Shown here: positions 1-64,000 of the stretch, piece by piece
Position numbering within the stretch: position 1 is the first letter of the stretch
Layout: each line of letters starts with the position of its first letter
Assembly: GCA_039193195.1 (NCBI GenBank)
Contig: JBCCWS010000027.1
Span: 1-64,000, forward strand
DNA from: Pseudomonadota bacterium
Lineage (GTDB): Bacteria; Pseudomonadota; Gammaproteobacteria; Steroidobacterales; JBCBZW01
Reading direction: 5' to 3'
Length of the DNA: 64,000 nt
Position numbers and translations under genes: made by a program
Notes under the pieces: model-generated
What the model was told of the DNA's origin: nothing
The model's database searches: none
Seen by the model: the letters and a program-made list of their open reading frames with translations, nothing else

Positions 1-1
1 C

Positions 2-1012
2 CCTGCGCTGCATGCGCGCTGGGGCTTTTGGACCTGGGGGGGGGCGGATAACACCGGGGGTGATGGTCGCGGGGCGCGCGCCGTCCGGCGCCCCGGCCCG
101 GACGCCGACTTCTTCGATCTCAAGCTGCCCCGCGAGACCGCCGCGTACGTGCCGCGCCTGCTGGCCTTCGCCGCCATCGCCGCCGATCCGAACGGCTACG
201 AGGTGGCCTTACCCTTCGAAGGCATCCCGGCCGACGCCGTTGCGACGGCGAGCGTTGAGACCGGGGGGCAGATCGACGTGGCCCGCGCCGCGGACGCGGT
301 AGGCCTCACGGTGGATGAGCTCTACGCCCTGAACCCGGCTCTCAATCAGTGGGCGACCCACCCGGACGGCCCGCACCGGCTGATCGTCCCCGCCGATCGC
401 GCCGACGCGGCCCAGGCGGCACTCACCGCGATCCCGGAGGATCAGCGCGTCGCCTGGAGCCGCCATCGGATCCGCCCAAACCAAACCTTAGGTGGTATCG
501 CCCTGGCGTACGACACGGACGTCGCCACGCTCAAGCGCATCAACCAACTCTCCAGCTCACGCATTCGCGCGGGGGATCACCTGCTGATCCCGACCTCAAG
601 CTTGGCCGCTGAGGACTACCCGACCCCCGCGCGCACGCGGGCGGCGAGCGGCGGCGCCGTGCACGTGGTGCAAGCCGGTGAGTCCCTCTGGACCATCGCC
701 CGTGACTACGACGTCTCCACCCGCACGCTCATGCGGCTGAACCACGTGGGGCCGAAGGACTACCTGCAGATCGGCCAGAAGATTATCGTGCCCCAAGGCG
801 ACACCGATGCCTCAGGCGCGCGCAGCCGAAGCGCTACCGTGCGCACCGTGACCTATCGGGTCCGTTCGGGAGACTCGCTAGGGGCGATCGCGGCGAAGTT
901 CAACGTGTCGGTGAACAAGATCGCCGGGTGGAACGGTATCGCGCGAGATGCCCTGATTCACCCGGGCCAGGCCTTGGTGCTACACGTGGATGTGACCGCC
1001 TCACGCACCTGA
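2..1012 (+). CDS. mltD: Lytic murein transglycosylase D, C-terminal part (5' truncated)
   Basis: This is the C-terminal part of a membrane-bound lytic transglycosylase of the MltD type, which cleaves peptidoglycan in the periplasm. The reading frame is open from base 2. From about base 101 it reads DFFDLKLPRETAAYVPRLLA, the typical end of the MltD catalytic region. Three LysM modules follow, near 445-600, 655-800 and 845-1000 (for example 'VQAGESLWTIARDYDVSTR' and 'VRSGDSLGAIAAKFNVS'). These bind glycan strands. The catalytic SLT domain lies upstream of the window. Bases 1-60 include a run of nine G and do not translate into recognisable MltD sequence, so they may be poor-quality contig-end sequence. 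The gene stands alone and is followed by a terminator. Confidence 0.88.
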   Translation, partial: PALHARWGFWTWGGADNTGGDGRGARAVRRPGPDADFFDLKLPRETAAYVPRLLAFAAIAADPNGYEVALPFEGIPADAVATASVETGGQIDVARAADAVGLTVDELYALNPALNQWATHPDGPHRLIVPADRADAAQAALTAIPEDQRVAWSRHRIRPNQTLGGIALAYDTDVATLKRINQLSSSRIRAGDHLLIPTSSLAAEDYPTPARTRAASGGAVHVVQAGESLWTIARDYDVSTRTLMRLNHVGPKDYLQIGQKIIVPQGDTDASGARSRSATVRTVTYRVRSGDSLGAIAAKFNVSVNKIAGWNGIARDALIHPGQALVLHVDVTASRT

Positions 1013-1084
1013 GCGCTGCGGCGCTCATCCCCAAGGCCGGCACGATTCGACGCCGCTCCGCCGTATTCTGAGCACCAGCGCTCG

Positions 1085-1108
1085 AATCCCCGTTCCTCGG
1101 GATTTTTT
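1085..1108 (+). terminator. Rho-independent terminator after mltD
   Basis: AATCCC pairs with GGGATT around a short C-rich loop, and the stem runs straight into six T residues. It lies 73 bp after the mltD stop codon and before the next gene on the same strand. Confidence 0.65.
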
Positions 1109-1181
1109 CGAGACCCGAGCAGCTTCTATCAGCGCACCACCTCAGGCAAGGTCCGGAGCCTCGCCCGGAGGAGGTCTTGGG

Positions 1182-3329
1182 ATGGGCACGTTTCTGATGA
1201 TCGTCGCCGCGGTGGTACTGGTTCTCGCTGTCGGCGGCGGCACTGCGCTGTGGTTCGCACGGCGTTGGCTGGCACGCAAGGTGGGGGACTGGAGCGTGGC
1301 CTGTGAACTGGTCGATGTGACGGTCAATCGCCCCGCCCGCCTGAAGCTGCAACCTTACGTCGGTAGCGGCCCCACCGCGAATCCAGCCTTCGAAGCACGC
1401 GAGCGCACGTTGCGAACCCTCGGCTTCTTCACGCTCGGCGACTACGAGAGCGAGTCCTACGAGCTGCCGATCCTGCGCGCCATGCACCACCCGGAAAAGC
1501 GTATCGGCGCCGCCCTGATCCTCCACGAGGGCGGTTGCCATCTGGAGTGCTTTGCGGTGACCACCGATGACCGAGTGCTGGCGATAGGCACCGGCCCCAC
1601 GCCTGCGGCGCAAACCGAACGCCTGCGCTGGACTGTACTCCCATCGCTCACACCAGAACAAGCGTTAGCGCATCTGGAAGATGCCCTTGCAGACACCTCG
1701 CCACGAGCGATGGATGGCTGGCTCTTTCGCGCGGCCTACGAGCAAGCCTACGCCGCCCGGATGGACGGCCTGCTCGCGCGCGCCCCGTCGCGCAAAGCGC
1801 TCGAGAAGCGGGGCCGAGAGCGCCGCCCGCCCGCGACTCCGGCGCAAATCGAACTGGCTGCTAGCAGTGAACACTCGGCGTGGCTCGACCAGGTGGAGGA
1901 AGCCGCTCTCGATCGCTTCCGTCGCGCCAGCCGACTCGACGCGGTCACCTGGGACCGCATCGGCGATGACCTCCACGTGGTCCACGATCGACTGCCGGAA
2001 GATCGCCTGCACGACATGCTGGTCATGGACGATGCGAGCGAACTGGTGTTCTCCCAATGCCTGGCCCAGGAGCTGCGCGGCAAACGGCTCTACCAGGAGG
2101 TGTTGGGGCGCCTGCCCGGCACCAGCCGTCGGCGCCAGCGCCTCGGCGAGGTCCGCTATCCCTTGCCGGCGGTGATCTACGGGATCGACCCGGAGCTCGC
2201 CGACGCGGAGTCGTCCGCGCAAGGTTACGAATACGTTTATCAGGCGGTCGATCCCAAGCGCGGCGATGTGCGCGGCAAGCTCATGGCCACCAGTACCGTC
2301 GATGCCAAGCGTCAGCTGCAGCAGATGGGCCTCATGGACTCGAAGATCGTCGTCGACCCGACCATCGATGGCGGCCAACTACAGGTCGATGACGCGGGCC
2401 TCGACGTTTACCTACGAAGCATGACCGGCGGCTGGTGGCAGAACTTGGTTCTGATGATCAGGGGCAATTGGCTGCTCTGGCTGCCGCCGCTGCTCCTCGT
2501 GGCCTGGGTGCTGAGCGATGGGCCGCCGTACGGCTGGGGAGACTACGCGGCCTTCACCTACCTGAGCCTCGCCGTACTCGGCGTGGCGTACCACCTGTTG
2601 CCGGCGCTCGCCTACGATGGGTTGATTCGCGCCCGCAACGGCGAACGCTGGCGGACGGCATCGGCGCTGCTGCGCATCTGCCAATCTCGCGCCGACGCGC
2701 GCGATGCCTACTACCGCCATCAGCTGGAGCTCGAACACAGCAAGCTCCTCGCCGGCCAGGGCGACGTAGACGCTGCCCTAGCGCACTGGAAAACCTTCGA
2801 AGACCACATCTCAGCGCCCGACTACGTCAACGGCCTGGCGGCGCTGTACAGCGCTGCGGGGGACTGGCCGAGGGTGATCGCAGCTCAGCGCCGCGCGATC
2901 GACCTGGCCCCGGACCCAGCCCCGATGCGCGTCGACCTGGCGATGTCCCTCGCCCGCTACACCGACGAGGTGGATGAGGCGGAGACGTTGCTGAGCGGCC
3001 TGCATCCCGACGGGCTCAGCGAGTTAGTGCTCGGTGGTTTCATGTACGCCCGTGGCTTGATCGCCCTCAAGCGCGGTCAGCTTCAGATCGCCGAACGTCA
3101 GCTGGCGCAGACCATCGAACAGGTGAAGCAGTACGAGGCCGGGCCTGCGGTCGCGCCCTGGGGCACGGAGGTGCGCGCGTTCCTGGCGCTGACGTGGAAG
3201 CGCGCGGGCAAGCTAGACGCCGCCTCCTCCCTGTGGGCAGCGATCGAGGCGAGGTTGCGCCACAACCCGATCGCGACGCGCCTGGCGGAGGAATACCGCG
3301 CCGCGACGCCCGAACAGAGCGCCGCCTGA
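1182..3329 (+). CDS. Membrane-anchored TPR protein with a GspF-N-like segment
   Basis: I do not recognise a named family for this 715-residue protein. It starts with a single membrane anchor (residues 4-24), followed by a soluble region of about 320 residues. The segment near residues 347-385 (Y.Y.A.D..G..RGKL.A....A...L...GL) has the spacing of the N-terminal cytoplasmic domain of type II secretion / type IV pilus inner-membrane proteins (GspF/PilC). Two transmembrane helices follow near 425-475, then TPR-like helices to the C-terminus. A GGAGGAGG-type ribosome site precedes the ATG. The gene now converges on a remnant of a histidine kinase 3' end. An assembly or scaffold role is inference only. 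Confidence 0.75.
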   Translation: MGTFLMIVAAVVLVLAVGGGTALWFARRWLARKVGDWSVACELVDVTVNRPARLKLQPYVGSGPTANPAFEARERTLRTLGFFTLGDYESESYELPILRAMHHPEKRIGAALILHEGGCHLECFAVTTDDRVLAIGTGPTPAAQTERLRWTVLPSLTPEQALAHLEDALADTSPRAMDGWLFRAAYEQAYAARMDGLLARAPSRKALEKRGRERRPPATPAQIELAASSEHSAWLDQVEEAALDRFRRASRLDAVTWDRIGDDLHVVHDRLPEDRLHDMLVMDDASELVFSQCLAQELRGKRLYQEVLGRLPGTSRRRQRLGEVRYPLPAVIYGIDPELADAESSAQGYEYVYQAVDPKRGDVRGKLMATSTVDAKRQLQQMGLMDSKIVVDPTIDGGQLQVDDAGLDVYLRSMTGGWWQNLVLMIRGNWLLWLPPLLLVAWVLSDGPPYGWGDYAAFTYLSLAVLGVAYHLLPALAYDGLIRARNGERWRTASALLRICQSRADARDAYYRHQLELEHSKLLAGQGDVDAALAHWKTFEDHISAPDYVNGLAALYSAAGDWPRVIAAQRRAIDLAPDPAPMRVDLAMSLARYTDEVDEAETLLSGLHPDGLSELVLGGFMYARGLIALKRGQLQIAERQLAQTIEQVKQYEAGPAVAPWGTEVRAFLALTWKRAGKLDAASSLWAAIEARLRHNPIATRLAEEYRAATPEQSAA

Positions 3330-3330
3330 G

Positions 3331-3457
3331 CGCGAGGCGGAAGAACCGTAGCGTCACCCGGGCGCCGCCGAGGTCCGCCGCTTGGCCGATGTCCACGGCG
3401 CCGCCGTGCGCCAACATTACCTGGCGGGTGAGCGCGAGGTCCACGCCCGTGCCCTGA
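3331..3457 (-). pseudogene. Remnant of a histidine kinase 3' end
   Basis: On the minus strand this stretch translates to 'LALTRQVMLAHGGAVDIG' followed by QAADLGGARVTLRF. It matches the last 35 or so residues of the intact kinase at 8470-9822, which has KAADFGGARVTLRF. The two copies align without gaps at an offset of 5130 bp over about 127 bp, with 13 differences by eye. The stop codon (TAG in the intact gene) is TTC here. No kinase sequence continues upstream of the match. It is either a partial duplication or the stub of a deleted paralogue. Confidence 0.85.
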
Positions 3458-3531
3458 GGTCTCCCATGGGACGGTAGGGTGAGGCGTCTCCAGGGCTTTT
3501 GCTCGTTAGTAAGGTCAGGGCGAGACCTCGA

Positions 3532-5607
3532 TCACTCGAGGGGCCCGCGCAGTTGAATCAGGAGCTCGTCGCCAGGCGCCACGGGCAAGCCCGCATCAAT
3601 GCAGTCCCACGCCCCAGTCGGCCCCAGGGGGGCGCTGATCCGAGCACCCGTGGAACGATTCCGACAGTCGACGTTGGCCCCGGCATAGCCCTGGGTAAGA
3701 CCCCCTGCGATCCCCGTGTCGCCCGCTTGCCCCAAAAGCACCAGCAACACCTGATCGTCAGACGATGCGAGCAGGCCGCTCCTCAGGCAATCCACCTCGG
3801 ACTCGAAATCGCTGCCCGGGAAGAGAACACGAATAGGCTCACCCGGCGCAGTCAGGTTGAGACACACGGCCAGGCGCAGATCGATACCGCTCACCGATGT
3901 GCCAGCGCTCAGGGAGGGTTGCCCGTACAGGAGGTAGGCCTCGCCCACATCGCGATCACCGTCGCGCTGGGCACCACTTGCGCCGATGAGCAGGTCCCCC
4001 ACGCCGTCGCCATTGGCGTCGCCCGCGGCGGCGATACGTCGAGCGGCGAAGTCCCCAGCGTCGATGCCATCGACGACCAGGCCCAGGGAGCCATCGCCAC
4101 CGAATGCCGGGCGAAGGGCCCCTAGCGCAAGCGTTGGCCTACCCAAGGGTCTGCCTCCATAGACCACGTAGGCCAGTCCCGTCTGCTCGCCCTCGGTATT
4201 CAGCCCTTCGGCTGTGCCGATCACGACGTCCTGGTGGCCGTCGCCATTGATATCGACGCTGGCAGGGGGAAATCCGACCCGTTCACCGGGAAGCCCTACC
4301 AACGCGACACCATCCGCTCCATCACCGCTGACGATGTCCGCCAGCTCCTTTCTTGCTACGCCGGCCAGGGAGGCCCCATAGGCCACGATGAGCTGCCCAC
4401 CGGCGCCCGCCTCATCCTCGCCGATGAGCACGTCGGTCACGCCGTCACCATCGAAGTCTGCAAAGCCCACAGACTGACCACTGCTTGCGCCGGCGACGCT
4501 GCCGTTGAACACGATGCCGCGGGAGCCGTCACCACCGTTGGCCGGATCAAGATCCGTCAGCGCTAACTCAGGCGGGAGTGGATCACTGGATCCGAACAAC
4601 AAATAGCTCTGGCCGGCGCCCTCAGCATCATCCACATCGGTGTTAGGCGAGCCAATGAGCAGGTCCATCAGGCCGTCGCCATTCCAGTCCGTCTGCTCGA
4701 GGCCACGGCCCGCGCCGCCCCCGTTGACACTGTTGCCATTGAGCACAACGCCCACACTACCGTCACCGCCCTCGGCGACAAGCAGGGTGTTGAGATCGAG
4801 GCGCGGCGAAAAAGCACCGTCGTCACGACCGAAGAACACGAAGATCCGACCGACACCAAAGCGGATGTCGACGGTAGCGCCCACCGCGGACACGGCCACA
4901 TCGTCGATTCCGTCACCGTTGAAATCGCCGCCGCCGGTCGCATCCACGCCAACGTCCGTAAAGTCCTCATAGCTGCTCAGGACAAACCCCCGGCTGCCGT
5001 CGCCGCCGAGCGCAGGAAGCAAGTCGCGCAGCTCGAACTCGACGCCGAGGTTCTGTGCGGGACCGAAGACGACATAAGCCTCGCCCGCCTGACGCGCGCC
5101 AAATGGCTGCGCCGCGCGCGAGGTCACGATGAGATCGACGAACCCATCAGCATTGACGTCACCGATGCGCTTGACGACGTCGCCGACACCCACGTTCTCA
5201 CCGAGCCCATTGAGGACGACGCCCGCGCTCCCGTCGCCACCTGCGTCGGCGTGCAGAGAGGCGAGTGTGAGCTCAGCTGGAAACCCGCTGGGCGTGCCGT
5301 ACACGAGGTACACGCGGCCAGCATTCGGGCGATTATCCAGGTCAGCGCTGCTCGCTACGATGGCGAAGTCGTCGAGATCATCGCCGTTGATGTCGCCAAG
5401 GCCTCGAACGTAGGAGCCCGCGGAGTCAGCGACGGCCTCCCCAGAGAAGACCGTACCCTCGCTGCCGTCGCCACCGTTCTCTTCCAGTAGGTCAGCGAGA
5501 TCGTAAGTCGCTTCGAAGGCCCCCGCGACGGAAGCGCCAGCTAGACACGCTATCAACGCGATCCGTGCCCGGAAGGACCGATCCCCTCTACATAACGTCG
5601 AGTGCAT
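3532..5607 (-). CDS. Secreted FG-GAP seven-bladed beta-propeller protein with cysteine-pair C-terminal repeats
   Basis: This is an exported integrin-alpha-like protein. The chosen ATG has GGAG nine bases upstream and gives a clean signal peptide (RIALIACLAGASVAGA); the open frame extends further upstream without a ribosome site. Seven FG-GAP blades follow, each with a calcium-loop motif of the D.NGDG..D type (GDINGDDLDDF, GDVNADGFVDL, GDFNGDGIDDV, TDWNGDGLMDL, ADFDGDGVTDV, VDINGDGHQDV, GDANGDGVGDL). Each propeller blade also carries a GGDGS.G motif. The C-terminus has two units of about 45 residues, each with one cysteine pair. FG-GAP propellers bind calcium and mediate surface contacts; the partner is unknown. 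It is divergent from a paralogue starting at 5934. Confidence 0.9.
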   Translation of the reverse strand: MHSTLCRGDRSFRARIALIACLAGASVAGAFEATYDLADLLEENGGDGSEGTVFSGEAVADSAGSYVRGLGDINGDDLDDFAIVASSADLDNRPNAGRVYLVYGTPSGFPAELTLASLHADAGGDGSAGVVLNGLGENVGVGDVVKRIGDVNADGFVDLIVTSRAAQPFGARQAGEAYVVFGPAQNLGVEFELRDLLPALGGDGSRGFVLSSYEDFTDVGVDATGGGDFNGDGIDDVAVSAVGATVDIRFGVGRIFVFFGRDDGAFSPRLDLNTLLVAEGGDGSVGVVLNGNSVNGGGAGRGLEQTDWNGDGLMDLLIGSPNTDVDDAEGAGQSYLLFGSSDPLPPELALTDLDPANGGDGSRGIVFNGSVAGASSGQSVGFADFDGDGVTDVLIGEDEAGAGGQLIVAYGASLAGVARKELADIVSGDGADGVALVGLPGERVGFPPASVDINGDGHQDVVIGTAEGLNTEGEQTGLAYVVYGGRPLGRPTLALGALRPAFGGDGSLGLVVDGIDAGDFAARRIAAAGDANGDGVGDLLIGASGAQRDGDRDVGEAYLLYGQPSLSAGTSVSGIDLRLAVCLNLTAPGEPIRVLFPGSDFESEVDCLRSGLLASSDDQVLLVLLGQAGDTGIAGGLTQGYAGANVDCRNRSTGARISAPLGPTGAWDCIDAGLPVAPGDELLIQLRGPLE

Positions 5608-5933
5608 CCTGCAACTCCATGACCAACATCCACAGAATAGTACGGACATCGAACGAAATAACGAACATCGGCCCTTGGCGCTAAAGGCATCGAGTGGGGC
5701 TGGCGCGAGTGGAGCTCGCCTAGCGGGTCGGTCTTCCAAGAGCAGAAACCGAGCGCGTGGATCTGCTCTGCGTTGCAATCGTCAGCTAGCGAATGACTTC
5801 GGTCCGCTGAAGCACATGACTGCCAAGGGGATGGCTATTGCATGTGGCATACTGCGGGCTGAGACCTCGGGGCGTCGAAGCGCTCCCGACCCGACGCAGT
5901 GGATCGCGACCGGCGATCGCCAGGAGGCCACCG
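5608..5933. promoter_or_regulatory. Divergent intergenic region between two FG-GAP genes
   Basis: This 326-bp gap separates two oppositely transcribed FG-GAP genes and must hold both promoters. I see no convincing consensus promoter or operator by eye. The open frames that enter it from both sides lack ribosome sites at their upstream starts. Confidence 0.4.
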
Positions 5934-8393
5934 ATGCTTATTCTCATTCCCCGAATCTGCTCGCCCGCGCCCGCACTGACACCCGGCTTGCGCTGCGCTC
6001 TCATCGCTTCGGTCGGCGCCGCCGCATCGGCTCAGGCAGCCACCGGATTCTCTGCCGAGTTGGCCATCGATGACCTGTTCGAAAGCGAAGGCGGCAACGG
6101 GTCGCTCGGCTTCGTGCTGCAAGGGCTGGAGGGCGTATCGTCAGTGTCCTGCGCGGGTGATATCAACGGCGATGGTCGCGAGGATCTGCTCCTTGGCCGT
6201 TCCGACGTCTTCGAAGAGCGCGTGAGCATCGTCTTCGGCCCGGCGGAGCCCTTTCCCCCCGAGGTCGATGTGGCGACGCTCACCGCGGACGGGAGCGAGG
6301 GATTCACGGTGTTCGGCGCCGCGAACGGCCAGGAGACCGGGAACTCGGTGAGCGCGGTGGGCGATGTCAATGGCGACGGCCTCGATGACATCCTGATCGG
6401 TGCTCGCCTGGCGACCGGGGAGAACGGCGTCACCCGGGGTGGGCAGGTCTACCTGATCCTCGGCAGCACCGAGCCCTTTGCCCCCACCTTCGATGCCGCG
6501 GAGCTGTTCGTAAGCGGCGGCGGGGACGGCAGTCGGGGCACGGTGTTCCTGGGCGCCGATTCGGTGGACCTGGCCGGCCGCGACGTGCGCGGGGCAGGCG
6601 ACATCAACGGTGACGGGGTCAACGATTTTCTGATCAGTGCAATCCTCGCGGATCTCGGTGAGGACTTCACTGAGCGAGCAGCGGGGGAGACCTATCTGAT
6701 CTACGGCAACCCTGATGGCTTCCCCGCAGAGGTGCCGCTGAGCAGTCTCTTCTCCGGGAACGGCGGGGACGGCTCCATCGGCACGGTGCTGTTCGGGGCG
6801 GCCGGTGGCGATGAGTCGGGAAACTCCGTCGGCGCGGCCGGCGACGTGAACGGTGATGGTATCGATGACATCATCATCGGTGCTGCTCGCCACGGGGACG
6901 AGGAACTCGAGGGCGTTGGGCAGGCCTACGTCGTCTACGGGCGTCTCGGCGGCCTGGCAGCGGAGGTTCACCTGGCGGACCTCCTGACCGAGAGCGGTGC
7001 AGATGGCAGCCTCGGATTCGCGATCAACGGATTGAACCCGGGTGAGCGCTGGGCGACCAGTGTGGGGGGAGGCGCCGACCTCAACGCGGATGGCTTGGAC
7101 GATGTCTTTCTGAGTGCTTTCGACGGCGAAGGGGACACGTCCGGTGATGTGGCCGTCGTGTTCGGTCGTGATAGCGGCTTGCCCCCCGAGATCGACCTTG
7201 CCGATCTGCTCGTAACCAACGGCGGTGATGGCAGCGAGGGCTTCGTACTGCTGGGCGTTCCCGCCGACCCCAGGCTCGCGGAGGACGATGTGCTCGCCTT
7301 CGGTGATCTCAATGGCGATGGGATCGATGATCTGATCCTCGGCGCCCCCGACGCGGATGCGGCCAGCGGCCTCGCCTTCATCATCTACGGGCGCCCGCCG
7401 GGTACCCCCTTCGCGGCGGAACTCGAACTACTCTCCTTGCGGGTGAACCAGGGCGGAGATGGCACGCAAGCGCTGGTGGTCGACGGGGCCGGCGTATCCA
7501 GTGGTCGCTTCGGCCAGTCGCTGGCGGCACTCGCGGACTTCAACGGTGATGGTATCAACGACCTCCTGGCGGGCAGCCTCAACCGCGAGCAAGCCTATGT
7601 GGTGTATGGGCAGGCAGGCCTCGATCCGCGGGCCCGCGTCGTCGGCATCGACACGCGCACCTTTGCATGCCGCAACACGAGTACCGGCCAGACCGTCAGC
7701 GGGACATCACCCGACGTGGCGCTGGATGAGTCATTCGCTTGCCTGGAGCTGGGGCTCGCCTTCAGCGAAGGCGACCAGCTCATCCTCCAGGCGGATGGCG
7801 TGAAGTTCTCGGATCCGGGCCTGAGCGGTGAGGCCTCCGATCTGGCGCCTGAAGCGCTGGTGACGTGCACGAACCTCACCACCGGGCAGGTGGGAACGGT
7901 CCGCGTGCTGGCCAACGCCTGGGATTGCGGTAACGCGGGGTTTCAACTCGATCCTGGGGAGGAGGCGCGCGTACGCATTCAGGGGGTGGTGGCGCCCGAC
8001 GCACCACCGGAGCGGGTGCTCACGCTTGCGGTGTCCGGGGTGGATACGCGCTCAGGCGCTTGCAGGAACATGACCGATCCGCAGACCGTCACCACCGTGT
8101 TGCCTGATTTTGCCCTCGAGGAAACCGTCGACTGCATAGCGCTTGGCCTGACGGCGACAGCAGGGGACTCGGTGACGATGCAGGCGAAGGGGCGCAACTT
8201 CGGAAGCAGCTTCAATGCCGAATTCATCGGCTTGGCGGATAATCTGGTGTTCCGCTGTGAGAACCTCACGACGGGACAGTTCTTCACCCTCGATCTGGAG
8301 GACGTAGCGTCGCGAGTGGACTGCGCGGGCCTGGGCCTTGAGATCGCGGACCAGGATGATGTGGCGTTCACCATCCGCGGAACGGTGCCCTGA
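5934..8393 (+). CDS. Secreted FG-GAP seven-bladed beta-propeller protein with four cysteine-pair C-terminal repeats
   Basis: This is a paralogue of the divergent gene at 3532-5607. AGGAGG lies eight bases before the chosen ATG, giving MLILIPRIC and a signal peptide that ends near ASAQA. Seven FG-GAP blades carry the motifs GDINGDGRED, GDVNGDGLDD, GDINGDGVND, GDVNGDGIDD, ADLNADGLDD, GDLNGDGIDD and ADFNGDGIND. The C-terminal 230 or so residues hold four units of about 45 residues. Their pattern is a first cysteine (C.N.TTGQ), then a second cysteine 20-25 residues later in DC..LGL, then GD and a final G. This tail does not match a domain I know. Export and calcium binding are family knowledge; adhesion is inference. 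Confidence 0.9.
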   Translation: MLILIPRICSPAPALTPGLRCALIASVGAAASAQAATGFSAELAIDDLFESEGGNGSLGFVLQGLEGVSSVSCAGDINGDGREDLLLGRSDVFEERVSIVFGPAEPFPPEVDVATLTADGSEGFTVFGAANGQETGNSVSAVGDVNGDGLDDILIGARLATGENGVTRGGQVYLILGSTEPFAPTFDAAELFVSGGGDGSRGTVFLGADSVDLAGRDVRGAGDINGDGVNDFLISAILADLGEDFTERAAGETYLIYGNPDGFPAEVPLSSLFSGNGGDGSIGTVLFGAAGGDESGNSVGAAGDVNGDGIDDIIIGAARHGDEELEGVGQAYVVYGRLGGLAAEVHLADLLTESGADGSLGFAINGLNPGERWATSVGGGADLNADGLDDVFLSAFDGEGDTSGDVAVVFGRDSGLPPEIDLADLLVTNGGDGSEGFVLLGVPADPRLAEDDVLAFGDLNGDGIDDLILGAPDADAASGLAFIIYGRPPGTPFAAELELLSLRVNQGGDGTQALVVDGAGVSSGRFGQSLAALADFNGDGINDLLAGSLNREQAYVVYGQAGLDPRARVVGIDTRTFACRNTSTGQTVSGTSPDVALDESFACLELGLAFSEGDQLILQADGVKFSDPGLSGEASDLAPEALVTCTNLTTGQVGTVRVLANAWDCGNAGFQLDPGEEARVRIQGVVAPDAPPERVLTLAVSGVDTRSGACRNMTDPQTVTTVLPDFALEETVDCIALGLTATAGDSVTMQAKGRNFGSSFNAEFIGLADNLVFRCENLTTGQFFTLDLEDVASRVDCAGLGLEIADQDDVAFTIRGTVP

Positions 8394-8469
8394 GGCACCG
8401 GCCGCAGGAGTACGTCGAAACCTGGGCGCGGCGGCGCCGACGCGTCAGCGACCGCTTGGGCGCGAGACG

Positions 8470-9822
8470 CTAGAACCGTAACGTCACCCGGGCACCGCCG
8501 AAGTCCGCCGCTTTGCCGATGTCCACGGCGCCGCCGTGCGCCAACATGACCTGGCGGGTGAGCGCGAGACCCACACCCGTACCCTGGGCGCGGGTGGTGT
8601 AGTAAGGCACGAACACTCGCTCCCGCAAATCCTCAGGCACACCAGGGCCGTTGTCCGCCACCTCGATGTTGACCCGCCCCTCACGGCTCAAGGACGCACT
8701 GAGTCGTATCTTCGCTTCAGGCGTCTCGCCGAGAGCATCCAGCGCGTTGCGCACGAGGTTGATCAGCACCTGCTCGAGCTGAGCCCGGTCCGCTTGCACG
8801 CGAACCCCTGCCGACGGTGCCCTCAAGGTGAGCGACGCCTTGGCCTGGGCAAGCTCCTCCTCGAGGAGCGCCGCGATATCGGCGAACATTGCTCGCAGCT
8901 CCACCGCTGCCCTGACCGGTGCCGGCAAACGGGTGAACTGACGATAACCCTGCACGAATCCCATCAACGACTCCGCCCGCCGCGCCACCGTATCCACAGC
9001 ATCGCGTGCCCGAGTGAGATCCTCCTCTTCCTCGGTGCCCGCGGCCAACAGCGCTTGGGCGGTCCCGGCCAGGGAGGCCACGGGGGTGAGGGAGTTCATG
9101 ATCTCGTGGGCGAGCACCTGCCCCATCTGCTGCCACGCTTCGAGTTCGCTGGCGGCCAAGGCGTCGCTGATGTTCTGCAGCGTGACAAGGCGCTGACCCA
9201 CCTGCCCGACCACGATCTCCGTGAGCGACAGGGTCATGCGCTGGGTCACGCCATCGGCCAGCGTGAGGCGCACGACGCCGCTCTCCCCGGGGTGCTGATC
9301 TCGAACGGCAACGGCCAACTCGGCACCGAACGCGTTCAGGTCGTCCACCGTTGTCACCGAGTGGGCGGCGAACAAGCGTCGCGCCGCATGGTTGTGCAAC
9401 ACCACCTTGTGGGCCCCGATGACGCTGAACATGGGCACGGGCACATGCTCGACGATGGCCTGCAGGCGCAGCCGGTCCTCCTCCCCCGCATGGCGCAACT
9501 GCTGCAAGCCGGTGACCACCTCACGCATGCTGTGCCCCAACTCCGCGAAGCGAGCGCCGCGCAGGGAAGGATCGATGCGATGGCTGAAGTCGCCGTGGCG
9601 AATGCTGTCGAAGAACCGCGCGACCTCACGGTTGGTCCGCTGCACGAACACCACGAACTCGGTGACCAGGGCGATGCACAGGAGCCCCAGCACCAGTGGC
9701 GTGATGACGAAGGGCGTGCGAAACACCACCCACGAGAGCGCCAGCATGACCAGCAGCAGCAGCACGGCGCGCAGGGTCGCCTGCACGGCGAAGTGGCGAC
9801 GAAGGCTCATTGTTCCGGCCAT
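8470..9822 (-). CDS. NtrY-type sensor histidine kinase
   Basis: This membrane sensor kinase should phosphorylate the sigma-54 response regulator encoded just upstream. Two transmembrane helices lie at about residues 18-35 and 38-62. A HAMP-like linker and a PAS-like region follow, then the H-box 'GQVLAHEIMNSLTPVASL' (histidine near residue 239), the N-box NLVRNALDAL, and G-boxes DNGPGVPEDL and GTGVGLALTRQ. GTG and ATG codons are adjacent; I chose the ATG. The gene begins 15 bp after the regulator stop, so the two are co-transcribed. A second, diverged copy of its last 120 or so bases lies at 3331-3457. Confidence 0.92.
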   Translation of the reverse strand: MAGTMSLRRHFAVQATLRAVLLLLVMLALSWVVFRTPFVITPLVLGLLCIALVTEFVVFVQRTNREVARFFDSIRHGDFSHRIDPSLRGARFAELGHSMREVVTGLQQLRHAGEEDRLRLQAIVEHVPVPMFSVIGAHKVVLHNHAARRLFAAHSVTTVDDLNAFGAELAVAVRDQHPGESGVVRLTLADGVTQRMTLSLTEIVVGQVGQRLVTLQNISDALAASELEAWQQMGQVLAHEIMNSLTPVASLAGTAQALLAAGTEEEEDLTRARDAVDTVARRAESLMGFVQGYRQFTRLPAPVRAAVELRAMFADIAALLEEELAQAKASLTLRAPSAGVRVQADRAQLEQVLINLVRNALDALGETPEAKIRLSASLSREGRVNIEVADNGPGVPEDLRERVFVPYYTTRAQGTGVGLALTRQVMLAHGGAVDIGKAADFGGARVTLRF

Positions 9823-9837
9823 CACCTGACGCCTAGG

Positions 9838-11244
9838 CTAGAGGCTATGCTTTTCCATGCGCCGATAGAGCGCCGCCCGCGTTAGCCCCAGCTCCTTGGC
9901 GGCGCGGGAGATGTTGAAACCGTGCTTGTTGAGCGCTGCCGACACCGCCCGCCGTTCCAACGCGTCGAGATTGAGCTCCTGGTCCAGGGGAGTGCTTCCC
10001 GAGGACGCGGCGGCGGTGGCGACAGCACGCGCGGTGGCCGGCAGGGCGAAGTCCTCCAAGCGGTACGATGCGCCCCCGGCCATGATCACCGCGCGTTCCA
10101 CGGCATGGCGCAGGGCGCGCACGTTACCGGGCCAGGGGTGGGTCGCCAGGGCATCGAGGACGGACTCGTCCACCTCGCGCGAGGGCTTCTCGTAGCGCTC
10201 CTCGTAGTACGGCAGGTAGTGCCGCACCAGGGCAGGTACATCCTCCGGTCGCTCGCGAAGCGGCGGCAGCACGATTTCGATCGTGTTCAGGCGAAACAAC
10301 AGATCTTGGCGAAACGTCTGCGGATCCGCGAGCTGCTCCGGGGGCAGATTGGTGGCGGCGATCAGGCGTACGTCAAAGGGTTCACTAGCCGTCGCCCCGA
10401 CCGGGGTCACGCGCCGCTGCTCGAGGGCGCCCAACAACTTTGCCTGGCTGGCCAGGGGTACGTTGCCAATCTCATCGAGAAAGAGCGTGCCGCCGGATGC
10501 GCTCAAGAGGCGCCCCGTACGGTCGCTCCGGGCATCCGTGAAGGCGCCGCGCTTGTGACCGAAGAGTTCGCTCTCGAACAAGGTGTCCGGGACCGCGCCG
10601 AGGTCGACGGCGACGAAGGGGCCATCCACCCGTCGCGAGGCCTGGTGCACGGCACGGGCGACGAGGTCCTTGCCCGTGCCGTTCTCGCCGAGGACCAGCA
10701 CGTTGGCGTCCACCGGCGCGGCGAGCGCCACCAGCTCCAGCACGCGTCGCATGGCCATCGAGTCACCGATGATCTTAGGTGCGTCGACGGCGGGCGACTC
10801 GGGAGCGTTGCGCCCGGCAGCCGAACCGCCGGCCCTGGCGCGGGTCCTGGCGAGGGTCACGCCCGCCTCGACGGTGGCGAGCAGTTGGGCGTTCTGCCAC
10901 GGCTTGGTGACAAAGTCGCAGGCACCGCACTTCATCGCGTCCACCGCCGTGCCCAGGTCGCCGTGGGCGGTGACCATGATCGCCACCTCATCGGGGTCGT
11001 GCTTCAGCAAGCGGGCCAACCAATGCAGGCCCTGCTCGCCCGTGGTCTGCCCGGGACCGAAGTTCATGTCGAGCAGGAGCACGCGGGGCAAGGCGCCACG
11101 CGGACCGATGGCCTTCGGGTGGCTGATCGCCCGCACGTGGCCGTAGGCCTGAGCGAGGAGCAGGCGCCCTGCCGTGAGCACATCCTCGTCGTCGTCCACC
11201 AGGATGATCTCGACGTCGTCGCGGGGTTGCTGCTGACTGACCAT
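9838..11244 (-). CDS. NtrC-family sigma-54-dependent response regulator
   Basis: This is a response regulator that activates sigma-54 promoters. It has an N-terminal receiver domain with phospho-acceptor Asp near residue 59 (RVLLLDMNFG). The AAA+ domain has GENGTGKD (Walker A) and LFLDEIGNVPL (Walker B). The C-terminal Fis-type helix-turn-helix reads 'NISRAAKELGLTRAALYR'. The sigma-54 contact loop is GAFTDA rather than the usual GAFTGA, a variant also seen in some relatives. I chose MVSQQQ as start; the longer frame adds 15 unlikely residues. The kinase gene follows directly. The divergent efflux operon has a -24/-12 promoter, so this protein most likely controls it. Confidence 0.93.
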   Translation of the reverse strand: MVSQQQPRDDVEIILVDDDEDVLTAGRLLLAQAYGHVRAISHPKAIGPRGALPRVLLLDMNFGPGQTTGEQGLHWLARLLKHDPDEVAIMVTAHGDLGTAVDAMKCGACDFVTKPWQNAQLLATVEAGVTLARTRARAGGSAAGRNAPESPAVDAPKIIGDSMAMRRVLELVALAAPVDANVLVLGENGTGKDLVARAVHQASRRVDGPFVAVDLGAVPDTLFESELFGHKRGAFTDARSDRTGRLLSASGGTLFLDEIGNVPLASQAKLLGALEQRRVTPVGATASEPFDVRLIAATNLPPEQLADPQTFRQDLLFRLNTIEIVLPPLRERPEDVPALVRHYLPYYEERYEKPSREVDESVLDALATHPWPGNVRALRHAVERAVIMAGGASYRLEDFALPATARAVATAAASSGSTPLDQELNLDALERRAVSAALNKHGFNISRAAKELGLTRAALYRRMEKHSL

Positions 11245-11252
11245 GGCAAAAG

Positions 11253-11268
11253 TGTCCGAATCCGAACA
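11253..11268. promoter_or_regulatory. Possible upstream activator site
   Basis: TGTCCGAATCCGAACA is an imperfect dyad (6 of 8 positions per half). It lies about 90 bp upstream of the sigma-54 promoter, a plausible distance for an NtrC-type enhancer site. It is also close to the regulator's own start codon. There is no direct evidence for binding. Confidence 0.3.
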
Positions 11269-11342
11269 GTACGCTGTCCAGTATCGCACAGGCGCGCAGC
11301 GGGCATCAGCGTAAGCCCCTGAACGGATGAGCTTTTCAAATC

Positions 11343-11358
11343 TGGCACAGCGTTTGCT
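11343..11358 (+). promoter_or_regulatory. Sigma-54 (-24/-12) promoter of the efflux operon
   Basis: TGGCACAGCGTTTGCT matches the consensus TGGCAC-N5-TTGCW exactly, with 12 bp between the GG and GC elements. Transcription would start near 11369, which favours the downstream start codon at 11431 for the first gene of the operon. Confidence 0.85.
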
Positions 11359-11430
11359 CTAGCTGATCGTATGAACGACGCCAACTTGCATGCTGTGCCG
11401 ACCCGTCTCGCGCCCCGCAGCGGCGCCACC

Positions 11431-12690
11431 ATGGACCGCCCCGTCACCCGCGATCGGCGAGGCTGGTGGTTCATCGGCGCCGCCGCCGTGATCACCCTCG
11501 GCTTGGGCCTCACCCTCGCCCGCGGCTGGCTCGCCGACGGCGGGCGCAGCCTCCAAGTCGGCCACGAGCAGGTGAGCATCGCCACGGTGACCCGCGGCAT
11601 GTTCGAGGACTTCATCCCCGTGCGCGGCCGGGTGGTACCGCGCAGCACCGTCTTCCTCGACGCCGTGGAAGGCGGTCGCGTCGAGGCCGTGCTGGTGGAG
11701 GACGGCGCGACGGTCGAGGCCGGCCAGGTGCTCGTGCGCCTCAGCAACGCCCAGCTGCAGCTCGATGTGATCGCCCGCGAAGCCGAAGTCACCCAGCAAC
11801 TGAACAACCTCGATACCCTGCGCTTGCAGCTGGCACAGAACCGCCTCGCCCACCGGCGTACGCTGATCGATGTGGACTACCAGATCCGTCGCCTGTCGCG
11901 CCTGGCGCAGGACGGTGAACGCATGATCAGCGACGGCTACGTCAGCCAGCGCGAGTTCGACGACTCCCGCGACGAACTCGCCTACCAGCGCGCCCTGCGC
12001 GAGGTGACCCTAGAGGCGCAGGCGACGGATGAGAGTCTGCAGGAAGCCCAGCTACGCCAACTCACCGCCGCGGCGGAACAGCTGCGCGCCAACCTGCGCT
12101 TGGCGCGGGAGAACCTAGCGAATCTGGAAGTTCGCGCCCCCGTCGCCGGCCAGCTCACCGCCTTCGACGTGGAGGTGGGGCAGTCCCTCGCCCGCGGCGA
12201 GCGCATCGGCCACATCGACGACCCCGATCGCTACAAGCTCTCCGCCCTCATCGATGAGTTCTACCTGCCGCGCGTCGACATCGCCTTGCCGGCGAGCGCG
12301 GAGGTGGACGGCAAGCCCATCGACCTGCGCATCACCAAGATCTACCCGCAGGTCACCAACGGCCAGTTCGAGGTGGACCTCAGCCTCACGGCCGACACGC
12401 CGCCGCAGGTGCGCCGCGGACAGACCCTGCAGACGCGCCTGCAGCTCGGCGACCCGAGCCAGGCCCTGCTGATCCCCAACGGCACCTATTACCAGGATAC
12501 GGGCGGCAACTGGGTCTTCGTGATCACCGCCGACGGTACCACCGCTGCGCGCCGCGCCGTACGCCTCGGACGACGCAACGCCCAACACATCGAAGTGCTC
12601 GACGGCCTACAGCCCGGCGAGCGTGTCATCGTGAGCCCCTACACGGGTTTTCTCGCCATGGATCGCCTCGTGCTCGCTGCCAATCGCTGA
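11431..12690 (+). CDS. Membrane fusion protein (HlyD/MacA-type) of an ABC efflux system
   Basis: This periplasmic adaptor links an inner-membrane ABC pump to an outer-membrane channel. It has a single N-terminal membrane anchor (WWFIGAAAVITLGLGLTLA). A biotinyl-lipoyl-like half follows (GGRVEAVLVEDGATVEAG), then a long coiled-coil hairpin (roughly residues 105-220), the second lipoyl half (NLEVRAPVAGQLTAF), and beta-barrel domains. I chose the ATG at 11431 because the predicted transcription start lies near 11369, at the upstream ATG (11371). It is the first gene of an operon with the ATPase and permease that follow. Confidence 0.88.
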   Translation: MDRPVTRDRRGWWFIGAAAVITLGLGLTLARGWLADGGRSLQVGHEQVSIATVTRGMFEDFIPVRGRVVPRSTVFLDAVEGGRVEAVLVEDGATVEAGQVLVRLSNAQLQLDVIAREAEVTQQLNNLDTLRLQLAQNRLAHRRTLIDVDYQIRRLSRLAQDGERMISDGYVSQREFDDSRDELAYQRALREVTLEAQATDESLQEAQLRQLTAAAEQLRANLRLARENLANLEVRAPVAGQLTAFDVEVGQSLARGERIGHIDDPDRYKLSALIDEFYLPRVDIALPASAEVDGKPIDLRITKIYPQVTNGQFEVDLSLTADTPPQVRRGQTLQTRLQLGDPSQALLIPNGTYYQDTGGNWVFVITADGTTAARRAVRLGRRNAQHIEVLDGLQPGERVIVSPYTGFLAMDRLVLAANR

Positions 12691-12726
12691 GCGCTGCTCC
12701 CCGCTTACCGGACAAGGAACACCCTG

Positions 12727-13437
12727 ATGAGCCAGCCCACCAACCAGAAGCCCCTTCTCGCCCTGCGCGATGTGACCCGCGTGTACCGCACGTCCGAGGT
12801 CGAGACCGCCGCCCTCGCCGGTATCGATCTAGAGATCGACCCAGGCGAGTTCGTCGCCATCATGGGCCCTTCCGGCTGCGGCAAATCCACCCTGCTCAAC
12901 ATCCTCGGCATGCTCGACTCGCCCACCCGCGGCGACTACGAGTTCCGGGGCGAGCACGTCGGCGCCTACGACGAGACCCGCCTCGCGCGCCTACGCAAGC
13001 GACATATCGGCATCATCTTCCAGGACTTTCACCTAATCGATGAGCTAAGCGTACGCGAGAACATCGAGCTGGCCCTGCTCTACCAGAACGTCAGCACCAG
13101 AGAACGGCAATCCCGTGCCGATGAGGTGATGGACCAGGTGGGTATCGGTCACCGCGCCAATCACCGTCCGGCCCAGCTCTCCGGCGGTCAACGCCAGCGC
13201 GTCGCCGTGGCCCGCGCACTCATCGTGGCACCGGACTTGATCCTCGCCGACGAGCCCACGGGCAATCTGGATAGCGCCCACGGCGAGGAAGTCATGGGCA
13301 TGCTCCGGGGCCTCAACGAGCAGGGGGCGACCATCGTCATGGTCACCCACTCGCCGTCTCACGCCGATTGGGCTAAGCGAACCGTCAACCTGTTGGATGG
13401 ACGGGTCATCGCCCACGACATCCGCCAAGCGATCTGA
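12727..13437 (+). CDS. ABC transporter ATP-binding protein (MacB/LolD type)
   Basis: This is the ATPase that drives the neighbouring permease. It shows Walker [10 protein letters not shown] (residues 47-55), signature [15 protein letters not shown], Walker [14 protein letters not shown] and the switch-region TMVTHS-like sequence (TIVMVTHS). At 236 residues it is a stand-alone nucleotide-binding subunit of the LolD/MacB class, not fused to a membrane part. It begins 36 bp after the fusion-protein stop and has an AAGGAA ribosome site. Confidence 0.95.
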
Positions 13438-13450
13438 GGAGGCATCCGCC

Positions 13451-15910
13451 ATGCTTCGTAACTACCTCCTGACGGCCCTGCGCAACCACCTGCGCCAGGG
13501 CGGCTATACCCTCATCTCCCTCGCCGGCCTGATCCTCGGCCTCGCCGTCTCCACCCTGGCGTTCATCTACGTTTGGCAGGAAACGCACTACGACCGCCAG
13601 ATCCCGGACGCGCAGCGCCTGTACATCGGCGAGACCTTGCTCGCGGCGCCCGGACGGGCCTCACAGCTCGTGCTCACCACCCAGGGCCCGCTGGCAGATG
13701 AAGCGGTCTCCGAGGTCGCCGGTGTCGAGGCGAGCACGCGCGCCTGGATCGGCTGGTACACAATTTCCATAGACGATCGGCTGGAGTTCAACCATCAGCT
13801 CGGTGCCGTCGACGCCAACTTCCCGCGCATGCTCGGCCTTAAGATACTCGAGGGCAATGCCGACGCCTTGGACGACCTCAGCGCAACCTTGCTGTCACGT
13901 TCGATGGCCCAGCGCCTCTTCGGCGAGGGTCCCTACCTCGGCCAAACGGTCACCTTCGGTGGGCAGAACGATCTGCAGGTGATGGGCGTGTACGAGGACA
14001 TGCCGTCCACCAGTCATCTCGAGCTGCACATCCTGACCGCCTTGGAGGCGAAGCTGGTGACGGACCGCGGCGTCACTCCCAAAGCCGACTGGACCCTCCC
14101 GTCGGTCTTCTCCTACTTCAGGCTCGCGGCGGGCACCGACCCTGCGGCTGCCGGTGAGGCACTGCAAGCCATCGCCCGTCGCAACACGCAAGCCCCCGAT
14201 GGTGTCGCCGTCGAGCGCTACCTGTCGTTCTTCCTCGAACCCGTGACCGCCTTGCACCTGAACGGGAAGGACTACGCCCAGGTGCCGAAGCCGCGCACGG
14301 GCAACGCCACAGCGCTGGTCATCGCCACCACCATCGCACTCCTCGTGCTGGTAGTGGCGTGCATCAACACCGTCAACATCGCCACCGCCCGCAGCGCCGA
14401 TCGAGCCCACGAGGTGGCCATGCGCAAGGTGGTCGGCGCCACCCGCGAGCAGCTGGTGATCCAGTTCCTCGGCGAATCGGCCCTGCTCACCCTGCTAGCC
14501 ACGCTTTTGGCGCTCATGTTGGCAGAAATCAGCGCGGGCCCCGCTGGCGACTTCGTCGGGCAAGCCCTCTCGCTCAGCGTGCTGCTGCAGCCCGCCGCGC
14601 TGGTGAGTTTCGCCGCCCTACTGCTGCTAGTCGTGCTGCTCTCCGGCCTCTACCCAGCGTTCGTGCTAGCCAACTACAAGCCTGCCAAGATCTTCCACCC
14701 GGGCGGCGTAGGCAGCCGAGGTCAGGGCTTGCGCACCGTGCTCGTGGTGTTCCAGTTCGCCACCTCGATCGCCCTCATGGTGATGGCCGGCACGATCTGG
14801 CAGCAGGTGCGCTACCTCGAATCCGCCGACCTGGGCTTCGACCGCGGCGGCGTCGTGCTCCTGAACGGCGTGCGCCGCAGCCCCGCTGGCACCATCGAGC
14901 TCACCCGCAAGCTCGACCAGGCGATCGAAGGACAGCCCGGCATCGAATTCGTGAGTGGCACCCATTCCTCGCCCTCGTGGGACTACACAGACGACGGTCG
15001 CGTACATCGCAGCGACCGACCGGCGGACACGGCCGTCACCGTCGACCGCCTTGCCGTGGACACGGACTTCTTCAGCGTCCTGCGCGTGCAGCCCCTCGCC
15101 GGGCGTGTGTTCAGCGAAGACTTCGGCCCCGACCGCGCCCAATGGGATCTGGAGAGCCGGGGCGAGGTAGAGCTGCCGCTCGTGCTGAACGTCTCGGCGG
15201 CAAGCTCCCTCGGCTACGGCGTCCCGAGCGAGGCGGTCGGCGTGGCCATGCGCCTGGACCTCGCACCGGGGGATACACGCAACGGCCGCGTCGTCGGCAT
15301 CGTGCCCGACTTCCACTTCAAGTCGTTGAAGAGCCGCATCAATCCGATGGTGTTCTTCCCGGACCCGACGCGCTTCAACACCCTGCTGGTGCGCTTCGAC
15401 CCGCGCCAGCGCGCCCAGGCGCTCGCGTCAATCGAGGAAGGGTGGACGGCGGTGTTGCCCTCGCAGGCCATCTCCCAGGAGTTCCTGGATCGACAGCTGG
15501 TCGCGCAGTACGTGACCGAGCAACGCCAGTTCACGGTGCTCGCCACCCTCGCGGCCATCGCCATCTTCATCGCCGTGCTCGGTCTGGTTGGCCTCCTGGC
15601 CCACGCCATCGCGGCGCGACGCCATGAGATCTCCCTGCGCAAGGTGATGGGGGCGGAGGTCGTCGATCTGCTGCGCCTGTTCCTGTGGCAGTTCTCCCGT
15701 CCGGTGCTGGTGGCGTCGCTGATCGCCTGGCCGATCGCATGGGTGCTGTCGCAACGCTGGTTGGACAGCTTTGCTTACCGGGTCGACTCGTCGCTCCTGC
15801 TGTTCGTGGCCTCGGGCGCGTTGGCGCTGGCGATCACCTGGGGCTTGACGGCGATCCAGGTAGTGCGTGTGTCGGGCACTCGGCCGGCGGAGGTGTTGCA
15901 GGCGGGGTAG
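13451..15910 (+). CDS. ABC transporter permease, FtsX/MacB family (two FtsX units)
   Basis: This is the inner-membrane permease of the tripartite system. The chosen ATG has GAGGAGG upstream and lies 13 bp after the ATPase stop; the longer open frame overlaps the ATPase and lacks a ribosome site. The protein has eight predicted transmembrane helices in two FtsX-like sets (near residues 20-40 and 285-415, then 440-460 and 690-815), each preceded by a large periplasmic MacB core domain. The motif AMRKVVGATREQLV and its repeat SLRKVMGAEVVDLL are the conserved FtsX cytoplasmic helices. The substrate cannot be read from sequence; peptides, lipids and antimicrobials are known for the class. Confidence 0.93.
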   Translation: MLRNYLLTALRNHLRQGGYTLISLAGLILGLAVSTLAFIYVWQETHYDRQIPDAQRLYIGETLLAAPGRASQLVLTTQGPLADEAVSEVAGVEASTRAWIGWYTISIDDRLEFNHQLGAVDANFPRMLGLKILEGNADALDDLSATLLSRSMAQRLFGEGPYLGQTVTFGGQNDLQVMGVYEDMPSTSHLELHILTALEAKLVTDRGVTPKADWTLPSVFSYFRLAAGTDPAAAGEALQAIARRNTQAPDGVAVERYLSFFLEPVTALHLNGKDYAQVPKPRTGNATALVIATTIALLVLVVACINTVNIATARSADRAHEVAMRKVVGATREQLVIQFLGESALLTLLATLLALMLAEISAGPAGDFVGQALSLSVLLQPAALVSFAALLLLVVLLSGLYPAFVLANYKPAKIFHPGGVGSRGQGLRTVLVVFQFATSIALMVMAGTIWQQVRYLESADLGFDRGGVVLLNGVRRSPAGTIELTRKLDQAIEGQPGIEFVSGTHSSPSWDYTDDGRVHRSDRPADTAVTVDRLAVDTDFFSVLRVQPLAGRVFSEDFGPDRAQWDLESRGEVELPLVLNVSAASSLGYGVPSEAVGVAMRLDLAPGDTRNGRVVGIVPDFHFKSLKSRINPMVFFPDPTRFNTLLVRFDPRQRAQALASIEEGWTAVLPSQAISQEFLDRQLVAQYVTEQRQFTVLATLAAIAIFIAVLGLVGLLAHAIAARRHEISLRKVMGAEVVDLLRLFLWQFSRPVLVASLIAWPIAWVLSQRWLDSFAYRVDSSLLLFVASGALALAITWGLTAIQVVRVSGTRPAEVLQAG

Positions 15911-15943
15911 CCCGCCGCGAAACGGACGGCGCCGTGGGCCCGG

Positions 15944-17374
15944 TCAGAGGTAGTCGGGTGGGGTGACGGTGTCGATCACCAGCACCCCATCGTATTCCTC
16001 CGACAGGGTGAGCGGCGTCTGCTCGCTGCCCCATTCCCACGTGGGGGTGGTCGTACGCAGCCAGGCGCCGCCTTCAGCGTCTGGGTCGGCACCCTCAATA
16101 TCGAGGAACAGGTACGCCAGGCGCCTACTGTGGAAGATCGCCTCGAGGCTGAAATTCAACGGCGCCAACACCTGCTGCACGCTGCGATCGTTGAAAGCGT
16201 GCTGACCGCGGTACATGTAGAAGCCCACGGTGTAGAGCTGCGGCTCGAGGAGGTCGTGAACGAAGACACCCATATTGGCATCGGGCAGAAACCCCGTGCC
16301 TTGGTGTCTAAGGTGCGCGTTATGCGCCCACGCGATGATCTTCTCCTGCGGGTAAATTTGGGTGGCGAGGGCGATGAGATTCTCGCCCATGCCCCGATCT
16401 CGCTCGCTCGCGCCGAAGGTATTGGTAAAGCGTTGCGCAAGCTGGCTTGCGAAGAACGGGGCCGTGCGCGTGTACTGGGCCGCGATGCGCACCTGTAATG
16501 GAGTGTACTCACCGTCGCCGACGATGATCGTCTCGTTGGCGAGGAGGTAGTCGCTGAGCGTGGTGTAGTCCACCTGCAGGCCCGGCACGGCGTCAGTCAG
16601 GCTCGTGATGGCGTTGCTGGAGGCGCTGGTCGCCGCTTGAGCTGCGCCGATGGCCGCGAAGAAGCGCTGTTCCAGCTCGAGCACTTCCTCGGCGTAGGCG
16701 GGCGACACCTTGGCCACCATACGCTCCAGTTCGGCAGGCCGTTGGTCGCTGTTCACCCCGCTGAACTGAACGTCGAAGCCCGTGATACGCAGGGGCGTCG
16801 CCGTGGACTGGGTGGACACCAGGTAGTCGAAGAGTTCGCGTAGCTCCGCCGTCTGCCAGACGCTGAACAGACAGCTGTTCATGGCGTCGCGCGCCAGGCC
16901 GCGTTCGAGAATGCCCTGGGCGTATTCGCAATCGAACAAGCCCCCTTCGAAGGCGAGGAGGTTGAAGCCGAGGGCTTCGTGTAGGTACTTGATCAAGCGC
17001 ACCTTCGCTTGGGAGAACTGCTTGACCCCGTGGCTACTCTCGCCGAGGGCAACCAGGCGCTTTGACTCGAGGACGTCGGCGAGGAAGTCAAGGTCCGAGA
17101 AGTCGTCGTCGACGGTCAGCGAGCGCACGGTCTTCGCGTTTGCCGCAAACCAGGCGGCAGCGTCGTCGTCCACGCGGGCCGCGTTGGCATCTGCCCCGGT
17201 TTGCAGCTGGGCGTCGCTCAACAACACGTCGGGTGTGGGCGGGGCGGAGTCTGGCGGTGGCCTGGCGACTTCGGGCGGTGCCGGTGCGGCACTGCCGCCG
17301 TCGCCTCCGCCGCACGCGCTGAGCGCGAGGGTGGATAAGCCCAGGAGCGCTAGGTACATACGCTGAGAAATCAT
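15944..17374 (-). CDS. Erythromycin esterase-family lipoprotein
   Basis: This protein belongs to the EreA/EreB-like superfamily. It shows the key motifs GESSHG, LLAFEGGLFDCEYA and AWAHNAHL, which hold the catalytic His and Glu residues in characterised esterases. The N-terminus is a lipoprotein signal (LGLSTLALSAC) followed by a Gly/Ala/Pro-rich linker, so it is probably tethered to the outer membrane and faces the periplasm. Most proteins of this superfamily are not macrolide esterases, so the substrate is unknown. I placed the start at MISQRMYL. The gene converges on the efflux operon, with 33 bp between the stops. Confidence 0.85.
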   Translation of the reverse strand: MISQRMYLALLGLSTLALSACGGGDGGSAAPAPPEVARPPPDSAPPTPDVLLSDAQLQTGADANAARVDDDAAAWFAANAKTVRSLTVDDDFSDLDFLADVLESKRLVALGESSHGVKQFSQAKVRLIKYLHEALGFNLLAFEGGLFDCEYAQGILERGLARDAMNSCLFSVWQTAELRELFDYLVSTQSTATPLRITGFDVQFSGVNSDQRPAELERMVAKVSPAYAEEVLELEQRFFAAIGAAQAATSASSNAITSLTDAVPGLQVDYTTLSDYLLANETIIVGDGEYTPLQVRIAAQYTRTAPFFASQLAQRFTNTFGASERDRGMGENLIALATQIYPQEKIIAWAHNAHLRHQGTGFLPDANMGVFVHDLLEPQLYTVGFYMYRGQHAFNDRSVQQVLAPLNFSLEAIFHSRRLAYLFLDIEGADPDAEGGAWLRTTTPTWEWGSEQTPLTLSEEYDGVLVIDTVTPPDYL

Positions 17375-17626
17375 CGTCAGTTGACTCGCAGCCAAGGAAC
17401 TTGCTTCGAGTGTAAAGGACACCCTCGCTGCCTCACCAGGCCCGTAACCTACTACTCGCCGCGGGAAGATGCGATTACCGCTGACTATGGCAACTGCGAC
17501 TACACTCCCGACTGGGGAAATCGAGCGAGGTTAGTGTTGCGCCGCGCAGAACTCTGCCCGCCGGATGTAACGACCGGTCCCTGCAGCTAGGTTCAGGGCC
17601 AAGACAGGATGTCCAGGAGGTCACCC

Positions 17627-19549
17627 ATGAGGATGAAGTGTGTTGGCACTTCCGTCTGTGTCGCGTTGTTGCTAATCAGTGGATCAGGTCGGTCGGCTGA
17701 ATTCCCGGCACTAATTGATCTGACGCAGCTCGACGGGACGGACGGCTTTGTGATCTCCGGGATCCAACGGAACGGCGACCTGGGTGCGACGGTCAGCGGA
17801 CTCGGTGATTTGAACGGCGATGGGATCGGTGACTTCGGCGTGTCGGGCTTTCGCTACGACGTGGCAGACCGTCCGAACACAGGCGTGACCTTCGTCTTCT
17901 TCGGCGCCCCCGACATCGGATCATCAGGCGCGTTGTCCCTGCGGCTGGACGGTGCTAATGGATTCCGTGTCGTGGGCGCCGAGTCGTTCGATGTCTCGGG
18001 CGTGTCGATGTCGGCGATGTTCGACGTCAACGCAGACGGCTTGCACGACTTTGCGATTAGCAGTTCGGGCGTGGATCTTCCTGATGCCGGGGGTGTCGGT
18101 GAGGTCGCAATCCTATTCTCTGGGCCCGAGCTCTTCGGGAACGGCAACTTCCGGCTCTCGACTTTGGACGAGAACAACGGGTTTCGGATGAATGGCATTG
18201 AGCCAGGGGAGCTGTTCGGCGAGCGGATCTCGCGAAAGACCGGCGACATCAATGGGGATGGTATCCAGGACATGGCTGCGGTTGCTCCCAGCGCGGAACC
18301 CGACGGCCTGGTGAGTCAGGGCCGCGTCTACGTGGTTTTCGGTGGGGGGGACTTCGGTGCGTCAGCGACATTTGATCTTAACCAGCTCGACGGGACAAAT
18401 GGGTTCACCATCATCGGTGAGGCCGAGCGACAGGGCCTGGACAAGATCGAGATCGTCCCCGATATCAACGGGGATGGCTTCGACGAGGTGCTGGTCGGCG
18501 CACAAGGTCATGATGTCGGTGAGGTAAACAATGTTGGAAGGGCGTACCTGATCTTTGGCGGCGCGGCGGTCGCGCCAGGTGGGCTGCTCGATCTGGAAGA
18601 GTTCGCCGCTGATCCAATCGGGCGAGGGTTCACGCTCACCGGCACGGGGGAAACCACGAATCTAGGTGAGGCCCTTGCAGGCTTGGGAGACTTCAACGCG
18701 GACGGCTTCAACGATATTGCCATTGCCGAAGGGAGAAACCGCGACAACGGGGAAGGCTCTGGCGTTATCTTCATCGTGTTTGGTAGCCCGGACGTCGGTG
18801 AGAGCGGCGAGATCGACCCGCGTGCCTTGTACGAACCAAGCGCGGTCGGGACAGCGATTATCGGTGAGGCAGACCCTCCCAGTCAGCTTGGAACGACGCT
18901 GGGCGCCTCGGGCGACTTCAACGGGGATGGCTATCCGGATTTGCCGATCTTCCAACTGGACACCGATGCACCTGGCCAGCCTTACCCCGGCGGCGCAGCG
19001 CGAATCGTCTTCGGCGGACCAGGCTTTGGAGAATCCGGTCCGCTGTTGATCTCGATGCTTGATGGTAGCAACGGGTTCACCGTGTTCTCTCCGGAGGAAA
19101 GGGGTGACTGCGGAGACGGGCTGGATTCCGCTGGGGACGTCAATGGTGATGGCATTGACGATTTGATCATTGGTTGTCCAGAGGCTCGCCCCGACGACAT
19201 CTCCGCTGCAGGGACGGCCTACGTCGTGTTCGGCAGGAACACGGTTTCGGACGTGGACGGCGATGGCATCGTCGACACATCGGACAATTGCATTGATGTG
19301 GCGAACGCCGACCAGCGGGACACCAACGATGACGGCTTTGGCAACGTCTGCGATGCCGACCTAAACAACGACTGTCTGGTGACAGGACAAGACTGGCTCA
19401 TCATGCGCGACGTGCTCTTCACGGACAACGCTGATGCCGACCTGGACGGAAACGGCATAGTCAATGGTGGCGACGCTCTGGCGCTGTTCGAGGCACGCTT
19501 CACGGCGCCAGGCCCTAGCGGTGTCGACAACGCGTGCGAGGCGGGATAG
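17627..19549 (+). CDS. Secreted FG-GAP propeller protein with thrombospondin type-3 and dockerin-like tail
   Basis: AGGAGG lies six bases before the chosen ATG (MRMKCVG), giving a signal peptide that ends near GRSA. Seven FG-GAP blades carry the calcium motifs GDLNGDGIGD, FDVNADGLHD, GDINGDGIQD, PDINGDGFDE, GDFNADGFND, GDFNGDGYPD and GDVNGDGIDD. The C-terminus reads DVDGDGIVDTSDNC (thrombospondin type-3-like) and then two EF-hand-like calcium loops, DADLNNDCLVTGQD and DADLDGNGIVNGGD. It ends in PGPSG. This tail is shared with the genes at 51219 and 53367 but not with the pair at 3532-8393. Neighbouring genes give no hint of a partner. Confidence 0.9.
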   Translation: MRMKCVGTSVCVALLLISGSGRSAEFPALIDLTQLDGTDGFVISGIQRNGDLGATVSGLGDLNGDGIGDFGVSGFRYDVADRPNTGVTFVFFGAPDIGSSGALSLRLDGANGFRVVGAESFDVSGVSMSAMFDVNADGLHDFAISSSGVDLPDAGGVGEVAILFSGPELFGNGNFRLSTLDENNGFRMNGIEPGELFGERISRKTGDINGDGIQDMAAVAPSAEPDGLVSQGRVYVVFGGGDFGASATFDLNQLDGTNGFTIIGEAERQGLDKIEIVPDINGDGFDEVLVGAQGHDVGEVNNVGRAYLIFGGAAVAPGGLLDLEEFAADPIGRGFTLTGTGETTNLGEALAGLGDFNADGFNDIAIAEGRNRDNGEGSGVIFIVFGSPDVGESGEIDPRALYEPSAVGTAIIGEADPPSQLGTTLGASGDFNGDGYPDLPIFQLDTDAPGQPYPGGAARIVFGGPGFGESGPLLISMLDGSNGFTVFSPEERGDCGDGLDSAGDVNGDGIDDLIIGCPEARPDDISAAGTAYVVFGRNTVSDVDGDGIVDTSDNCIDVANADQRDTNDDGFGNVCDADLNNDCLVTGQDWLIMRDVLFTDNADADLDGNGIVNGGDALALFEARFTAPGPSGVDNACEAG

Positions 19550-19876
19550 CACCTGAGCTAAGAAATCTGCTGCAGATGGCCTCAGGGACGGCGTGAAGCC
19601 CCTTTGATCGATGGGGTTCAGGGGAAACCGAGGTCTCCCTGGCGGCACCCAATCCGCGAGAGTTGGCCCCCCGAAGTGCCGATGGGCGCCCTTAGGGGAA
19701 CACGGAGGCTCATCCCAAGTGGGGTGTCACAGCCTACCGTGCGGCCAGACCATCGCCGTCGCGTGCGTGCGGCTTGCGACCGGTCGAGCCGTGCCCGCGA
19801 CCAGACGAACGCTTTCCCGGGCCCACCGCGCCACGTAGGGTACTAGACCGTCGCCACCGCCCGAGAGAGCCCGCCG
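19550..19876. other. Intergenic region without a recognisable gene
   Basis: CCTGAG and CTCAGG form a weak hairpin just after the FG-GAP stop, without a T run. The short open frames here are arginine-rich shadows. I see nothing else. Confidence 0.4.
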
Positions 19877-20938
19877 ATGGATCCCGCCGCGCCACGCCCA
19901 GAGCTCATCCCACCCTCGCCCGCCGGCGCCAAGACCTTTCACTGCGTGGAGGCCCACACGGAGGGCGAACCCCTTCGCATCATCCTGTCAGGCTTCGAAG
20001 ACTTGCGCGGAGACACGATCCTCGCGCGCCGGCGCGACGCGCACGATCGCCTCGATCACCTGCGCCGGGCCCTCATGTGGGAACCCCGCGGCCACGCCGA
20101 CATGTACGGCTGCATCGTCGTGCCCGCCGAGCGTGAGGGATCGGACTTCGGCGTGCTGTTCACCCACAACGAGGGCTACTCGACCATGTGCGGCCACGGC
20201 GTGCTGGCGATGGCGCGGGTGGCAGTGGAACTCGGCCTGGTGCCCGTCGTGCGCCCGGTCACCACCATGGTGATGGATACGCCTGCGGGCCCCGTGCGGG
20301 CCACGGTCAGGCTCGATCAGGAAACGGGCGCCGTGCAGGCGGTGTCCTTCCAGAACGTCCCCTCGTGGGTGGTGAGCTTGGACCGAGAGATTCACGTACC
20401 GGATGTGGGAGTCGTGCCTTACGACGTGGCGTTCGGCGGCGCCTTCTACGCCTATCTCGACGCCGACGCCGTCGGCCTGACCCTCGAGCCGGCCTCGACC
20501 CAACGCCTCATTGAGGCGGGCCGCGCGATCAAGCAGGCCGTGCAGGCCGCGGACCGGCCGCGGCATCCGGTAGATGAAGACCTATCGTTTTTGTACGGCA
20601 CGATCTTCACCGGCCCCGCCAGTGATCCTGAGCACCACTCGCGCCACGTGTGCGTCTTCGCCGACGGCGAAGTCGATCGAAGCCCGACCGGCACGGGCGT
20701 CAGCGGGCGCCTCGCGCTGCTGCGAGCGCGGGAGCAGATCGCCGTGGCCGAGACGATCGGCATCGAGAGCATTCTCGGCAGCCGCTTCTACTGTCGCGTC
20801 GTGGAGGAGCACGATCACGGCGGCGGACTGGGATCTCAGATCGTCCCGGAGGTGGAAGGTCGCGCCTGGGTCACCGGCGCGACGCAGTGGGTGATCGACC
20901 CGGAGGATCCGTTCCGCGAGGGGTTCCTCCTGCGCTAA
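19877..20938 (+). CDS. Proline racemase-fold enzyme, probably trans-3-hydroxy-L-proline dehydratase
   Basis: This 353-residue protein has the proline racemase fold. The first catalytic cysteine is present in MCGHG (Cys105). At the second catalytic site it reads DRSPTGTGVSG, with Thr271 where racemases and 4-hydroxyproline epimerases have cysteine. Known members with this Cys/Thr pair are trans-3-hydroxy-L-proline dehydratases, which make pyrroline-2-carboxylate. No hydroxyproline-degradation partners lie next to it. The activity assignment follows from that residue pair and is not certain. Confidence 0.82.
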   Translation: MDPAAPRPELIPPSPAGAKTFHCVEAHTEGEPLRIILSGFEDLRGDTILARRRDAHDRLDHLRRALMWEPRGHADMYGCIVVPAEREGSDFGVLFTHNEGYSTMCGHGVLAMARVAVELGLVPVVRPVTTMVMDTPAGPVRATVRLDQETGAVQAVSFQNVPSWVVSLDREIHVPDVGVVPYDVAFGGAFYAYLDADAVGLTLEPASTQRLIEAGRAIKQAVQAADRPRHPVDEDLSFLYGTIFTGPASDPEHHSRHVCVFADGEVDRSPTGTGVSGRLALLRAREQIAVAETIGIESILGSRFYCRVVEEHDHGGGLGSQIVPEVEGRAWVTGATQWVIDPEDPFREGFLLR

Positions 20939-21022
20939 GCGCAGATCTTCGGGCGCAGGTGCCGCGCATCGCGAACCGCACGCGTAGCGAAGGCTGCTCA
21001 CTCGCGCCGACCCCGTTCTGGA

Positions 21023-21568
21023 CTAGTGGTCCCTGAGGCCGGCCAACGCGCTATCCAGGCCTGCCAGGTCTGCATCCGATTTGAGGGACTGACTGGCTGG
21101 ATCCCAGGCCGTGGCCCAGTTGGCGACACCGTACTTGCCAGCGAGCGTACTGCCGAAGAATGGGGCTAGCCGCTCGACGGTGCCGAGGACGCCTGCACCA
21201 CCGCGTTTGCCCGGCGTCGCGGCAAGCGCCACCATCGGCTTCCCCTGCCACACCTTGCTATCAATGCGGCTCATCCAATCGAAGATGTTCTTCCAGGCCG
21301 CTGTGAACGAACCGTTGTGCTCAGCGAAGGAGACGACGATGGCATCGGCCTCGCCGATGGCGTCAAAGAACTCTTGCGCCAGTGGATGGATGCCATCGGC
21401 CTGCTCCCGATCGATGGAGTAGATGGGCATTTCAAAGTCGTTGAGATCTAGAACACGCGTGGCCGCCCCCGGCATGATGGATGTGGTCAGACGCTGCAGG
21501 GCGAACTGAATCAACTGCCCATTGATCGAGTGTCGGCTGTTGCTTGCAGCGAAGGCGAGTACGTTCAT
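21023..21568 (-). CDS. NADPH-dependent FMN reductase-family flavoprotein
   Basis: This 181-residue protein has the flavodoxin-like fold of the NADPH-dependent FMN reductase family (ChrR/YieF-like). The phosphate-binding loop is FAASNSRHSIN near residue 6. A conserved middle segment reads FAEHNGSFTAAWKN, and a late loop reads AATPGKRGGAG. These enzymes reduce FMN, quinones or metal oxyanions in the cytoplasm. It begins 50 bp after the pirin gene on the same strand, so the two are probably one transcript; pirin and such reductases often occur together. Confidence 0.88.
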   Translation of the reverse strand: MNVLAFAASNSRHSINGQLIQFALQRLTTSIMPGAATRVLDLNDFEMPIYSIDREQADGIHPLAQEFFDAIGEADAIVVSFAEHNGSFTAAWKNIFDWMSRIDSKVWQGKPMVALAATPGKRGGAGVLGTVERLAPFFGSTLAGKYGVANWATAWDPASQSLKSDADLAGLDSALAGLRDH

Positions 21569-21618
21569 GATCGGCCAATACCTCTAGTTAGGGATCTGGT
21601 GACACCCGCGCGTCTCGG

Positions 21619-22485
21619 CTAGAACGGGACCCCATCCAAAGTACCCATCTCGCCCGCCTCATAGCGGTGCTGTGCTTTGGCGATGGCTGCCTCACTGTCG
21701 AGTACGAAGGGGCCGCCATACACCAGCGGCTGCGGCGCAGGTTCGCCACCGAACAGGAAGAAGTCGGCCGCCTGATCCGCCCCTGCCGTCAGCAAGACGG
21801 TGCCGGCGTCGGCGGCCAGGCGCACGGCTAGACCCGGTCGGTCAAGCACATGCCGATCGACGCGCGCACCGTCGGTGGCCGACACCGTGTAGACGCCGTA
21901 CTCGTGATCGGGGTGCGGAAGGGTGATCGTCGCGGATGAACCGTGGGACACGCGCACATGTGCCATGAGCGAGGGCAGCGCCAACGGGATGAGCCCGGCG
22001 TGGCCGCGTAGTGCGCCCGACAACAGGCGAATGTCGGCGCCATCCTGGCGCCAGGTGGGCATGTCACTCGCTTGGAACGCTCGGTAAGCGGGCTCAGCGT
22101 CCTGTTCAGCGATCGGTAGGCGCGCCCAGATCTGCAGCCCGTGCATGGTGGTGGCGCGGTCGATCAGGTTGCGCTCCGCGTGGAGGATACCTGCCCCGGC
22201 ACGCATCCATTGTGTGCCGCCGTCTGCAATCTGGCCCACATGCCCCTGGCTGTCCGTGTGTTCGTTGGCGCCCTGCAGCAGGTAGGTCATCACCTCGATG
22301 CCCGCATGGGGGTGCGCCGGTAGCTTTCCTTCAGGCGCATCCACGGGGCCGAAGTGATCGAGGAACACGATCGGGCCTATCGACTGGATATCTGCTGCCG
22401 GCAGGGAGCGCCTCACCTGCACAGGCCCGACGAACGCAGCGTTCGCCCGCCAGATCAATGCGTCGTGTCGCCGTGTCAGGGCCAT
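21619..22485 (-). CDS. Pirin-family cupin protein
   Basis: This 288-residue protein has a bicupin fold of the pirin family. The N-terminal metal site is visible as 'HPHAGIEVMTYLLQG', with a later QWMRAGAGILHAE segment. A pirin C-terminal domain follows. Bacterial pirins bind iron, and some act as quercetinases or redox-sensitive modulators. It is the first gene of a probable two-gene transcript with the FMN reductase. Nothing in the sequence points to a specific substrate. Confidence 0.9.
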   Translation of the reverse strand: MALTRRHDALIWRANAAFVGPVQVRRSLPAADIQSIGPIVFLDHFGPVDAPEGKLPAHPHAGIEVMTYLLQGANEHTDSQGHVGQIADGGTQWMRAGAGILHAERNLIDRATTMHGLQIWARLPIAEQDAEPAYRAFQASDMPTWRQDGADIRLLSGALRGHAGLIPLALPSLMAHVRVSHGSSATITLPHPDHEYGVYTVSATDGARVDRHVLDRPGLAVRLAADAGTVLLTAGADQAADFFLFGGEPAPQPLVYGGPFVLDSEAAIAKAQHRYEAGEMGTLDGVPF

Positions 22486-23141
22486 GAAACCTCCGGTAAG
22501 TCGTAGCCATGGGTGGCGTGGAAGACATACCTCCTCGGCGATTCCTATCTGACCTCATGCGCGAGCAACGATCAATGCGCAGATTTCCGCAGGCAATGCT
22601 GCAGGCTACGGCTTGACTTCACCGAACACCAAAGGGTTGGGCAACCATCATCAGGTCTGCGATGCCCAGACGATCGAGCCCGAGAAACTCGTCGCCCGTT
22701 TCTCAGCGCCCCAACCGCGCACCGCCTGGGCATCGTGGAGCGCCAGTTCTCCTCGAACCACTCCTACGACGCGTTAGAGGCGTTGGTGGGGCTTTTCCCC
22801 ACCGCGCGGGAGCATTGGTGGCGGTGTTCGGTCGGACGGCCACGGATCCGGTGGCGGGAATTGGCAGCAGTCTCGCGCACTCGATCGGCCGAGGTCGAGG
22901 CTGATTCATACACCCACTTAGCGAGGTTCGTGCGCAGCGCTATCGAAGCACTGGCGTAGGGTGCGGCCACGGCAGGGCTTATGAGCTCGCCAATTCCTGG
23001 CAGCGAATCGAAATGCCGCGCCGGATCTGCGAAGTGGCCGACGAAGAGGACCATGCTCTAGTTAGCGGCGCTGCAGGTGTACGGGTTCGTGCTCGTCGAA
23101 TGCGGGCCGGACGTCAGTCCGGATGCTGTGATCTCTCAGAC

Positions 23142-23171
23142 CGGAGCGGCCATCGCCTAGGGGCCGCTCCG
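23142..23171. repeat. 10-bp perfect inverted repeat (hairpin)
   Basis: CGGAGCGGCC and GGCCGCTCCG are perfect complements around a 10-base loop. No T run follows, so a simple intrinsic terminator is unlikely. Confidence 0.7.
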
Positions 23172-23246
23172 ATCGTGCCCCGGCTGGGGTAGCTCAGTAT
23201 AGGTTCGGTCGGCGGCCCCGTGCGTCCAGCGACTTAAGATCAAGGC

Positions 23247-23288
23247 GCGCGAAGTTCTCTGTAGCCGCAGCTACAGGGAACTTTGCGC
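23247..23288. repeat. 19-bp stem hairpin element
   Basis: Two 19-base arms pair fully (two G.T wobbles) around a four-base loop CGCA; the inner part reads CTGTAGC-CGCA-GCTACAG. No T run follows. It resembles extragenic palindromic elements, and a copy search in the genome would decide this. Confidence 0.75.
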
Positions 23289-23347
23289 AACGCCGAGATC
23301 GGGTTGCTGGTGCGCGGGGACGGTGAGCGAACTTGTGCAGAGCTTCC

Positions 23348-24046
23348 CTAGGTGACCGGGTTTTGCTGCAGGTCTTCCACTCCCTCCAGCACCTTACGTG
23401 CCCAGAAGGTTAGTTGCTTGCGCATGCCGAGGGAGTTGGTGTTGCGGCCCGCCACCTGGGTGACGCCTGCATCACGGATCGTGCGACGGTCGATCATCCG
23501 CGCCAGCAGCGTGCCGGTGGCCGCGTCATAGAGTTCGATGAACAGGCTGGCGGCGCCAGAGCCCTCGCTCTGCGAGGTGCCGAGGAACAGTCCCTTGGAG
23601 TTTCTCGGTGCCACGAGGTCCACGTCGAACACGGCGGGACGCACGAGCAGCACGCCCTTAGCCTCCTTCTGCGCAAGCTCGTAGCCGCCGCGAGTGGTGA
23701 ACTCCTCGACGAAGACCTCCTGGAAGCGCTGGGACAGGTCTGCCTTCATCAGCTCCAAGTCCTGATCGGTCACCCGCTCATTGGGCTTGCGACGGCGATT
23801 GACGCGATCCTGCCAGCCCTTCACGAAAGCGGTGGAGCACTCGATGAACATCACCCGGTCGTAGGCGCTGAAGTCCGTGTCCGGCCGGACGAACGCGGCC
23901 GTGACGTCGAAGCGATCGACCTGTTTCAGGCCAGACGGCGCCTTGTCGGCGGCCTGTACGACCTGGGCGGGGGCCACCATCACGGCCGCCATCAATACCA
24001 GGGCGGCGGTAAGCGGGGAGCGGGAAGCAGCTTGTATCAGACGCAT
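23348..24046 (-). CDS. DUF3313-family exported protein
   Basis: This 232-residue protein has an N-terminal signal peptide (TAALVLMAAVMVAPAQVVQA) and the features of the DUF3313 family: FSAYDRVMFIECSTAF, a VRPAVFDVDLVAPRN core and the late segment IELYDAATGTLLARMIDRR. The family is found in periplasmic or outer-membrane-associated proteins of gammaproteobacteria and has no assigned function. The upstream in-frame TTG at 24103 was rejected because the ATG gives a clean signal peptide. It stands alone. Confidence 0.8.
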   Translation of the reverse strand: MRLIQAASRSPLTAALVLMAAVMVAPAQVVQAADKAPSGLKQVDRFDVTAAFVRPDTDFSAYDRVMFIECSTAFVKGWQDRVNRRRKPNERVTDQDLELMKADLSQRFQEVFVEEFTTRGGYELAQKEAKGVLLVRPAVFDVDLVAPRNSKGLFLGTSQSEGSGAASLFIELYDAATGTLLARMIDRRTIRDAGVTQVAGRNTNSLGMRKQLTFWARKVLEGVEDLQQNPVT

Positions 24047-24334
24047 AGGGTCTCTACTCCGGTAAGCGCCCGTCCCCACGGTGAGGGCGGCGGACGAGCA
24101 CAAGCGAACATCTAGCCAATCAAAGAGGTTGACGCAAACTCAGGCGCGGTCATGACGCCGGTGGGGCCGCAGTGTAGGCGCTCTCCCAGCCTCGCCAAGG
24201 AACCAGTTGTGCGTACTTAGATGCCGCAAATGCCGCCGCGGTTGCGTGGGCCCGCCCGGCGAGCGGTGCTCCGCCCCTCGGCGCGTCAGGCCCGAACTGG
24301 CGACCGGCAGATCGCAGACCGGTAGGCCCTCACA

Positions 24335-24365
24335 CCGTTCGTGAAGGCTGGCAACCGTTGGTGAA
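24335..24365. repeat. Two direct 11-bp repeats spaced by two helical turns
   Basis: CCGTTCGTGAA and CCGTTGGTGAA begin 20 bp apart in the 419-bp gap upstream of the outer-membrane barrel gene. The spacing would put both on one face of the helix, as for a tandem operator. No other feature was seen in this gap. Confidence 0.35.
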
Positions 24366-24465
24366 TCGCCCTCGGCGCCGGCGCATCGCACCAGCGACGC
24401 AGCGCCGAAAGTGCTCTCGTCGCCGGCCACACCTGGCTGGCCCTGCCTCGAGAGAGACGCTTCCC

Positions 24466-25121
24466 ATGAACTACCGCCTACGCACGATCGCCGCTTTGAC
24501 CCTGACCACCACGCTCGCCACCTCGGCCGGCGCCCAGGACTGGTACGTCACCGCCGACTTAGGGCTGAACCTCCTCAGCGATCAGACCCTCACGTACGAA
24601 GACGGAACCGGCACGCGAGGAACGCAGAACGACGCGAACTTCAATCCGTCCTTAGCTGCCGGCGGGCGCGTGGGTCGCTACTTCGGCGAGCGCTTCCGCC
24701 TGGAAGGCGAACTCATGTATCGCACCAACGGCCTCCAGGACGTGACGGTCCAGGGCTTGGGCGACGCCACCGACGGCAACTACGCCAGCCTCGGCATCGG
24801 CCTCTCAGCCCTGGTCGACTTCAACCTCTTCGGCAGCGATCGCTACCGCACCTACCTCGGCGCCGGCATCGTGCTGATCGAGGAGATCGACATCGAGTTC
24901 ACCATCGACGGCCAGGAGACGTCGTTTCAGACCAACGACGTGGCCGCTCAGCTCCAGGCGGACGTGCGCTACGATACGGGCGATCGCTGGTTCGTCGACG
25001 TGGGTCTGCGCTACCTCATCAGCGATGACGTCACCCTGGAGCGCCCTGGCGACGCACTGCAGCGCATCACCGCCGCTACGACCCCCTCACGATCACCGCC
25101 GGCGTCGGCCTGCGCTTCTAG
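24466..25121 (+). CDS. Outer-membrane beta-barrel protein with a frameshift near the 3' end
   Basis: This is a small OmpW/OmpA-like barrel protein. It has a signal peptide ending TSAGAQ and alternating hydrophobic strands typical of porin-like barrels. The original frame runs on to 25131 and ends in an unnatural arginine/serine-rich tail. If one base is missing near 25074, the sequence instead ends YDPLTITAGVGLRF, then a stop at 25119-25121. A C-terminal phenylalanine is the usual barrel assembly signal, so the shifted ending is almost surely the ancestral one. The error may be biological or from sequencing. GAGAGA lies upstream of the ATG. Confidence 0.78.
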
Positions 25122-25194
25122 CCGCGGGTGACCCCTCCCTCCCCTGCGCGGCTGCTATGCTGAGCGCCCGCCGCGCAGGAGAAGGAGCTCGCCC

Positions 25195-25458
25195 GTGAAG
25201 AAGCTGAAGAACGAAGCTGAACTCTTCAAAGCCGCCCTGACCGCCGGCGTGCACTATGCCGAAAGTGAACGCAAGGCCGTGCAGTTCGAGCCCGGCGACT
25301 CCAACGCCGACAAGGCGCTCTACGTCTATCGCCTATTGGTACACGACAAGCTACTCGCGCCCATGCCCGAGGCGCAGGTGTCGCAGAAGTCCATCCGCCT
25401 ACGCTTGGCCCGCTGGTACGCCAACCAACTGCCCGATGACCACCCGTTGCTGAAGTAG
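25195..25458 (+). CDS. DUF5062-family small protein
   Basis: This 87-residue protein begins with GTG and resembles DUF5062 proteins of gammaproteobacteria: MKKLKNEAELFKAAL at the start, VYRLLVHDKLL in the middle and ending LPDDHPLLK. It has no signal peptide or membrane segment. The function of the family is unknown. An AGGAGAAGGAG ribosome site precedes it. The next gene starts five bases after its stop, so the two are co-transcribed. Confidence 0.78.
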   Translation: MKKLKNEAELFKAALTAGVHYAESERKAVQFEPGDSNADKALYVYRLLVHDKLLAPMPEAQVSQKSIRLRLARWYANQLPDDHPLLK

Positions 25459-25463
25459 AGCGC

Positions 25464-25748
25464 ATGGACCAACACCTCTCGATCGACGAGCTACGCACCT
25501 TTATGGATGAGTTCGACCTCAACGCCGCCGAGCTAGCACGCTTGGTGGGTTACGAGGGCGATAGCTACCGCGAGATCGACCGCAAAACCCAGGCCGTGTT
25601 CCATTGGCTCGAAGGTCGACGCAAGGTGCCGCGCTACGTCAACGCGCTCATCGCCTGGGCGCGGGCGCATCCTGACACGGCGCGCCAACTCACACGGGGC
25701 GAGCTGCGCTACGAGCAGGGACGACTCACACCCCGAACCCCCGCTTGA
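25464..25748 (+). CDS. Small helix-turn-helix-like protein
   Basis: This 94-residue protein has a segment typical of Cro/XRE-type helix-turn-helix folds: LNAAELARLVGYEGDSYREIDRKTQAVFHWLEGRRKVPR (given here for orientation only as the region near residues 19-57). It probably binds nucleic acid, but I cannot assign a family. It starts five bases after the DUF5062 gene and precedes the GMC oxidoreductase by 52 bp. Confidence 0.65.
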   Translation: MDQHLSIDELRTFMDEFDLNAAELARLVGYEGDSYREIDRKTQAVFHWLEGRRKVPRYVNALIAWARAHPDTARQLTRGELRYEQGRLTPRTPA

Positions 25749-25800
25749 GGCGCCGGCGCCGGCTTGCCATCCAGAGCAAGCCCTGTAGGCTCTGCGGCCT

Positions 25801-27393
25801 ATGATCATCGATCTGAATCAGAACGAAGCGCCCGAGCGACAGCGTGCCCAGGTGTGCGTCATCGGCGCCGGTGCTGCCGGCCAAGCGGTGGCGATGCGCC
25901 TAGCGGACAAGGGTGTCGACGTGCTGCTGCTCGAGAGTGGCGGCCCTGAATTCGACGCCGAGCAACAGGCGATTGCCAAGGGCGACAACGTGGGCGAGGA
26001 GTACTACGAACTCGACACCACTCGCTTGCGCCTGTTCGGCGGCACCGCTGCCATTTGGGGCGGGCGCTGCGCCGAGCTCGACGCCATCGACTTTGAGAAG
26101 CGCGACTACCTACCGCACAGCGGCTGGCCCATCACCAAAGCCGACCTTGCGCCCTACTACGAGCACGCCTTCCGGGAGATGGGCCTCGAGCGCCCAGCGG
26201 GCGACCGCCTGTGGTCCGTCGTCGGCCGCCACAAGCCAGCCTTCGACGCCGCCAAGCTCGACGCCGGCCTGTGGTGCTTCGATGAGAACGGCGAGCGCTT
26301 CACCGACACGCGCCGTGGATCCCTAGGCAAGGTCAGGATTGTGTTGGGCACCACGGTCACCAAGTTCGACGTTGGAGCGCAGGGCCTGGTCGAGGCGATC
26401 ACGGCGCAATCCCTAGGGGGACGCACCGTGCAGTTCGTTGCCGAACACTTCGTGCTCGCTGCCGGCGCCCTCGAGTCGGTTCGCCTGCTCTTCGCTGCCG
26501 TCCCCGAGCGACCCCAGGGGTTTGGCAACGACCGCGATCAGCTCGGCCGCTACTTCATGGAGCACCCCCATGCCCGCGGCGGCCAGATCCTGCCCGTCAG
26601 CCTCGCCCAGTCGATCCTCGTACTGCCGAGAGCCCTGCGGGTGCAGGGCAAGCGCTACGCGGCCTACCTACGGCCCGCGGATGCCCTCCAACGCTCCCTA
26701 GGCATTCTCAACACGTCGATCAGCTTCGCCGCCCGACGCCACGAAGGCATGCAGATGGACGCCCTATCTGCCGCCACGGGCAAGCTCAAGCACGATCTGC
26801 CCAGCACGCGCTTTTGGCGCTCCCTCTACAAGGGATTGAAGGGCGCCGCAATTCGCCTCCTGGAGGTGTCCGACCCCTGGCCGACCGTGTTCTCTCTCAA
26901 ACGCGGACACGAGAAGAAGGGCCTCTACGCCGTCGTGCGGGCCGAGCAAGCGCCCATCCCTGAGAGTCGCGTGACCTTGGGTGAGCAAGTGGACGCCCTG
27001 GGGATGCGCCGCCTTGCCCTCGATTGGCAGTTCTCGGACATCGACAAGCGCAGCGTGCGCGTTCTGATGGAGACCCTAAAGGGCGAGTACCAACGTCTAG
27101 GCTGGGGCGACGTTGCGCTCGCCTCCTGGCTCCACGAGGAGAACACCGCTTGGCAAACCGACCCCTTGATTTCCGCCCACCCCATTGGCGGCTACCACCA
27201 CATGGGCGGCACGCGGATGGGCGAGGCGCCTGCCAGCAGCGTTGTCGACGCCCACTGTAAGCTGCATGAAAGCCCAAACCTGTACGTGGCCAGCAGCAGC
27301 GTCTTCCCCACCGGCGGCTGGGCGAACCCGACCATGACAATCATCGCCCTCGCCGACCGCCTAGGGGATCATCTGGCGTCTCAGGTGACCTAG
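25801..27393 (+). CDS. GMC-family FAD-dependent oxidoreductase
   Basis: This 530-residue protein is a glucose-methanol-choline oxidoreductase. The FAD-binding Rossmann motif VIGAGAAGQAVAMRLA begins near residue 21. The GGTAAIWGGRCAELD segment and the C-terminal 'HPIGGYHHMGGTRMGE' and VFPTGGWANPTMTIIALADR blocks are typical, and the last holds the catalytic His/Asn region. These enzymes oxidise alcohols, sugars or sterols; the substrate here is unknown. No signal peptide is visible. It follows two small genes on the same strand. Confidence 0.92.
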   Translation: MIIDLNQNEAPERQRAQVCVIGAGAAGQAVAMRLADKGVDVLLLESGGPEFDAEQQAIAKGDNVGEEYYELDTTRLRLFGGTAAIWGGRCAELDAIDFEKRDYLPHSGWPITKADLAPYYEHAFREMGLERPAGDRLWSVVGRHKPAFDAAKLDAGLWCFDENGERFTDTRRGSLGKVRIVLGTTVTKFDVGAQGLVEAITAQSLGGRTVQFVAEHFVLAAGALESVRLLFAAVPERPQGFGNDRDQLGRYFMEHPHARGGQILPVSLAQSILVLPRALRVQGKRYAAYLRPADALQRSLGILNTSISFAARRHEGMQMDALSAATGKLKHDLPSTRFWRSLYKGLKGAAIRLLEVSDPWPTVFSLKRGHEKKGLYAVVRAEQAPIPESRVTLGEQVDALGMRRLALDWQFSDIDKRSVRVLMETLKGEYQRLGWGDVALASWLHEENTAWQTDPLISAHPIGGYHHMGGTRMGEAPASSVVDAHCKLHESPNLYVASSSVFPTGGWANPTMTIIALADRLGDHLASQVT

Positions 27394-27646
27394 CGCCCCA
27401 CAAAGGCCGACCCAACAACCTCGTTGGCAAATGTTCACGAGGGTGCTCAGCAGTAAACTCTCGTAACATCCGCGCTAAAACCGCGCTATTTTCAGCGTTT
27501 TCCAGCCACCTCCCCTTTGCCCTCCGATTGCCTGTACCGCAAATGGGGGACATGCTGTCACGTCGACCTGACGCTATATTCCCGCCCACTTCTTGGCCTG
27601 ACCGTGCCCCGGTCACACGCTTGAGTCTCGCGGAAGGAGGTGAGCG

Positions 27647-28528
27647 ATGAGTTCAACGACGATGACTGCGGTGACGATCTTGGCGATCGCATCCATCCTA
27701 TTGGCGGCGTTCTTCGCCTACCGCCGATGGCATCAGCGCAGACTGCAGCAAGACGGGCTGCTCAGCGTCGGCCTCACGGCGGCCAGCATCAGCCACAGTA
27801 CACACACCGTTCTCATGTGCATCGACGCCCACGCGGAGCAGCTGCGAGACATCACGCGCCAAGAAACGCACCACCAACTGGCACGCACTATCACCGAGCT
27901 GTGCCACCGGGCAATTCGCATCAACCAACAGACCATGCACCTGATGGAGCAACAGGACAGCGATGACCTGTGCCGAGACGCGATCGCGCAGCTTAGGGGA
28001 GCATCCGCCCTGCTAGATGTGGCAGCCGGTACGTCGCTGACGGTGGCGATGGATGCGAGCGGCGAGCGTGTCGCCCTCGACCTGAGACGTTCCCAGCTCG
28101 ATCAGATCCTCATCAACCTGGTCATCAACGCGCGCGCGTCGCGGGCACGAGAGGTGGATCTGATCGCGCGGGTTATTCCCTACCTACACCGAGGCACCAA
28201 GGAAGCGATGTTGGTCATCGACGCGCGCGACGACGCGACGGCTGCGCCAAAGAAGATCGAACGCCGTGAACCGAAGGATCAGTACCCCTTGGAAGCTACC
28301 TTTGGTGGTGGGGGACTCGGCCTTTCCACCGTCGAGCGCCTTGCGAATCTCATAGGTGGCCGCGTGGACATCGACCGCATCCCTGGACGGGGCAGCTCCG
28401 TTACGGTCACCCTGCCCTGTCGGCGCGCTGTCGACGACGGCGACCCTGGCGAATTGACACCTAAATCAACCCCAGGGAAAGCGCCCGAAGCACCGCGGTC
28501 ACGCGATCCCCTACGTCGAGCTTGCTAA
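27647..28528 (+). CDS. Membrane histidine kinase with degenerate catalytic boxes
   Basis: This is a 293-residue kinase-like protein with one membrane helix (TILAIASILLAAFFAY). The likely phospho-acceptor region is LTAASISHSTHTVLM. An N-box (LINLVINARAS) and G2 box (GGGGLGLSTVERL) are visible. The G1 motif (normally DNGxG) is replaced by VIDARDDATAAP, so ATP binding may be impaired. AGGAGG lies eight bases upstream of the ATG. No response regulator is adjacent. Its 3' end overlaps the convergent LuxR-type gene by 68 bp. It may act as an adaptor or pseudo-kinase; that is inference. Confidence 0.78.
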   Translation: MSSTTMTAVTILAIASILLAAFFAYRRWHQRRLQQDGLLSVGLTAASISHSTHTVLMCIDAHAEQLRDITRQETHHQLARTITELCHRAIRINQQTMHLMEQQDSDDLCRDAIAQLRGASALLDVAAGTSLTVAMDASGERVALDLRRSQLDQILINLVINARASRAREVDLIARVIPYLHRGTKEAMLVIDARDDATAAPKKIERREPKDQYPLEATFGGGGLGLSTVERLANLIGGRVDIDRIPGRGSSVTVTLPCRRAVDDGDPGELTPKSTPGKAPEAPRSRDPLRRAC

Positions 28529-29210
28529 AGATCCGGCGCATGTGCGTATCGACCGTGTGCCGCGACACCTGCAGGGCCTCGGCGATCGCCCCGTTGCTGT
28601 TACCGCGAGCCGCGAGTTGCAACACTTCGCGCTCCCGGGGCGCCAACTTGAGCTCATCGGCAGGCGCTACGCGCAGCAAGCTGCAGTAGATCAGGTGGCC
28701 GAGCTGCGCAACCCAGTGGAGCAGCCCGATCTGCTCCTCGTCGATCGGCAGGGTTGCCGTGCCGAAGCCGAAGCCCACGTAACCGTTTCGCCCATGGGGG
28801 CCGAATACGGGGATGGCGAGCCCGTCCCCAAGCCGAGCCGCCTCAAGCATCTGCAGATAGCGGCGCTCCTGCGTCGACAGGTCGCCAAAGGACGTCACTG
28901 CAGACCATCGAAACGGTAGCGACGCGACCGCCGCCTTACGCGAGATCGGGTCGATTCGATAGAGCTGATCTTGCACGTACCGACTGACCCACGCGTCGGG
29001 AAACCCGTGGGCGAAGACGGCGATGTGGGACTGGAAGTCGGATGCCCCTAGCGGCGGAAGATGGTGGTAGCTCATCATTTTGACACCGAAGGCGGTGAGT
29101 TGCTGAGCGAAGGTGTCCCTGAGGCTCTCGAAACTGCTCGCCTTGCGAAGCGTGGCGACCAATACCCTGACCGAGTCCGCGTCGAGGGTGACAGCTGCAT
29201 CTGACGACAT
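28461..29210 (-). CDS. LuxR-family quorum-sensing regulator (solo)
   Basis: This 249-residue protein has an N-terminal autoinducer-binding domain and a C-terminal LuxR helix-turn-helix (LAPREREVLQLAARGNSN, then VSRHTVDTHMRRIFSKL). All five classical acyl-homoserine-lactone pocket residues are present with exact spacing: Trp74, Tyr78, Asp87, Pro88 and Trp102, matching W57/Y61/D70/P71/W85 of TraR. No LuxI synthase lies in the window, so it is a solo here. GGAGGAG precedes the ATG; the longer frame upstream lacks a ribosome site. It overlaps the convergent kinase gene tail to tail. Confidence 0.92.
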   Translation of the reverse strand: MSSDAAVTLDADSVRVLVATLRKASSFESLRDTFAQQLTAFGVKMMSYHHLPPLGASDFQSHIAVFAHGFPDAWVSRYVQDQLYRIDPISRKAAVASLPFRWSAVTSFGDLSTQERRYLQMLEAARLGDGLAIPVFGPHGRNGYVGFGFGTATLPIDEEQIGLLHWVAQLGHLIYCSLLRVAPADELKLAPREREVLQLAARGNSNGAIAEALQVSRHTVDTHMRRIFSKLDVGDRVTAVLRALSLGLI

Positions 29211-29589
29211 GAGGGGTTCTCCTCCGGCGGGTCGCAACCCCGTTGCTCCTGATCGCCTGACAGGCGTTGGGCAGCTCAAGCAGGGACACGATGTCGGCGT
29301 TCGTTGCAGTCGGCGGTTTGCGTGCGCTAATCGGTATTTGTTTGTGCGCACGCCCTGGACGAGGCTTGGGCCCCCGCCCCCCATAATGTTACATGGCAAG
29401 AGAAACAAAGCGACCCGTGATCTCGATCAGGCCCTGGTGAACACTGCGAATCCCCTGCAAAAGACCCCATCCCGCCCCCGCCACGGCCATGCGGTGGGTC
29501 CCTCCCCGGAGTTTATGATGAGGAATCGAATCCGGTAGTCTTGCTCAGGCAGTTCAGTCCAATAGGCAAGCGCATGGAGGAGCGTTCCG
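29211..29589. other. Divergent intergenic region
   Basis: This 379-bp gap separates the LuxR gene (minus) from the TIR-NLR gene (plus). It should contain both promoters. I see no clear lux box, hairpin or gene. Confidence 0.35.
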
Positions 29590-32500
29590 GTGCCCAACGA
29601 CCCTCAGGCATATCCATCTATCTTTGTCAGCTACCGAATCGCGGACACCTTGCCCACGGCCGATCGGCTAGCCCTCGAGCTGCAGCGGAGATTCGGTGCC
29701 AACGAAGTATTCTTCGATCGCCGAACGGTTGAGCCGGGCGATAGCTGGGATAGCCACATCGAGACCGCCGTCAAGAACGCATCGTTCGTGCTCGTCGTGA
29801 TTGGCAAGCGCTGGCTCACCGAGCAGGGCGAGTACGGGCAGCGACGCCTCGATATGCCCGGGGACTGGGTGCGGCGGGAGGTGGAAGAAGCGCTTGTGGG
29901 CCATGCTGAGGTCATTCCGGTACTCGTCGATGGCGTATCGCCACCACCGGCGGAGGCCTTCGGTAGCGTGCCAAGCATCGCTTCACTCGCCAAATGCCAG
30001 GGCGCCAGGCTGCGGGTTGCGGATTGGGACACGGACTTCGATGCGCTTGTTCGCAAATTGGCTTCCTCCGGGCTGGCAATGCCAAGCGAGTCGAGTGCCG
30101 AACGCGTAATCGTCCCGGGCCGAATTCCCATCAGTGCGAAGCAGTCATTTGTCGGGCGGGCAGATGAGCTCAACCAGCTAGCAGAACAGCTACCGACAAT
30201 CGGGGAGCCGGGCGTGGTTATCGTTCGGGGTATGCCGGGTGTGGGCAAGAGCGAACTGGCACTTGAGTACGCTCGACGTCATCAGTCGCACTACGCGAAC
30301 GGCGCCTTTCTTATCGGCATGGACCAAGGGACAGTGCCCGTCGATCTGGCCACCTATGGCGTCCGGAACCTTGGAATCCACTCGAATCGCCTAGCGATCG
30401 ACGAGCAATGCCTGTTGGTGTTGAGGCAGCTCGCAGCACCGACCCTGCTCATCTACGACAACGTGACCAGCCCGGATGCAATCTCACCATGGTTGCCGGC
30501 TAACGATGAGGCGACGCACGTACTGATCACGAGCACTTGGGAAGACTGGCGGGGTTGGCGTGCGGTTGAGGTGCCCCCTCTAAGCGAGGATGACGCACGC
30601 GACCTGGTAGGGGCGCTAGGCGGCCCTGAGGTTGAGGGAAGTTACGGGCCTGCGCTCGTAGCGAGCGCGGCGGGCCTGCCGGTGCAGCTCTGCCCGGCGA
30701 CCCGCAGGGTCGCCAAATCAATGGAACGGCTCGGCAATGCGGCGATTGCGATCGAGGCGGAGGCAACGAGCAGCTTCTCGGCGGTCTGGGATTTACTCGA
30801 TGATGAGGGCCGACTGCTATTGAGCGCCGCTACGTTCTTCAACCCTGACCGCATCCGCGCCGACCTATTGCGGTCGCGGTTGCAGGAGGCAGGTTGGACC
30901 TCTGCAAGCGTTGACCGTGCGCTCGATGCCTGTCTGGACTTGTCGCTCCTCCAGGCTGGCGAAGAGCTACGGATGCATCGGTTGTTTCAGGAGTTCGTGA
31001 GGTCGGCGCCAGGTGTGAACACCACGCAGCTCGCGCACTTCCACGATACGCACTCGGCGGCGTTCATGATTGCGGCGGAGGACGTAAGAGCAAACCCCGC
31101 GAGTAGCAGTTCGGCTTCCAATCTCCACTGCTATTCACTGTCGCCGGACAGTTGGCAACCTGGGGATGGTTCGTTGGCGTCGAGAGTTGACGCGTACTCG
31201 ATTGGCGCCGCCCTTGTTGAGATCGGCCTTTTCAACTTGGGGCGGCTCTGGTTCGAGTCCGCCCTTGAGCAAGCAGAGAAGGGTAACGTCCATGGACGCG
31301 TCGACCACCAAGCCCTGGGATCCAGCCTGCATCAGATCGGGTATTGCCTACTCCAAACAGGTGATTACGAAGGTGCGCGTCCTTCCTTCGAGCGCGCCGT
31401 CAAGGAGTCCGAACAAGGCGACGTTCAGGGGCGCGTCAACCACGAGCGCGTGGGACGGAGTCTGCATCAGGTTGGCTACTGCCTTTCCCGAACAGGCAAC
31501 TACGAAGGAGCTCAGACCTGGCTCAAGCGCGCTGTCGAGGAGAAGGAGCAAGGCGACGTCTATGGGCAAGTTAACCACGAGAGCCTCGGAAGAAGCCTCC
31601 ATCTGATCGGTCACTGCTTCTCACAAGATGGCGACTACCAAGAAGCACAAGTCTGGCTCAAGCGCGCCGTCGAGCAGAAAGAGCAAGGCGGCGACCGAGG
31701 ACGCATTGATCACGAGAGCTTGGGCCAGAGCCTACATCTGGTCGGTTACTGCCTCTCCCAAACGGGCGATCACGTGGGTGCGAGACGCTGGCTAGAGGAC
31801 GCGGTAAGGCAGAAGGAGCAGGGAGATGTCCATGCACGCGTTAACCACGAGAGTTTAGGAACGAGCCTGCATTTGGTCGGTCTCTGTCTCTCCGAAACGG
31901 GTAACTACGAAGCTGCAAAGGCCTGGTTCGAGCGCGCTGTCCAGCAAGCGGAGCCAGGCGATATTCATGGACGCGTTGACCATGAGAGCTTGGGATCGAG
32001 CCTGCATCAGGTCGGCTATTGCCTCTTCCAGGCCGGAGACTATGAACGTGCCAGACCTTGGTTCGAGCGTGCCGTCGAACAGGCACAAAGAGGCGATGTA
32101 CACGGGCGCATTGACCACGAGAGCTTAGGATCGAGCCTGCATCAGGTCGGGTATTGCCTCGCCGAAACCGGCGACTACACAGCTGCTCAACCTTGGCTGA
32201 AGCAAGCTGTCGAGGAAAAGGAGACAGGCGACGTCTACGGGCGCGTTGATCACGAAAGCCTAGGGAAGAGCCTACACCAAGTCGGATACTGCTTGTCTCA
32301 AGCGGGTGACTACGAAGGTGCTAAGCCGTGGCTGGAGCGCGCCGCCGAGCGGAAGGAGCACGGCGACGTTCATGGGCGCGTCGACTACGACAGCTTAGGG
32401 TCGAGCTTGCACCAGGTCGGCTATTGCCTCTGCGAAGCCGGCGACTTCGAAGCTGCCAAACCCTGGCTCCAACGCGCCGTAGAGCAGAAGGGCCGGGGCG

Positions 32501-32718
32501 ATGTGCACGGATCCGTCGACCACGAGAGCTTGGGCAAGACGCTCCATCAGGTCGGGTATTGCCTCTCCCGAACAGGTGATCACGAAGGCGCTCGACCTTG
32601 GCTCGAGCGCGCGATCGAGGAAAAGGAGCAAGGCGACGCCCACGGACGGGTGGATCACGCTAGTGTCGAGCTGACTAGACAGGCACTTCACGCGCTTGCT
32701 GGTTCGTCAGCGCGTTAA
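29590..32718 (+). CDS. TIR-NB-ARC-TPR protein (prokaryotic NLR, probable phage-defence sensor)
   Basis: This 1042-residue STAND protein has three parts. Residues 9-150 form a TIR domain (SIFVSYRIADT, FDRRTVEPGDSW) with the likely NADase catalytic Glu58 in HIETAV. Residues 190-480 form an NB-ARC-like ATPase: Walker A GMPGVGKSE (214-222), Walker B TLLIYDNV (about 285), GLPVQL, and an MHD-like MHR at 462-464. Residues 565-1042 carry ten TPR-like repeats of 45 residues and a partial eleventh. Related bacterial NLRs sense phage proteins and trigger NAD depletion; that role here is inference. It starts at GTG behind GGAGGAG and stands alone. Confidence 0.9.
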   Translation: MPNDPQAYPSIFVSYRIADTLPTADRLALELQRRFGANEVFFDRRTVEPGDSWDSHIETAVKNASFVLVVIGKRWLTEQGEYGQRRLDMPGDWVRREVEEALVGHAEVIPVLVDGVSPPPAEAFGSVPSIASLAKCQGARLRVADWDTDFDALVRKLASSGLAMPSESSAERVIVPGRIPISAKQSFVGRADELNQLAEQLPTIGEPGVVIVRGMPGVGKSELALEYARRHQSHYANGAFLIGMDQGTVPVDLATYGVRNLGIHSNRLAIDEQCLLVLRQLAAPTLLIYDNVTSPDAISPWLPANDEATHVLITSTWEDWRGWRAVEVPPLSEDDARDLVGALGGPEVEGSYGPALVASAAGLPVQLCPATRRVAKSMERLGNAAIAIEAEATSSFSAVWDLLDDEGRLLLSAATFFNPDRIRADLLRSRLQEAGWTSASVDRALDACLDLSLLQAGEELRMHRLFQEFVRSAPGVNTTQLAHFHDTHSAAFMIAAEDVRANPASSSSASNLHCYSLSPDSWQPGDGSLASRVDAYSIGAALVEIGLFNLGRLWFESALEQAEKGNVHGRVDHQALGSSLHQIGYCLLQTGDYEGARPSFERAVKESEQGDVQGRVNHERVGRSLHQVGYCLSRTGNYEGAQTWLKRAVEEKEQGDVYGQVNHESLGRSLHLIGHCFSQDGDYQEAQVWLKRAVEQKEQGGDRGRIDHESLGQSLHLVGYCLSQTGDHVGARRWLEDAVRQKEQGDVHARVNHESLGTSLHLVGLCLSETGNYEAAKAWFERAVQQAEPGDIHGRVDHESLGSSLHQVGYCLFQAGDYERARPWFERAVEQAQRGDVHGRIDHESLGSSLHQVGYCLAETGDYTAAQPWLKQAVEEKETGDVYGRVDHESLGKSLHQVGYCLSQAGDYEGAKPWLERAAERKEHGDVHGRVDYDSLGSSLHQVGYCLCEAGDFEAAKPWLQRAVEQKGRGDVHGSVDHESLGKTLHQVGYCLSRTGDHEGARPWLERAIEEKEQGDAHGRVDHASVELTRQALHALAGSSAR
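31282..32715 (+). repeat. In-frame tandem array, 135-bp unit, ten full copies plus partial
   Basis: Each 135-bp unit encodes GDVHGRVDHESLGSSLHQV, GYCLSQTGDYEGAKPWLERA and a short charged link. Exactly 1350 bp hold ten units, and a partial unit ends the gene. The core LGxSLHQVGYCL is almost unchanged across units. Variation concentrates in the link and in a few positions of the second helix. This implies recent duplication or gene conversion. Confidence 0.92.
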
Positions 32719-32889
32719 CGCTCGCGTGACACTACCAAGAGCACTATGGGGCCCAAAGGTAAGGCCGGACAGTCCCCTCGTATTGCGTGCAAGCGCGCCC
32801 GCGGCGGTCTAGGCCAGACGAGAGCTCGGATCGCGCCCAACCCCCGGTCGACGACCAGACACGCCCCATTGCGCTCACTACCCTCGGGC

Positions 32890-33504
32890 TCAGCTCTTGT
32901 ACTTGACCGAACACCCGTAGGGCCGCGTCACGGCGTTTACTACCTGCTCGCCCGCAAGCGCCTCGCCGAGCGCCTTGCGCACGTAGTTGGTCGCCGTCTC
33001 GATATCGGCCTTACGGCTCGTCGGCTTGTCATCGATGCCACCTTGGTAAATGAGCCTACCTTGTGGATCGACGATGTACATATGCGGTGTCGTCTTAGCA
33101 GCATAGGCATTGCCGACGTCACCGTTCGAATCGAAGAGCACTGCGTCAGGTGCTGCATCCCGACTAGCGGTGAGCGAGTTGGCCTGCGCCGCATCGACGT
33201 GACCTTGTTTGCCGGGCGCCGACGAGATGATCGTCAGCCAGGTGATTCCCTGCTCGGTTGCCTCGCGCTGCAGCGCCTGCATGTTGCCCGACTCGTAGTG
33301 TTTGCGTACGTAAGGACAGTCGTGGTTAGTCCATTCGAGCACCACGTACTGGCCGCGGTAATCGGCCAGGCTCACCGTGGCAGCGTCGCTGCTCTCGAGC
33401 GTAAAGTCAGGGGCCGGCGCCCCGATCTCCACCCCAGCGGCCGCCATGCCGCACGCGGTCAACGCCAGCGCTCCGACCATCGCGATATTCCTTGCAGCAC
33501 TCAT
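32890..33504 (-). CDS. Periplasmic thioredoxin-like redoxin (probable lipoprotein)
   Basis: This 204-residue protein has the redoxin/AhpC-TSA fold. It begins with a signal sequence containing a possible lipobox (ALALTAC), then VEIGAPAPDFTLESSDA and the redox motif TNHDCPYVRKHY, in which a single active-site cysteine replaces CxxC. A second cysteine lies near the C-terminus (PYGCSVKY). It is encoded 45 bp after a DsbD-like reductase on the same strand, so its cysteines are probably kept reduced by that partner. Roles in peroxide defence or cytochrome maturation are possible. Confidence 0.85.
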   Translation of the reverse strand: MSAARNIAMVGALALTACGMAAAGVEIGAPAPDFTLESSDAATVSLADYRGQYVVLEWTNHDCPYVRKHYESGNMQALQREATEQGITWLTIISSAPGKQGHVDAAQANSLTASRDAAPDAVLFDSNGDVGNAYAAKTTPHMYIVDPQGRLIYQGGIDDKPTSRKADIETATNYVRKALGEALAGEQVVNAVTRPYGCSVKYKS

Positions 33505-33549
33505 AGGTTCTCCTCCAGTCAGCAGGGTAAGGGAGTTCGCCGATTCAAC

Positions 33550-35649
33550 TCAGTAGGCAAGGGCCGCACGGACCACCGTCTTCTCGACGGCTGCCAATAC
33601 GCGCTTCTCGGTCAGGACCGCAGGCAACACCTCGGGGTCGCCGACCACAGGATACAGGACGACGAGCGGCACGCCGCTACGCCCGAATTCGGCGAGGGCA
33701 CCCGCGATGGCAGCATCTCGGCGAGTCCAGTCACCTTCCAACAGCGCCACGTCATGCGCGGCGAGCGATGCGCGGACTGCAGCAGTCGACAGGGCAATGC
33801 GCTCGTTGACCTTACACGTGATACACCAGTCCGCCGTGAAGTTCACCAGTACGGGACGCCCCTCGGCACGCAGCGCGGCAACGCGCGCGGGGGACCATGA
33901 CTCCCAACCGTTCACGGTCTCAGCGACGGGGTTGACGCTAAGGCGCGTTGTTGCGAGCAGGACTACACCGACAGCGCACACAGCGCCGATGGGCTCGACG
34001 AGACGTTTGTCGAGGCGGCTGCCGAGCCAAACCGCGAACGCGAGCAGCACGCCAGCGCCGAGCGTCCCGGCCGCGGCGTCGGCACCGGCTTGACGCGCGA
34101 CCACCCAGACCAACCAGACGGCGGTGGCGTAGAGTGGAAACGCCAGCGCCTGGCGCAGCGTTTGCATCCACGGTCCAGGCTTAGGCAGCCGATTGGCCCA
34201 GGCCGGGCGCAGCGATAGCACCACATACGGTGCAGCCATGCCAAGACCTAGGGCCGCAAACACGGCGAGGGCCGTGGTCCACGGCTGGGTCAGGGCAAAA
34301 CCGAGCGCTGCTCCCATGAAGGGCGCCGTGCAGGGCGTCGCGAGTGCGACGGCGAGCAGCCCGGTGAGCACGGAACCGGTCGCGCCACCCGGGTCGCGCA
34401 CGCCGCCAGCCCAACCGACGATCGAGTTACCAACGTCGAACAGCCCGGACAGCGACAGACCGAAGCCGAACATGAGCAGCCCGAGCAGCGCCGCCACTAG
34501 CGGCGACTGCAGCTGAAATCCCCACCCCACCGCGGCGCCGGCGGCGCGCAGCGAAATGAGCGCGATGGCGAGGAGCAAGAACCCCGAAATCACACCGCCG
34601 GCATAGGCAAGACCGTGAACCCGCACGCGCGCCGCATCGGCACCCGCAAGCTCGACGAAGCCGAGCGCCTTGACCGCGATAATCGGCAGCACGCAGGGCA
34701 TCAGGTTCAGGATAAGGCCACCGGCGAGAGCGAACAGGATGGCTATCAGAAGCCCGAGCGCCGGCCCGGTAGGCGGCGACGCAGACGAGACCTCCGACGC
34801 ATCGACGGTGAAGGCCAACCGACGAGGTCCGTCAGCGGTATCCTCCTCGACGACGAGAACGCCCACGAGCGGGCTGGCGGACGCGAGACCGAGTTCGCCC
34901 GAGGGCAGCGTCAATCGAAGACCGCTTGGCGTGTTGCGCCAAGGCTGCTCACCGGCGTGCCTAACCACCCCGTACTCATGGGGGAAGAAGTACGCGTCGT
35001 TTATCCGCGCGGCTGTTGCTGCGGCTAACTCCAGCTCGAGTTCGATCCCGCCGTCCGTCGACCGGTATCGTACCGGCCAGGGGCTCGCGATTGGGGTATC
35101 GGCTCGCGCTTGCCCAAACAGCGGCGCGTCCGGCCCGGGGCTCGACGCCATGGCCGGAGGCAAGGTGAGGGTAAACGTCCCCTCCTCAGGGATACACAGC
35201 TCCTCGCACACGAGCCAAGCTGCCTCGAGGCGGATGGTTAGGGGGCCCGTTCGGTCGCCGGGATCGAGCGGGGCCGCGAACAGCACGGACTCCTCGTAGC
35301 CGTAGTTACGTAGCGGCCCCACATCGATACGCTCCGGCATCGGCCAGGCGATCTCACCAACCTCTACGCCTTCGGGCAGCTGCCAGTCGACGTAAGGTGG
35401 CTCTCCGGAATCGCCGGGATTGCGCCAATAAACATGCCAACCGGGGATCAGTGCAAAGTGCAATCCAACACTGAGCGGCTGTCCCGACACGTAGCCGTGC
35501 TGATCCGCAACCAGTCGTGCGGTCACGTGCGGCGTTTCGACGACGCTGGGCGCGGCGGCGTCACTCGCAGGCGACGCCGCGGTGCAGATGACGGCCGTCA
35601 GGCACAGGGCGTTGACGAAGTTAGCTTTCGCTGATGAGGGCTTATGCAT
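33550..35649 (-). CDS. DsbD/ScsB-like thiol:disulfide interchange protein
   Basis: This is a membrane protein that moves electrons from cytoplasmic thioredoxin to periplasmic thiols. After a signal peptide it has an N-terminal DsbD-alpha-like domain with a cysteine pair (WLVCEELCIPEEG). The central region has eight or so transmembrane helices with the two catalytic cysteines in LMPCVLPI and ATPCTAPFMG. The C-terminal thioredoxin domain has ADWCITCKVNE. This arrangement fits the ScsB/DsbD class. The start is uncertain: ATG at 35649 or GTG at 35667. The redoxin gene follows after 45 bp and is the likely substrate. Confidence 0.9.
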   Translation of the reverse strand: MHKPSSAKANFVNALCLTAVICTAASPASDAAAPSVVETPHVTARLVADQHGYVSGQPLSVGLHFALIPGWHVYWRNPGDSGEPPYVDWQLPEGVEVGEIAWPMPERIDVGPLRNYGYEESVLFAAPLDPGDRTGPLTIRLEAAWLVCEELCIPEEGTFTLTLPPAMASSPGPDAPLFGQARADTPIASPWPVRYRSTDGGIELELELAAATAARINDAYFFPHEYGVVRHAGEQPWRNTPSGLRLTLPSGELGLASASPLVGVLVVEEDTADGPRRLAFTVDASEVSSASPPTGPALGLLIAILFALAGGLILNLMPCVLPIIAVKALGFVELAGADAARVRVHGLAYAGGVISGFLLLAIALISLRAAGAAVGWGFQLQSPLVAALLGLLMFGFGLSLSGLFDVGNSIVGWAGGVRDPGGATGSVLTGLLAVALATPCTAPFMGAALGFALTQPWTTALAVFAALGLGMAAPYVVLSLRPAWANRLPKPGPWMQTLRQALAFPLYATAVWLVWVVARQAGADAAAGTLGAGVLLAFAVWLGSRLDKRLVEPIGAVCAVGVVLLATTRLSVNPVAETVNGWESWSPARVAALRAEGRPVLVNFTADWCITCKVNERIALSTAAVRASLAAHDVALLEGDWTRRDAAIAGALAEFGRSGVPLVVLYPVVGDPEVLPAVLTEKRVLAAVEKTVVRAALAY

Positions 35650-35746
35650 TCTATTAGTCTTGATCACGTTTCGGATCGCGTGAAAGCAGCTTTAGCTAGC
35701 CGGGCGACGCCACAGTTGGGCGCTTGCAACGGAGTCGAGGCCAACG

Positions 35747-36775
35747 CTAGCCGGCGATACGGTCTGCCTCCATCCGCAGCGCCCCGCCGATGCCCGGCTC
35801 CGCGTCGGAGTGACCATTGCCGTCGACGAACCAAAGGCGGCTTGACACTTCTTGCGCAAGCAGTCGCTTATGCAGGCGCCATGCCGCGGTGGGGAGGCAC
35901 ACGTGGTCCGCTCGCCCGTGCACGATAGAGATGTCCATATCGCGCAGGCGCGCCAGGTGGTGCGGTTGCAGGAGTTGCCCCTCCTCCATGAACCCACCAG
36001 CGAGCATGTAGGCGACCTCCAAGCTCGCGAACGGTATCAGCGTGGCCGGCGTCGCGAGCGTGGTTGCGATCCGCTCTTCGTTACGGATCGCCGAAGACAA
36101 CGCCAGCTCGTACGCCACGAACGCCGCCGCCGCCGCATCGCGCGTGTCTGGATCTGCCAAGAGGCGTCGATAGCCCTCGAGGAGATCACCAGGAGGTTCA
36201 GGCAGCTTTGGGTGCTTTAGGACAAAGTCTCGGTACGCCTCCCACACCTCGGGGTAGTGCAGCGCCGTCGCACCATTGCGAAATAGGTTATCCACCTCGT
36301 CGCGCAGGAACGTGAAGATGCCCCGCAGGAGCAAGTGGCGCATCCGGTCCGGGTGGGCCTGAGCGTAGGCGAGCGCGAGGGTGCAGCCCCAGGAACCCCC
36401 GAGCACCAGGTGCCAGACGGACACGCCCAAGTGCTCGCGCAGCGCCTCTAGGTCTGCGACGAGGTGGCCGGTCGTGTTGTCCGCGAGCGCTCCCTTAAAG
36501 TCTTGGGAGACGTTCGGTCGACTCTTGCCGGCTCCACGCTGGTCCAGCAGGACGATGCGGTACCGAGCGGGATCGAAGAACTGGCGCACGCCGGGTCGCG
36601 TGCCGCCGCCTGGCCCGCCGTGCAGAAACAGCGCCGGCGAACCCTCCGGATTGCCCGATAGCTCGTAGTAGAGCTCGTGCTTGGACCTATCGCCCACGGT
36701 TAGGAATCCGGTCTCGTAGGGCTCGACCGGCGGGTGGAGGTCGGTGCTGGGATGATCGGTAGGGGGCGCTGTCAT
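35747..36775 (-). CDS. pip: Prolyl aminopeptidase
   Basis: This 342-residue alpha/beta hydrolase (peptidase family S33) removes N-terminal proline from peptides. It shows the oxyanion region LFLHGGPGGGTRPG, LLDQRGAGKSRP, and the nucleophile in LGGSWGCTLALAYAQAHP. The catalytic Asp is in VHGRADHVC and the His in VDGNGHSDAEPG. These motifs and the length are typical of cytoplasmic Pip. I chose MTAPPTDH as start. It is encoded 98 bp upstream of the dsbD-like gene on the same strand. Confidence 0.95.
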   Translation of the reverse strand: MTAPPTDHPSTDLHPPVEPYETGFLTVGDRSKHELYYELSGNPEGSPALFLHGGPGGGTRPGVRQFFDPARYRIVLLDQRGAGKSRPNVSQDFKGALADNTTGHLVADLEALREHLGVSVWHLVLGGSWGCTLALAYAQAHPDRMRHLLLRGIFTFLRDEVDNLFRNGATALHYPEVWEAYRDFVLKHPKLPEPPGDLLEGYRRLLADPDTRDAAAAAFVAYELALSSAIRNEERIATTLATPATLIPFASLEVAYMLAGGFMEEGQLLQPHHLARLRDMDISIVHGRADHVCLPTAAWRLHKRLLAQEVSSRLWFVDGNGHSDAEPGIGGALRMEADRIAG

Positions 36776-37467
36776 GGATTCTCCGCGAGCGACTCGGAAC
36801 ACTACTGTTTGGTCCGGGAGTCCTGTGGGGTCAGGCCAAGCGTAGATCTTCGCTCCTTCGAATCAGAGCATCTCCAAGTTACCACGCCTGTGCTCCCTTT
36901 CGCGCCTCCTCCCTCCTCCGGAAGGTCGACAACAGCTGCCGACCATTTGCTCGAGATCATGCATCGCCTCGGACATCATAACGGCAACGTCCAGCAGACG
37001 CGCCCTGCTCACCAGCGATACGGGCCTGGTCCGGCGAATTCTAGGCGTCGTAGAGCAAGTCGCCAAGTAAGTGAACTGCACCTACCTCGATCAACGCTGA
37101 GGGTTGGAATGCACCAGGAAGTCATGCTTCACGGGTGCTTGGCTCTAGGTAGCCTCGCGCCACCCCAAGTCCCGCGCCGAAGACCACAGGCGGCTGCTGT
37201 CCGGCAAGATCCGACAGTCTGGGTCCCTGGGCTTGGCGCGCGATCAGACACCGGCACAGCTGTCTCAACAACGACACTAGGCGAAGTCTTGCGCGAGTGC
37301 CAACGACGCGCCAAGATCTCGTGTGTTTACCAAGCTCAGCTTGGACTGCCTCTTCAGATTAAACGCTTGCAGTAGAGCCGATCGTACACACGACACTCAA
37401 GGCTCTGGCAAGGCAGCTAACCTACTTCGCTAATGTTGTAGCGAATCCTGTGCATGTTCGGTAGGCA
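36776..37467. other. Intergenic region without a recognisable gene
   Basis: This 692-bp gap lies between divergent genes. The open frame 36734-37375 overlaps the pip start antisense and has no family features or ribosome site. I see no RNA gene or strong hairpin. Confidence 0.4.
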
Positions 37468-38511
37468 ATGGAAACCACGCAATCTCAAGTTCCTAGTTCA
37501 GCGTCGACCAGTGCGCGACTGGTAGAAATCTTCATCTCTTATCGGCGCAGCGACGGCGACTGGCACGCTGAGTGGCTACATAGACACCTAGAGGGGCTGG
37601 AGTATGTCGACAATAGCGGCCAACCATGCATCCTCAAAACTTATTACGACAAGACGGCCGCCGGCGTAGATGACTGGAAACTGCAGAATCTCGGGGCACT
37701 AAGAACAGCGAGAGCAATGCTCCTCGTCTGTACACCAGGAATAGCCCAGGATCTTTCCAAGCGCAAGAAGGGATCTGATTCGCTTTACGCGGAGCTCAAG
37801 TGGTGGGTGCGTCAGCGAGGAGTAGCTCCGATCGTCGTGGATCCGAAGGGGGATGGCCATCTCTGGCTTCCGAAGCTATTGACTGTCAAATGGCCTCACA
37901 TCAATCGGATTCACCTTTCGAGCAATGAAGCTGAATCTGCTGATCCCGAGTACCAGTTGCGACTTATTGATAGGATCGTGGGCGCCATCCGTGAATTGGA
38001 ACAGCAGACGCTCGCTGAAGATCTGGCGCAGTCTCTGCGGCAGGAGAGGCGCTTGAGGTGGGCGCTGACTGCCGCGTCCATTCTCCTCTCGGTCTCGATC
38101 ATTTTGGGTCTTTACGCCAACGAAAGGAGGCGGGAGTCGAATGAAAAGACACGTCTTGCCGAAGAATCATTGACAGTAGCGGCTGGATTTCTGATGCGAC
38201 TGCTCCAGTACGGCAGGCCCGGGCAAACGACATCACTGGAACTCATCAAGTTGATTACTGAAGTGCGTGATAGAGCAGATGAAACACAGTTTGTCACCGT
38301 CGCGCTGCAGGTGCTGAGTTGTTGGGGACTAGCCTCCATACAAAGCCAACTCGTTCACGACGCGATGGTAGACATGTATGCCGCGATTGAGTCCAGCGCA
38401 TCTGGCCGTGAGCCTGAAGTTCAATCGCGCATCGCGACACTGAAAGCTAACACTGCGGCGGCACGCAGCGGGAGTGAAGCGCCCCACCCTTGCATGGCTC
38501 CGACGAGCTGA
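37468..38511 (+). CDS. TIR-domain protein with a C-terminal membrane helix; catalytic Glu absent
   Basis: This 347-residue protein starts with a TIR domain of the prokaryotic TIR_2 type (EIFISYRRSDGDWHAEWLHR, then YYDKTAAGVDDWKLQNLGAL). The position of the NADase glutamate, judged by alignment with the TIR-NLR above, is Leu in WKLQNLGAL, so the domain may be inactive. A membrane helix lies near residues 199-217 (TAASILLSVSIILGLYA). The rest is helical and may be truncated: the last 20 residues are low in order, and related proteins are usually longer. It has no operon partner. It may be a scaffold or a decayed effector. Confidence 0.8.
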   Translation: METTQSQVPSSASTSARLVEIFISYRRSDGDWHAEWLHRHLEGLEYVDNSGQPCILKTYYDKTAAGVDDWKLQNLGALRTARAMLLVCTPGIAQDLSKRKKGSDSLYAELKWWVRQRGVAPIVVDPKGDGHLWLPKLLTVKWPHINRIHLSSNEAESADPEYQLRLIDRIVGAIRELEQQTLAEDLAQSLRQERRLRWALTAASILLSVSIILGLYANERRRESNEKTRLAEESLTVAAGFLMRLLQYGRPGQTTSLELIKLITEVRDRADETQFVTVALQVLSCWGLASIQSQLVHDAMVDMYAAIESSASGREPEVQSRIATLKANTAAARSGSEAPHPCMAPTS

Positions 38512-38927
38512 GTTTCAACGCAAGCCAACAAGACGATTCGCCAGATCACCGTCCAGCGCGAGGTGGCATTGCCAACCGCTGCGCAAAGCTCAAGTTAGAT
38601 AGCTGCCTGATCAGGTGGCCACTAATATGGAGCTTACCGGACTACGTACCACGGAAACCCAGCCGTTGGAAAACAGGCACCATCACGAGCCAGGTGCGCC
38701 TTGTGTGAGACGCTGTTGGGATCGCAGAACCGGCTTGCGCAACGCCTGCCCCTGAACCGGCTCGTCGGCGCTTGGCCATTGTTGTAGCGAGCCATGGCGG
38801 GGCTCTCCGAATCCGTCACGGCTTGGACTACCTCTCCGGAGACCGCACTCGATCACGACTCAGGCCGCACCGACCACTGCTACCCTGCGCCTCGCAAATG
38901 CCGCCGCCGACGTAGCAGCTAGCTTGC
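38512..38927. other. Intergenic region without a recognisable gene
   Basis: This 416-bp gap lies between convergent genes. It has no T-rich hairpin that I can see and no convincing open frame. Confidence 0.35.
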
Positions 38928-39926
38928 TCAGGTACCGGGGCTCTTTGTCTGATCGCTACTTTCGGACTTCTTCTTCGAGCCGAAGGGGAACTCGACCCCC
39001 ACAAACGTCCGCACCGAGTCACTGCCGCTCCCGCCGTCGAAGTCGACCTCCGTTTCAATGAACATCCGTAGGTTGCTCAGGAAGTCGCTGTCGGTGAAGC
39101 TCAGGAACGGATTACCCTCGAGGTGCACCCGCAGCTGATTCCGATCCCGACGGTCGGCAGGAAAGAGGTCGTTCGAACCGATGCCGAAATCGATAAAGGA
39201 TCCGTGCAGGTGCGTCTCTTCGAGAATCACACCCAAGGAGAAGAAGTAGTATTCCGCAAGGTCGTCGAGGCCACTAACAGACGCTGCTCCGTAACGAGCC
39301 ATCAGGTAGGGCGTAGCCTTTGCACCCTTTGGACCAGCTTTGCTCCGCAAGAACTCTGCCCGCAAGCCAACCTCACCTTCAATGGACTCCGCGTCGCGTA
39401 GCACAGCGATTGCAGCATTCAGATCGGGGATGTCAATGGGCTCACCCGCCTCCGGGCAGCCGGGGAAGTTCGCAAAGTCACTACACAACACCTCGGTGCC
39501 ACGGACGGTGCGTCTTGTGCGTCCTGTCAGCCAAAGCGCAGCAACATCGTTAGTAGCACCAACCAGCTTGTAGTTGAAGCGCAAATCGAGCAGAGCGCTC
39601 TGATTGACGTCCGTGGCATCCTCGGGCTCAACCACGTTGGAGAGATCCGACGGGGTGAATGTATCGAAACCCCAGCCGAAGTTGATGTCCACATCAAAAT
39701 CGCACCGCATGACGCGGCTGTTCCAGCACTCCGGCAAAATGCCCTCAGGTGGCGGCTTCGGCTTGCTTGCCGCGACTTCCTTCTCGAGCTCTTCTATCCG
39801 TCCCTTCAGCTCCTCGACCGTCTTGGTGATATCGTCTCCAACGCTCGCGACGGGCTGCGCGTTGGCGGTCAAACCGACCAGAGCAAGCATCGCGAATTGG
39901 GGGGCCCGACGAGTCTTCCATTCCAT
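38928..39926 (-). CDS. Exported porin-like protein with N-terminal coiled coil
   Basis: This 332-residue protein has a signal peptide (MLALVGLTANAQP) and then a short coiled coil (TVEELKGRIEELEKEVA), the arrangement used by several outer-membrane porins to trimerise. The rest alternates hydrophobic and polar residues as in beta-barrels (for example LLDLRFNYKLVGATNDVAAL). It ends in a strand followed by a lysine/serine-rich tail, so a typical C-terminal Phe is missing. I do not recognise a family. GGAGAG precedes the ATG. It has no operon partner; the gene to its left is convergent. Confidence 0.7.
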   Translation of the reverse strand: MEWKTRRAPQFAMLALVGLTANAQPVASVGDDITKTVEELKGRIEELEKEVAASKPKPPPEGILPECWNSRVMRCDFDVDINFGWGFDTFTPSDLSNVVEPEDATDVNQSALLDLRFNYKLVGATNDVAALWLTGRTRRTVRGTEVLCSDFANFPGCPEAGEPIDIPDLNAAIAVLRDAESIEGEVGLRAEFLRSKAGPKGAKATPYLMARYGAASVSGLDDLAEYYFFSLGVILEETHLHGSFIDFGIGSNDLFPADRRDRNQLRVHLEGNPFLSFTDSDFLSNLRMFIETEVDFDGGSGSDSVRTFVGVEFPFGSKKKSESSDQTKSPGT

Positions 39927-40047
39927 GTTCTCTCTCCGTCAAATACACCATTCAATCGAAAGCAGTAAGACGTGCCAGCCATGCGAGCAAACACACCAAG
40001 TCAGTAAACCTGAGTGCTGGTCGTTCGCGGACACACGCGCCCATGTG

Positions 40048-41844
40048 TCATTCGCGTCGCAGGTCGCTGAGTGGGCTCAACTTGGGCAGGTACCCTGTCT
40101 TCAGCACGTGACTCTCCTTCGCCTCGATCTTGCGATCACCGAAGGTGTCGAGCCAGCGACCCAGCGTGTCTGATAGCTTCGAGGCAGTGGAGTCGTCACC
40201 CGCACTGACACCGCCTTCCTCGTCGAGGTAGATGCGCTCTCCGGTGTGCCGGTACCCCAAGAGCCTCGGCACGATCAAGGGCACGATGTCCCCCTGGTTC
40301 ACGACGCGGAACGATGGAATTTGTGTGGTCCTGGCATCGAAGGCCTGCTGGAAGCGTCGGTTACCCACGCGGGGGGCACCGAAGGTATAGAGGCCAGCGA
40401 GAGGGATCTTGTCTTCCAGGAGCATACCCGCCAGCAACACGGCGAGCGCCCCTCCTAGGCTGTGTCCTGTGACCCATAGCCTACGACCTGCCTGCAGGTG
40501 TTCATGCAGGAGGCGGCTGACCTGCAGCATCACCGGAAATAGGGCATCCTGGAATCCCTCGTGCACCCGCGCCTCGGGGTCCAGTGGACCGGGGTCGGTC
40601 ACGATCTGCGCGTTGCCCAACCAATCGGGGAGCGACTCACTTCCGCAGAAGCTGACGATCACCGTCGACTCGTTGTGGACCAGAAAACCCTCCGTATCGA
40701 TGTCACGACCGAGGCGCTTGGAGAACGCGTGGACCTCAGCGTGCTCCCAACCGGGGCAGGCGCGAATGGTGGCCTGGCGCGCCTGGTCGTCGGGCTCGTA
40801 GGCGAGCTGGCATAGGGCGGCCAGAAAGTAGGCATCGTGTGGGTCGTAGCGAGGGTCGCCAGACAGGCTTGGCTTTACGTGCTGCGTGAAGTGCTCCTCA
40901 AGCTGGCGCTGGAGCGCGCGGGAGGTTCTGGCCTCGAAGCGAGTGATCGCCTCCAGCATCTGCGGGAACAGCGGGTTAGCTTCTTCGAGGGTCTCCTTCG
41001 GATCGTTCGGATTCACTACAGCTTGGCTCAGCACCAGGCTTGCGTGAGAGACATCGTCCTGCTCTTCGATGCGCAAGAACGTGAAGCGCTCTGCGGGGGT
41101 AACGCGCTGCAAGCGCTCTATGCCGCGGATGTCCGCCGTGAGATCGGCCTGCGAATGGGCGGCAAAAACGCGCTTGGGAAAACGTCGTCCGCGACCGCGA
41201 AGGTGCTTTAGCGCTGCGTCGTTCTCCTGCATAAGCCGTGACAGCTGCTCCGCAGCGTCCAAATCGACGTGCGTGTAGCGGAAGGGATTGGCACCAATGA
41301 GGGGCTTGTCCTTCTTCAGCAAGTCCGCGAGCCCCATTCTCGGCAAGCGCTCCTTAAGCTCCCCGATGATCCCCAAGGGGCCTCCCGCAAGATCCAGCGC
41401 GGCAGAGAAGAGGTACAGATCCCCGGTGATTCGGGCGTCCTTGACCGCCGCCGAGAACGCCAGTGCTCCCCCCGTGGAGAGCCCTCCGATGGACACCTTG
41501 TGCGGGGCGCGCACAGCGGCTTGTTGGACCGCGTAGTCGACGTTCGTCCGCCACTCCACCAGCGAGATCCCGTTCATCCCTTGGGGCTGCTTCAAGCCGT
41601 GGAAGTGCAGCAGCGGTAGGAACACGTCGTAGTTGAGCGCCGTATGAAAGTGCTCAGCGATCGCGGTCATGAAGTGCGGCGAGTCGGAAAGACCGTGCAC
41701 GAGCACAATCGCCTCGCCCGTCGGCTCGTCATGCAGATAGCGTCTAGGGTGGCAGCCATCACGGACCGCGTTGGGCTGGAAATACTCTGAGAATTTGCCG
41801 TAGTACTCCATCCACTCGTGGTCGCGGGCTTGATGCGCGCTCAT
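40048..41844 (-). CDS. Two-domain hydrolase: alpha/beta hydrolase fused to class 3 lipase
   Basis: This 598-residue protein contains two separate alpha/beta hydrolases. The first (residues 1-270) has IVLVHGLSDSPHFM and the nucleophile motif GGLSTGGALAFS, like serine aminopeptidase or monoglyceride lipase. The second (about 340-570) is a class 3 lipase: STVIVSFCGSES, WVTGHSLGGALAVLLAG and NQGDIVPLIVP. No signal peptide is visible, so it should act in the cytoplasm or at the membrane. Fusion of these two classes is unusual. AGGAGGAG precedes the ATG. Substrates are unknown; phospholipids or acylglycerols are inference. Confidence 0.85.
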   Translation of the reverse strand: MSAHQARDHEWMEYYGKFSEYFQPNAVRDGCHPRRYLHDEPTGEAIVLVHGLSDSPHFMTAIAEHFHTALNYDVFLPLLHFHGLKQPQGMNGISLVEWRTNVDYAVQQAAVRAPHKVSIGGLSTGGALAFSAAVKDARITGDLYLFSAALDLAGGPLGIIGELKERLPRMGLADLLKKDKPLIGANPFRYTHVDLDAAEQLSRLMQENDAALKHLRGRGRRFPKRVFAAHSQADLTADIRGIERLQRVTPAERFTFLRIEEQDDVSHASLVLSQAVVNPNDPKETLEEANPLFPQMLEAITRFEARTSRALQRQLEEHFTQHVKPSLSGDPRYDPHDAYFLAALCQLAYEPDDQARQATIRACPGWEHAEVHAFSKRLGRDIDTEGFLVHNESTVIVSFCGSESLPDWLGNAQIVTDPGPLDPEARVHEGFQDALFPVMLQVSRLLHEHLQAGRRLWVTGHSLGGALAVLLAGMLLEDKIPLAGLYTFGAPRVGNRRFQQAFDARTTQIPSFRVVNQGDIVPLIVPRLLGYRHTGERIYLDEEGGVSAGDDSTASKLSDTLGRWLDTFGDRKIEAKESHVLKTGYLPKLSPLSDLRRE

Positions 41845-42119
41845 GGAACTCCTCCTGAGTTGCTCTGAGATTCAGTCGGGGACGCTGGGCTAAAGTCCGC
41901 CTGCCAACGCCCTGACGGGGGCGGCCTCCTGACCCGGTGCTTGTGCTCCGCGGCGAGCGAGCGGTCGGTCCCTACACCCCACAGTGTGATTCGCGCGCGC
42001 TTTCTCTCATCTCACGCGTACGCTTCGGTCCATCAGTCCGGTCAGATCCAGGACCGGGCGGCCGATCGGCCAGCTTGTTGAAGGGACCGAGCGATGGACA
42101 GAATGCGGCCGAGCATGAC

Positions 42120-43128
42120 TTACAGGTCGTCGAGGCAACACGGTTCCACCAGCAGACTCTCGGCGCGCGCCATGGCCAGCGCTAGCTCGTGGACTCGTAG
42201 CTGAGCCGCGGTCGCCTCGGCGGCGTCCAGCAACCGTCGCTACGTGTCGACCGATGATGCGCGCCTCGTCCATGCCGTACCGGGCGTGGTAGAGCGAGGC
42301 GTAGACGTAGCGGGCTGCCATCGCGTCGATCAACCCCTCGGTGGCGGTACCGGACTGGTAGTCCTGCTGCGAGTAGTCGGCCAAGTGAGGGAGGACATCC
42401 AGGTAACCCAAGTCCCAGGCCTCCACATAGAGCTGGCGCGCACGCGCGGGATCCGATTGCCGGAGCGCCTCTGCATAGCGCACGCGGGCGAAGGGCTTGG
42501 GTCCTGCGGCGGCGATGGCGAGGTACTTCAGCCGCTCCGCTTCGCCTAGGCGCGGAACGCCTTCGCAGTCGGCGTAGCCCTGACGCAGAATCTGCTCGAA
42601 CTGGTCGATCTTGGTCGACCCCACGCGCCCGACGTATCCGGTCTGCGCATCTTCTAGCTGGTGCGTCTCCATCAGCAGCACGATGGCGCGGTCCAGTGCA
42701 GCCGGGTCTGCCGGCGATCGGGCACAGCCGCTGAGAATGTTGTGGGCCAATAGGGCCGCGCCGTCATCACCCGCCTCGGCGCGGGCAAGCAGTGCCGGCA
42801 TGTGGGGGGCATACGGCGGCTCTAGGTGATCTGGCCCCGCCGGGCGCGGCCCATCCTCCCGCCAACGCACTGCCTCGCGATGACCGTTGGGGAAACACAG
42901 CGTCTCGCGCGGACACTCGATCACGTACTGGGATAGAGCCGCCGGCTGATTGGGTGTGTTGGGGGGTGCCGGCGTGCGCGGCCCGCCGCTCGCCGTCGAA
43001 GGCGCTGCCGAGACGGCTGCCCCCTCGGGCGCAGGAAGCGGCTTGCGCTGCATCGATGGCATAGCAAGCGTGAGCAGGATCGCCACGGCGACGAAGCCGA
43101 CCCCGCCTATCATCCACATTGCTCTCAT
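42120..43128 (-). CDS. Membrane-anchored hypothetical protein with a frameshift near the 3' end
   Basis: I do not recognise this protein. It starts with a single membrane helix (MIGGVGFVAVAILLTLAMP), then a Pro/Ala-rich linker. A helical Sel1/TPR-like region follows (LARAEAGDDGAALLAHNILSG, then ARVRYAEALRQSDPARARQLYVEA). The original frame ends in an arginine-rich tail at 42007. Removing one base at 42236-42245 gives a regular ending, RRLLDAAEATAAQLRVHEL and then LALAMARAESLLVEPCCLDDL, stop at 42120-42122. The real product therefore most likely ends there. The shift is a recent mutation or a base-call error. Confidence 0.72.
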
Positions 43129-43287
43129 AAGGGATCCCCGATGTTCACCCAGAGGGTGGACCGTCTGGATCTTGGTCAGTTCAGTGCGGTGGTCCCCACC
43201 GGGCAGGCCAAACCCCAGGCGGCGAGGCCCGGCCACTGCACCTAACATGCCTGCAGCACCACGGCCCGCCGCAGGCCGACACCTTTG

Positions 43288-43743
43288 TCAGACCGATGGC
43301 TTGGGCGGCGGCAACCGATCAGCAAAGATCGACGACTTCACCAGCGACGTGGTCGTCTCCGCCCGCTCGTGCAGCGCAGATAGGATCTCATCCAGCTCGG
43401 CGAGCTCGGCGAGGACTAGGCGTGCCACGTAGCAGTCATCGCCCGTGACACGGTCACAGGAGACGAATCTGCGCTCGTCTCGAATCATGCGCTCCACCGC
43501 CCACAGCTGTCCGCTGTGTGGTTTCACCCTCACCAGCGCTTGAATGGGGTAACCGAGGGCCGCCAAGTCCACGCGAGCGACAAAGCCGCCCAGCTGGCCC
43601 GAGTCGCGCATTCGGCGCAGTCGCTCGCCTACCGCGGGCCCCGTGAGACCAACGGTCTTGCCGATCTGCGCAAGGCTGGCACGCGCATCTCGCTCGAGCA
43701 AGTCGATGATGGACCGGTCGATTTTGTCGAGTGGCTTCGCCAT
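43288..43743 (-). CDS. Lrp/AsnC-family transcriptional regulator
   Basis: This 151-residue regulator has an N-terminal helix-turn-helix (LDKIDRSIIDLLERDARAS and IGKTVGLTGPAVGERLRRM) and a C-terminal RAM ligand-binding domain (VKPHSGQLWAVERMI, VSCDRVTGDDCYVARLVL). Lrp-type proteins respond to amino acids and act as feast/famine regulators. It is divergent from the PhzF-like gene with a 130-bp gap, so that gene is the likely target. The sequence does not show the ligand. Confidence 0.92.
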   Translation of the reverse strand: MAKPLDKIDRSIIDLLERDARASLAQIGKTVGLTGPAVGERLRRMRDSGQLGGFVARVDLAALGYPIQALVRVKPHSGQLWAVERMIRDERRFVSCDRVTGDDCYVARLVLAELAELDEILSALHERAETTTSLVKSSIFADRLPPPKPSV

Positions 43744-43873
43744 GAAAGCAAACTAACACCGCAGCCCACGAATCGAAAATCATGGGCTCAATATTCCTTC
43801 GACTTCCATGGGACAGCAGCGTGCGCGACGGCTAGGCTTATTCCCACGTGAACACTGTCGAGAGGAGAGCAAC

Positions 43874-44719
43874 ATGGAGGTCCAGAGATTTGCGGCCTTT
43901 AGCCAAGGTGACGAGGGCGGCAACCCAGCCGGGGTCGTGCTGCTTCGCGAAGCGGCCACCGAAGCGGCCATGGCACAGGTGGCGGCGCAGGTCGGCTATT
44001 CAGAAACCGCCTTTGCCTTCCCCCAGGACGCTAGCGGCAAGCAGTGGCGGGTGCGGTACTTCTCGCCGGAGTCGGAAGTGCCCTTCTGCGGGCATGCCAC
44101 CATCGCCCTAGGCGCCGTGCTCGGGCAGCGGGGGGGTGCTGGTACCTACACACTGACGTTGAATGACGCCACCGTCACCGTGGATGCCGAAGGCGGGCAT
44201 GATCGGATGATCGCCACGCTCACCTCGCCCCCCACTCGAAGTCGAGAGGTCGCGGCAGAAGAGCTGCAGGCGGCCCTATCGCTGTTCTCGCTGACGGCGT
44301 CCGACCTCGACCCACGCCTTGCACCTGCGAGGATTCACGGTGGCGCGGATCACCTGGTCCTGCCGTTAAAGTCGCGCACCACCGTGGCCGGCATGCATTA
44401 CTCCCTCGCCGAGGGCCGCGAGCTCATGCGCCGGCATGGGTGGGTGACGGTAATGCTCGTCTTCATCGAACACGATCAGACCTTCATCGCACGCAATGCG
44501 TTCGCCTCCGGTGGCGTCCTCGAAGACCCCGCCACCGGCGCGGCGGCCGCCGCTTTCGCGGGCTACCTACGGGATCAGGCCTGGCCTCACGGTGGGGCAT
44601 TCAAGATCCGCCAGGGCGAAGACATGGGGAGTCCATCGCTGATTGAGGTCGCTTTGGGTGATACGCCTGGGAGCGGTGTGAGCGTCTCGGGGGAAGTGCG
44701 GATGATCGCAACGGGGTAA
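43874..44719 (+). CDS. PhzF-family isomerase/epimerase-like enzyme
   Basis: This 281-residue protein has the PhzF/diaminopimelate-epimerase fold. It shows GNPAGVVLL, the SETAF segment that holds the catalytic Glu of PhzF, EVPFCGHATIAL, and the C-terminal EDPATGAAAAAFAGYL. Most bacterial members are not in phenazine clusters, and none is seen here. The chosen ATG has GAGGAGA upstream; the longer frame lacks a site. The divergent Lrp-type gene suggests amino-acid-related regulation. Confidence 0.9.
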   Translation: MEVQRFAAFSQGDEGGNPAGVVLLREAATEAAMAQVAAQVGYSETAFAFPQDASGKQWRVRYFSPESEVPFCGHATIALGAVLGQRGGAGTYTLTLNDATVTVDAEGGHDRMIATLTSPPTRSREVAAEELQAALSLFSLTASDLDPRLAPARIHGGADHLVLPLKSRTTVAGMHYSLAEGRELMRRHGWVTVMLVFIEHDQTFIARNAFASGGVLEDPATGAAAAAFAGYLRDQAWPHGGAFKIRQGEDMGSPSLIEVALGDTPGSGVSVSGEVRMIATG

Positions 44720-44828
44720 GCGCGCAGCTAGTGCGATCAACCGGCGAGAAGCGCAGGCGCAGGGGTATCAACCCACCCATGGCCATGGATACTCCCGCGC
44801 GCCCATTCGGCTAGTCGCTCCGGATGGG

Positions 44829-46472
44829 TCAGGACAGCGACGAAGTACCAAGTGCTTCCACGATCGCATCAATGACGATCCCCTCGTTCGCAGGATACGT
44901 CCCCTCCTGCCCGTTTAGCTTCGGCATCTTTTTCAGGCCTCGGTGATGCAAGGCAATCAGCTCCCAACGCGCGTTGAACACCGGGCTGCCGGAGCTGCCC
45001 GGTTCAGTCGGCGAGCGGTAGTGCATCAGGCGCTCGTCGTAGTCAAGAAGGTGGTTGTCATGGATGGAGAACGACAGCTTGCGGCCGTTTGGATGACCGA
45101 TGACGTAAGCGCGTTGCTTGCCATCCCTGGCAGGTAGAGTGCCTGCCACCGGAACCGGCTCGATGCCCGCCAGATCAACCCTCGGTCGCAGCACCGTTGC
45201 ATCCAGTTTGTCCGGCCTTGATGTCCATAGCTCTTCAACCTCAAAGGCCTGTGGACCGCCTTTCCAAAGTTCAAACGTGACCCTGGCGTGCTGCGGTCGG
45301 ATCGCACTGCTGACGGTAGTGTCGCTACAAACCACGTGCGCGTTGGTCAGGATCAGGAGTTCATCACCCCAAGCCTCGTATAGGTCACCACCGCGAACTA
45401 GAAAGCCGGTACCGATCGCTTCGTCGAAATCAGTCAGAATCTGGGCGACGGATCGGGCCCGAGTCATGCATCTGTTGAACCACGAGAACGTCTGAAAGCC
45501 ATCGCTTCCGAAGCGCCTCTCGAAGCCTTCACCAAGTTTGAGAACACCGCTTCCCTCGTGGCTGGCTTCGTCCACGGGGATCTCGATGTCGCCCCCCTTC
45601 CGTTCGAGCAGGGCAGCCTTGAGCGCCGGAAGTACCTTGGCGCCGAGCGGTTCGCTGGTCTTCAGTTGCCAAACCTGGGTCAGTTGACGATAGCTGCTGC
45701 CCAGCTCGAAATCATCCGTGTTCCTATCGCCAATGTAGGAGCCAAGCCACTCGAGCGATTCTTCATCCTTCGCTAGGGCGATGCAGGCTTCTAAGCCCGT
45801 CGCGTGATCCCACCGCGTCGCCGTGTCCATCTGCAGCCGGTTGGTCATCTCCGCGAGGACTTGGCTGGCCATTGACTGGGCCACCCGCTTGGGGTCCGCA
45901 ATTCCCCTCACGTCGACTCCGTCGCGATCGGCCCTCTGCAGCAGGGCCACCGCGTTGATGCCGTGCCAAGCCATTTCGCTGTTCACATCGTAGACCTGCT
46001 TGTAGTAGCCAATTGCGCTATCCAGATAGGCACGGTGTCGGCTTCGCTGGGGGTTGGCTGCGTTGATGTACAGGTCCTTGTAGCTCCTGCCTAGCAGGCC
46101 CAGGGCCTCTGCGTGCTCCCCAGGGTCAGCACACGCTCCGCCTACGTCGCTATCGTGCTTTAGGCGCTCGAGCACGCAGATAGCGCTGGTCAGTCGTCCC
46201 TGATCGATGAGTGCCTGAGCGTACAGGCGGCGCACCTTGGGCCCGCGCTGACCGTTCTGGATCAGCGCATCGGCAACGCGCTCCATCAGGACGAAGTAGC
46301 GACGGCGCCTGAGCAAGCCGAGTGCCTTCGCCGCTTCCTGAACCGGGTAGGCATCATCGCGCTCAATGATGTGGTCGATCAGCTCGTTCGACAGTTCCTC
46401 CGCTTTGCTCTGGTCGAAGGTGCTGACCGCGTCGAAGAGCGCATCGTTGAACTCCCGGATCCGAAACGTCAT
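44829..46472 (-). CDS. TPR-like protein with C-terminal trypsin-like serine protease domain
   Basis: This 547-residue protein has two halves. The N-terminal 300 residues are helical repeats resembling the TRAFs-binding/TPR region of MAP3K-like proteins (RRLYAQALIDQGRLTSAICVL, LGRSYKDLYINAANPQR). The C-terminal 200 residues form a trypsin-like protease with His in LTNAHVVC (about residue 380), Asp in PDKLDATVLR and Ser in EPGSSGSPVF (about 490). Its ATG overlaps the stop of the upstream hydrolase gene (ATGA), so the two are translationally coupled. Trypsin domains coupled to TPR modules occur in bacterial conflict systems; a defence role here is inference. Confidence 0.87.
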   Translation of the reverse strand: MTFRIREFNDALFDAVSTFDQSKAEELSNELIDHIIERDDAYPVQEAAKALGLLRRRRYFVLMERVADALIQNGQRGPKVRRLYAQALIDQGRLTSAICVLERLKHDSDVGGACADPGEHAEALGLLGRSYKDLYINAANPQRSRHRAYLDSAIGYYKQVYDVNSEMAWHGINAVALLQRADRDGVDVRGIADPKRVAQSMASQVLAEMTNRLQMDTATRWDHATGLEACIALAKDEESLEWLGSYIGDRNTDDFELGSSYRQLTQVWQLKTSEPLGAKVLPALKAALLERKGGDIEIPVDEASHEGSGVLKLGEGFERRFGSDGFQTFSWFNRCMTRARSVAQILTDFDEAIGTGFLVRGGDLYEAWGDELLILTNAHVVCSDTTVSSAIRPQHARVTFELWKGGPQAFEVEELWTSRPDKLDATVLRPRVDLAGIEPVPVAGTLPARDGKQRAYVIGHPNGRKLSFSIHDNHLLDYDERLMHYRSPTEPGSSGSPVFNARWELIALHHRGLKKMPKLNGQEGTYPANEGIVIDAIVEALGTSSLS

Positions 46473-47413
46473 GGCCAAATCACGCCGAGCAGACGTGCCA
46501 TGTGTTCGCGCAGCTCGTCCTGCAACATATACTTGTGCAGATCGTGCCGCCATTTTCCGCCGTTGCGCTGGCGCTGGTCGATCACCACGCTCTGGCCATT
46601 GCGTCGATAGTCATTGGCGAGACGGGTGTCGATGCACACCGGATCGAGGCGATCGGCGACGTTCACCCATTCGCCCGCCACCTTGCTCGGGAACCCGTCA
46701 TTGCGCGTCCACTCCGGCGACAGCTTGTCCTGAATTTCATCGATGCCGAGCGGCGAACCGAGGGTCATGAAGCCGTCGACGGCGGGACACGCCGCCACAC
46801 GCTTTAGGCAGTCGTACGCAATCACCGTGCCCATGCTGTGACCCACAACGATGTGCGGGCCGTTTCCACCGTTGGCATCGGCGTCCTGCGCAAGGGTCTC
46901 GACGAAGCGCCGACGGATCTCGTCTTGCACCCGGTACGTCTCACCAGGCCTCGGCGTGCTTTGCGCGTTGAACAAGTAGTGATGCACGTCCCTGAGCAGT
47001 GCCTTCATCAGCCGCCGCTTGATCGCCCACGGCAAGGGTATGCGCTCAAACCCAGATTCGTCTGAAGGCGGTGGCACGTAGGCATCATCGCCGTCGGGCG
47101 CTTCAGCCTCGTAGTTCAGTCGCGCTGCCAACGCCGTTATGAAGTCTTGGTTCTCGGCGGGCATCTCAGCATGCCAACTGCTGTCATCATCGGACGGCTC
47201 ATCGACGATGTCATCACCGACACGCTCGTGGTCCGAGTCGTCACTCGACGGGGACGCGTACATGACGTCCGCCCAGTAGACGAACGAAGAGGAGATGTTG
47301 TGCGTTCCAAGGTCGATGCCGTCTGCATCAGCCAGCGCCCGACGCCAGCGCTCGTGCAGTTCGTCAGCCGGTGGCTTGTTGGCGATACCGTGAATAAAGG
47401 TGATGTGTGTCAT
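46469..47413 (-). CDS. Alpha/beta hydrolase, first gene of a coupled pair
   Basis: This 314-residue protein has the start of an alpha/beta hydrolase (MTHITFIHGIANKPPADEL). The nucleophile is in HIVVGHSMGTVIAYDCL, and MTLGSPLGI follows the strand. An acidic insert (about residues 60-90, many Asp/Ser) lies between the first strands. The His is probably near the C-terminus (WRHDLHKYM). No signal peptide is visible. GAGG precedes the ATG, and its stop overlaps the protease gene start. The substrate is unknown; a membrane-lipid or acyl target is inference. Confidence 0.82.
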   Translation of the reverse strand: MTHITFIHGIANKPPADELHERWRRALADADGIDLGTHNISSSFVYWADVMYASPSSDDSDHERVGDDIVDEPSDDDSSWHAEMPAENQDFITALAARLNYEAEAPDGDDAYVPPPSDESGFERIPLPWAIKRRLMKALLRDVHHYLFNAQSTPRPGETYRVQDEIRRRFVETLAQDADANGGNGPHIVVGHSMGTVIAYDCLKRVAACPAVDGFMTLGSPLGIDEIQDKLSPEWTRNDGFPSKVAGEWVNVADRLDPVCIDTRLANDYRRNGQSVVIDQRQRNGGKWRHDLHKYMLQDELREHMARLLGVIWP

Positions 47414-48022
47414 TCAGTTGCCTCTGCGGGTCTCGAATAGTCTTGTGATCATTCCCAGCTCATTGGCGCCCCCCGACCGGTTGCTGGTCGGCTGGCTACT
47501 GAAGGCCGCTATCACTCGAAAGCGTCCAGCGATGCCAACGGTGGTCAAACGCCACCGGCCGACGCTCAAGCCACGCGCGTGCGTCGAGCAGGGCGTCGAG
47601 GGGCGAGGATTGGCCCCTCGATTACTGTTCGCTGGCCCGGAGACACTCGCGCCGACTGGCGTAGTCTGCCCGGCCCCCAGGGGGACAACCTCCGCAGCGC
47701 CGCCGCCTTACCCAGACCAGGGTATCGGAGCTTCGGGCAGCTGTAACAGCGCCCACACGAGACGGTGGGCCATCACAGAGCCATTGATCGACCTCGTTCC
47801 AGCCAATTCACCGGCGCCTCGACCCGGGCGAGGCGCGACAGGTCGAGGGCGACAGGTCAAAGGTGCTTTGCGGCAGGCCGCCCATGCCCATGCTGCGGAT
47901 GTTCGCGGCTTGCGGGAGAAGAAGGTCAGTTCGCTAGACTCATCTGAGAACCGCACAGCCATCGAGGTCGATGACCATCAGATCAGGTCGCGACTGGTAC
48001 CGTGAAGGAACACTGATCCCCT
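47414..48022. other. Intergenic region without a recognisable gene
   Basis: This 609-bp gap lies between two minus-strand genes. Open frames such as 47708-47962 lack family features. I see no RNA gene or clear terminator. Confidence 0.4.
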
Positions 48023-49075
48023 TCAGGGGATGTGCCGCAGCCAAGCGTCACTGGCAAACTTCTCCTCTGCCAACCCCTGAGCAAGGCTGAGCTCTGCCGG
48101 GTCGATGCGCCCGGGCTTCGCGCCGTACAAATCGATGAAGGTCTTGGCCATGTGGTCCATGACTTGCTCTCGCGGCAAACCCGTCTGGCTGCGGACCGGA
48201 TCCACGCGCTTGGCCGCGCTCGCGATGCCCTTATCGGAGATTTTCTCGCGACCGATACGCAGGATTTCCATCATCTTCCCTGCATCCATGTCGTAGGCCA
48301 TGGTGACGTGGTGCAAGACGCTGCCACGTCGGTAGCGCTTCTGCGCCGCGCCGCCGATCTTACCCTCGGGGCTCGCGATGTCGTTGAGCGGCTTGTAGGT
48401 GGCCTGAACTCCCAGAGCGTTCAGCGCCGTCAATATCCAGCTATCGAAGAACGCATAGGAGTCGGGGATGCTCAGGTGGCTGACGAGTTCGCCAGGTGCG
48501 TACAAGGAATAGGTGATCGCCGTGCCACGTTCGATGAACATAGCGCCACCGCCCGTCACCCGGCGCACGACCTGAACGCTGTGGCGCGCCGCCGCCTCTA
48601 GGTCCACTTCGTTGCGCAAGGACTGGAAGGCGCCGATGATCACCGCCGCTCGGTCCCACTCCCAGAAGCGCAAGGTGGGTGCTCGGCGACCGGCGTCTAC
48701 CTCGTTGGTCAAGACGTCGTCGAGGGCGAGGTGCATGGCAGGGGAGTAAGGCCCTTCCTCAGTAAGAATCTGCCACTCGAAGTCCTGCCAGACCTTATGC
48801 GCGCCGAGTGCGCGGCGCACGGCGATGGCAACGGCTTGCAGGCTAAAGCCGATCAACGCGGCGCCCGGGCGCAGCTCGGCCTCCAGGGCGGTCACCAGCT
48901 CCGCCACCGTTGCACTCGCCGACTGACCTTCCAGGGCCCCGACCAGGTCCCCTAGGGCTTCGGCAGGCTCTAGGAAAAAGTCCCCCGCGAGCTGCACCTG
49001 CGTCAACGCGCCCTCGCGCACCTCCAGGTCGACTACCACGAGTTTGCCGTTGGGTACCTTGTACTCGCCGTGCAT
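48023..49075 (-). CDS. lplA: Lipoate-protein ligase with the accessory domain at the N-terminus
   Basis: This 350-residue enzyme should attach lipoate to 2-oxoacid dehydrogenases or GcvH. Residues 95-340 form the catalytic lipoate/biotin-ligase domain: TLRFWEWDRAAVIIGAFQS, VVRRVTGGGAMFIERG, and a lysine in GKIGGAAQKRYRRGSVLHH. The N-terminal 90 residues (MHGEYKVPNGKLVVVDLEV, GDFFLEPAEAL) match the accessory domain that in Escherichia coli LplA lies at the C-terminus and in some archaea is a separate LplB. The order is thus permuted. Fusions of this kind are known, so it should be functional. Confidence 0.88.
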   Translation of the reverse strand: MHGEYKVPNGKLVVVDLEVREGALTQVQLAGDFFLEPAEALGDLVGALEGQSASATVAELVTALEAELRPGAALIGFSLQAVAIAVRRALGAHKVWQDFEWQILTEEGPYSPAMHLALDDVLTNEVDAGRRAPTLRFWEWDRAAVIIGAFQSLRNEVDLEAAARHSVQVVRRVTGGGAMFIERGTAITYSLYAPGELVSHLSIPDSYAFFDSWILTALNALGVQATYKPLNDIASPEGKIGGAAQKRYRRGSVLHHVTMAYDMDAGKMMEILRIGREKISDKGIASAAKRVDPVRSQTGLPREQVMDHMAKTFIDLYGAKPGRIDPAELSLAQGLAEEKFASDAWLRHIP

Positions 49076-50039
49076 TGCTAAGCGCCTTCCCTATTTGCGT
49101 GTTAACGTCTGGCGACCCGCCAGAACCAATCCACAGAACGTCGGATCACGAGCAGGGGTCACAACTGCGATGTTGCCACGACGTTGCCGTGACTCGGCGA
49201 CATCGCGGACAGTGGCTCCCGGCAGATGGACATGCTCCGTCGATGAACCGAATACTCCATCGACAGCACGTGCGAACGTCGGTGCTATCGTCGGCATGGA
49301 GCGAGGAGCCTACCACTAAGTGCACCCTCCACCGGAACAACATGCCCCGCCGCCCACTAACGGGCGTTAGGTGAGGAGGCTCGAGGCGCTCAGAGCACCG
49401 CACTTCGCGTATTTCGAATGGACTGAGTTACCAACTGGCGTGCCTGACATGGCCGGAGGAAGTCGCGATCGATGCGCGCCTTGGCACGAGCGTGACCCAG
49501 GCATCGGGGGTTTGCGGAGGGGGTATCGGCACGTCATGTCGCGCAGGCTACGAGCTGTATCGCGAACATCGCAGCGAACGTGTCGCCATCACCTTCTCCC
49601 TGACTGTTGCGGCGACATGCCCGACCAGATGGATACGACGCTGCCGACACCTCGGGTTGCCGCCGGCACGCCGATGGGTGACACCCGCTTCGACGACTTC
49701 ATGCCCTGCGGACCTAAGAAACGGTTCCGAGGTGTTCGCCGCGGAATCGATAAGGCTAGCTTGACCGTGAATTAGGTCGAGATGACAAGGTCACGGCGCG
49801 CAATTGATAACCGCCCCTCCACAGAGCCTGCAGCCGCACCGCCAACGCGGCCTACGCCCCCACGCCAAGTAAGCTATTGCACGCGGCCTGAAACCGGGTA
49901 GCACGCTTGCAGATAGCCGCGTTGGTTCCACCTAGTGAGATCACTTGGTCAGAGCATGCAGTGGACGCCACGCGCGCGCAAGAGCAGACGAGCGGCACAG
50001 CCCTAAGCCCCCAGAAGGCGTAGTTACGACGCCCGAAAA
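49076..50039. other. Long intergenic region without a recognisable gene
   Basis: No open frame in these 964 bases shows family resemblance or a ribosome site. A small palindrome, CTAACG-GG-CGTTAG, lies at 49357-49370. I see no RNA gene, insertion-sequence end or other structure. Confidence 0.45.
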
Positions 50040-50678
50040 TTACCGCAAGACGGACTTCAAGTAGTCAGAGATCTCTGCATCCTGGGAGTTCGCAAAGAAC
50101 AGCTCGGAGAACTTCTCCCCGGCGATCGTGTCTCTGAGCAGTCCCTGATCCACCTTTCTCAGCACCGTTGGCATATCGTGCGTTGAAGCGGCCTTGACTT
50201 CAGATAGGATCCCTCGGTTCTTCGCCATGATCGCCGCACGTTCTTTGGGATAGCCTACTCCGCGTTCGTGCTCGAACAACTTTCTGTAGCAATCCTCTAG
50301 GTTGAGCTCGGCGGCCCATCCGAAGCCCTTGGCGTAGGGCATGGACATGGCGTTGCCGTCATTTATCTGCCCGAACAGGAAGGCATCGGTGGGATCGATC
50401 ACCAGGCCGCAAAACACGCCAGGCATTGAATTGCACGCGAGCATCGAGCCCATGCCTGTACCGCAGCCAGTCACTACGAAATCGGCCGCGCCTGAGTTCA
50501 GCAAGATGCCAGCCAGCAAACCGTTCATCACGTAGGTGAGGCTTGCAGAATCGTCCGGCCCGTACATGCCGTAGTGGTGCACCTCGTGCCCCAGCGGTTC
50601 CGCAACATTTCTAAGCGCCCGGTGGACCACGCTGCTCTTTGCAGCCTGACTGTTTTCGATGACTAATGCGATCTTCAT
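50040..50678 (-). CDS. RpiB/LacAB-family sugar-phosphate isomerase
   Basis: This 212-residue protein resembles ribose-5-phosphate isomerase B and LacA/LacB (MKIALVIENSQAAKSSVVHR; ADFVVTGCGTGMGSMLACN; INDGNAMSMP). It is longer than RpiB (about 150 residues), with a C-terminal helical extension that is known in some subfamilies of unclear substrate. The catalytic Cys-Gly-Thr loop (GCGTGMG) is kept. The chosen ATG has GGAGAAGAAG upstream; the next ATG upstream adds six residues. It has no operon partner. Confidence 0.85.
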   Translation of the reverse strand: MKIALVIENSQAAKSSVVHRALRNVAEPLGHEVHHYGMYGPDDSASLTYVMNGLLAGILLNSGAADFVVTGCGTGMGSMLACNSMPGVFCGLVIDPTDAFLFGQINDGNAMSMPYAKGFGWAAELNLEDCYRKLFEHERGVGYPKERAAIMAKNRGILSEVKAASTHDMPTVLRKVDQGLLRDTIAGEKFSELFFANSQDAEISDYLKSVLR

Positions 50679-50824
50679 CCGCTTCTTCTCCTCCATGTAT
50701 GGGGCGTGGGGCCCGGCGCGTTTTGCCTGAGAATAATCGAAAAACGCGCATGAATCGTCACCGCTCGAGGACCGGACTCGTCACGCAAGTTTTTGTCCTG
50801 AGGACATTTTTGTACGCCAAGCGC

Positions 50825-50987
50825 TAGTGTCCTGTCCCGTAAGTTCGTTGAAGGAGTCGCACGGGGCTTTTTGTTCCTAGGCGCGGCGGGAGGACGAGCG
50901 TGGCAGGCCCCACGGGAGGAGGAGCAACGTGCCTAGGGGCAAAAAGTACCCGCGAATTCTTTAACGAACTTACGAGACAGGACACTA
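50825..50987. mobile_element. Palindromic MITE with TA target duplication
   Basis: Terminal inverted repeats of about 26 bp (TAGTGTCCTGTC, then CGTAAGTTCGTT) flank a 160-bp element, with TA at both ends as in Tc1/mariner-IS630 insertions. The inner sequence is also an inverted repeat (CTTTTTG..CCTAGGC), so the whole element can fold as one long hairpin. It has no open frame and must rely on a transposase in trans. Confidence 0.8.
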
Positions 50988-51218
50988 GCTAGGTTGCTGA
51001 AAGACCTCGTTTTGCGCAGAGAACCAGCGTTCAGCGCTCCGCGTACGCGAGGCACTTACGCACTATCAGGGCGACCGCGTGTTCGCTCCGGATCGCGAGG
51101 CTTGGAGCAGCTTCAGGAATTGGGTTCGCCCGGCGACGAGCTGGGGCTTGATGTAGGTGGATCCTCGATCAGTGGAGGGGGCGGCGGTGGCCCTTTCCTT
51201 TCCACTTAGACAGGCGGC

Positions 51219-53144
51219 CTATTCCCCACGGCAGTTCTCGGTCAAGCCGCTGGGTCCGGGCGGTTGGAGTCGACGCTCAAGCAGGAGTCGCGCGTCTGTG
51301 ACATTCACGATCCCATCTCCATCAAGATCTGCATCCGCGTTCCCTGTCCCTAGCACACCTCGCATCACCAACCAGTCGCGGATGTCGACACTGCAGTCGT
51401 CATTCAGGTCAGCATCGCACGCGTTGCCGAATCCATTAGCGTTGCTATCGCGTTGATCTGCGTTTGGCGTCTCACTGCAGTTGTCAAGGCCATCAGAAAC
51501 GCTATCGCCGTCGGCATCTGCACCTGCCTGCCCCCAAAGGATGTACGCAGCACCCGCCCTGGGCTCGCCTTCCAAAGAAGCGTTGTAGGCGCCGATAAGT
51601 AGATCGTCAGCCCCGTCCCCATTGAAGTCGCCACCACCCGCGGTGGCAAAGCCCGCGCTATCACCGGGGTCGGCACCGACAAACACCACGCCGTCGCTTG
51701 GATCCCAGTGACCTAGGGCAATCTCTCCGTTGCTCCCGAAGTCGGATTTGCCGAACAAGAGGTAGACGGCACCAGCAGTGTCCCTGCCGAGAAGCGATGC
51801 TCCGGGGGCACCAATAAGAAGATCCGCGGTCCCATCGCCGTTCCAGTCACCCGGCGAACTCACCTGCACACCGGACTGATCGCCGGCGGCAGCGCCGATC
51901 ACACGAACACCGTTGGACCCATCGATTTCGCTAACTCGGCGAAGACCGTTCCCACCGACCACCGCAGATCCGAAGACCACGTACGTCTCGCCAACGTCCA
52001 AATCCTCATCACGGTTGACACGGGGCCCCGAGAACGCTGCATCATCGAGGCCGTCAGCATTCACGTCACCAACCCCCGATACGGAAAGCCCGCACCGTCC
52101 AGATTGCTGCTCACACTCGAAGGTGAACCCGTTAGCACCATTGAGCTCCGAGACGCTCACTCGCTGCGGATAAGGTGAGGAGCTCCCAAAAATGAAGTGA
52201 ACTTGACCCGCCAACGAGATCCCTTCTGGAGATGCTCCAATCGCCCCAAAGACTACATCGGCGAAGCCATCTCCGTTCAAATCCCCTGCACCGGCAACAG
52301 CTCGCCCAATATCTTCGAATGGATCAGCCCCGTTCACCACGGCTCCGGTATCTCCTCGCAGCGCTATCAACTCCACAGAGCCGGACTGCCCTATCGACGG
52401 TCCGCCGAACACGATATAGCCCTGTCCCGCACTAGGGATGTCTGCTGGGTATGCGTCAGTCGCGCCAACTATAAGGTCATCGTATCCGTCTCCATTGACG
52501 TCATTCGCAACAGCCACTTGCCCGGCGATTCCACCCGGGAACTGCCCCCGCAAGATAAAGCCAATGGTTCCGTCCAGATCGGATCTGGTGAGGGGGGCTT
52601 CAGGGAACGGACCGTCACTCCCGAACACCACGTATACCTGTCCGGTGTCATTGTCGGCGCCAATCTCAGAATCCGCGAAGAACGCCCCGATCGCGACTTC
52701 TGTGAAACCATCTCCATTTAAGTCCCCAGCTGCACTCAACGAACCCCCAACGAAGTCGCTTGTTTTGACCCCTTCAAAAATGAACCCTTCAGAGGATTCC
52801 AGTGCGTCCAAGCGGATCTCCTCAAGCGCGTCCAGTTCGCTTCTTCCGAACAGCACATAGGCTCGACCCGCGGTGCGCTGGTCGCCTTGATCAAATCCAA
52901 TCGCGCCAATGGCGAGGTCGTCGATTCCATCTCCGTTGACATCGCCGACCGGCGCAACGGAGTAGCCGAAAAAGTCTTCTTCGATTGCCGACCCCAGCAG
53001 CCGCGTACCGGTAGAAGGCGGCAAGCTCCCTAAATCGATTTGCAGCTGGTCACCGCCGGCCGCGTGACACGACATACCGACGAGCGCCAGCCTGACTGAC
53101 CTAGTCAACGTAATGGACATGCCAAACGACTGCGGCCGGCTCAT
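51219..53144 (-). CDS. Secreted FG-GAP propeller protein with dockerin-like tail (paralogue D)
   Basis: AGGAG lies seven bases before the chosen ATG; the longer frame upstream has no such site. The signal sequence is short (LTRSVRLALVGMSCHA). Seven FG-GAP blades carry GDVNGDGIDD, GDLNGDGFTE, NDVNGDGYDD, GDLNGDGFAD, GDVNADGLDD, GDWNGDGTAD and GDFNGDGADD. The tail has ADADGDSVSDGLDNC and two calcium loops, DADLNDDCSVDIRD and DADLDGDGIVNVTD, and ends in PPGPSG. It is the downstream member of a tandem pair with the gene at 53367 and shares its whole layout. Export and calcium binding are likely; the partner is unknown. Confidence 0.9.
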   Translation of the reverse strand: MSRPQSFGMSITLTRSVRLALVGMSCHAAGGDQLQIDLGSLPPSTGTRLLGSAIEEDFFGYSVAPVGDVNGDGIDDLAIGAIGFDQGDQRTAGRAYVLFGRSELDALEEIRLDALESSEGFIFEGVKTSDFVGGSLSAAGDLNGDGFTEVAIGAFFADSEIGADNDTGQVYVVFGSDGPFPEAPLTRSDLDGTIGFILRGQFPGGIAGQVAVANDVNGDGYDDLIVGATDAYPADIPSAGQGYIVFGGPSIGQSGSVELIALRGDTGAVVNGADPFEDIGRAVAGAGDLNGDGFADVVFGAIGASPEGISLAGQVHFIFGSSSPYPQRVSVSELNGANGFTFECEQQSGRCGLSVSGVGDVNADGLDDAAFSGPRVNRDEDLDVGETYVVFGSAVVGGNGLRRVSEIDGSNGVRVIGAAAGDQSGVQVSSPGDWNGDGTADLLIGAPGASLLGRDTAGAVYLLFGKSDFGSNGEIALGHWDPSDGVVFVGADPGDSAGFATAGGGDFNGDGADDLLIGAYNASLEGEPRAGAAYILWGQAGADADGDSVSDGLDNCSETPNADQRDSNANGFGNACDADLNDDCSVDIRDWLVMRGVLGTGNADADLDGDGIVNVTDARLLLERRLQPPGPSGLTENCRGE

Positions 53145-53366
53145 CACTATGCTCCTTGTCAACTGTCTAAGGTCCATCGTACGCGACCGGGTGTCGACGT
53201 AGTTGCCATCCGGGAGATGGCCGAACGGCGTTCCAGGGTAGCCCTGGTCGGTCCAGCCCCTCATTGGAGCGGTGGAATAGGAGTGTTGCCGACGTGCCCA
53301 GGCTGCGGATGAGCAAGCCTGCGCGCATGCTTGCGTATGATGTTAGCTGTCTATGCCATGAACAGG

Positions 53367-55343
53367 CTACTGCGGAATCGCGTCAATGCGATCTGAATAA
53401 GTTGTCTCGCACCGATCAGTGATGCCACTCGGGCCAGGCGGGCTAAGTCGATTCTGAAACAGCACACGGGCATCAGCGACGGTCACGACGCCGTCCCCGT
53501 CAATGTCAGCGTCGGCATCGCTGGTGCCCAGCACATTTCGCATCAATAGCCAATCGCGAATGTTCACTACACAGTCATCGTTTAGGTCTGCATCGCACAC
53601 ATTGCCGAACCCATCTGCGTTTGAATCGCGTTGGTCAGCATTCTCCAGGTCCCGACAGTTATCGAGAGGATCGACTATGCCGTCGCCGTCTGCATCGGGT
53701 TGTCCCCACAACACGTAAGCAATGCCAGCTCTGGAAACGCCACCGGGCGACGCGTTGTAGGCTCCAATGAGAAGATCGTCAGCTCCATCCCCGTTGAAGT
53801 CACCGGCCCCTGTCGTTGAGAAACCTGCGCTCTCTCCCGCGGTCGCTCCGAGTATGATGTGACCTTCCCAAGGGGTAATGTCGGCTAGGTTTAGCGCCCC
53901 CTCGCTGCCGAAGGTGGGGCTCCCAAACAGTAGGTAGACGGCTCCGGCCGACGCCCGCCCAAGCGGCGAAGCGCCAGCGGCCCCGATAACAAGATCGGCA
54001 ATTCCGTCTCCGTTCCAGTCTCCCGAGGAGCTCACTTGCAGGCCGGACGAATCACCTTCACCTGCGCCGTTTATGATCACGCCGACCGCTGCTACCAAGT
54101 CGTCCGTAGAGAGCGTGCCGTCGCCGCCAACGTCCGCCCCTCCGAACACCACGTATGTCTGCCCAGCATCTACGCGACCCTCTACGTTGGCACCCGGTCC
54201 AGAGAACACGATATCGTCGAACCCATCTGCATTGAGGTCACCGAGAACGTCGACTGAGATCCCGCACCTAGCACCCTGCTTGGTACACTCGTACGTGAAG
54301 CCGTTTGAACCGTTTAGTTCCGATACTTCGAGTCTCTGGGGAAACGGCTCTCTACGGCCCAACACCACGTGAACTTGTCCTGCTAACGTTACACCGCCGG
54401 GCGCCGCACCGAACGCACCAAAAACGGCGTCTCCCAAGCCATCACCGTTCACGTCACCGCCACCTCCGACAGATCTACCGAGATCGGCGAACGGCTCCAC
54501 ACCATTGATGACGGCTCCTGATGAACCCCGAAGACTCACGAGGTCAACGGATCCAGACGCTCCCACTGAAGGTGAGCCGAAGACTATGTAGCCCTGCCCC
54601 GCGCTCGGGACATCGGCCGGATATGCATCGGTTGTTCCGATCACCAGATCGTCGTACCCATCTCCGTTCACATCCTCGGCGCCGGCAACCGCAGCCGTAA
54701 TGCCGTCCGGGAATGGTCCTTTCGCAGTAAAGCCGTTCGCTCCGTCGAGGTCGAGTTTCGTCAGAGGCTCCGATGGGAAAGGCTCGCCTTGCCCGAAGAC
54801 GACATAAACCTGACCGGTATCGTTCTCGGCTCCAACCTCAGAGTCAGCGAAGAATGCCCCGATCGCAACATCATCAAAACCATCACCGTTTAGATCACCG
54901 ACGCCACTAAGCGCGCCACCTACCAAGTCGTTGGTCTGCACCCCCTCGAAGACAAACCCGAGTGGCGAATCCAATCCCTCAAGCTCAATGTCACTGCCGT
55001 CCGCAAGGTCTTGTCGCCCTAGTACGACATACACCCTTCCTACCGATTCTTCCCCGTCTCGGTCTGATCCGACTGCACCAACCGCGATGTCATCAATGCC
55101 ATCGCCATTCACGTCACCAACAGCTGCAACCGAGTAGCCGAAAAACTCCTCTTCAGTAGACTGGCCGAGAAGGCGAGTTCCAGCATCGGATGGCAACGTA
55201 GCTAGATCGATACTTGGTTGTTCGGTCTGCGCGAGGGCGGCCGGTACGATCGCACCGGCCACCTGACACGTCGCACCGAGGAGCGCCACCCTGACCGACC
55301 TACTCAAAGTGCTTGATGGCGTACAGGATCCAACACAGGCCAC
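53367..55343 (-). CDS. Secreted FG-GAP propeller protein with dockerin-like tail (paralogue E)
   Basis: The start is GTG at 55343, chosen because GAGGAGAG lies just upstream; the long open frame beyond it lacks a site. A signal peptide follows (VRVALLGATCQVAGA). Seven blades carry GDVNGDGIDD, GDLNGDGFDD, EDVNGDGYDD, GDVNGDGLGD, GDLNADGFDD, GDWNGDGIAD and GDFNGDGADD. The tail has PDADGDGIVDPLDNC, calcium loops DADLNDDCVVNIRD and DADIDGDGVVTVAD, and PPGPSG. It is 223 bp upstream of paralogue D, from which it differs mostly by scattered substitutions. They are the result of a tandem gene duplication. Confidence 0.9.
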   Translation of the reverse strand: MACVGSCTPSSTLSRSVRVALLGATCQVAGAIVPAALAQTEQPSIDLATLPSDAGTRLLGQSTEEEFFGYSVAAVGDVNGDGIDDIAVGAVGSDRDGEESVGRVYVVLGRQDLADGSDIELEGLDSPLGFVFEGVQTNDLVGGALSGVGDLNGDGFDDVAIGAFFADSEVGAENDTGQVYVVFGQGEPFPSEPLTKLDLDGANGFTAKGPFPDGITAAVAGAEDVNGDGYDDLVIGTTDAYPADVPSAGQGYIVFGSPSVGASGSVDLVSLRGSSGAVINGVEPFADLGRSVGGGGDVNGDGLGDAVFGAFGAAPGGVTLAGQVHVVLGRREPFPQRLEVSELNGSNGFTYECTKQGARCGISVDVLGDLNADGFDDIVFSGPGANVEGRVDAGQTYVVFGGADVGGDGTLSTDDLVAAVGVIINGAGEGDSSGLQVSSSGDWNGDGIADLVIGAAGASPLGRASAGAVYLLFGSPTFGSEGALNLADITPWEGHIILGATAGESAGFSTTGAGDFNGDGADDLLIGAYNASPGGVSRAGIAYVLWGQPDADGDGIVDPLDNCRDLENADQRDSNADGFGNVCDADLNDDCVVNIRDWLLMRNVLGTSDADADIDGDGVVTVADARVLFQNRLSPPGPSGITDRCETTYSDRIDAIPQ

Positions 55344-56083
55344 TGCTCTCTCCTCGTTGCATTGGTGAATACTACGGAAAATGATAGCATGGAGAGCTGA
55401 GCGCGCCCCACCGGTCAACGTAACGCCCCGAACCGTTTCAGGAGAAGCATCAGGCGGAGTGAGATGGGGTGGTCCACGGTCACCTAGTGGACCGGCGGCA
55501 CTGCCTCGCAGCACCCGACGTTAAAGGCGCCGATTCTCCTCGAAGAGGACTATCTCCGGCCAACACATCTGCGTTACGCTCACTTCTTCGCTCTCGCAAC
55601 GCGATACGCAGATCCGCGACTCATCGGGGGGCTGCGCCCGAAGGTACCCGGAATCTCCATCAACCCTACCGCGTGGTTCGGCGTCGCGACGGACGTTGCA
55701 TCATACGATTCCGTCGGTGACCGCACGCCAGCGAAGGCCGATTTGAGGCCAGGGACTCTATTATTGAGCTGTCGGCTTGACTGGCGAGCCTACGAGGCGG
55801 CTCCGCCATCACGAAGAACAAGGACTTGCCCTTGAGGAGCGGATCGAGGAAGGAGGCGGACTAGGATCAGCTTCGAGGACGCGACTCGAACCGCTGTCGA
55901 CTTCTTCACAAGTCCTTGGAGTCTGTGGGCCTCACCCGTTCTTGAACACGAAAACCGTGCTGAGACTCGCATGCTGCGACCGGTTGACGCACGAGCGCGG
56001 AGACGGATTTAGAACCGCCAACGCGTCACTTCTGGTTGAATCTCTCCAAGACTTGGCCGAATACTCAGGCGCCAAGAGAGAGA
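55344..56083. other. Intergenic region next to the att cassette
   Basis: No gene is convincing here. The open frame 55777-56175 runs through the tRNA fragment, a common false frame next to integrase targets. Confidence 0.4.
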
Positions 56084-56132
56084 TGGTGGGGCATCAGGAC
56101 TCGAACCCCGAACCTACTGATCAAGAGTCAGC
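56084..56132 (-). tRNA. 3' half of tRNA-Lys(CUU)-like sequence, degenerate (att-like)
   Basis: On the minus strand this is the anticodon arm, T arm and 3' acceptor with CCA of a lysine tRNA, but the D arm and 5' acceptor are missing. One base is lost near the T stem compared with the second copy, and the anticodon loop is altered (CTTGA). It is an attachment-site remnant, not a working tRNA. Confidence 0.7.
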
Positions 56133-56402
56133 AAGGCTCGTCCAACTTCCGCCGCGTAATCAACAATTTTCATAGCAGGGGATGGGTGTGAGTCTGCGGG
56201 ATGCTGGAGAACGGAACAGCAACTTGCGGTTGTTGTGGGTGTGACTTCTCGGACCGCGTGTTGGGCTTCCGCGCGCCGAGTCAGCGCCGGGGCTGCCCGG
56301 AGGCAGAGGTCGCCAAGGGCGAGCGCGCCTGACCAGCTCTGCTAACTCGCCTGCGAATGCTGCTGCGATGGAGCGCTTAGGAATCACTCATCGCGTTCTA
56401 CC
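56084..56402. repeat. Long direct repeat, copy 1 (tRNA 3' half plus flank)
   Basis: About 320 bp, from the tRNA fragment to the end of a conserved block ending ..GGAATCACTCATCGC. It matches 58505-58822 with scattered substitutions and small indels. Each copy is followed on its right by a ParDE module. Confidence 0.85.
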
Positions 56403-56556
56403 ACCCGGCGTATCGGTTGCGGCACCAGATAGGCCGACGTCTATCAGATCTTCGGTCCCAGAGTGAGGGGAACGGCTCTCCCTTGAGAACATAGTCTGGC
56501 GGATCGCAGGCCGCACCTGGCGCTTAGGTCCGTAGGCGTGCGCGGACGCGACTAGA

Positions 56557-56585
56557 GTTACTACGGAATGGTAATATCTAGTAAC
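56557..56585 (+). promoter_or_regulatory. Likely autoregulatory operator/promoter of parDE copy 1
   Basis: GTTACTA and TAGTAAC form an inverted repeat around a TAATAT sequence that could serve as a -10 element. GGAGG and the antitoxin start follow. A similar arrangement precedes copy 2. Autorepression by the antitoxin is typical for the family. Confidence 0.5.
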
Positions 56586-56597
56586 GGAGGAACGATC

Positions 56598-56852
56598 ATG
56601 CCAAAAACCACCAGTATCAACTTGGGCGATCACTTCACGGGTTTCGTTTCCGACCTCGTGGCCACCGGCCGCTACGGCTCCGCTAGCGAGGTCGTCCGCG
56701 AGGGGCTGCGCCTCATCGAAGAGCGCGAGCAGAAGCTCCAAGCCTTACGCCAAGCGCTCACCGAGGGCGAGGAAAGCGGAACGAGCACACGCACGCCTAA
56801 GGAGATCTTCCAAGGAGCCCGCTCCCGGTTGAAAGCGGATGGCAAGCTATAG
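56598..56852 (+). CDS. parD: ParD-family antitoxin, copy 1
   Basis: This is an 84-residue antitoxin of the ParD family. It has a ribbon-helix-helix DNA-binding N-terminus (PKTTSINLGDHFTGFVSDLV) and a C-terminal toxin-binding tail. GGAGG lies seven bases before ATG at 56598; the longer frame has no site. It overlaps parE by 14 bp. It binds and neutralises ParE and represses its own promoter (family knowledge). Copy 2 lies at 59209 with the same layout. Confidence 0.9.
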   Translation: MPKTTSINLGDHFTGFVSDLVATGRYGSASEVVREGLRLIEEREQKLQALRQALTEGEESGTSTRTPKEIFQGARSRLKADGKL

Positions 56853-57135
56853 GCTCACGGCTCGGGCCGACGAAGACCTCGATCGCCTGTATGTCTACGG
56901 TGCACTGACCTTCGGCCTAGACCAGGCTGACCGTTACGCTGAGGGGCTAATCGATGCTATCGCTCGCATCCCAGCGCAGCCTCTCCTTTGGCCAGAAGTG
57001 CCGGACCTTCCCGGCGACTACCGGCGCTGCGTGTTCCGATCCCATGCGATCTACTATCGCCTCGAGCCAAGTGGCAACGTTCTGATCGTCCGCGTGCTAG
57101 GCAACGAGGACCTTGCCGCTGCGTTCGACCGCTAG
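56839..57135 (+). CDS. parE: ParE-family toxin, copy 1
   Basis: This is a 98-residue toxin of the RelE/ParE superfamily (RADEDLDRLYVYGALTFG, then 'FRSHAIYYRLEPSGNVLI', ending LGNEDLAAAF). ParE toxins usually inhibit DNA gyrase. It overlaps the antitoxin gene by 14 bp, so the two are coupled. Copy 2 lies at 59450 and differs by scattered substitutions, so cross-neutralisation is possible but not shown. Confidence 0.9.
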   Translation: MASYRLTARADEDLDRLYVYGALTFGLDQADRYAEGLIDAIARIPAQPLLWPEVPDLPGDYRRCVFRSHAIYYRLEPSGNVLIVRVLGNEDLAAAFDR

Positions 57136-57493
57136 CGACCTGAGCGATAAGTTGCCATTGAGCAATCAGTCACTTGCGCGTTTTAGGTCACTAACTACCC
57201 CGAGAGCATTCCAACCGCGAAGTGAGAGTCAGCAAGTTACAGACTTAAGGTCACTAACTATCGCGCCAAAGACCCCTTGACCCCCGCATACAGAAATCAT
57301 TGACCGATCGAATTCGAAAGCTTCTGAATTCTTGAAATTCACTTACCAGCACTGGAAAACGTATCTTTTCGCCTGAAGCGCAAATCTTTTGCCTCCGATC
57401 GCGATATCTGATTGCCAGCATCCAGGCCCTGGGCTTAGACCGTGCGCCGCAGCTCGACAAGGGTGAGCCTGGTCCAAACTTCGAGACGCTTAC
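57136..57493. other. Intergenic region with two short direct repeats
   Basis: AGGTCACTAACTA occurs at about 57185 and again at 57250. I see no gene here. The repeats could be integrase arm sites, which is inference. Confidence 0.35.
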
Positions 57494-58407
57494 GTGAGCA
57501 AGCGACCACCGCTTCCCGATGGCGTGAGCATCCGAGATGGGTCCTACCGGTTCCGAAGGCGAATCGGTGAAGGCCGCCGGATCGACTCGAAGTTGTGGCG
57601 TGTCGAGGAAGAGCTAGCGACGATGTACGAGCGCCTGGCCGAGGTCGAGCGCCAACTCCAGACCGGGCAGCCAGTTGGCACCATGGGCGAACTGTTCGTG
57701 GACTACCTGGAGAGCACGCGTCTGGCGCAGAAGAAGCCGTCGACACAGCACGGTCGGATTGTCGGCAAGTTAATGCCTGTGTTCGGTCAGATGAAGCCCG
57801 AACAGATAGGCCGCTCGCACGCGGCGCAGATGAGGCACCGTATGGCCGCTGTAAGGGGCCAACCGTTACCGCTCCGTGCTCCGATGTCTTCGAGTTACGC
57901 CATGCGCCGGGGGATCGCCGAGTCGAATCCTTGCAAAGGGATCGCTCGAAACCGCGAGCGCCCACGGAATCGAGTGGTAAGCACCGAGGAGATCAACGCC
58001 GCGCTTGAAATTGCGGCAACTGCGTTCCGACGCCCACTCGCGGCACAGGCGCTGATAGCCAAGCCCCGGCAGGCGGACCTCATCGCCTGACGCGCGACCA
58101 GGTAACGCCCGACGGGATACGGTGCGCCGAGAGCAAGACGGGCGCTGGCAACGTCATCGAGTGGACGGACCTACCCCGTGCGCTCATTCGCGAGGCGCTC
58201 AAACATTCCCAGTGCGAGCAAGTGTTTGCTCAGGATCGCTACCCGGCCAAGCCGTGGTCAGCATCCAGCGTGCACGCAGCGATGCGTCGACTGAAGGTGT
58301 CGTTCACGCTTCACGATCTGCGATCCTGGGCGGCGTCTAATCACGCGCGTCCCGAATCGCTTGGTATGTTGCCCTGCTCCAGCGGGAGCGGCGCATCACG
58401 CCCGTGA
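57494..58407 (+). pseudogene. Tyrosine integrase, frameshifted and truncated
   Basis: The first frame (57494-58090) has an N-terminal arm-binding region (DGVSIRDGSYRFRRRIGEG) and a core-binding region. It reaches PRQADLIA, which contains the first catalytic Arg region, and stops. A one-base deletion near 58089 restores LTRDQVTPDGIRCAESKTGAG in another frame, with the second Arg box FTLHDLR near 58310. The expected nucleophile tyrosine is missing. The gene points toward the second att-like repeat at 58505, as for integrases next to their att site. It is inactive. Confidence 0.85.
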
Positions 58408-58504
58408 GGTAGGGGGTAAGAGAGCAGGCACTAGCGCTGGGGTGGGTGTGATTTCTCGAGGGTGTAGGGAGGAACCTACCTCGATGCTAAGTGACCGAAA
58501 AAAT

Positions 58505-58553
58505 GGTGGGGCATCAGGGACTCGAACCCCGAACCTACTGATTAAGAGTCAGC
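58505..58553 (-). tRNA. 3' half of tRNA-Lys(CUU) (att-like)
   Basis: This is a better copy of the same fragment: anticodon stem-loop CTGA-CTCTTAA-TCAG, T arm with TTCGAGT loop, and acceptor TGCCCC-ACCA. The D arm and 5' acceptor are absent. It marks the right edge of the element carrying parDE copy 1 and the integrase. Confidence 0.75.
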
Positions 58554-58822
58554 AAGGCTGATTCAACTTCCGTCGCCTAATCAACAATTTGTATAGCAAG
58601 GGATGGGTGTGAGTTTACGAGATGCGGGAAAGCGGAACAGTAGCTTGCGGTTGTGGTGGGTGTGACTGCGGGGACCACCGCGTGGGAGTCCCGCGCGCCG
58701 AGTCATTGCCGGGGCTGCCCGGAGGCAGAGCCGCGAAGAGCAGGCCGCGGGTGACCAGCTTTGCCAACTCGCATGCAAATGCGCTGCGATGGAGCGCTTA
58801 GGAATCACTCATCGCTCCCTAC
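58505..58822. repeat. Long direct repeat, copy 2
   Basis: Partner of 56084-56402, starting 2421 bp later. Both include the tRNA 3' half and about 270 bp of flank. parDE copy 2 follows after a further 390 bp or so without a gene. Confidence 0.85.
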
Positions 58823-59208
58823 CAATCCCTCGGCCGGGAACGGGTGGGTTTCGGGTTCGGCAGGCGAGTGAGGCGCGCGTATCGTTCCCGAAGGCACTGC
58901 CACGCTAGGCCTTGCTCACGTCTGTGCGCGCCGCACGATGAGAAGATTTGGTCGGAGCGGCGAGGTTCGAACTTACTAACTCCTTGCCCTCTTATGTACG
59001 GACAAAACCAAGCCGTAATCCGTTGATTTAGCGACATTCTATTCTTCCAGACATGTAGAAGAACTCGGTCACTCACTGCGTCCAAAGATCAACTACTTGC
59101 TGACTGGATATCGACCAAACTCGGGCCGGCGCACATCGATCAGCGGAGCGACGTCAGGGCGACTAGATTTACTGCAGAGTGGTAATATCTAGTAACGGAG
59201 GGACAGCA

Positions 59209-59463
59209 ATGCCGAAAACCACCAGCATCAATCTGGGCGATCACTTCACCGGCTTCGTATCCGACCTGGTCGCCAAGGGCCGCTACGGCTCCGCCAGCGA
59301 GGTGGTCCGCGAAGGGCTGCGTCTCATCGAGGAGCAGGAGCAGAAGCGCGAGGCGCTACGCCGCGCGCTCCTCGAAGGCGAGGAGAGCGGAACTAGCGAG
59401 CGTACGCCCAAGGAAGTCTTCCGCGGGGCACGCGAGCGGTTGAAAGCGGATGGCAAGATATAG
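59209..59463 (+). CDS. parD: ParD-family antitoxin, copy 2
   Basis: This paralogue of the antitoxin at 56598 has the same length, ribosome site (GGAGG) and overlap with parE. Most differences lie in the C-terminal toxin-binding half (for example EEQEQKREALRRALLEGEE here versus EEREQKLQALRQALTEGEE in copy 1), which is the part that sets toxin specificity. Confidence 0.9.
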   Translation: MPKTTSINLGDHFTGFVSDLVAKGRYGSASEVVREGLRLIEEQEQKREALRRALLEGEESGTSERTPKEVFRGARERLKADGKI

Positions 59464-59746
59464 GCTCAGTGCCCGGGCCGATGACGACCTAGATCGCCTC
59501 TACGTCTACGGCGCACTCAACTTCGGCGTAGACCAGGCTGATCGCTACGCCGAGGGCATGATCGATGCGATCGCTCGTATCGCGGAACAGCCCTTGCTTT
59601 GGCCCGAAATCCGCGACCTTCCCGGCAACTACCGGCGCTCCGTCTTCCGAGCCCATGCGATCTACTACCGCATCGAGCCCAACGACGACGTCCTAATCGT
59701 GCGCGTGCTAGGCAACGAGGACCTCGCCACGGCCTTTGATGAGTAG
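59450..59746 (+). CDS. parE: ParE-family toxin, copy 2
   Basis: This paralogue of the toxin at 56839 has the same length (98 residues) and ends LGNEDLATAF. Changes from copy 1 include RIAEQPLLWPEIRDLPG versus RIPAQPLLWPEVPDLPG. It overlaps its antitoxin by 14 bp. It may stabilise this locus in the same way as copy 1; which element it belonged to is unclear. Confidence 0.9.
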   Translation: MARYRLSARADDDLDRLYVYGALNFGVDQADRYAEGMIDAIARIAEQPLLWPEIRDLPGNYRRSVFRAHAIYYRIEPNDDVLIVRVLGNEDLATAFDE

Positions 59747-59811
59747 CGGCCCGGTGACCGAAGACTGACAGGCGAAAGGCGTGCTGCTGCTAGGGCCACA
59801 GGTAGTGGTGC

Positions 59812-60237
59812 TTAATCGCTCCTCGGGATGTATCTCACTCCGCATCTTCGACAGATCCAGCTCTGGCGCCACTGTTCGTATTCGATACGGAAAGCGGTGC
59901 AGAGGTACCAGCCGTTCGCGATGAGGCGAACGACAACAACCAAAAGCAGGCCCCCGAGTAACCAGAGCGCGATCCTAAAACGCAGGGCACGCAGAACGAC
60001 CATCAGTTCCTCACCCTCGAGAATCGGCTGCGCAGCCGGATACAGCACGAAGAGTGAGACGAGCGCCAGAGCGGGCACCCACCAAGGGACAATTGGATTC
60101 GGCTCCGGCGGCGCGCACCGTCTCGACCATGCGCTGTAGCTAACGCGATCTTCGATGACGCGCATGCCTTGCGCGTAGCCCACCGAGAGCTTCTGTGTGT
60201 CGTGCGACCCGCAGTTTGGACAGCTGCATGCAGTCAC
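59812..60237 (-). CDS. Two-zinc-ribbon membrane protein, coupled to the upstream gene
   Basis: This 141-residue protein has an N-terminal zinc ribbon half (CPNCG), two transmembrane helices (about 49-70 and 85-110), and a C-terminal CRRCG that could complete the metal site. It starts at GTG, which overlaps the stop of the upstream gene (GTGA), so the two are translationally coupled. I do not recognise a family. Both tails probably face the same side of the membrane. Confidence 0.7.
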   Translation of the reverse strand: MTACSCPNCGSHDTQKLSVGYAQGMRVIEDRVSYSAWSRRCAPPEPNPIVPWWVPALALVSLFVLYPAAQPILEGEELMVVLRALRFRIALWLLGGLLLVVVVRLIANGWYLCTAFRIEYEQWRQSWICRRCGVRYIPRSD

Positions 60238-60734
60238 GGGCGTCGACCCTCAGGCAGTCGGTCGCAGGAGGTGGTTTCGAAGCTCTGGACGGCACGACGC
60301 GCATGACTCAACTCGGGCGAGCACAGAGTTCTTTGGAGCAACGCGTAGGCGACTACGTGGACGGGTACCGACTTCGGGTCCTCTGCTCGAGAGGTCGCAA
60401 GATAGTGATCAACCGTAGCGCGCAATGCGACTAAGTCTACGTCGACCGCCACATGAACCGGACCGTCGTAAACGAGGTAGGCGCAAATCTCGGCGCCACC
60501 GAAACGACTACGCCAGACCGTGCGGGCCACCGTAAGGGCTGTCAATTCGGCGACTAGGCGATCGAACTGCGCAACGTCGCGGGGATCGTCGCCACTAGCG
60601 TTGACCTTGACGATCACCCGGTTGCGGGATCGCCAAAGCAGTACTTCGTCGGGCCTTGCTCCCATGCGGCCGTAGTTGTAGACGCGGTTCCCACGACACA
60701 GCAGACACGGATTGTCATCGATTCTGTAAGCCAT
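60234..60734 (-). CDS. Hypothetical protein with an N-terminal CxxC motif
   Basis: This 166-residue protein has a cysteine pair near the start (DNPCLLCRGN) and otherwise mixed alpha/beta character (RNRVIVKVNASGDDP, ICAYLVYDGPVHVAVDVDL). I do not recognise a family. GGAG precedes the ATG at 60734; the open frame extends upstream without a site. It is coupled to the zinc-ribbon membrane protein by a 4-bp overlap. The pair probably works together, but nothing shows how. Confidence 0.6.
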   Translation of the reverse strand: MAYRIDDNPCLLCRGNRVYNYGRMGARPDEVLLWRSRNRVIVKVNASGDDPRDVAQFDRLVAELTALTVARTVWRSRFGGAEICAYLVYDGPVHVAVDVDLVALRATVDHYLATSRAEDPKSVPVHVVAYALLQRTLCSPELSHARRAVQSFETTSCDRLPEGRRP

Positions 60735-61100
60735 CGTTGTTCTCCAGGCTTGAGCACCTGGTCTCACGATGACATTGATCGGCTCCTCGACAAGTCGCTG
60801 ACCCAAGCACAGTCTTTGCGACTTCCCTGACCCGGCCAAGACCAGCAAGGGAGGCCGCTAAGGTAGTTCATCGAGCGCATCCACATGGAGCGAGAACGCA
60901 TGCGGGTTCGTGCGATCCTTCTCTAAAACATAGTTGACTACCGTGGAAGCAAGCGACAGGTTGCCCCCGTTGCTTCGCTTCTCTCTTTCGCCCTAGAGCG
61001 TAGCTCGCTGCGCTCAATGTCCTGCTCGCAACGTATCGCGGCGAACTCATCGGACAGTCCCCGAGTTGAGGAACCGCGTCTAGAATGGCAAAGCCGATCG

Positions 61101-61739
61101 CTAGGTCTGCTCGACAAGTTCGCTTGCCGACATGTAAGTTGCGGACCAGTGCGACGCCACTTCCTTGGACCGCCCCACGGCCAGCCGGCCACTATCGAAA
61201 TCCACCACCGCACACCAGTCCGCCCCCGTCGGCGGGGCCGGCAGGACCGTAAAGCGCCCGTCGGTCAGCAGCCAGCATGCGATCCGAGCAGTCGGTGATT
61301 GTCGGCGCAGTCGATGCAGGGTCTTCTCAGTAGTGGAAACCGCCGCAACGATAGGTGTACCGCCGCCACCCTCAATCGCGCGGATCCAGGTGGCGCCAAG
61401 CGGCGCGGTGCCAGGCGCTTTGAGTAGCTGTGCGCTGTTCCCCCCAAAGCCGATCACGACGATCGGCTCACGCGTGCCGTACAACGCTTCAGACCACACT
61501 TGCAACATCGCTTTCGCGAGCGCCAACCCGCCGCTTCGCATCATGGAAGCGGAGCAATCGACCAAGAAACAGTGAACCGTAGCGCCGCTTGGAATCCGTT
61601 CGCGAAAGCGAAGGTGCCCTGTGCGGAAGCGAGTAGCGCCCTTGGCTGCCAGGGTGCGAGGCCAGTCGAGCGCAGCGCCCGTCGCATCCGTGTCGGTGCG
61701 GGGCCCGCGGGCGCCGCGATCGCTCGACCGTGAGCGCAT
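61101..61739 (-). CDS. chlD: ChlD-like chelatase subunit (VWA domain)
   Basis: This 212-residue protein has a von Willebrand type A domain with a MIDAS motif (CFLVDCSASM) and the later GGGGTPIVAAV and LLTDGR segments, as in the C-terminal part of magnesium- or cobalt-chelatase D subunits. It lacks the AAA+ half of full ChlD. The start is uncertain: ATG at 61739 or GTG at 61754. It follows chlI by about 40 bp on the same strand. Together they would supply the ATP-driven part of a cobaltochelatase whose large subunit CobN is not in the window. Confidence 0.78.
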   Translation of the reverse strand: MRSRSSDRGARGPRTDTDATGAALDWPRTLAAKGATRFRTGHLRFRERIPSGATVHCFLVDCSASMMRSGGLALAKAMLQVWSEALYGTREPIVVIGFGGNSAQLLKAPGTAPLGATWIRAIEGGGGTPIVAAVSTTEKTLHRLRRQSPTARIACWLLTDGRFTVLPAPPTGADWCAVVDFDSGRLAVGRSKEVASHWSATYMSASELVEQT

Positions 61740-61777
61740 CCTGACAGCAGGCACTCGGCGTTCGCCTTGCTGCCAGG

Positions 61778-63079
61778 CTAGGCTTTTTTTCGGGGTACAG
61801 GTAGCGGGCGAACGCCCTTCACGGCTGCAGGCGCGGGCACTCGGGTCGGGCTCAGTGCACCCCACTCGGATCTGCCCGAGTCGGACATGCTGCCTGATGC
61901 ATTCGATCGGTTCGGTGAAGGTCGCTCGGGCCCGCGTACTGGGTCCCGACTTTCAGACAGTCGCGGCCCTTCGGCCTCGACACTGGCGCGTTGCTCGGCT
62001 CGCGATCGCACGCCGCCCTGGCTTCCTGTCTCTCCATCGCGAGCGCCCACGGGAGCCGTTGCGCCATGCGCCTCAGCGCGATCGCCGTCGTGCCCGCCCT
62101 CAAACTCTCCACCCGCGGTGTCGTCTGGCGTCGACGGCGACGACGAGTCACCGCCGTCCCGCGCACCAGGAGGCGGTGGCCCCGCCGCCTGCAGCCGATT
62201 CCCGTCGCCTCGGCGATGGGCAAGCACCCAAGGTGCCACTGTGTTCACGTCCCGCTCGACGATCCGCGAGTGCCCTTCCAGCGCCGCGTTTGCGCGCGCC
62301 GCGCGTAGCAGCGTGAGGTCGGCGCGTACGCCTTCGACCTGGGCTCCACGGCACAACTCAGCAACTCGAGCGATATCGCCATCGGTGTAGTCGATCTGGT
62401 TCAGGCGTGCCTTCGCCGCGGCCAGTCGCGTACGCAAAGTCGCCTCGGCTGCCTGATGACGATCGATGAACGCCATCGGGTCCGCATCGAATTGCAACCT
62501 GGCGCGCACGATGCGCTGGCGTGTCGCACTATCGCTGGGATCGGACAGATGCAGGTAGAGGCCGAAGCGATCCAGTAGTTGCGGGCGTAGGTCCCCTTCC
62601 TCCGGGTTCATGGTGCCGACCAGCACGAACCGTGCTGCGTGCGAGTGCGAAACGCCATCACGTTCGACGATGTTCACCCCGCTCGCGCTCACGTCGAGGA
62701 GCACGTCCACCAGGTGATCGGCTAACAGGTTCACCTCGTCCACGTACAACACCCCACCGTGCGCCCGAGCGAGCAGCCCGGGACGCCATTGCACACCGTC
62801 GCCTTTGAGCGCAGCGTCGATGTCGAGCGAGCCCACGACTTGCTCTTCCGTCGCTGCCAGCGGCAGATTGACGAAACTCGCCCCATCGGGAAGCAACGTC
62901 GCGAGGGCGCGGGCACTGGTGGACTTGGCCGTTCCTCGTGGTCCCTCGATCAGCAGGCCGCCGATCATCGGATCCACCGCGCACAGCTGCAGCGCGCGCT
63001 GCAGCGCCGGCTGACCCTCCAGCGCTGAGAACGGGAAATGGGGGCGCACGATGGACTCGGCGCCCGCAGAACTGTCCAT
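61778..63079 (-). CDS. chlI: ChlI-like chelatase AAA+ subunit, probably for cobalamin
   Basis: This 433-residue ATPase has Walker A GPRGTAKSTSA, Walker B GVLYVDEVNLLADHL and sensor GTMNPEEGDLRPQLLDRFG, typical of ChlI/BchI. A long Gly/Ser/Arg-rich tail follows the AAA+ domain and resembles the linker of ChlD, so part of ChlD may have moved here. GGAG precedes the chosen ATG. It is divergent from a cobalamin riboswitch and btuB, so cobalt insertion is more likely than magnesium. Confidence 0.85.
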   Translation of the reverse strand: MDSSAGAESIVRPHFPFSALEGQPALQRALQLCAVDPMIGGLLIEGPRGTAKSTSARALATLLPDGASFVNLPLAATEEQVVGSLDIDAALKGDGVQWRPGLLARAHGGVLYVDEVNLLADHLVDVLLDVSASGVNIVERDGVSHSHAARFVLVGTMNPEEGDLRPQLLDRFGLYLHLSDPSDSATRQRIVRARLQFDADPMAFIDRHQAAEATLRTRLAAAKARLNQIDYTDGDIARVAELCRGAQVEGVRADLTLLRAARANAALEGHSRIVERDVNTVAPWVLAHRRGDGNRLQAAGPPPPGARDGGDSSSPSTPDDTAGGEFEGGHDGDRAEAHGATAPVGARDGETGSQGGVRSRAEQRASVEAEGPRLSESRDPVRGPERPSPNRSNASGSMSDSGRSEWGALSPTRVPAPAAVKGVRPLPVPRKKA

Positions 63080-63499
63080 GGTGATTCTCCTACCTGGCGT
63101 GCCGATACCTGACAACGCCGATCATTCCATTGCCTAGCAAGGCTCAGGGCAACGGCAACGCGCCGATCCTCTCCGTGCCCGTCAAACCCGTAAGGTAAGG
63201 GTTAAGGTTTCGTTCCGGAGAGCTTACCCACTTTCGCCGCCGCGCTGCGACCTACCCACGCGCGTGGGACACCGCAGCTCGCCCGTCCATCGCAACCTCT
63301 CAGGGCGTGCTGGCGCTGAGTACTCCCCGAACTCAACCTCCCGCGGGCGCCGCGGCCTCGCCGGCCTACGCCCCCGTGCCCCTTTCCTGGAGCTCACGCA
63401 CGTGGCCGGGAGCCCGCTCGATCAAGACGATCCGCTTCACCTGCGATGACCTGGGATCATCGATTGACAGCCGCCAACCCATGAACCATATTGCGCACA
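63080..63499. other. Intergenic region between chlI and the riboswitch
   Basis: This 420-bp gap should hold the promoters for both directions. Open frames here are shadows. I see no distinct promoter by eye. Confidence 0.35.
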
Positions 63500-63668
63500 G
63501 ATGGTGTTCTGAGAAGAACTTCATAGGGAACCCGGTGCGAATCCGGGACTGTGCCCGCAACTGTAAGCGGAGAGCCGGCAGCAACATGCCACTGGCCCAC
63601 CGGATCCTCTCCGGCGCTGGGAAGGCTGCTGCCATTAGGCGACGACCCGTGAGTCAGTAGACCTGCCA
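63500..63668 (+). ncRNA. Cobalamin (adenosylcobalamin-type) riboswitch
   Basis: The conserved blocks occur in order: GGTGTTC, AGGGAACCCGGTGCGAATCC, GGGACTGTGCCCGCAACTGT, GCCACTGG, CTGGGAAGG and the B12 box AGTCAGTAGACCTGCC at 63652. They fit the class without gaps. The expression platform should lie in the 160 bp before the btuB start. It would turn btuB off when cobalamin is plentiful. Confidence 0.95.
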
Positions 63669-63831
63669 TCGCGTCGCTCGTCCGGGGCCGGGTCCAGCCC
63701 TTCAGGACAGGAATAGATCATTCCCACGCAGCGACTTGTGCACCCCGTTGCCACGCCGGTACGCCCGGCCGCGGGGTCGTTTCGTTGTCGATGTTGATGC
63801 GGCGGCAACCGCGCCATCAGGGAAGATCATC

Positions 63832-64000
63832 ATGCCGATCTGTTCAAGTGATCCGCACCGGGTCACTACGTCTTGCTTCCTCGCGATTGCCGCGATGGGG
63901 GCCAGTTTCAACCTGCTCGCGCAGTCGACCGATGACCCTGCGCCGGCCGTCATCGGCGCACAGCCGATCGAGAATCTGATCGTGGTGGGCACGCGCTTGC
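63832..64000 (+). CDS. btuB: TonB-dependent vitamin B12 receptor, N-terminal part (truncated by window)
   Basis: The window ends 169 bp into this gene. It has an ATG behind GGGAAG, a signal peptide (CFLAIAAMGASFNLLAQ) and the start of a TonB-dependent receptor (PIENLIVVGTRL, TonB box region). The cobalamin riboswitch just upstream identifies it as an outer-membrane cobalamin transporter. The plug and barrel lie beyond the window. Confidence 0.88.
   Translation, partial: MPICSSDPHRVTTSCFLAIAAMGASFNLLAQSTDDPAPAVIGAQPIENLIVVGTRL

Follow-up and report, generated by a model that had tools for sequence, protein, structure and literature searches.

Organization of the gene pair

We analyzed the first 64,000 nucleotides of contig JBCCWS010000027.1 from a Pseudomonadota bacterium (this whole stretch is referred to as the window), in which two adjacent genes on the minus strand encode an alpha/beta hydrolase and a protein that combines a TPR-S sensor domain with a trypsin-like protease. 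The hydrolase gene (46469..47413, minus strand) specifies a 314-aa protein that we predict to be a lipase/esterase-like pro-effector, and the protease gene (44829..46472, minus strand) specifies a protein of 547 aa. The original prediction, which read the two genes as a candidate conflict system in which the protease may cleave and switch the hydrolase, had noted a four-base overlap between them. This layout was borne out, as the TGA stop codon of the hydrolase and the ATG start codon of the protease share the sequence ATGA (46469..46472, minus strand). The longest open reading frame of the protease gene begins at 46553; the conserved start, MTFRIREF, lies at 46472, and the nearest relative of the window pair (L008) has an identical 4-base overlap.

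The TPR-like repeats of that prediction correspond to a TPR-S domain (PF20308; residues 68-178, 45939..46271, minus strand), which matched the Pfam model with an E-value of 3.4e-17 and 63.3 bits against a curated cut-off of 27.6. The V8/Spl-type protease domain (residues 354-508, 44949..45413, minus strand) matched Trypsin_2 (PF13365, E 9.4e-23) well above the cut-off, and the trypsin triad is complete, as had been claimed: H379-D424-S494 is the same in 28/28 aligned homologues and is kept in 10 more. A disordered linker (residues 304-325, 45498..45563, minus strand) connects the TPR region to the protease domain. The hydrolase matched Abhydrolase_6 in Pfam (E 1.3e-7). NCBIfam held no model for either protein, and no family describing the hydrolase-protease pair was found in Pfam, NCBIfam or PADLOC. 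None of the PADLOC full-system models was matched; the trypsin domain gave only a weak match to RT-Protease_XI (E 4.7e-6), and the hydrolase gave none.

Co-occurrence and distribution of the two genes

Scanning a single genome for each species yielded 40 loci with close relatives of the hydrolase (41-63% identity), distributed over five phyla (Pseudomonadota, Acidobacteriota, Actinomycetota, Bacteroidota and Planctomycetota), with Acidimicrobiia among the carriers in Actinomycetota. In this search for the pair in other genomes, which had been proposed, a protease gene lay directly downstream on the same strand at 34/40 loci, one of these being a fusion (L036), and the spacing between the two genes was mostly -10 to +24 bases. 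Hydrolases without an adjacent protease include L018 and L043, and one locus (L024) contained a lone hydrolase copy with a second, complete pair 6 kb away. In two unselected samples, one with 398 genomes from the phylum and one with 395 from a rhizobial family, hydrolase and protease, both full-length, were side by side in 5/5 genomes that had a full-length close hydrolase, with our own genome counted. Pairing by chance is excluded, because 34 of the 40 loci were paired and the two genes co-occurred in all five of these unselected genomes.

The sequence distances of hydrolase and protease were correlated (Mantel r 0.78, 0/2000 permutations), and the window pair grouped with an Acidobacterium pair with a support of 100/100. 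The full pair was present in 3/398 genomes of the phylum sample, and the hydrolase profile had matches in 3/146 relatives, one of which was a distant subtilisin fusion. In the single other genome of the genus that was searched, there was no match to the hydrolase profile or to the lipoate ligase that flanks the pair. The pair was also found on conjugative rhizobial plasmids, and no relatives of it were found in phages or in IMG/VR. Given the co-occurrence, the correlated distances, the grouping with Acidobacterium, the patchiness and the conjugative plasmids, the pair, which is rare, patchy and not housekeeping, shows the distribution of an accessory module that has been transferred.

These results bear on the possibility that the hydrolase is a metabolic or stress-regulated lipase/esterase served by a quality-control protease, without any conflict system. 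The neighbors of the pair in the window are ordinary metabolic genes, with PhzF and lipoate ligase genes flanking it and an AsnC regulator, as this explanation would have it, but its scattered occurrence and plasmid carriage, the enrichment of TIR genes near its relatives and the location of one close hydrolase inside a NucA-CHAT-S8-trypsin operon (both described below) all speak against it. No conserved synteny with a pathway was seen across many genomes when this was sought, and the conserved housekeeping context that would have refuted the original prediction was not found. We consider a metabolic role very unlikely and retain the conflict-system reading.

Genomic neighborhood

Two TIR genes had been placed in the same region as the pair. 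Both are indeed in the window, one encoding a 1042-aa, NLR-like TIR-ATPase-TPR protein (29590-32718) and the other a weak TIR match (37468-38511; PF13676, E 8.6e-5, 23.5 bits versus a cut-off of 28), but the association is a loose one, as they are 6-12 kb from the pair, separated from it by PhzF, AsnC and lipase genes, and one of the two is weak. Among the relatives, TIR genes are close neighbors, and the loci that have one adjoining the pair include L046 and L015 (Parazoarcus communis). TIR_2 was found in 11/103 neighbor proteins (within 5.5 kb, 18 loci) versus no more than 1/114 same-genome controls, counting the families listed, and an HMM built from eight neighbor TIR domains detected TIR near 18/40 hydrolase loci versus 0/18 control regions. 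In this comparison, the control regions were somewhat shorter than the test loci, which also included the eight seeds. SLATT and ASK-like TPR-S proteins also recur near the pair.

Several other features of these neighborhoods were observed. Two proteins adjoining the pair (L030:10825-12243 and L031:12745-13974) combine TPR-S with a MAP3K TRAF-binding match and are ASK1-like. Several unrelated types of genes for peptidoglycan degradation (M15 peptidase with PG-binding domain, GH108, phage lysozyme-CHAP-LysM and Amidase_2) recur beside the pair (L011, L030, L033, L039, L025, L029, L040, L105, L026, L032 and L042), sometimes directly upstream in its operon, and it is possible that they are a third component that attacks the wall. 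In Acidobacteriota and Bacteroidota, the pair is also repeatedly accompanied by a protein family without a Pfam match (L008:6941-7957, L021:10684-11655, L028:10715-11686 of Pedobacter chinensis, and L042:5057-6034), whose L008 member is encoded immediately upstream of the hydrolase. In the window itself, the protein encoded at 40048-41844 has two alpha/beta-hydrolase regions, of which the second is a class 3 lipase. Our own genome (G000) is rich in conflict-type genes: it has five TPR-S matches and eight matches to CHAT domains, of which six lie in open frames of >1000 residues.

Fold and active site of the hydrolase

The hydrolase has a GHSMG nucleophile elbow at S193 (codon 46835..46837, minus strand), and S193, D254, D257 and H290 are invariant in 33 homologues, giving a triad of S193-D257 (or D254)-H290. 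With its GxSxG elbow, Asp/His triad and the alpha/beta fold of its structure model (pTM 0.89), the protein has the active-site and fold features of the lipase/esterase class of alpha/beta hydrolases. The best PDB match was a lipase, 2zyh (E 6e-4); there was no close relative among solved structures, and no Pfam lipase family scored above its cut-off. The hydrolase is predicted to be lipase/esterase-like, and a lipid or ester substrate is inferred. No signal peptide was apparent, as in the model the protein opens directly with its first strand.

A weak fold match of the hydrolase to the P. aeruginosa protein 4o5p (E 2e-3), which we take to be a type VI secretion lipase, and the peptidoglycan hydrolases among the neighbors would fit a secreted antibacterial effector pair, e.g. 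a lipase of type VI secretion and its accessory protein. This candidate was rejected because of the Actinomycetota carriers: the pair also occurs in Acidimicrobiia, which to our knowledge are not known for type VI secretion. The lack of an apparent signal peptide, the absence of VgrG, PAAR and Rhs among the window neighbors scanned, and a protease partner that is not immunity-like also disagree with it, and we regard it as scarcely tenable.

Conserved glutamates in the disordered segments of the hydrolase

The acidic insert of the original prediction was confirmed as a hypervariable region of residues ~55-122 (47048..47251, minus strand), located between strand 40-45 and helix 129-147. In the structure model, pLDDT is below 50 in two segments only, 59-68 and 121-123, and each of them holds one near-invariant Glu amid hypervariable sequence. 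E63 (codon 47225..47227, minus strand) is the most isolated conserved residue in the entire hydrolase, and E123 (codon 47045..47047, minus strand), in the motif [LFY]-E-[RA]-[IV]-P, marks the end of the hypervariable insert; we infer that they are candidate cut sites 1 and 2, respectively. Glu accounts for 3/67 near-invariant hydrolase positions, and the chance that the near-invariant positions of both disordered segments are Glu is ~0.0014 (3/2211), a probability that was computed by hand for a question framed only after the pattern had been noticed. Among hydrolases with a TPR-S-trypsin partner, E63 is kept in 41/42 and E123 in 42/42. Both residues are kept in 41/42 partnered versus 5/7 unpartnered hydrolases (p about 0.05), and on these alignments their loss appears to be only weakly tied to loss of the partner, a link on which we place no weight. 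Caspase-linked distant homologues were left out of the cut-site comparison, as the insert could not be reliably aligned in them. Conservation of E63 and E123 could have a structural cause instead of cleavage.

The direction of the switch might also be the reverse, i.e., the hydrolase is already active upon synthesis and is degraded by the TPR-S-trypsin, a safety brake, for as long as no signal halts the protease, in the manner of a toxin-antitoxin pair. The overlap and tight coupling of the two genes fit toxin-antitoxin pairs too, and hydrolases without an adjacent protease do exist. On the other hand, these lone hydrolases, including one copy at L024, would kill the cell unless restrained in another way, and a single conserved Glu in each of two otherwise variable disordered segments is more readily explained by specific processing than by degradation. 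We therefore judge a brake to be quite unlikely and favor activation by cleavage, as published relatives of such a design activate (PMC12799240).

Predicted specificity of the protease

The protease resembles V8/Spl/Esp-type enzymes in both sequence and fold. Two residues of its S1 pocket were strongly conserved, a Thr at Ser-5 (T489; 37/38 homologues, with Ser in one) and a His at Ser+15 (H509; 38/38 homologues), the codon of the latter (44946-44948, minus strand) lying just past the end of the Pfam match. In alignments, counterparts of both T489 and H509 are present in SplB, which accepts acid/amide P1 residues, and neither is present in SplA, an enzyme of other specificity. The two positions also coincide with those of the P1 (Glu/Gln) pocket in the V8 structure. 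Because the Thr and His coincide with SplB and V8, the protease is predicted to be a Glu-cutting enzyme of the V8 type, and cutting after Glu is an inference from these two pocket residues and homology.

The only protease segment with pLDDT < 50 was the linker, 304-325, and it holds E318 in a similar motif, [LFY]-E-[KAR]-[VI]; E318 is an inferred candidate for self-cutting. More distant trypsins (L056 and L058) share the E318 motif, and because trypsins from these other settings conserve it, E318 may be structural. Related protease domains are found in NucA-trypsin systems, and many plasmid-borne tblastn matches of the domain studied here are annotated as DNA/RNA non-specific endonuclease. One genome (G300) was observed to carry a divergent TPR-S-trypsin without a hydrolase.

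Association of the hydrolase with other proteases

In the fusion at L036:8001-12131, one chain of 1376 residues comprises hydrolase, TPR-S, trypsin and a calcineurin-type phosphoesterase. Distant relatives include a trypsin-hydrolase fusion (L058) and a hydrolase-S8 subtilisin fusion (L051), and others adjoin a caspase gene (L060) or a CHAT gene (L095); a distant hydrolase homologue (L059, profile E 2e-21) is located directly before a VMAP-M2 gene. The close hydrolase mentioned above is that of L056, inside a NucA-CHAT-S8-trypsin operon. As the hydrolase is joined with varied proteases in fusions, as neighbors and in an operon, the constant theme is a hydrolase together with some protease. A TIR-hydrolase fusion without a protease (L037:5963-7678) has Gln in place of E123. 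Its TIR was identified from sequence and then by the HMM built here, and this HMM match is not independent, because the HMM seed contained the L037 sequence. Upstream of this fusion lies the relic of a hydrolase N-terminus.

That the two proteins are joined by fusion and by conserved operon pairing is evidence of functional linkage, not of cleavage, and the hydrolase might not be a substrate of the protease at all; the two could work one after the other on a different target, or the protease could serve mainly as a scaffold. The phosphoesterase on the L036 chain and the recurrence of peptidoglycan hydrolases near the pair would be compatible with this. However, conservation of the triad and S1 pocket throughout indicates that protease catalysis matters, matched Glu sites are present in both partners, and hydrolase relatives pair with other proteases (S8, another trypsin, caspase and CHAT). 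Action in series or scaffolding is, in our view, unlikely without being negligible, and cleavage of the hydrolase by the protease remains the reading that we prefer.

Distant Rhizobiaceae hydrolases (L096-L102) were also observed, several of them carrying a twin-arginine-like leader and having upstream an uncharacterized partner with a 'DPTLGIYA[AS]YAY' motif.

Proposed mechanism

We propose that the two genes form a conflict (immune or programmed-death) module in which a signal received by TPR-S leads the protease to cut the lid of the hydrolase, which then harms the cell, and we hold this to be somewhat probable. A protease-switched hydrolase in a conflict system, as originally predicted, is supported by the pairing, the co-evolution, the patchiness and transfer, the TIR genes, the fusions, the swapping of proteases and the cut-site pattern; cleavage, toxicity and phage defense are inferred. 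The cut sites, the on/off direction, the signal, the substrate and phage as the trigger are likewise inferences for which there is no experiment. A role in defense is supported only indirectly, because there was no phage or IMG/VR match and no PADLOC model for the pair.

In this model, the hydrolase would be made as a closed pro-enzyme whose acidic disordered lid keeps the Ser-Asp-His site shut, the geometry of the lid being inferred. The TPR-S family is predicted to bind an NAD-derived nucleotide signal, for which the TIR genes near 18/40 loci are merely indirect evidence here, and the partner might sense through this domain a signal, possibly NAD-derived, from a neighboring TIR-type enzyme. 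The V8-like Glu-cutting domain would then be released, perhaps by self-cutting after E318, and would cleave after E63 and E123 in the hydrolase. Once opened, this enzyme might attack a cellular ester, most likely a membrane lipid, and the infected cell would be stopped or killed. A fuller version, in which the lid of a lipase-like pro-enzyme is cut at two Glu residues by a V8-type protease whose TPR-S reads TIR-made signals, and in which the lineage was re-wired to subtilisin, caspase, CHAT and other trypsins, is offered only tentatively, as a possibility that we would not yet rely on.

Comparison with known systems and implications

Previously, pairs of an MBL pro-nuclease activated by a trypsin or caspase were shown to occur in Hachiman, AVAST, Lamassu, DRT and canu (Tuck et al. 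2025, PMC12799240). In the HamM pro-nuclease, two disordered insertions with one conserved residue each are cut by the trypsin partner, and the active site opens (PMC12799240). The pair described here resembles these in co-evolution, varied proteases and horizontal spread and, as judged from sequence and model, in two effector segments predicted to be disordered with one conserved residue each. The criterion of effector-protease co-evolution is met, and the pattern of two disordered insertions is visible in sequence and model at E63 and E123, with cleavage and a position over the active site inferred. The criterion of an upstream MBL-fold nuclease effector is not met, as the effector in the window is an alpha/beta hydrolase. 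In addition, the predicted P1 residue is Glu here versus Ile there, the protease shares its chain with TPR-S instead of HamA, Avs or LmuA, and cleavage is only inferred for our pair.

An alpha/beta-hydrolase/caspase pairing is part of the VMAP (vWA-MoxR) ternary conflict systems (Kaur et al. 2020, PMC7159879), in which, as here, a hydrolase is encoded beside a peptidase with a proposed joint action, and the L059 homologue adjoins VMAP-M2. Our pair differs in that the peptidase is a TPR-S-trypsin and the identity of the hydrolase to the VMAP group is <35%; no VMAP, vWA or MoxR was found among the window proteins scanned. The NucA-trypsin systems, which are system 3 of Kaur et al. 2020, share a related protease domain and, at L056, include a hydrolase of this type in such an operon, whereas the protease in the window is fused to TPR-S and partnered with a hydrolase instead of the NucA nuclease. 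Bacterial gasdermin-protease pairs, in which a protease adjoins a membrane-acting effector, are a working analogy, although the effector here is an enzyme without a gasdermin fold. The pair has the same sensor domain, above the Pfam cut-off, as TPR-S systems, with TIR-type genes near and ASK-like TPR-S proteins at L030 and L031. TPR-S systems (PF20308) were reportedly described by Burroughs and Aravind in 2020 in J Bacteriol, and the hydrolase-protease pair may already be listed in that defining paper.

We infer that the pair is a further variant of protease-gated conflict effectors, with the two-Glu cleavage hypothesis being new here. It shows the first hallmark of Tuck et al. in a non-nuclease enzyme class, and its sequence pattern fits the second. 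A known gating strategy would thereby extend to a new weapon, as the published immune system unlocks a DNA-cutting enzyme likewise. If the model is true, TIR/TPR-S signaling would be linked to proteolysis and a lipase-like effector, and NAD signaling, proteolysis and membrane attack would be joined in two genes. It would also point to repeated origins, or repeated re-wiring, of protease gating around a single hydrolase family.
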